From assembly GCA_903898335.1 (NCBI GenBank), contig CAIUEV010000115.1:1-17850 (forward strand): a stretch of 17,850 nt of DNA. Reading direction: 5' to 3'. Under the pieces are notes generated by a model. It was not told where the DNA came from, ran no database searches, and worked only from the letters and a program-made list of their open reading frames with translations. Source of the stretch: an uncultured bacterium (GTDB lineage: Bacteria > Patescibacteriota > Minisyncoccia > CAIUEV01). The position numbers and the translations under genes were made by a program. The stretch's first letter is position 1. Every line of letters starts with the position of its first letter. Below, one piece after another: positions 1-17,850 of the stretch.

Positions 1-39
1 AAAAAATAATTTATTAAAATTAATTAATTAAAAAACTAA

Positions 40-1035
40 ATGAAGACAAAACTACTTTTCGGAGTCGTATTCTCTCTTCTGTTCTGCTTACCGGGGGTCA
101 TTAAGGCTGCGACGGGACCGGGAGAGGAGCTCCCCGCAGCCGACGATCCTTTTTGGAATGTTATGAGTCAGCTCAATCGACCGGACGATCCCACTTGTAC
201 AGCTAAAGCCACCGCGGTTATTGACGCCGCCGGTCTACCGGGAGGAGCGGAAAGAGCGGCTGCCACCTGCGAATCTATTGGCTGGATCATCACCACCATG
301 CAACCGTCATTGGCCTCCGAGGGAGTAACAACTAATCTTTTCGACCAAACCAATTGGCACGATATTACCGGGCTGTACTTTCGAGAGGATTCCGGAAAGA
401 TTGAATTTACCAATTCCGTTGATTTTATGAGCCGTGATTTTATGCTTTTCCTCTCATCTCTAGTTTCCAATTTGGAATTTGAGCCGGAGGAGATTGGGCT
501 AGACGCTGATCTGGTCAATGGAATGAGAAATGCCGGCACTGTTATTACCATGTGGAACGTTTCCGATTTCGAAGATCCGGAAATTCTGGTTGATGACGCC
601 ACCGACAGTGAGGGAGTTGTTTCCGGTTTGAGCTACGACCGAGCGACCAACACGATAACTTTCAACGCCGCTCACTTTACCACTTTTAAAGCGGTAGAGA
701 AGGGAAGTGCTCTGGCCAAACAGCCGAAGATAACCAAGGTTGAATACGTTCAGTATAAAAGCCACAAAGGGAAGACTAAGATAAAAATGACCATCAAGGG
801 TCGAAATTTTACCAAAGAAACTCAAGTTAAGCTGGGTCGCCAGTCTGCCGATAATGTCAAATATTCAAGCAGCAAGAAAATCAAGGCCTACTTTACACTT
901 TCTGACTTGAAGGAGAAATATCCAAACACGAATTTGCTAACCTTGAAGGTCAAGAACGAGAACGGCCTATCCAAGAAATTCGACAAGCTGGTTAACTACT
1001 GGCTTAAGTCAGCAAAAATGACCGAAACAAACTAG
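40..1035 (+). CDS. Secreted protein with C-terminal IPT/TIG-like domain
   Basis: The 331-residue product starts with a signal peptide (basic MKTK, hydrophobic core 5-20, probable cleavage near A23/A24), so it is likely exported. Residues about 95-220 form a beta-rich region that reads like a domain often seen in Patescibacteria surface proteins, with a closing 'ITFNAAHFTTF' strand. Residues 227-321 resemble an IPT/TIG immunoglobulin-like domain (ITKVEYVQY, then GRNFTKETQVKLG, then a late LTLKVKNENG strand). There is no transmembrane anchor after the signal peptide and no catalytic motif. The start lies 39 bases into the window behind a pure A/T leader with no Shine-Dalgarno site, so its promoter may be outside. 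The gene stands alone and ends at a strong hairpin terminator. A surface-adhesion or envelope role is inference. Confidence 0.8.
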   Translation: MKTKLLFGVVFSLLFCLPGVIKAATGPGEELPAADDPFWNVMSQLNRPDDPTCTAKATAVIDAAGLPGGAERAAATCESIGWIITTMQPSLASEGVTTNLFDQTNWHDITGLYFREDSGKIEFTNSVDFMSRDFMLFLSSLVSNLEFEPEEIGLDADLVNGMRNAGTVITMWNVSDFEDPEILVDDATDSEGVVSGLSYDRATNTITFNAAHFTTFKAVEKGSALAKQPKITKVEYVQYKSHKGKTKIKMTIKGRNFTKETQVKLGRQSADNVKYSSSKKIKAYFTLSDLKEKYPNTNLLTLKVKNENGLSKKFDKLVNYWLKSAKMTETN

Positions 1036-1054
1036 ATTCTGTTTACCGCATAGC

Positions 1055-1086
1055 AAAAAAAGACGCCCCCTTATGGGCGTCTTTTT
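1055..1086. terminator. Bidirectional hairpin terminator
   Basis: AAAAAGACGCCC and GGGCGTCTTTTT form a perfect stem around a short loop (CCTTAT). The A-run on one side and the T-run on the other let it end transcription from both the IPT-like gene (plus) and lexA (minus), which converge here. Confidence 0.85.
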
Positions 1087-1118
1087 AGTTTGAAAAGAGA
1101 GGGGATCGATTGGAAATT

Positions 1119-1808
1119 TTATGCGACACTCATAGCACCCGCTCGAACCGCCTTGGGGTTTTTCATTACATCAAGTATCTTGCCGTTTATGACAAAATTA
1201 TCTTCGGCGGTCAAATAAATCGGGCGGTGCTGACTATCCGTCGACTGCGGAAAAAGTCCTATATTTTCTTCGTCAATACGCATAAAAGTTTTAATCGTGG
1301 CCAAACCGTCAATGGTGGCCAGGACCTTGTCACCATTTCTAAAATCCTTGTATTCGGCGTCTACCAAAACATAATCTCCGTCTTCGATTCTTTTGCCCCT
1401 AACATCCGATAAATTCATGGAGGTGCCGGAAACTTCAATGGCAAAAATATGTTCCGTGATTTGCTGAGTGAAAAGTTTGCGAGAAATTTTCAGAAATCCT
1501 TCAATATTCTGTTCAGCGAAAAACAGGGGACAACCCGCGTTAGCCGTGCCCAGAATGGGAATACTGACGAAATTCTGTTTTTTTTGTTCAACAATTTCAA
1601 TCCCTCGATCCGCTTTTGTTTTTCTGATATAGCCTTTTTCTTCCAATGATTTTAAGTAATTAAACACACTGCCGACGCTCTTGATTTCGACGGCATATTT
1701 TTTTACACCTGCCTGAATTTCTCTTACGGTCGGCATTTTACCTTTTTTCTTGAACCATTCTTTCAAAGTTTTTAGCACGATTTCTTCTTTTTTGTTGAGA
1801 ATTTTCAT
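1119..1808 (-). CDS. lexA: LexA-type SOS repressor, self-cleaving S24 peptidase
   Basis: This 229-residue protein matches LexA throughout. Residues 1-75 form the winged-helix DNA-binding domain, with the family pattern 'GKMPTVREIQ' followed by a recognition-helix region and 'LKSLEEKGYIRK'. Residues 82-220 are the S24 peptidase domain: self-cleavage site A91-G92 (TANAGCP), catalytic serine S130 in GTSM, and catalytic lysine K173 in ATIKTF. Known LexA proteins repress DNA-repair genes and cleave themselves when RecA filaments form. The ATG at 1808 is chosen; an in-frame TTG at 1826 would place the start inside the inverted-repeat operator. No Shine-Dalgarno site is visible. It has its own promoter 60 bp upstream, inside the gap after a membrane-protein gene, and is probably autoregulated. 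A lineage-specific S24 repressor other than LexA is possible but less likely. Confidence 0.88.
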   Translation of the reverse strand: MKILNKKEEIVLKTLKEWFKKKGKMPTVREIQAGVKKYAVEIKSVGSVFNYLKSLEEKGYIRKTKADRGIEIVEQKKQNFVSIPILGTANAGCPLFFAEQNIEGFLKISRKLFTQQITEHIFAIEVSGTSMNLSDVRGKRIEDGDYVLVDAEYKDFRNGDKVLATIDGLATIKTFMRIDEENIGLFPQSTDSQHRPIYLTAEDNFVINGKILDVMKNPKAVRAGAMSVA

Positions 1809-1818
1809 TTTTGTTTGT

Positions 1819-1852
1819 TTGTTCAATAATTATTTATATTTTTATTGAACAA
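1819..1852 (-). promoter_or_regulatory. Candidate LexA operator (perfect 11-bp inverted repeat)
   Basis: TTGTTCAATAA at 1819-1829 and TTATTGAACAA at 1842-1852 are exact reverse complements 12 bp apart; allowing one mismatch the arms extend to 16 bp (TTTG.TTGTTCAATAA). Each arm is itself nearly palindromic (TTGTT-C-AATAA), so this could be two tandem boxes with centres about 23 bp apart. It lies directly before the lexA start and overlaps the predicted -10. It does not match the E. coli (CTGT-N8-ACAG) or Bacillus (GAAC-N4-GTTC) SOS boxes, although GTTC/GAAC cores occur in the arms. The assignment to LexA is inference from position. Confidence 0.6.
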
Positions 1853-1872
1853 GCAAAAATATTTCCTGTCAA
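1844..1872 (-). promoter_or_regulatory. lexA promoter
   Basis: On the minus strand a consensus -35 TTGACA (1867-1872) is followed after exactly 17 bp by TTCAAT (1844-1849, 4 of 6 matches to TATAAT). The -10 lies within one operator arm, so a bound repressor would block polymerase. Confidence 0.55.
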
Positions 1873-1877
1873 ATTTT

Positions 1878-2576
1878 TTAATTTTGAATATTTTCACCGG
1901 CCGAATTAGCCTGAAAAGTGTTGTTTTCCGACATCTCCGAAAGAACGACAAGAATCTTTTTCTCCGCATTTTCACCATTGTTGAAATCTTTTTGCCAACT
2001 GATCTGCTCTCCCGTTTTTAGCTCTTCCCACGAAATATCCTTTTCCACATACGGACGCAGACTTGGATCATTCATTAGCTGCATTGATTCATCGGAGACA
2101 TCAGAGACCGCTTTTTTATTCTCCTCATATTTTTTCTTCATCTCCTCTTGAATCTGCTTAACCTTGTTCTCGTTAAAATTTGGGTTTTTAATCAATTTTT
2201 TAATCGCTGAAACTTCTGATTTAATAATCTCTTTCTCTATTTCATTTTTTTGACCACCCGTAAAATCCAGTGCGTCTATCTTAAGCTTGCCTCCCTCTAT
2301 TGTTTTTATTCTTCCTATTACCGGGGCATTATTCTGAATATTTGGATTAGTGACTAAAGACAGGCCGTAGGACCCGGCCGAACTTTCGTCTGATTGATTT
2401 TCCGATTCGGAAGAAAAGCCAAGGTTTGGCTGGCCTTCATTCGGTTTATACAAAATCAAATAAGCGATGGCCAACCCGACGATAAAAATCACAGTCAGAA
2501 AAAGTAGTAAATAAATTATCAGTTTGGTTTTTTTATTCTCTTGTTTCGGATTTTCTAATTTTGTTTCTATCTCCAT
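1878..2576 (-). CDS. Single-pass membrane protein with Glu/Lys-rich helical outer region
   Basis: I do not recognise a family. The ATG at 2576 is chosen (232 residues, MEIETKLENP...); a longer reading would overlap the upstream gene by more than 100 bp. Residues 1-18 are a charged cytoplasmic tail, 19-43 a single transmembrane helix, and 45-75 a Ser/Glu/Asn-rich linker. Residues about 85-105 hold a short beta motif (VIGRIKTIEGGKLKIDAL), followed by a long Glu/Lys-rich stretch, about 110-160, likely helical or coiled coil. The positive-inside pattern puts the bulk outside. It starts 25 nt after the tail-collar-like gene, so the two are probably cotranscribed. There is no Shine-Dalgarno site; the leader is nearly pure A/T. 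A role in displaying or anchoring the neighbouring secreted protein is a guess from position. Confidence 0.72.
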   Translation of the reverse strand: MEIETKLENPKQENKKTKLIIYLLLFLTVIFIVGLAIAYLILYKPNEGQPNLGFSSESENQSDESSAGSYGLSLVTNPNIQNNAPVIGRIKTIEGGKLKIDALDFTGGQKNEIEKEIIKSEVSAIKKLIKNPNFNENKVKQIQEEMKKKYEENKKAVSDVSDESMQLMNDPSLRPYVEKDISWEELKTGEQISWQKDFNNGENAEKKILVVLSEMSENNTFQANSAGENIQN

Positions 2577-2601
2577 TATTTTTATTTTAAAAAAATATTT
2601 T

Positions 2602-3564
2602 TTAATTTTTTCTGCAAACCAGGAATTCCACATATGGGGCGTTGGTGCCCGCCACCGAGCCGGCGTTATTAATGCCGATGCCGGTACCGGCACCATAAAT
2701 GGCAACATTAGCTCCTGAGCCGTAGATACCGATGCCGGTGCCGGATCCGGAAGTAGGAAACCACTCCCAACCGTCTAGTCCACCTCCCCCAAGAGCCCAT
2801 ATCCTCGGATGGTTAGGCATCCAATTTGGAAGATAGGAATAAGAATAATGACTATGTCCCGGATCATAAACTCCATGAGCATGACCTCCGTCCCAAACCC
2901 CATGGGCGTGTCCCGGATCGTAGACTCCATGAGCGTGCTGGCCGACCGCTCTGTTTTCTCCATCACCCAAGGCTTGTCCAACCAATAAGTTTCGATTGGC
3001 CGCGTTCTGAGTTCCAACGATATATCTACCCTTAGCATTAGTTGCTTCCGACCAACCCTCAGGGCAAGCGGCCAAATCAAAATAGGCAATTGTGCCAGTC
3101 GGGGTACTGTCACCGCCAACCAATTCCCATTTAGTACCATTAAATATGTTTTTCTTTTTGGTTGTAGTATTAAAAATTTCCATACCTTCCTGGGGCGCCG
3201 TTATCGCATCTCTCTGCGCCGTTGTCATGCGCGGAAAGAGGACTCCTTCCGTAGTGGAAGTTACCTCCAATCCGGTGCTTTTTATTTTACCGACAACATC
3301 CAATTGAGCTTGAGGATTATCCGTGCCGATTCCCACCAATCCATATCTGACAATCAAACCATGAGCGGCATTTCCCAAATTCAGAATGAGACCTCCCGCT
3401 TTAGACTGTCCAAACGTAGATGAATTGAGCGGAGCAAAAATATTATTACCGGGTGGAACGGTAGCCGGCTCAACCCAAGCATTTGACGAAAGAGACGACA
3501 GATAAATATCGGCCGAGAAAGTGATTGCCCCCAAAATCACAATAAATTTTCCTTTCAACAACAT
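2602..3564 (-). CDS. Secreted tail-collar-like protein with His-rich (GHxH) repeats
   Basis: The 320-residue product has a hydrophobic N-terminus (about 6-28), probably a signal sequence or anchor. Residues 76-100 carry 'VGIGTDNPQAQLDVVGKI', a motif common in S74-type and tail-fibre-like bacterial surface proteins. Residues 107-150 are a linker (GVLFPRMTTAQRDAI, then EGMEIFNTTTKK, then NGTKWE). Residues 154-184 resemble a phage tail-collar domain (PTGTIAYFDLAACPEGW). Then come about three 10-residue repeats with HAHG or HSH cores (209-239), and a Gly-rich tail (255-308; GTGIGIYGSG). In phage fibres HxH motifs chelate metal along a trimeric needle, so a trimeric extracellular fibre is a reasonable inference. 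It is first in an apparent operon with the membrane protein downstream. Nothing else in the window suggests a prophage. Confidence 0.75.
   Translation of the reverse strand: MLLKGKFIVILGAITFSADIYLSSLSSNAWVEPATVPPGNNIFAPLNSSTFGQSKAGGLILNLGNAAHGLIVRYGLVGIGTDNPQAQLDVVGKIKSTGLEVTSTTEGVLFPRMTTAQRDAITAPQEGMEIFNTTTKKKNIFNGTKWELVGGDSTPTGTIAYFDLAACPEGWSEATNAKGRYIVGTQNAANRNLLVGQALGDGENRAVGQHAHGVYDPGHAHGVWDGGHAHGVYDPGHSHYSYSYLPNWMPNHPRIWALGGGGLDGWEWFPTSGSGTGIGIYGSGANVAIYGAGTGIGINNAGSVAGTNAPYVEFLVCRKN
2853..2942 (-). repeat. 30-bp tandem repeats encoding the GHAHGVYDPGH units
   Basis: About three diverged 30-bp units encode ten-residue repeats (HAHGVYDPG, HAHGVWDGG, HAHGVYDPG) and a final HSH. The two outer units are closest in DNA sequence; the middle one has diverged. 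Confidence 0.7.
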
Positions 3565-3593
3565 ATCTTCTAAAAAATATGATTTATTTTTTT

Positions 3594-3602
3594 ATTATAG
3601 CA
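3594..3602 (-). promoter_or_regulatory. Extended -10 promoter for the tail-collar-like gene
   Basis: The minus strand reads TGC then a perfect TATAAT (hexamer at 3594-3599). No convincing -35 lies at 16-18 bp, but the TGn extension can compensate. The hexamer is about 30 bp before the ATG at 3564. Confidence 0.6.
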
Positions 3603-3614
3603 CATTTAAACAAT

Positions 3615-3648
3615 TAAAAAACCACCGAATATTTTTCGATGGTTTTGG
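3615..3648. terminator. Hairpin terminator after the small basic-protein gene
   Basis: AAAACCACCGAA and TTCGATGGTTTT pair around a short T-rich loop with one internal mismatch. On the minus strand a T-run follows, placing it just after the 3660 stop codon. Confidence 0.6.
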
Positions 3649-3659
3649 TTTATAGATTC

Positions 3660-3962
3660 TCAATTTGGGCAACACTCTTTACTCAAATTTTCCGTTTCCA
3701 TTGGCAACAGTGTTACCAACTCACATTTTTTGCGATCAAAGATCGCTTTAAGCTCCTTCTCTCGATACTTAATCAACCATTCGCTATAACGGCATCCTCG
3801 TGTGAAGCAAATGAATTTCGCCTTTCCATCGAGGATACAAGCTACCATTTCTTTCAAATCAAATCTGTTCAGCTCCAAAGAGTATCGATCTAAAGCCCTT
3901 GATTTGACATGGCGTCTTCTCGCATGACTATGATTGACTTTATTTCTTATGCTCCTTTTCAT
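3660..3962 (-). CDS. Small basic protein, possible RelE/barnase-fold member
   Basis: The 100-residue start at 3962 is set by a strong Shine-Dalgarno site (AAAGGAGGG, about 9 nt before ATG); a longer frame exists upstream but lacks one. Residues 1-25 are basic and His/Arg-rich. The rest follows a pattern I associate with short phage or mobile-element proteins: 'RALDRYSLELNRFDLKEMV', a Gly turn (LDGKAKFIC), a W/Y-containing strand, then 'LKAIFDRKKCELVTLLP'. Those proteins are thought to share a RelE/barnase-like fold, but I cannot confirm the match and no catalytic triad is evident. The stop is TGA. It follows the secreted Cys-rich gene by 32 nt in the same operon. It could be a toxin-like RNase, an RNA-binding protein, or something else. 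Confidence 0.68.
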   Translation of the reverse strand: MKRSIRNKVNHSHARRRHVKSRALDRYSLELNRFDLKEMVACILDGKAKFICFTRGCRYSEWLIKYREKELKAIFDRKKCELVTLLPMETENLSKECCPN

Positions 3963-3994
3963 TTTCTTCTCCCTCCTTTTCTCGTTTTCCCAAC

Positions 3995-4303
3995 TCACTC
4001 CCCGTAAACAACACAACCTTTCTTGCGCAAGCATTTAGCTCGATTTTTCGATTCCAGACATTGTGCGTAGACTTTCTCATTCGGACAACACCAGCCATCG
4101 ACACAGAAAGCCTGACCCTCTTCAATCAATTGACGAGCAAAATTACGCTCTGTCTCTCCCGAAGGGTCTTCACCCGGCAGAATACACTTTTTTGATCGAG
4201 AATCATAATATTTTCCCTCGGGACACTTTCCGGATCCCGCAAAAGAAAAAACTGTTAAAGAACAAAAAATCAAAATAATCCCTAAAATAGAAATTTTTTT
4301 CAA
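3995..4303 (-). CDS. Secreted small Cys-rich protein (TTG start)
   Basis: The 102-residue product begins at TTG 4303, which is supported by a strong Shine-Dalgarno site (AAGGAGGG, 8-9 nt upstream) and by the immediate signal peptide (KK, hydrophobic 4-20, cleavage near FAG). The mature part, about 80 residues, has eight cysteines: CPEGKYYDSRSKKC, then FCVDGWCC, then QC, KC and GC. That is enough for four disulphides. I recognise no family. The stop is TGA. It is the first gene of a two-gene operon with the small basic protein, and has its own promoter overlapping the end of the flavoprotein gene. A secreted disulphide-stabilised peptide (toxin, inhibitor or adhesin) fits, but none is shown. 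Confidence 0.75.
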   Translation of the reverse strand: MKKISILGIILIFCSLTVFSFAGSGKCPEGKYYDSRSKKCILPGEDPSGETERNFARQLIEEGQAFCVDGWCCPNEKVYAQCLESKNRAKCLRKKGCVVYGE

Positions 4304-4342
4304 AATCCTTCCCTCCTTTTTCTCTTAATTTTAAGGACTTGT

Positions 4343-4371
4343 TTTCTAGCAAACTTATTCTAAATTGTAAA
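4343..4371 (-). promoter_or_regulatory. Promoter of the Cys-rich/basic-protein operon
   Basis: On the minus strand TTTACA (4366-4371) is followed after 17 bp by TAGAAA (4343-4348), preceded by TGC (extended -10). The promoter overlaps the stop codon of the upstream flavoprotein gene. Confidence 0.5.
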
Positions 4372-5635
4372 CACTTCCCGCCGACTTTCCGGCCAAAAAT
4401 CCGGTTGACCAGCAAATTTGCAAATTATAGCCACCGGTTGGACCGTCCAAATCCAAAATTTCTCCGGCAAAAAAGAGATTTTTTACTTTGCGAGAACGCA
4501 TAGTTTTGGGATCGATTTCCTTCAGATCGACGCCTCCTCTTGTTACCACGGCCAAACTGTATCCGGTCAGATCCTTAACATTCAATTTCAGCCCTTTTAA
4601 AATTTTGACCAGACTGCGTCTTTCTTCTCGCGTAATCTCAAAGAGCTTTTTTCGCGCCGACAAACCGGAAAGAAACATAATCAGATCGGCTAAGCTTTTT
4701 GGAGCCAGGTCAGGTAAATAGTTTTTAAAATCGGTATGCGCCTTGAGTTTAAAGTCCTTCTGTAATCTCAAGTCCAGTTCATTAAATTCAACGGCCGGCT
4801 TCAGATCGATTTCCAATCTAACTTTTTTTCCGGCCGCTAAAACCGGTCCCATCTCCTGACTGGCCAGTAAAACAATCGGTCCGCTTACTCCCGAATGAGT
4901 GAAAAGCATCTCTCCAAAATATTCCGCGCTCTTTTTTTCGTCTTGAAAAATCTTCAATTTAACATTTTTCAAGCTCGTTCCTTCCGCCACTTTTACCCAA
5001 TCTTCTTCAGTCTGGATAGGAGATAGAGAAGGGAAGAGGTGCTCAATATTATGACCCATTTTCTCCGCCCATGCGTAGCCATCACCGGTCGAGCCGGTAA
5101 CCGGATAAGATTTTCCCCCCGTTGCCAAAATGAAATTCTCGCCAAAAACTTTCTCACCGCTCGCCATTTCCACATATTCTATCTTGCCATCTTTTGTTTT
5201 GAAGTCGGCTAATTTTTCACCCAGTTTAAAACTGACTCTCTTTTCTTTAAGAGTCTTAACTAATAAGTCCAAGACGGCGCTCGCCTCGTCGGAAACGGGA
5301 AAAATCCGTTTGCCCCTCTCCTCTTTAAGCTTTAACCCTCTTTTTTCAAAAAAATTAATCGTCTTCAGCGGGCCAAAATTTTTCAAAGCTTCAAAAAGAA
5401 ATTTGCCATTTTTACCAATTTTTTCGATAAATTCTTTGTTGTCATAAACGGCGCAAGTCAGATTGCAACGGCCTTTTCCGGTCAACAACAATTTCTTGCC
5501 CAAACTCCGATTTTTTTCAATTAAAAGAGTCTTGGCTCCTGAGTCAGCCGCCTGAATTGCCGCCATCATTCCCGCCGGTCCACCGCCAACAACGACTACA
5601 TCAAATTTTTCCGGGCCTTTTTCGACAAAAACCAT
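4355..5635 (-). CDS. HI0933/YhiN-family FAD-dependent flavoprotein
   Basis: This 426-residue protein has the full HI0933-like pattern. The N-terminal Rossmann motif is 'VVVVGGGPAG' (13-22), with the ribose-binding acid at E40 in LLIEK. The family signature 'KKLLLTGKGRCNLT' follows at 47-60. A mid-protein 'LFTHSGVSGP' and the C-terminal FAD-binding block 'LFFAGEILDLDGPTGGYN' complete it. Length is typical for the family (about 390-430). These proteins bind FAD and are annotated as NAD(P)/FAD-dependent or aminoacetone oxidase-like oxidoreductases; the physiological substrate is not settled. It lies downstream of typA on the same strand, separated by a 128-bp repeat-filled gap, so cotranscription is uncertain. 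No Shine-Dalgarno site precedes the ATG. Confidence 0.9.
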   Translation of the reverse strand: MVFVEKGPEKFDVVVVGGGPAGMMAAIQAADSGAKTLLIEKNRSLGKKLLLTGKGRCNLTCAVYDNKEFIEKIGKNGKFLFEALKNFGPLKTINFFEKRGLKLKEERGKRIFPVSDEASAVLDLLVKTLKEKRVSFKLGEKLADFKTKDGKIEYVEMASGEKVFGENFILATGGKSYPVTGSTGDGYAWAEKMGHNIEHLFPSLSPIQTEEDWVKVAEGTSLKNVKLKIFQDEKKSAEYFGEMLFTHSGVSGPIVLLASQEMGPVLAAGKKVRLEIDLKPAVEFNELDLRLQKDFKLKAHTDFKNYLPDLAPKSLADLIMFLSGLSARKKLFEITREERRSLVKILKGLKLNVKDLTGYSLAVVTRGGVDLKEIDPKTMRSRKVKNLFFAGEILDLDGPTGGYNLQICWSTGFLAGKSAGSVYNLE

Positions 5636-5645
5636 GAAGATTGAG

Positions 5646-5696
5646 TTTATAAAGTTAGAAAGTTTATAAAGTTAGAAAGTTTGTAAAGTTAGAAAG
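5646..5696. repeat. Three tandem 17-bp repeats
   Basis: The unit TTTATAAAGTTAGAAAG occurs three times head to tail (5646-5662, 5663-5679, 5680-5696); only one base differs, in the third copy (TTTGTAAAG). It fills the gap before the flavoprotein start. Confidence 0.95.
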
Positions 5697-5711
5697 GCCT
5701 TTAAGGGTTTC

Positions 5712-5756
5712 TTTATGAACTTTATGAACTTTATGAACTTTATGAACTTTATGAAC
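5712..5756. repeat. Five tandem 9-bp repeats
   Basis: TTTATGAAC occurs five times with no variation, right after the typA stop codon. Its reverse complement resembles the 17-bp array (AACTTTATGAAC versus AACTTTATAAAC), so the two arrays can fold back on each other across a 15-bp centre containing CCTTTAAGG. Confidence 0.95.
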
Positions 5757-5763
5757 TGTGAGC

Positions 5764-7542
5764 TTATCTTTTTGCTCGTTTACGATCGATCTCCGTTAAA
5801 TACTGTTTGCGCAAACGCACGCTCAGCGGCGTAATCTCCATATACTCGTCCTCCGCCATTATTTCCAAACCTCGTTCCACATTAACATCCATCGGCGGAA
5901 TCAAAGCGATAGCATCATCCGATCCGGACGCTCGCATATTGGTCAGTTGCTTTCCCTTGATCGGATTAACTGTCATATCGTCGCCCTTGGAAGTGTTGCC
6001 GATAACCATGCCTTCATAAACTTCCGTGCCGGGGCCGATATATAAAGTACCGCGATCCTGCAAATTATACAGAGAGAATCCCAAAGCTTTGCCGGTAATC
6101 ATTGATATCATCGAGCCAACGACTCTCTTCTTTATTTCGCCGACAAAAGGTTTGTAGCCGATCACTCGAGAACAAAGAGTGCCTTCACCTTTAGTGTCGA
6201 CGATAAATTCATTTCTGTAGCCCAAAAGACCGCGCGTCGGCACTTCAAAAACAATCCGAGTTTCTTTACCTCTCTTTTCCATTTCAACCATCATTCCTTT
6301 GCGCCGACTCATTTTTTCGATGACAGTCCCGGCTAATTCTTCCGGCACATCGACTGTCGCTTCCTCGAATGGTTCCATTTTTTGCCCGTTTTCCTCTCGA
6401 ATAATAACTTTCGGCTGAGAAACTTGGAGCTCATAACCTTCACGTCGCATATTTTCAACCAAAACGGCCACATGCAATTCTCCTCGTCCGTAAATTTTAA
6501 AAGGATCGGAATCCAAATCTATTTTTAGTCCCACATTAACTTCCAGTTCTTTAGCCAATCTTTCTCTCAGCTGTTTGCCCGTCACAAATTTACCTTCTCG
6601 TCCGGCGAACGGCGAATTATTCACCAGAAGATTGAGCGCAATCGTCGGTTCATCCACCTTGATTGCCGGTAAAGCCTCTTGGTCGCTATTTTCACACAGA
6701 GTGTCTCCGATTTCAACATTGGAGAATCCGGCTACCATGACGATGTCTCCCGCTTGCGCCTCCGCAACCTCTTCTCTTTCCAGCCCCTTAAAAGTGAATA
6801 GCTTAACCACTCGGCCCGTCTCGACCGAATCGTTGGTTTTCTTAAGCGTCAATGAAGCGCCTTGTTTAATGGTTCCCTCGTGAATGCGACCGATTGCCAA
6901 CCGCCCCAAAAAATTATCATAACCCAAATTGAAAGGTTGAAATCGCAGCGGAGATTGAATATCGGCCGGTGCGGGCTTGACTTTCAACAGAATAGTGTCC
7001 AGAAGAGGAGACAGGTCCTTTGAATCGTCCGCCAAACTCTCTTTCGCAATACCCGCCTTACCATTCGCGTAAATAGTTGTAAAATCGAGCTGTTCATCCG
7101 TTGCCCCCAGATCAAAAAACAATTCAAAAACTTTTTCTTGCGCCATTTCCGGCTCCGCACCGGTTTTGTCAATCTTATTAATAATGACAATCGGTTTCAA
7201 TCCGAGCTCCAGGGATTTTTTCAACACGAAACGGGTCTGCGGCATCGGTCCTTCTTTGGCATCAACCACCAAAAGCACGCTGTCAATGGAACGCAAAACT
7301 CGCTCCACTTCCGAGCCGAAGTCGGCATGCCCGGGGGTATCCACAATATTAATTTTGGTGCCGCGATAAAAAATAGAAGCGTTTTTGGAATAGATGGTAA
7401 TTCCTCTCTCCTTTTCCAAATTGTTTGAATCCATCGAAATATTTTCGTCTTGGACCATTCCGGTTTGACGCATAATGGCGTCCGTCAAAGTTGTTTTGCC
7501 GTGATCGACGTGAGCGATAATGGCGATGTTTCTGATTTCCAT
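5764..7542 (-). CDS. typA: Ribosome-associated translational GTPase TypA/BipA
   Basis: The 592-residue protein carries all translation-factor GTPase motifs: G1 AHVDHGKTT (10-18), G2 ERGITI (45-50), G3 DTPGHADF (68-75) and G4 NKID (122-125). It is followed by EF-G-like domains II, III and V and the BipA-specific C-terminal domain (for example '[18 protein letters not shown]' and '[12 protein letters not shown]'). Length is near the usual 600. TypA/BipA binds the ribosome and assists 50S assembly under cold or nutrient stress. The ATG at 7542 has no Shine-Dalgarno site. A promoter with a good -35/-10 lies about 70 bp upstream, and the leader carries a hairpin followed by T residues. LepA and EF-G are excluded by the C-terminal sequence. 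Confidence 0.96.
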
Positions 7543-7558
7543 AATTCAGTTCTAAAAA

Positions 7559-7586
7559 GCCAATAAAAACCTGCTTGGGGGCAGGT
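7559..7586 (-). promoter_or_regulatory. Terminator-like hairpin in the typA leader
   Basis: On the minus strand ACCTGC and GCAGGT (7581-7586 and 7569-7574) pair around CCCCAA and are followed by TTTTTATT, all between the typA promoter and its ATG. It looks like an intrinsic terminator placed where it could attenuate typA; the stem is only 6 bp. Confidence 0.45.
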
Positions 7587-7610
7587 GTTTTAAATATTTA
7601 CATTGATAAA

Positions 7611-7639
7611 TTTATAGCACATAAAAGCGAAAGAGGCAA
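7611..7639 (-). promoter_or_regulatory. typA promoter
   Basis: On the minus strand TTGCCT (7634-7639) and TATAAA (7611-7616) are 17 bp apart, with TGC directly before the -10. The predicted leader is about 60 nt. Confidence 0.65.
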
Positions 7640-7658
7640 AAAAATTGCAGTTTTTTAC

Positions 7659-7687
7659 TTGTCTTTACAAAAAAAACTTTTTATAAT
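7659..7687 (+). promoter_or_regulatory. Promoter of the LamG-protein operon
   Basis: TTGTCT (7659-7664) is followed after 17 bp by a perfect TATAAT (7682-7687), about 44 bp before the ATG. It diverges from the typA promoter, the two -35 elements being about 20 bp apart. Confidence 0.7.
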
Positions 7688-7730
7688 TCATAAGAATTTA
7701 AATTTTAAAATAAAAAATTAACTAAACGCT

Positions 7731-8768
7731 ATGTTAAAAAATAAAAAAAATAGCATTCTATGGCTGTCTTTAGCTCTTTTGCTAACGGCCGGATCGGTGG
7801 CTGAAGCCAAAAACGCAAAACCGACTATTTCCATAAGTTCAGAGACAACAACGTCCTTTGCTGTCAGTGTGACTCAGAAAAAGCTTAAAAGTAAAAAAAC
7901 CCGACTAAGCTTTTTAGTCAGCGGCGGTGATGATGATTATTCGAAATTGCTCCTTCATTTTAACGGTAGCAACGGAGCCACAACTGTTAGCAATGAATGC
8001 AAAAGCCCGCTGGCCGGTCGCACTATTGCCAACAACAATGTTACCGTCTCAACCGACCAAGGAAAATTCGGCGGAGCGAGCGCCTTTTTTAATGGTACCA
8101 GCAGCTATCTTGCGCTGAACGACCATAACGATTGGAATTTTAGCGGCGGCACTTGGACCGTAGACGCTTGGGTGAGAGTCAACAGTCTGACCGGAGAGAG
8201 AACTGTTTTCTCTCAAAAAACCGATGCCACCAATAATATTCGCGGTTTTGTCAAAACCGACGGGAGCCTTTCTTTAGCAGTTGAAAACAGCGGAACCATA
8301 ACTTCGTTAACTTCCGATGCCGGAAAAATAACCTTAAATAATTGGCACCACGTCGCCTTTGTTGAAAGCGGCAACGACTATTATCTTTTTGTAGACGGAG
8401 TTAAAGCCGCTTCCTTGGTCAGCAGCGTTCGACCGGCCGACTTGACCGGCATGCTGGTTGTCGGCTACACCGATCTGGCTGACGAGACCGCCCCCTTCTC
8501 CGGCTATCTTGATGAATTCAGATTTACAAACGGTAAAGCTCGTTGGACAAATAACTTTAATCTTGCACAAAAAGCTTTCGGATACAGTCAAGCCAGTGTT
8601 AATTCGAACAAAAAACTGAATTCTAAAGGTAAAGGGACGGTAACCATTTCCGACCTCATTCCGGGTATGGAATACACCATTAAGGCCAGAATAAGAAAAT
8701 ACGGGGAAAAAAGCAAGCAAGACTCAAATTATTCCAGTCTTAAAACCGGAACAACTGATAGCAATTAA
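7731..8768 (+). CDS. Secreted LamG (concanavalin-like) protein, LamG flanked by fibronectin III halves
   Basis: The 345-residue product has a signal peptide (1-26, ending AEA). Residues about 70-282 form a LamG/concanavalin A-like domain: LLLHFNGSNG, SAFFNGTSSYL, WTVDAWVRV, WHHVAFV, YYLFVDGVKAAS, and the closing SGYLDEFRFTNGKARW. This family binds glycans or protein ligands. Before it (30-64) lie strands that read like the first half of a fibronectin type III domain (ISISSETTTSFAVSV), and after it (293-340) the second half (TVTISDLIPGMEYTIKARI, then LKTGTT). The LamG therefore seems inserted in an FN3 domain. There is no membrane anchor. It is 9 nt upstream of the next gene, so they are cotranscribed. 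A surface ligand-binding role is inferred from the fold. Confidence 0.82.
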   Translation: MLKNKKNSILWLSLALLLTAGSVAEAKNAKPTISISSETTTSFAVSVTQKKLKSKKTRLSFLVSGGDDDYSKLLLHFNGSNGATTVSNECKSPLAGRTIANNNVTVSTDQGKFGGASAFFNGTSSYLALNDHNDWNFSGGTWTVDAWVRVNSLTGERTVFSQKTDATNNIRGFVKTDGSLSLAVENSGTITSLTSDAGKITLNNWHHVAFVESGNDYYLFVDGVKAASLVSSVRPADLTGMLVVGYTDLADETAPFSGYLDEFRFTNGKARWTNNFNLAQKAFGYSQASVNSNKKLNSKGKGTVTISDLIPGMEYTIKARIRKYGEKSKQDSNYSSLKTGTTDSN

Positions 8769-8777
8769 TTTTTTTAG

Positions 8778-9908
8778 ATGAAGAAGGGGAAGAAAATTTC
8801 TTCCGGTAAAAAGAAAAAATTGCCGGAAGACACAAAGCCTAAGAAAAAATCATCCGTAAAAATCTCTTCAGTCAAAAAAGACAAGAAAAAGAAAACCAAG
8901 AAGCCAAAGGATTTTAAGAAAGATTTTCGAATTCCTTGGATGGAAGGTTTTCTTTTCTTTTTGATTTTTGTTTCACTGGGATTAATTTTTGTTTTAGGCG
9001 GAAGTGTTTTTAATTCCGGATCTATAGATTCCCAACTTACAAACCACAATCCAGACTCCGGTCCATCAAAAGTCAGCGAGAACTTAACCGAAGAGAGTCA
9101 AAGATTACTTGAACAAGAAGAGAGAATCGATTTCCCCACAATCAGTACCGCCGACTGGAAAACTTATTCTAACTCCTGGTACGGTTTCTCTCTCAAGTAC
9201 CCGCCAAATTGGAAGCCGCCCGTAGCGGCAAACCCGATTCTTTCGACAAAAAACTCATCCGGCAACACCGCCCCGGATCAATGGGAGAAGAAATATTTCT
9301 TCGCTCGACCAATCGATGAACCTGAAGATGATTTATTGGGTTTTGATCTTTTTGTTTACGACCTGAAAAAAGTAAGCGAATTGCGCAATACCGCCCAATT
9401 TCCCAAAGTCAAAGAGTCTTTTTCCGAAAATCCGGTTTCCTGCAATTTAAATATCGGGGGGCACCTGATCGAAAGCACTGATTTTACTGCGGAAGAAATT
9501 CACGTTCCTCAAAAGGACAAATGTCTTGAAAATACTTTTTTCTTCACTCTGGTTAGCGAAAGATATATTTTCAATTTGATTCCCAAATTTAAAGATAATT
9601 TTTCTTCAGAGAAAGATGTTCGTAATGAAGTCATTACCGATTTGCCGGACTTTTTCGGCGCTGCAACCAGTTTAAATTTAATCGACATCAAAAGACCGAT
9701 TCCAAAACCGAAGATTACCGCTCCGATGCCGGCCGCCTACGCCATGGTCGGAGGCAGAATGGTTTGCAACAAAAAAAACGACAAGCCCAGCCGCAGCGAT
9801 AAAACCAAACATCGCCATATGGACATGGAATGCTGCTTGGATCCTGACGAATATCCCAATCCCCACTGTTATTACGACTCCGGCAAATACGGAAAATATT
9901 TGAAATAA
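8778..9908 (+). CDS. Membrane-anchored protein with Lys-rich tail, 'YGFSLKYP' domain and Cys/His C-terminus
   Basis: The 376-residue protein opens with an extremely Lys-rich cytoplasmic segment (1-50), followed by one transmembrane helix (about 57-77). Outside lie a Ser/Glu linker, then 'SNSWYGFSLKYPPNWKPP', the opening of a PsbP-like fold common in bacterial lipoproteins of unknown role, running to about 300. The last 50 residues are distinct: 'MVGGRMVCNKKND', then HRH, 'ECCLDPDEYPNPHCYY' and 'GKYGKYL'. That gives four cysteines plus histidines, suggesting disulphides or metal binding. I recall similar tails in other Patescibacteria proteins but know no function. It is the second gene of an operon with the LamG protein (9 nt gap), consistent with a shared surface role. 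Confidence 0.75.
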   Translation: MKKGKKISSGKKKKLPEDTKPKKKSSVKISSVKKDKKKKTKKPKDFKKDFRIPWMEGFLFFLIFVSLGLIFVLGGSVFNSGSIDSQLTNHNPDSGPSKVSENLTEESQRLLEQEERIDFPTISTADWKTYSNSWYGFSLKYPPNWKPPVAANPILSTKNSSGNTAPDQWEKKYFFARPIDEPEDDLLGFDLFVYDLKKVSELRNTAQFPKVKESFSENPVSCNLNIGGHLIESTDFTAEEIHVPQKDKCLENTFFFTLVSERYIFNLIPKFKDNFSSEKDVRNEVITDLPDFFGAATSLNLIDIKRPIPKPKITAPMPAAYAMVGGRMVCNKKNDKPSRSDKTKHRHMDMECCLDPDEYPNPHCYYDSGKYGKYLK

Positions 9909-9917
9909 AAATTTTCC

Positions 9918-9946
9918 TTGCTTTTTAGCTTCTTTAGTGCTATAAG
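9918..9946 (+). promoter_or_regulatory. DEAD-box helicase promoter
   Basis: TTGCTT (9918-9923) and TATAAG (9941-9946) are exactly 17 bp apart, with GTGC just before the -10, the same extension seen at the typA and tail-collar-like promoters. It lies about 190 bp before the ATG, implying a long leader. Confidence 0.6.
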
Positions 9947-9952
9947 ATAGCG

Positions 9953-10134
9953 TTAGAAAAATTGTTGCTTTGATATAAAGCTTTAAAGTATATCAAACTG
10001 ATTTAGGCTCTTATTTTTATTTTCATTTATTTTTCCTAAGCCGGTTTTATACTCTTCTCGCAAAACCGCGAGCTTTAGGAATTTCTTAGAATTTTCCCCT
10101 TCATCGGAACAATTTTTTAAATTATTTTTAAAAA
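9953..10134 (+). promoter_or_regulatory. Long structured 5' leader of the DEAD-box helicase
   Basis: Between the promoter and the ATG there are about 180 nt with no ORF. Hairpin 1 is a perfect 9-bp stem, TTTGATATA (9969-9977) with TATATCAAA (9989-9997). Hairpin 2 pairs CGGTTTT (10042-10048) with AAAACCG (10062-10068) and extends through an internal bulge to CCTAA (10035-10039) with TTAGG (10075-10079). Neither is followed by a clean T-run, so they look regulatory rather than terminating. I recognise no known riboswitch. Long autoregulatory leaders are known for some cold-induced DEAD-box helicase genes. Confidence 0.5.
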
Positions 10135-11382
10135 ATGTTCATGCAGAAAAGAAGATTTAATCGCGACTCCTCTCGTGACGTCTCCGCTAATCCCAGAGGG
10201 GGAAGACGTTTTGGAGGAGGATACAACGGCCGATCCGGCCGAAATTTTTGGCAAAAAAGAAGAAAACCGGCCTCTCAAAAGAGAATCGACATTTCTTTAT
10301 TCGTTTCCAAAGCGGAACCGGGCAAGGTTGAAGCTCCGTATCAGCCGAAAAATCAATTTGTCGATTTTAACATTGACGCCCGTCTCAAACAGAATATTGT
10401 CAGTCGAGGCTACAAAAACCCGACTCCGATTCAAGATCAAGCCATTCCGCACATTTTAGCAGGAAAAGATTTGGTCGGCTTAGCCAACACCGGGACAGGG
10501 AAGACCGCCGCCGTTCTCATTCCTTTGATTGACAAAGTAATGCGATCGCGTGATCAAAAAGTCTTGATAATGACTCCGACTCGTGAACTGGCCTTACAAA
10601 TTGAAAAAGAATTTATTGATTTTTCAAGAGGACTGGGTCTTTGGTCGGTTGCTTGTTTCGGCGGAGCCAGTATGGGACGACAAATATCCCTTCTGCGCCG
10701 TAATCATCATTTCGTTATCGGTACGCCCGGAAGACTTAAAGATCTGATGGAAAGACGTATTTTAGACCTCTCTAAATTCAATAATATTGTTTTGGATGAA
10801 GTTGACCGAATGTTTGACATCGGTTTTGTCAAAGAGATAAAACACTTGATGAGCTTCTTGCCTTCTCAAAGACAATCCCTGTTTTTCTCCGCCACCATGT
10901 CGCGAAGCGTTGAGGGCTTAATTCAAGAATCAGCCAACAATCCGATTACGATTTCGGTCAAATCGGAAATGAAAGTTTCCAACATCGATCAAGATATTGT
11001 GCGAGTTAATCGCTATCAGGATAAAACCGAGGTTCTTTGCCAACTTTTAAATAAAGATGAGTTTAAGAAAGTTTTGATTTTCGGCAAAACCAAGATGGGA
11101 GTGGATCGTCTTTCTCGCACGCTTTATCAAAAAGGTTTACGCACCGAATCAATTCATGGTGACAAAAACCAAAGAGGCCGAGAAAAAGCGCTCAATTTGT
11201 TTAAAAACGATCATGTTAATATCTTGGTTGCTACCGATGTGGCCGCCAGAGGACTGGATATCCCCGATGTAACTCATGTTATCAACTATGATTTACCTCA
11301 GACTTACGAAGACTATATCCACCGAATCGGACGAACCGGTCGCGCCAACAAGAAAGGTCAAGCCCTGACTTTCGTTGAATAA
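10135..11382 (+). CDS. DEAD-box ATP-dependent RNA helicase (motif II is DEVD)
   Basis: The 415-residue helicase has an Arg/Gly-rich basic N-terminus (1-50, RGGRRFGGG), probably RNA-binding. The full motif set follows: Q motif (GYKNPTPIQDQ, 92-102), Walker A ANTGTGKT (117-124), PTRELA (148-153), TPGR (197-200), motif II DEVD (221-224), SAT (252-254), motif V ATDVAARGLDIPDV, and motif VI HRIGRTGR (396-403). It unwinds RNA using ATP and probably serves ribosome assembly or RNA turnover. The protein ends 12 residues after motif VI, so there is no C-terminal accessory domain. Motif II is DEVD in place of DEAD; the catalytic D and E are kept. A second in-frame ATG at 10141 is equally possible as start; neither has a Shine-Dalgarno site. 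Confidence 0.95.
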   Translation: MFMQKRRFNRDSSRDVSANPRGGRRFGGGYNGRSGRNFWQKRRKPASQKRIDISLFVSKAEPGKVEAPYQPKNQFVDFNIDARLKQNIVSRGYKNPTPIQDQAIPHILAGKDLVGLANTGTGKTAAVLIPLIDKVMRSRDQKVLIMTPTRELALQIEKEFIDFSRGLGLWSVACFGGASMGRQISLLRRNHHFVIGTPGRLKDLMERRILDLSKFNNIVLDEVDRMFDIGFVKEIKHLMSFLPSQRQSLFFSATMSRSVEGLIQESANNPITISVKSEMKVSNIDQDIVRVNRYQDKTEVLCQLLNKDEFKKVLIFGKTKMGVDRLSRTLYQKGLRTESIHGDKNQRGREKALNLFKNDHVNILVATDVAARGLDIPDVTHVINYDLPQTYEDYIHRIGRTGRANKKGQALTFVE

Positions 11383-11406
11383 ATATTTCGCGACACTCGA
11401 TAAAAT

Positions 11407-11439
11407 AAAAAGAACTCGCTTCGGCGGGTTCTTTTTTTT
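11407..11439 (+). terminator. Terminator of the DEAD-box gene
   Basis: AAAAGAACTCGC and GCGGGTTCTTTT form a stem (one T-G pair) around a stable TTCG tetraloop, followed by a run of eight T. Confidence 0.9.
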
Positions 11440-11460
11440 GTTTAAAAAATTTTTGGGCAA

Positions 11461-11496
11461 GAAAAAAGTCTCTGATTCGTTTGAAAAAGAGACTTT
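11461..11496 (-). terminator. Terminator of the DUF4189 gene
   Basis: AAAGTCTC (11465-11472) and GAGACTTT (11489-11496) form a perfect 8-bp stem; on the minus strand it is followed by six T. It lies about 16 bp beyond the stop codon at 11513. Confidence 0.75.
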
Positions 11497-11512
11497 ATTT
11501 TGTTAGAAGAAA

Positions 11513-11905
11513 TTAGTTGCCGGAGCAAGCCCAGCAAAGGATTCGACAGTTGGAACCTCGCCGACTACATTCAGCCAAAGCTCGATGGCGCGCCTGCTCC
11601 GCCGATCCGTAGCCGTGGGAATAGCCCAGAGCTCCATTATCCGCTTTAGCTAAAGCACCGCAAGAATCGCGGAACCAAACTTTCCAGCGGCAATCTGAGG
11701 CTCCGCATCTTCTTTCGGCCAACCAAATCGCCTCATCTCGAGAACGATAGCCGTGAGAATAACCGTAGTTGCCGGTTGACTCCGAGTAAGCGATCGCTCC
11801 AAACTGCTGAGCTTCCGAATCTACGATAGAGGAAAAAATTATTCCTACTGTCAGAACAAAAAGGAAACTCAAGCACCATCTGTCAAAACGAGTAACGACT
11901 CTCAT
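11513..11905 (-). CDS. Secreted DUF4189-domain protein
   Basis: The 130-residue product has a signal peptide (about 1-33, ending SEAQ) and a DUF4189-like domain. Two related halves carry the family pattern: 'GAIAYSESTGNYGYSHGYRS' with AERRCGASDCRWKVWF, and CGALAKADNGALGYSHG with ALAECSRRGSNC and CWAC. Seven cysteines fall in the mature part, consistent with disulphides. The function of DUF4189 proteins is unknown; they are usually small secreted proteins. The ATG is well supported by AAAGGAG 7 nt upstream. A good promoter overlaps the end of the preceding gene, and a hairpin terminator follows. The strong Shine-Dalgarno site and high Arg/Cys content differ from the neighbours, which could reflect transfer. 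Confidence 0.85.
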   Translation of the reverse strand: MRVVTRFDRWCLSFLFVLTVGIIFSSIVDSEAQQFGAIAYSESTGNYGYSHGYRSRDEAIWLAERRCGASDCRWKVWFRDSCGALAKADNGALGYSHGYGSAEQARHRALAECSRRGSNCRILCWACSGN

Positions 11906-11940
11906 TTGGCGACTCCTTTCGTCAAAGAACTTTTGAGCTT

Positions 11941-11969
11941 CTTTTAGGTCTAAAGAAAGAAAAAGTCAA
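11941..11969 (-). promoter_or_regulatory. DUF4189 gene promoter
   Basis: On the minus strand TTGACT (11964-11969) is followed after 17 bp by TAAAAG (11941-11946). It lies just past the stop codon of the cell-wall protein gene. Confidence 0.55.
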
Positions 11970-11970
11970 G

Positions 11971-12945
11971 CTATTCCGGCTTAAAACCACGATTTAAAAT
12001 TTCTTCCACCTTGACTCGCACCGTGCCTTGACCAAGGGGCGCCAATTTTTGAAAAGCTTGTTTGCTCAAATCAATCACTTTCCCCGTTTGCGGTTGAGGT
12101 CCGTAGCCCTCAACCCGCACGAAGGCTTGCCGACCGCTGTCTCGGCTCGTCACTCGCAGCCAAGTACCGGCCGGAAAATCCCGAGAACTGCAGCTAAGTG
12201 AATCAGTTCCATACCAGCTGGCAATGCCGGCATCCGACTTTCCAACATTTATTTTAGTGCCCAAACTGATTTTTTCCGTTACCGGCTCCTTGATAATCTT
12301 GGAGCTGAGTTTAATTTTAGAAACTTGCTCTCCATTCTCGTAACTGATTTTATAGACCGTCTCTCGCTCTCCTTTTTCACCCTTCTCCATTATTTTCTTC
12401 TCTCCCCAGTCCACTTTCGGATCTTTAGTGGTCAATGTTTTAAATTCTATCTCTTCTTTTTCGGTCACCTCTTCATGTTTGATCCGAGTAATTTCTATTT
12501 TAATCCCGTCTCTCAGGCTGGCTGAGCGAGGAGGTTTAACTTCGTCCAAACGGCTCAGATGAATCTCATTTTCGAGAATAGCATCCAAAACCGTCGGCGC
12601 GAAAGACTTGTTTTTTATTTCTTGTCCATCAACTTCAATCGTCAAAGAGGACGGTCGCTCAATAATAATTTTGGATCTCGGAAAAACCAAAGTTTCTTGA
12701 CCTGGATAGAGGCGATCAACCGGTTTGATTTCAATTTGTTTTTCCGCCAGTACCTCGCCGACCGTCCGTTTGTCACTACCGATCTGCAGAACCAACCCGT
12801 TAACCTCAATCATAACCTCCTTCGGCTGATCAAAAAACAACTTTCTCTCCCTCGGAAAAAGAGAATATTTCCGGCTAAAAAGCCAGCCAAAAAAAATCGC
12901 CTCCCCCAAAAGAATTATTCCGGCCAAAATTTTTGTACTTTTCAT
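11971..12945 (-). CDS. Membrane-anchored DUF348-G5-RlpA-like (double-psi beta-barrel) cell-wall protein
   Basis: The 324-residue protein (ATG at 12945; a TTG 9 nt upstream is in frame but less likely) has an N-terminal membrane anchor or signal (about 5-24). Two ubiquitin-like DUF348 repeats follow (about 42-95 and 100-152; 'VNGLVLQIGSDKRTVGEVL' and 'VDGQEIKNKSFAPTVLDAI'), then a G5 domain (about 155-232). A C-terminal double-psi beta-barrel of the RlpA type begins 'GIASWYG', continues RVTSRDSGRQAFVRV, and keeps the conserved acid in GKVIDLSKQAF. This layout matches Rpf/YabE-like proteins of Gram-positive bacteria that act on or bind peptidoglycan. No lysozyme-like Rpf domain is present. Its role is probably cell-wall remodelling. 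Confidence 0.88.
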   Translation of the reverse strand: MKSTKILAGIILLGEAIFFGWLFSRKYSLFPRERKLFFDQPKEVMIEVNGLVLQIGSDKRTVGEVLAEKQIEIKPVDRLYPGQETLVFPRSKIIIERPSSLTIEVDGQEIKNKSFAPTVLDAILENEIHLSRLDEVKPPRSASLRDGIKIEITRIKHEEVTEKEEIEFKTLTTKDPKVDWGEKKIMEKGEKGERETVYKISYENGEQVSKIKLSSKIIKEPVTEKISLGTKINVGKSDAGIASWYGTDSLSCSSRDFPAGTWLRVTSRDSGRQAFVRVEGYGPQPQTGKVIDLSKQAFQKLAPLGQGTVRVKVEEILNRGFKPE

Positions 12946-12966
12946 AGTTTCCAAGTTAGTCGAGTC

Positions 12967-12975
12967 ATTTTAGCA
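12967..12975 (-). promoter_or_regulatory. Extended -10 promoter of the cell-wall gene
   Basis: The minus strand reads TGC then TAAAAT (hexamer at 12967-12972), about 22 bp before the ATG at 12945. No clear -35 is seen. A hairpin terminator lies directly upstream, so independent transcription is expected. Confidence 0.45.
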
Positions 12976-12987
12976 TAACTTAAACAA

Positions 12988-13023
12988 AACAAAAAAGCGC
13001 GGACCCAAATGAGTACGCGCTTT
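12988..13023 (-). terminator. Terminator of the four-helix membrane-protein gene
   Basis: AAAGCGCG (12994-13001) and CGCGCTTT (13016-13023) form a perfect 8-bp stem with a 14-nt loop; on the minus strand it is followed by six T. Confidence 0.8.
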
Positions 13024-13040
13024 AAAAGCTTAACTGTGAC

Positions 13041-13622
13041 TTAATCTATTCCATCTTCCCCCACACGAACGGTTCTCTCATCAATATCGTCAAAGAACCT
13101 AAAAATGCTTTCCACTTTTAAGTATTTTTTCTCCGCCCAGCTGACCGCCATGACGTTGAAGAATATCAGAGAACACAGTCCGCTAAAAGAGGTTATCAAA
13201 ATGGACTTGATGAACATGATCCCGTCAAAACTGAAAACAAAAAAATTGCTTAGCGCCACCATGCCCACTATCCCCAGCATTCCCGTCACTAAACTCAAGC
13301 TCGTAATCGTATTGTGTTTAGCAAAATAATACGAAACGACAGGAGCCAATTCTCTGCTCTTCAGTTTGGATCCGCTCAATTTGGAAAGTTCGGACTCCAA
13401 TATTGCTTTGCGAATCTGGAAAAAGCTGAAAAGGCTGGAAAAAATCACGACTAGACAAATAGCCGCTAAGATTAAGATTATTTTTTGAGAAACGATCTTA
13501 TCCAAAAGCCAAATCAAGCCAAAGCCCGATAAAGACACCGGCACCGAAGCGGCAATCGGCAGTATCGCATCCCAAAAATTTACCCCTTTTTCTCTTGGAT
13601 AAATCAGTTCATGGTCTTGCAT
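13041..13622 (-). CDS. Four-helix membrane protein of unknown function
   Basis: I recognise no family. The 193-residue product has four predicted transmembrane helices (about 18-40, 47-69, 106-129, 136-160) arranged as two hairpins. They are joined by a charged cytoplasmic-looking loop (70-103, RKAILESELSKLSGSKLKSR), and the protein ends in an acidic tail (DDIDERTVRVGEDGID). The start is firm: AAGGAGGT stands 5 nt before the ATG, the best Shine-Dalgarno site in the window. A hairpin terminator follows the stop. It is transcribed alone, divergent from the coiled-coil gene at 13767. No substrate-binding or catalytic residues stand out, so transport, channel or signalling roles cannot be separated. 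Confidence 0.8.
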   Translation of the reverse strand: MQDHELIYPREKGVNFWDAILPIAASVPVSLSGFGLIWLLDKIVSQKIILILAAICLVVIFSSLFSFFQIRKAILESELSKLSGSKLKSRELAPVVSYYFAKHNTITSLSLVTGMLGIVGMVALSNFFVFSFDGIMFIKSILITSFSGLCSLIFFNVMAVSWAEKKYLKVESIFRFFDDIDERTVRVGEDGID

Positions 13623-13673
13623 TTAAACCTCCTTGTTTGTGAGTTTAAGGTACTTTAGTTAAGCCTCACCGTT

Positions 13674-13700
13674 TCTATAGGGAAACAACAAAAAAGTCAA
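13674..13700 (-). promoter_or_regulatory. Candidate promoter of the four-helix membrane-protein gene
   Basis: On the minus strand TTGACT (13695-13700) precedes TATAGA (13674-13679) with a short 15-bp spacer. The -35 context CTTGACTTTTT is shared with the DUF4189 promoter. Confidence 0.4.
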
Positions 13701-13727
13701 GCAAAATTCTTAATTTGTTAAAAAAAG

Positions 13728-13737
13728 CTGGTATAAT
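13728..13737 (+). promoter_or_regulatory. Extended -10 promoter of the coiled-coil gene
   Basis: CTGG is followed by a perfect TATAAT (13732-13737). Transcription would begin near 13744, which makes the first ATG (13743) unlikely and favours the ATG at 13767. The -35 is weak. Confidence 0.55.
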
Positions 13738-13766
13738 TTGATATGATTTTTTTATTAATCAATCTT

Positions 13767-14177
13767 ATGACTTACGAACAAAAAAGAGAATCTTGGCAGC
13801 AGGAAATGAATCCCGAATTGGATCTTCTGAAATTGAGAATCGACGACATTGTCGATTTCGTTGACCAGAAAATTATTAATTCTGAGAATGCAGTTATTTC
13901 CTCAATTTTTAAAGAGAAAGAGCAATGGGAAGATAACCTTATTGAGATAAAAAACTTACTCGAAAACAACTCTGTCAAGATGAGAATGATCGAAGAAAGT
14001 GACTATTCCGACATAGTTGGTAATTTTTACAATCCGTTTTTTCTTTTCTTCAAAAGAATCGAGAACGGAAAACCTCTTAAAAATCAGATCGAGATTCTGG
14101 AGTCCGTCAGAGCCAAAACTTCCGAATTTTTAAACTACTTGCGAGCCTTTAAAAAAGAAGAAAGAAAGGTCGCTTAA
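13767..14177 (+). CDS. Small cytoplasmic coiled-coil protein, unknown
   Basis: The 136-residue product, read from the ATG at 13767, has no signal peptide, transmembrane helix or known motif. It is strongly helical and charged: residues about 10-70 (LLKLRIDDIVDFVDQK, then KEKEQWEDNLIEIKNLLEN) and 105-136 (ILESVRAKTSEFLNYLRAFK) look like coiled coil, separated by an aromatic stretch (NFYNPFFLFFKR). An alternative ATG at 13743 adds eight hydrophobic residues but falls on the predicted transcription start, leaving no leader. No Shine-Dalgarno site precedes either. It is single, flanked by a divergent membrane-protein gene and a shared terminator. Confidence 0.68.
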   Translation: MTYEQKRESWQQEMNPELDLLKLRIDDIVDFVDQKIINSENAVISSIFKEKEQWEDNLIEIKNLLENNSVKMRMIEESDYSDIVGNFYNPFFLFFKRIENGKPLKNQIEILESVRAKTSEFLNYLRAFKKEERKVA

Positions 14178-14200
14178 AAATATTTTTCAATTTTTATCTA

Positions 14201-14232
14201 AAAAAAGACACGCCCGAAAGCGTGTCTTTAAA
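14201..14232. terminator. Bidirectional terminator
   Basis: AAAGACACGC (14204-14213) and GCGTGTCTTT (14220-14229) form a perfect 10-bp stem with a six-base loop. A-run and T-run flanks serve the convergent genes on both sides. Confidence 0.88.
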
Positions 14233-14257
14233 AACGATTTTTACAGTTCGGTTTGAA

Positions 14258-14713
14258 CTACTCGGCGTCAGAAGATTCCGAAGAAGGAACTTCCACGTCG
14301 GCAGCCGGAGTTGCGGTCGGCTCTTCCGTCGTGATCTCCGTCACAATTTCACCGGATTCATTAGTCTTAACCTGATCGAAAGATTTGGTCTCGACCGGTG
14401 TTTCCGCCTCGGTCATGGCCGCTGCGGTCTCCTCAACGGAAGCGGGGGCTTCTTCGCTGACTGAAGGAGCATTTTCTCCGTCAAAGCTGGTTATCTTTTC
14501 TTTCTCTTCCTCGGAGAGATTCTTGGTAGCCGGCTCAACACCTTCCAAGCCACCAACATTCATACTGTCAACCGATTTTATTTCGGCGTTGACCTTCAAT
14601 TCTTCAGTTGCCGGAGCAACGGTTGAGTCAACAGTCTCCGTCGTCTCGGTCACGGCCTCGACATTTTCTTCCTTTTTACCAAACAATTTGGCAAAGATTT
14701 TTTCAAACACCAT
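14258..14713 (-). CDS. Acidic disordered protein with N-terminal amphipathic helix
   Basis: The 151-residue product is not a family I know. Residues 1-14 (MVFEKIFAKLFGKK) form a basic amphipathic helix typical of membrane-surface binding. The remainder is almost wholly Glu, Thr, Ser, Ala, Val and Pro, with no predicted fold (PATEELKV, EEEKEKITSFDGENAP, TTEEPTATPAAD). The antisense strand is also open for 112 codons because of this composition, but the minus reading is preferred: it ends at a shared hairpin terminator, and the reverse reading would be a bare Ser/Ala/Val-rich protein. The ATG has no Shine-Dalgarno site. The 181-bp gap upstream is shared with the divergent nrdD gene. Confidence 0.65.
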   Translation of the reverse strand: MVFEKIFAKLFGKKEENVEAVTETTETVDSTVAPATEELKVNAEIKSVDSMNVGGLEGVEPATKNLSEEEKEKITSFDGENAPSVSEEAPASVEETAAAMTEAETPVETKSFDQVKTNESGEIVTEITTEEPTATPAADVEVPSSESSDAE

Positions 14714-14770
14714 CTTTTTTTGATTATTTAATTAAAGTGTTAAAATAAACGAGCGAAAATTTTAAAAACC

Positions 14771-14784
14771 TGATATATTTATCA
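14771..14784. promoter_or_regulatory. Small palindrome upstream of nrdD
   Basis: TGATATATTTATCA has 5-bp perfect arms (TGATA, TATCA) and lies about 20 bp before the nrdD -35. It could be an activator or repressor site; its spacing does not fit an FNR box (TTGAT-N4-ATCAA). Confidence 0.3.
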
Positions 14785-14802
14785 TTACCTAAAATTTTTA
14801 TT

Positions 14803-14830
14803 TTGGTAAAATAAAGTATGCTAGGATAAT
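14803..14830 (+). promoter_or_regulatory. nrdD promoter
   Basis: TTGGTA (14803-14808) and GATAAT (14825-14830) are 16 bp apart, matching consensus at four and five positions. The -10 sits inside the palindrome at 14819-14838. Confidence 0.55.
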
Positions 14831-14838
14831 TCTTAGCA
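14819..14838. promoter_or_regulatory. Candidate operator over the nrdD -10
   Basis: TGCTAGGATAATTCTTAGCA pairs at eight positions from each end (one G-T). It covers the -10, so a bound dimer would block transcription. It is not an obvious NrdR box. As RNA it would begin within the hairpin, so a DNA site is more likely. Confidence 0.4.
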
Positions 14839-14894
14839 GGCAAACCTTAAAAACTATCAAGTTCAAATATCTAAAAAATTAAAAGTGATTTTTT

Positions 14895-16934
14895 ATGCCA
14901 AAAATCAAAGAAATCCGCAAAAGAGACGGAAAGGTTGTTCCCTTTAAAAAAGAAAAGATCACCAAGGCCATTTTAAAGGCGGGTAGTGCCACCAAAGAAT
15001 TCGGCTACAAGATAGCGGAAGCGCTTTCTAACATAGTCATTTCTCAAATGGAGGAACAGGCGGAAAACGGCGTCTTGGACGTGGAAACAATCCAAAATAT
15101 AATCGAAAAGGTTATTTTCTCCGCCGGTTTTGAAAAAACATCTCGTGCCTATATCGTTTATCGAGAACAGCACAAAGAGATGCGCCAATTCAAAAATCTA
15201 TTCAAACTGGAAGGCTTGGTTGACGATTATTTGTCAGAGGACGACTGGCGAGTCAAAGAAAATTCCAACATGGGGTACTCCTTGCAAGGCCTCAACAATT
15301 ACATTTCCGCGGCCGTTACCTCTCGTTACTGGCTCAACAAGATCTATCCGAAGGAAATTCGCTTAGCTCACAAAAAGGGGGATATCCATTTGCACGATCT
15401 TGGAATACTGGCTCCTTATTGCTGCGGTTGGGATCTGAAAGATCTTCTGCTTTCCGGAATTCAGGGAGCGGGAGGAAAGTCGGAAAGCAAACCGGCCAAG
15501 CATTTGCGCACCGCGCTCGGACAAGTGGTAAACTTTTTTTACTCTCTGCAAGGAGAGTCGGCGGGAGCTCAAGCTTTTTCCAGTTTCGACACTTATTTAG
15601 CTCCTTTCATTCGCTACGACAAGCTTGACTACGATCAAGTCAAACAAGCCATTCAAGAGTTTGTTTTCAATATGAACGTACCGACCCGCGTCGGCTTTCA
15701 AACTCCTTTCACCAACATAACTTTGGATTTGAATCCATCCGGCGTGTTGGCGGAAGAAAATGTTATTATCGGCGGTCAAATCCAAAAAGAAAAATACAAA
15801 GACTTCCAGAAAGAAATGGATGTTTTCAACAAAGCTTTTGCCGAAGTGATGCTTGAAGGAGATGCGAAGGGAAGAGTCTTTACTTTTCCCATCCCGACCT
15901 ACAATTTGACTAAAAATTTCGACTGGGAGAATCCCGTCTTGAAACCGATTTTTGAAATGACAGCCAAATATGGCATCCCGTATTTCTCCAATTTCATCAA
16001 TTCGGACATGAATCCGGACGACGCCCGATCAATGTGTTGCCGACTCAGGTTGGATAATCGAGAGCTGCGAAAAAGAGGTGGCGGACTGTTCGGCGCTAAT
16101 CCGCTGACCGGGAGTATCGGTGTTGTTACTATTAACTTGCCGAGGCTCGGCCATCAAGCCAAAAACAAAAAAGAATTCATGGAAAAACTGGCCTACCTGG
16201 TCGATTTGGCAAAAGGCAGCTTGGAAATCAAACGTAAATTTTTGGAGAAATCGACCGATCGTCATCTTTATCCATATTCCCGTTTTTACTTGAGAGATAT
16301 TAAAGCTCGCAATGGTAATTATTGGAAAAATCATTTTAACACCATCGGTATTATCGGCATGAACGAAGCGTTGCTCAATCTGATCGGTAAAGATATTGCC
16401 AGTCCCGAAGGTCAGGCTTTCGCCCTTGAAGTAATGGACTTTGTGCGCGACAAACTGCGAAAATTCCAGGAAGAAACAGGAGAACTGTACAATCTGGAAG
16501 CCACCCCGGCCGAGGGAGTAACCTACCGCTTCGCCAAAAAGGATAAAGAACTTTTCCCCGAGATTGTCGTTAGCAATGAGGATAAAGTCAAGGAAGTGAA
16601 CGCGGCACCTTACTACACCAATTCGACTCACTTACCGGTTAATTTTACCGCCGATATGTTTGAGGCCTTGGAGTTGCAAGACGAACTGCAAAGTCGTTAC
16701 ACCGGAGGCACGGTTTTCCACGGTTTCTTGGGTGAAAAATTGCCGGACACGGAATCGGTGAAAAAATTGGTTCGCAAGATCGCCGAAAAATTCACTTTGC
16801 CTTATTTTACCATCACTCCGACTTTCAGTGTTTGTCCAAAACACGGTTATTTAGCGGGTGAACACGAATTTTGCCCAAAATGCGATCTTGAGTTAGAATT
16901 GAAAAAGAAGCAACAATCTAAAAGTTCAAAATAA
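14895..16934 (+). CDS. nrdD: Anaerobic ribonucleoside-triphosphate reductase, catalytic part, lacking the glycyl-radical segment
   Basis: This 679-residue class III reductase makes deoxyribonucleotides from NTPs without oxygen. Residues 4-95 are an ATP-cone regulatory domain (IRKRDGKVVPFKKEKI). The ten-stranded barrel follows, with 'DIHLHDLGILAPYCCGWDL' (C176/C177, the hydrogen-donor cysteine region) and 'SMCCRLRLD' (C381/C382). The C-terminus has the zinc site C647-H650-C660-C663 (CPKHGYLAGEHEFCPKC). The chain then ends in a Lys/Ser tail after C663. In the family the essential glycyl-radical motif (RVxGYL) follows directly; here it is absent and lies in the next ORF at 16958. The ATG has no Shine-Dalgarno site. 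A promoter with a candidate operator precedes it. The activase NrdG is not in the window. Confidence 0.95.
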   Translation: MPKIKEIRKRDGKVVPFKKEKITKAILKAGSATKEFGYKIAEALSNIVISQMEEQAENGVLDVETIQNIIEKVIFSAGFEKTSRAYIVYREQHKEMRQFKNLFKLEGLVDDYLSEDDWRVKENSNMGYSLQGLNNYISAAVTSRYWLNKIYPKEIRLAHKKGDIHLHDLGILAPYCCGWDLKDLLLSGIQGAGGKSESKPAKHLRTALGQVVNFFYSLQGESAGAQAFSSFDTYLAPFIRYDKLDYDQVKQAIQEFVFNMNVPTRVGFQTPFTNITLDLNPSGVLAEENVIIGGQIQKEKYKDFQKEMDVFNKAFAEVMLEGDAKGRVFTFPIPTYNLTKNFDWENPVLKPIFEMTAKYGIPYFSNFINSDMNPDDARSMCCRLRLDNRELRKRGGGLFGANPLTGSIGVVTINLPRLGHQAKNKKEFMEKLAYLVDLAKGSLEIKRKFLEKSTDRHLYPYSRFYLRDIKARNGNYWKNHFNTIGIIGMNEALLNLIGKDIASPEGQAFALEVMDFVRDKLRKFQEETGELYNLEATPAEGVTYRFAKKDKELFPEIVVSNEDKVKEVNAAPYYTNSTHLPVNFTADMFEALELQDELQSRYTGGTVFHGFLGEKLPDTESVKKLVRKIAEKFTLPYFTITPTFSVCPKHGYLAGEHEFCPKCDLELELKKKQQSKSSK

Positions 16935-16957
16935 CTAAAAAAACTAAAATTAAAGCT

Positions 16958-17113
16958 ATGGAAAATCAAAATGAAGAAAAAAACGAGAGGCAACGTTGTG
17001 AAGTTTATTCAAGAGTAGTCGGCTATCTTCGACCGGTAAAACAATGGAACAAAGGAAAGCAACAGGAGTTCGAGGAAAGAAAAACCTACGAAGTGGACAG
17101 CTGCTGCCAGTAA
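16958..17113 (+). CDS. Separate glycyl-radical domain of the anaerobic ribonucleotide reductase
   Basis: The 51-codon ORF encodes the missing end of NrdD. Residues 1-13 are a charged tail; then CEVYSRVVGYLRPV (14-27) holds the radical glycine G22, followed by WNKGKQQEF (30-38) and ERKTYEV. This aligns with the last 35 or so residues of intact NrdD proteins, such as the RVCGYL end of the E. coli enzyme. It starts 23 nt after the NrdD stop in a different frame, with no Shine-Dalgarno site, as for most genes here. It could be a separate radical subunit, comparable in idea to YfiD/GrcA for pyruvate formate-lyase. Its frame is open back to 16922, so a -1 shift (or a missing A in the run before the NrdD stop) would join the two with a linker of about 38 residues. 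It ends before a terminator. Confidence 0.85.
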   Translation: MENQNEEKNERQRCEVYSRVVGYLRPVKQWNKGKQQEFEERKTYEVDSCCQ

Positions 17114-17135
17114 TATTATGCGACACTGAACAGAG

Positions 17136-17166
17136 AAACCCCGGGAATCGCTCTCGGGGTTTTTAT
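17136..17166 (+). terminator. Terminator of the ribonucleotide reductase operon
   Basis: AAACCCCG (17136-17143) and CGGGGTTT (17155-17162) form a GC-rich 8-bp stem with an 11-nt loop, followed by T-rich sequence. Confidence 0.88.
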
Positions 17167-17244
17167 TTTGGCTTTTTAAAAAAAGATTTAGAATGAAAAA
17201 TATAAGAATCAATAAACAAAAAGCCTATAAAAACCAAAATAAAA
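17161..17244. repeat. Nested inverted repeat before the last protein gene
   Basis: TTTTATTTTGG (17161-17171) is the exact reverse complement of CCAAAATAAAA (17234-17244), and GGCTTTTT (17170-17177) of AAAAAGCC (17218-17225). The right arm ends just before the ATG at 17246, so pairing could cover the start region. AT-rich composition makes partial chance matching possible. Confidence 0.5.
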
Positions 17245-17245
17245 A

Positions 17246-17773
17246 ATGAATAAGGTTTTCGATGATCTCTGGAGAATCATTATTTATTCCTTGATTTCTC
17301 TCGTTGTCGTTGTAAACCTTCTTCATTATTTAAACAATCATAATTGGTGGAAAATCGAGGAAATCAAAGGCGAAGACGAATCGCCGGACGGTTCTTCGAT
17401 TTTTTGGTTTTTGGAGGACGCTAGTCAGGAACGACATCAAGCGCAAGCAGAACTTTTTGTCCATAATATTTTGCAGGAAAGAGACTCCGGTTTTTCCGGA
17501 TTTTTTCATCAAATTTTCCCCGGTCAATACTTTTTTATTCGTATCCGCTACGCCGACAAAACGGCTTATAGCCCGGTTTTTATCTTGAGAAACGGGGAGG
17601 TTCGTCGATTGAATTTTGTTTTTTCACCTGAGACAGAGACTCTAAGTTATCAAGGAACGACTTCCCGTCGAATAAAAATTAAAACTCGCCAAAAACCGGA
17701 ACCGGTTGGACAGCTGGTTTCTCTTGTCAGAAAGAATGCTTTTCCCGCAGTATTTTTGCAAAACTTAAAATAA
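17246..17773 (+). CDS. Membrane-anchored protein of unknown function
   Basis: The 175-residue product has one N-terminal transmembrane helix (about 9-28, IIIYSLISLVVVVNLL) with positive-inside topology, so residues 30-175 are probably outside the membrane. The outer part has an acidic segment (IEEIKGEDESPDG), a compact alpha/beta region (FWFLEDASQERHQAQAELF, then PGQYFFIRIRYADKTAYSPVFIL), and a C-terminal segment rich in Lys, Arg and Val. I know no matching family. The ATG at 17246 has an A/T leader without Shine-Dalgarno site. It lies between the reductase terminator and the tRNA gene, so it is probably transcribed alone or with the tRNA. Confidence 0.72.
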   Translation: MNKVFDDLWRIIIYSLISLVVVVNLLHYLNNHNWWKIEEIKGEDESPDGSSIFWFLEDASQERHQAQAELFVHNILQERDSGFSGFFHQIFPGQYFFIRIRYADKTAYSPVFILRNGEVRRLNFVFSPETETLSYQGTTSRRIKIKTRQKPEPVGQLVSLVRKNAFPAVFLQNLK

Positions 17774-17806
17774 TATAATATACATAAGGAGTTAATCGTT
17801 GTTTAT

Positions 17807-17850
17807 GGGCTCGTAGCTTAGTTGGTAGAGCGCCTCCATGGCATGGAGGA
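17807..17850 (+). tRNA. tRNA-Ala (GGC), 3' part beyond the window
   Basis: The first 44 bases of a tRNA are present: acceptor strand GGGCTCG, T8-A9, a D-arm (GCTTAGTTGGTAGAGC) with the conserved GG and A14, G26, and an anticodon stem CCTCC/GGAGG around ATGGCAT. The anticodon is GGC, which reads alanine GCC and GCT codons, with T33 in place. The variable loop, T-arm and acceptor 3' strand lie past the window end. A possible -10 (TATAAT, 17774-17779) lies about 30 bp upstream, without a clear -35. Confidence 0.92.

Follow-up and report, generated by a model that had tools for sequence, protein, structure and literature searches.

RESULTS

A truncated nrdD gene followed by a separate glycyl radical ORF

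The window, by which we mean the whole stretch of 17,850 nt analysed here, carries on its plus strand a gene (14895..16934; PF13597, PF03477, NF006126) for a 679-aa NrdD, the predicted catalytic core of a class III ribonucleotide reductase (RNR), which comprises an ATP-cone, a barrel domain and a zinc site and has no glycyl radical domain (GRD). The protein corresponds to positions 1-528 of the 562 of PF13597 in the Pfam search (E 3.8e-188) and to positions 3-659 of the 684 of the NCBIfam model NF006126 (1054.8 bits, cut-off 548), and its ATP-cone spans residues 6-95 (14910..15179; PF03477, E 1.1e-19). The pair C381-C382 (16035..16040) is invariant in alignment A5, which holds 37 truncated NrdDs, and C382 aligns with the MGCR cysteine of Prevotella copri NrdD (residue 420 of chain 8p23_A), which we take for Cys416 of the structure paper. 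An NxN flap motif is described for P. copri NrdD in the accessible text of two papers (PMC11226230, PMC12662201); N123-x-N125 of the window protein (15261..15269), also invariant in the 37 rows of A5, was taken for a candidate equivalent from the motif itself rather than from a residue-by-residue alignment. The zinc site CPKHGY..CPKC (C647 to C663, 16833..16883) is complete within the large protein, ahead of where the radical loop would follow; metal binding is predicted from the sequence and from the invariance of C647, H650, C660 and C663 in A5.

As the initial annotation had stated, the large ORF ends 16 residues past C663 and lacks RVxGYL, and the next ORF, in a different frame, is essentially the missing radical segment. 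Reading of both ORFs places them 23 nt apart (16935..16957). The small ORF (16958..17113, plus strand) encodes 51 aa matching positions 530-562 of PF13597 (E 2.7e-11) and 548-580 of TIGR02487 (E 1.3e-10), so that the two ORFs together cover the PF13597 model once, and the NCBIfam models agree. It contains SRVVGYLRPV and WNKGKQQEF, and the RVxGYL radical motif thus sits on a separate ORF and not on the NrdD chain. The putative radical glycine, G22 within SRVVGYLRP (17021..17023), is invariant in alignments A1 and A2 and is matched to the GYL glycine of the P. copri protein by an aligned stretch that is itself below significance. PF13597 was the sole Pfam match of the small ORF up to E 1, with no glycyl radical domain of the pyruvate formate-lyase type, and a sequence search against solved structures gave no meaningful match. 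By homology the window enzyme is a class III RNR and, by its predicted architecture, a two-chain variant.

Directly 3' of the small ORF lies a hairpin resembling an intrinsic terminator (17134..17164, plus strand; 13 pairs, then TTTTT). With the hairpin in this position, the two genes may form one transcription unit; across the window the scan found 3 such hairpins for 3.2 expected from shuffles, so there is no excess overall. No Shine-Dalgarno-like site precedes the small ORF, and none was seen by eye ahead of nrdD. An intein or intron between the two parts was considered and rejected, as the gap of 23 nt is too short and no Rfam match at gathering score was found anywhere in the window. At other positions of the gene, several related NrdDs look interrupted by intein-like inserts, judging by frame length (L140, L141, L108 and L109, in frames of >1000 aa or in two pieces). 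At the far end of the window (17808-17850), the sequence looks by eye like the beginning of a tRNA gene that runs off the contig; the ARAGORN search was negative.

Close relatives carry the same break

An identical NrdD occurs on 9 contigs among the matches listed (the window's own probably counted), and NrdDs of 678-679 aa that are 96-97% identical are encoded on further contigs listed, one of which measures 901,994 bp. Small proteins of 52 aa that are 92-98% identical to the window's were likewise present among the matches listed. The GRD is absent from 119 of the 120 nearest NrdDs (best 120 of 8000 scored), P0206 being the sole full-length protein, and the same 120 include GRD-less proteins named Halothermothrix orenii and Anoxybacter fermentans. 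For the short proteins, 7985 matches were obtained among 8000 scored, a figure that conveys scale only, since it may hold contig-end fragments and is not a gene count.

The same genome encodes a second split pair

The assembly to which the window belongs consists of 148 contigs (961 kb, 97% complete); the window is one of them and has A-rich runs at the ORF junction. PF13597 matches this genome at four places, two in the window, one on contig C89 and one on contig C56. The latter two correspond to a second NrdD of 663 aa (L002 1150-3141, contig C89) and to a second small GRD ORF of 65 aa (L004 1459-1656, contig C56). The zinc ribbon of this second NrdD is cut midway, the protein ending with YCNDCGFIKRGALDLPKNLL; a CxxC stands ahead of TRVTGYF in the second small ORF. 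In the comparison with 8p23_A, both cysteine pairs and GYL of P. copri stand together on one chain; since P. copri carries both pairs on a single chain, the four presumed zinc ligands of the second enzyme would be split two per chain. The initial annotation had named a second intact nrdD in the genome, with the window copy decayed, as a finding that would speak against the split. The PF13597 search found no intact full-length nrdD in this 97% complete assembly, and the second copy is split too, with its peptide on another contig.

No class I/II large subunit (PF02867) was detected in 8 of the 9 genomes of the order, including the window's genome; the exception, G006, has another RNR. The radical SAM activase NrdG2 is present in the window's genome (TIGR02495, 198.1 bits, cut-off 131.15; G000:C15:10114-10698). 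It is the single NrdG2 above cut-off there, against two different radical domains, and would have to serve both. The profile search of 12 genomes detected NrdG2 above cut-off in 11, in several of them near the nrdD locus or the small ORF, and gave no match above cut-off in G002.

The second-type arrangement, a truncated NrdD and a separate radical-domain ORF, is found in all 9 genomes of the order, the window's included. Four genomes of the sister family have the gene order nrdD, small ORF, nrdG2, and in a fifth, G005, nrdD and the small ORF are separated by a contig break. Within the window's own family, the small ORF lies on a contig other than that of NrdD in 4/4 genomes, and this arrangement is syntenic in four genera: by eye, the small ORF stands between an O-antigen-ligase-like ORF and a pair formed by a nucleoside-kinase-like ORF and ksgA in 4/4, and a gene read as leuS adjoins the second-type NrdD, again in 4/4. 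As these genes are unlinked, recoding cannot join the small peptide to NrdD in this family.

Split NrdDs recur in bacteria and archaea

NrdD proteins ending after the zinc site and accompanied by a short GYL ORF, which the initial annotation had proposed to look for in related genomes, were found in many lineages. A sample of 380 genomes of the phylum gave a match in 85, above cut-off in 84, and a hand tally assigns 47 of these 84 to the split form and leaves 37 unsplit. All 47 split genomes have a radical-domain ORF, which in G362 was recognized only by reading the DNA and in G422 lies across a contig end. G362 had been a candidate for a truncated NrdD with no partner, which was rejected, the partner being present with GW in place of GY; this small ORF (L084, about 2608-2463, minus strand) has GW where the others have GY.

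Scanning named genomes with type-A small ORFs as queries, we kept 80 loci of at least 576; the motif lies in a frame of <230 aa in 30 of the 80 among the matches listed, L203 counting only through a contig start. These loci include Micrarchaeota, Thermoplasmata, Aenigmatarchaeota, Elusimicrobia, Bipolaricaulis and Hippea. Thermodesulfobacterium hveragerdense DSM 12571, a cultured isolate, has the split too, and AAGGAGG precedes its small ORF. Among 26 genomes that were searched whole, and that had been picked for holding a short GRD frame, 21 combine a truncated NrdD with a short GRD ORF. Two of the split genomes hold more than this pair, G436 having a full-length NrdD as well and G425 a further free GRD ORF elsewhere. 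The other 5 have a full NrdD and a longer radical-domain ORF with a zinc ribbon, the NrdD of G428 being spread over two contigs. Another phylum sample (148 genomes, 96 with NrdD) added 15 genomes counted as split, each with a small ORF; this count takes in G559, G610 and G633, where both parts share one frame and an intervening stop is presumed, and G507 and a few contig-end cases stand outside the split/full classification.

Free GRD ORFs beside a full-length NrdD were present in all three genome samples (5/37, 5/26 and 3/96). ORFs joining a zinc ribbon to the radical domain were observed beside a full NrdD at L139, L155, L166, L167, L187 and L207, and beside a truncated NrdD at L082 (G047).

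Spacing, frame and selection

We read 46 linked loci for both ORFs, and the gap to the first in-frame ATG was measured in 43, leaving aside G019 (NrdD full) and G047 and G004 (no start codon ahead of the match); G184 was kept, although masked bases in its NrdD make its gap and frame doubtful. The three relative frames are represented 15, 14 and 14 times, and the gaps range from -41 to +201 nt. Because all three relative frames are occupied, one shared frameshift is ruled out, and a gene with programmed frameshifting at a fixed frame relation was rejected on the same figures. The small ORFs start with their own ATG codons, and a Shine-Dalgarno-like site precedes the small ORF in 10 of the 46 loci.

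Purifying selection acts on the small ORF, for which six close pairs give a pooled pN/pS of 0.18. The divergence of the two ORFs is correlated over the 43 pairs (r 0.887; 0 of 2000 permutations as high), which is expected for linked genes regardless.

Phylogeny and intermediate states

A tree was built from 157 NrdD cores with the radical-domain columns excluded, after removal of three nearly identical rows and of loci listed by hand as partial or duplicate. Split (71 rows) and fused (86 rows) states require 12 changes on this tree, at least 7 of them forced by well supported branches, for about 52 with shuffled labels. The number of origins of the split is rough, because this is a quick tree that gave long-branch warnings. 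All 29 rows of the well supported clade that contains the window are split.

Some genomes look like in-between steps, judging from their gene content. G019 encodes a full NrdD, then a zinc-ribbon radical-domain ORF and NrdG2; in its relative G047, NrdD is truncated and a small ORF of this kind accompanies it. Similarly, in family f61, genus g251 combines a full NrdD with a free domain (about 144 aa) encoded at an unlinked site, and in genus g153 the in-cis domain is missing and the free domain is present. These two contrasts (G019/G047 and g251/g153) lead us to infer that a spare copy can arise first and then become obligate. The free proteins of f61 (L118, L120, L122, L124 and L126; about 144 aa, unlinked) have an unassigned N-terminal region followed by the NrdD radical domain and occur with either full or truncated NrdD. 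An N-terminal ATP-cone, suspected by eye in this 144-aa protein, was discarded since Pfam gave no support.

Free radical domains in viruses

On virus contigs, 80 loci were kept of 174 (L228-L307). The motif lies in a short frame in 69 of the 80, three of these at a contig start, and at 66 of these 69 loci an NrdD core is absent. When 50 virus records, which may be fragments, were searched whole, 48 contained the GRD alone and 2 a truncated NrdD together with a GRD. The large neighbouring ORFs were inspected at 12 virus loci: head, packaging, tail or lysis families were present in 6 and replication, nuclease or methyltransferase families in 4, and for the remaining 2 no family match was obtained for the neighbour ORFs tried. 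In the archaeal virus ANMV-1 (L308 3174-3608), the GRD is encoded as a 144-aa protein that is annotated as the reductase.

DISCUSSION

We consider with high confidence that the window encodes a genuine two-chain class III RNR. The ATP-cone, the zinc site and the barrel, which houses the radical cysteine, would all belong to the 679-aa NrdD, and the 51-aa protein would be a GRD alone, docked as the radical subunit and held in the barrel with no covalent tie. In the solved enzymes, according to the accessible text of the structure papers (PMC11226230, PMC12662201), the GRD is mobile and must leave the barrel for activation; a break between the zinc site and the radical loop would keep this movement possible for an untethered domain, and on this ground we regard the small protein as a radical subunit that docks. 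By analogy, NrdG2 would make the radical on G22, and transfer would run through C382 to the nucleotide. Damage by oxygen would be confined to the small chain, which costs little to make, and a radical peptide that is replaceable after oxygen damage is plausible because free domains resembling spare parts exist beside full-length NrdD. The flexibility of the GRD, together with such free copies, may have allowed the in-cis copy to be lost several times.

The division of the enzyme into a catalytic protein and a radical peptide, first proposed from the window alone, gains support from its presence in many lineages, from frame independence, from selection and from the unlinked cases. A recoding event (programmed frameshift, stop read-through or ribosomal bypass) that fuses the ORFs into a long NrdD would fit the short gap in most of the 43 pairs, 15 of which share a frame with a stop between. 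Yet the spread of frames and gaps, the start codons of the small ORFs, some with a strong Shine-Dalgarno-like site, and the own-family pieces on different contigs with different conserved neighbours make it very improbable in general, and it is refuted for the unlinked pairs. For the same reasons, and in view of the relatives, we reject the -1 frameshift or missed A that had been raised as an alternative for the window.

A decaying nrdD, the enzyme being dead or dispensable and the ORFs its remnants, might be imagined in a nutrient-scavenging cell with a small genome (961 kb), as such cells often import nucleotides. We give this little credence, given purifying selection on both ORFs in relatives, the invariance of the radical cysteine and zinc ligands among the 37 truncated NrdDs, the all-split clade and the lack of any other RNR large subunit. 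It is equally hard to see the small ORF as a spare part only, comparable to GrcA/YfiD, with NrdD working either alone or with another GRD: free GRD ORFs do lie beside full-length NrdD in the three samples, and G425 has a further one, but the large protein of split genomes has no GRD, class III chemistry requires a glycyl radical, and the window's genome holds two truncated NrdDs and two GRD ORFs. Finally, a sequencing or assembly error, to which the 148-contig assembly and the A-rich junction might point, has a negligible chance and was ruled out, because many bacteria and archaea, an isolate included, share the split, and NrdDs 96-97% identical on other contigs are truncated as well.

The preferred two-chain enzyme shares with the canonical class III NrdD/NrdG systems (Escherichia coli, T4, Thermotoga maritima, P. 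copri) the ATP-cone, the barrel, the radical cysteine, the zinc site, RVxGYL and an NrdG2-type activase in the genome. It differs in that the radical domain is a separate protein, and the second pair even divides the presumed zinc cysteines two and two. Among class III enzymes in the literature consulted, it is the catalytic chain that carries the glycyl radical. GrcA/YfiD and T4 Y06I, spare parts of pyruvate formate-lyase (PMC8683613, accessible text), are likewise small free-standing GRDs, also phage-encoded, that are expected to complete a radical enzyme devoid of its GRD. In contrast, the small ORF of the window matches the NrdD family model only and is, in split lineages, the sole copy and not a repair part; the position beside a full-length enzyme, typical of GrcA/YfiD, is absent from the window's genome and present in G019, G270, G402 and others. 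The same text states that only YfiD and Y06I are validated and that spare parts for other glycyl radical enzymes are possible.

RNR chains made from at least two genes are known: split class II NrdJa/NrdJb, phage Aeh1 NrdA, phiYS40 NrdJ and phiAS4 NrdD. In the accessible descriptions (PMC9669993, PMC3653736), however, separation of the GRD does not appear, and several of the phage cases are ascribed to introns, inteins or homing endonucleases. The nrdD of Jug phage (PMC12363816) is also in several fragments, with no splicing seen between those of 230 aa and 91 aa, a junction that we would guess to be such a detached end; the accessible text describes intron-interrupted genes and is silent on the radical domain. 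Class I RNR resembles the two-chain enzyme in keeping a stable radical on a second protein, NrdB, which is an unrelated ferritin-type protein with another radical and long-range transfer (PMC9669993). Within the accessible part of the literature searched, a detached radical domain of NrdD was nowhere described; most subscription papers and RNR databases lay outside this search, and specialists may know truncated NrdDs.

Taken together, the comparative evidence from sequence indicates that a split class III RNR is real and conserved, with the predicted defining radical residue on a second protein. We are evenly divided over a wider reading, in which class III RNR would in general consist of two components, the radical subunit being exchangeable: obligate where NrdD is split, a spare part for oxygen-cleaved NrdD where a free domain accompanies the full-length protein, and in phages a delivered part restoring or taking over host dNTP synthesis, the zinc held two and two by both chains forming a clasp in the second enzyme of the window's genome.

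Ribonucleotide reduction is essential, and in a natural two-chain form the radical domain could be supplied or taken away, labelled, or swapped for another. This would make testable the route of NrdG to the glycine, the release of the GRD as part of dATP control, on which the accessible texts of the P. copri and StNrdD structure papers disagree (PMC11226230, PMC12662201), and spare-part rescue beyond pyruvate formate-lyase, left open in the accessible text of PMC8683613. Annotation would also be corrected, as truncated-looking NrdDs and short ORFs, some of them named hypothetical, would be recognized as partners.
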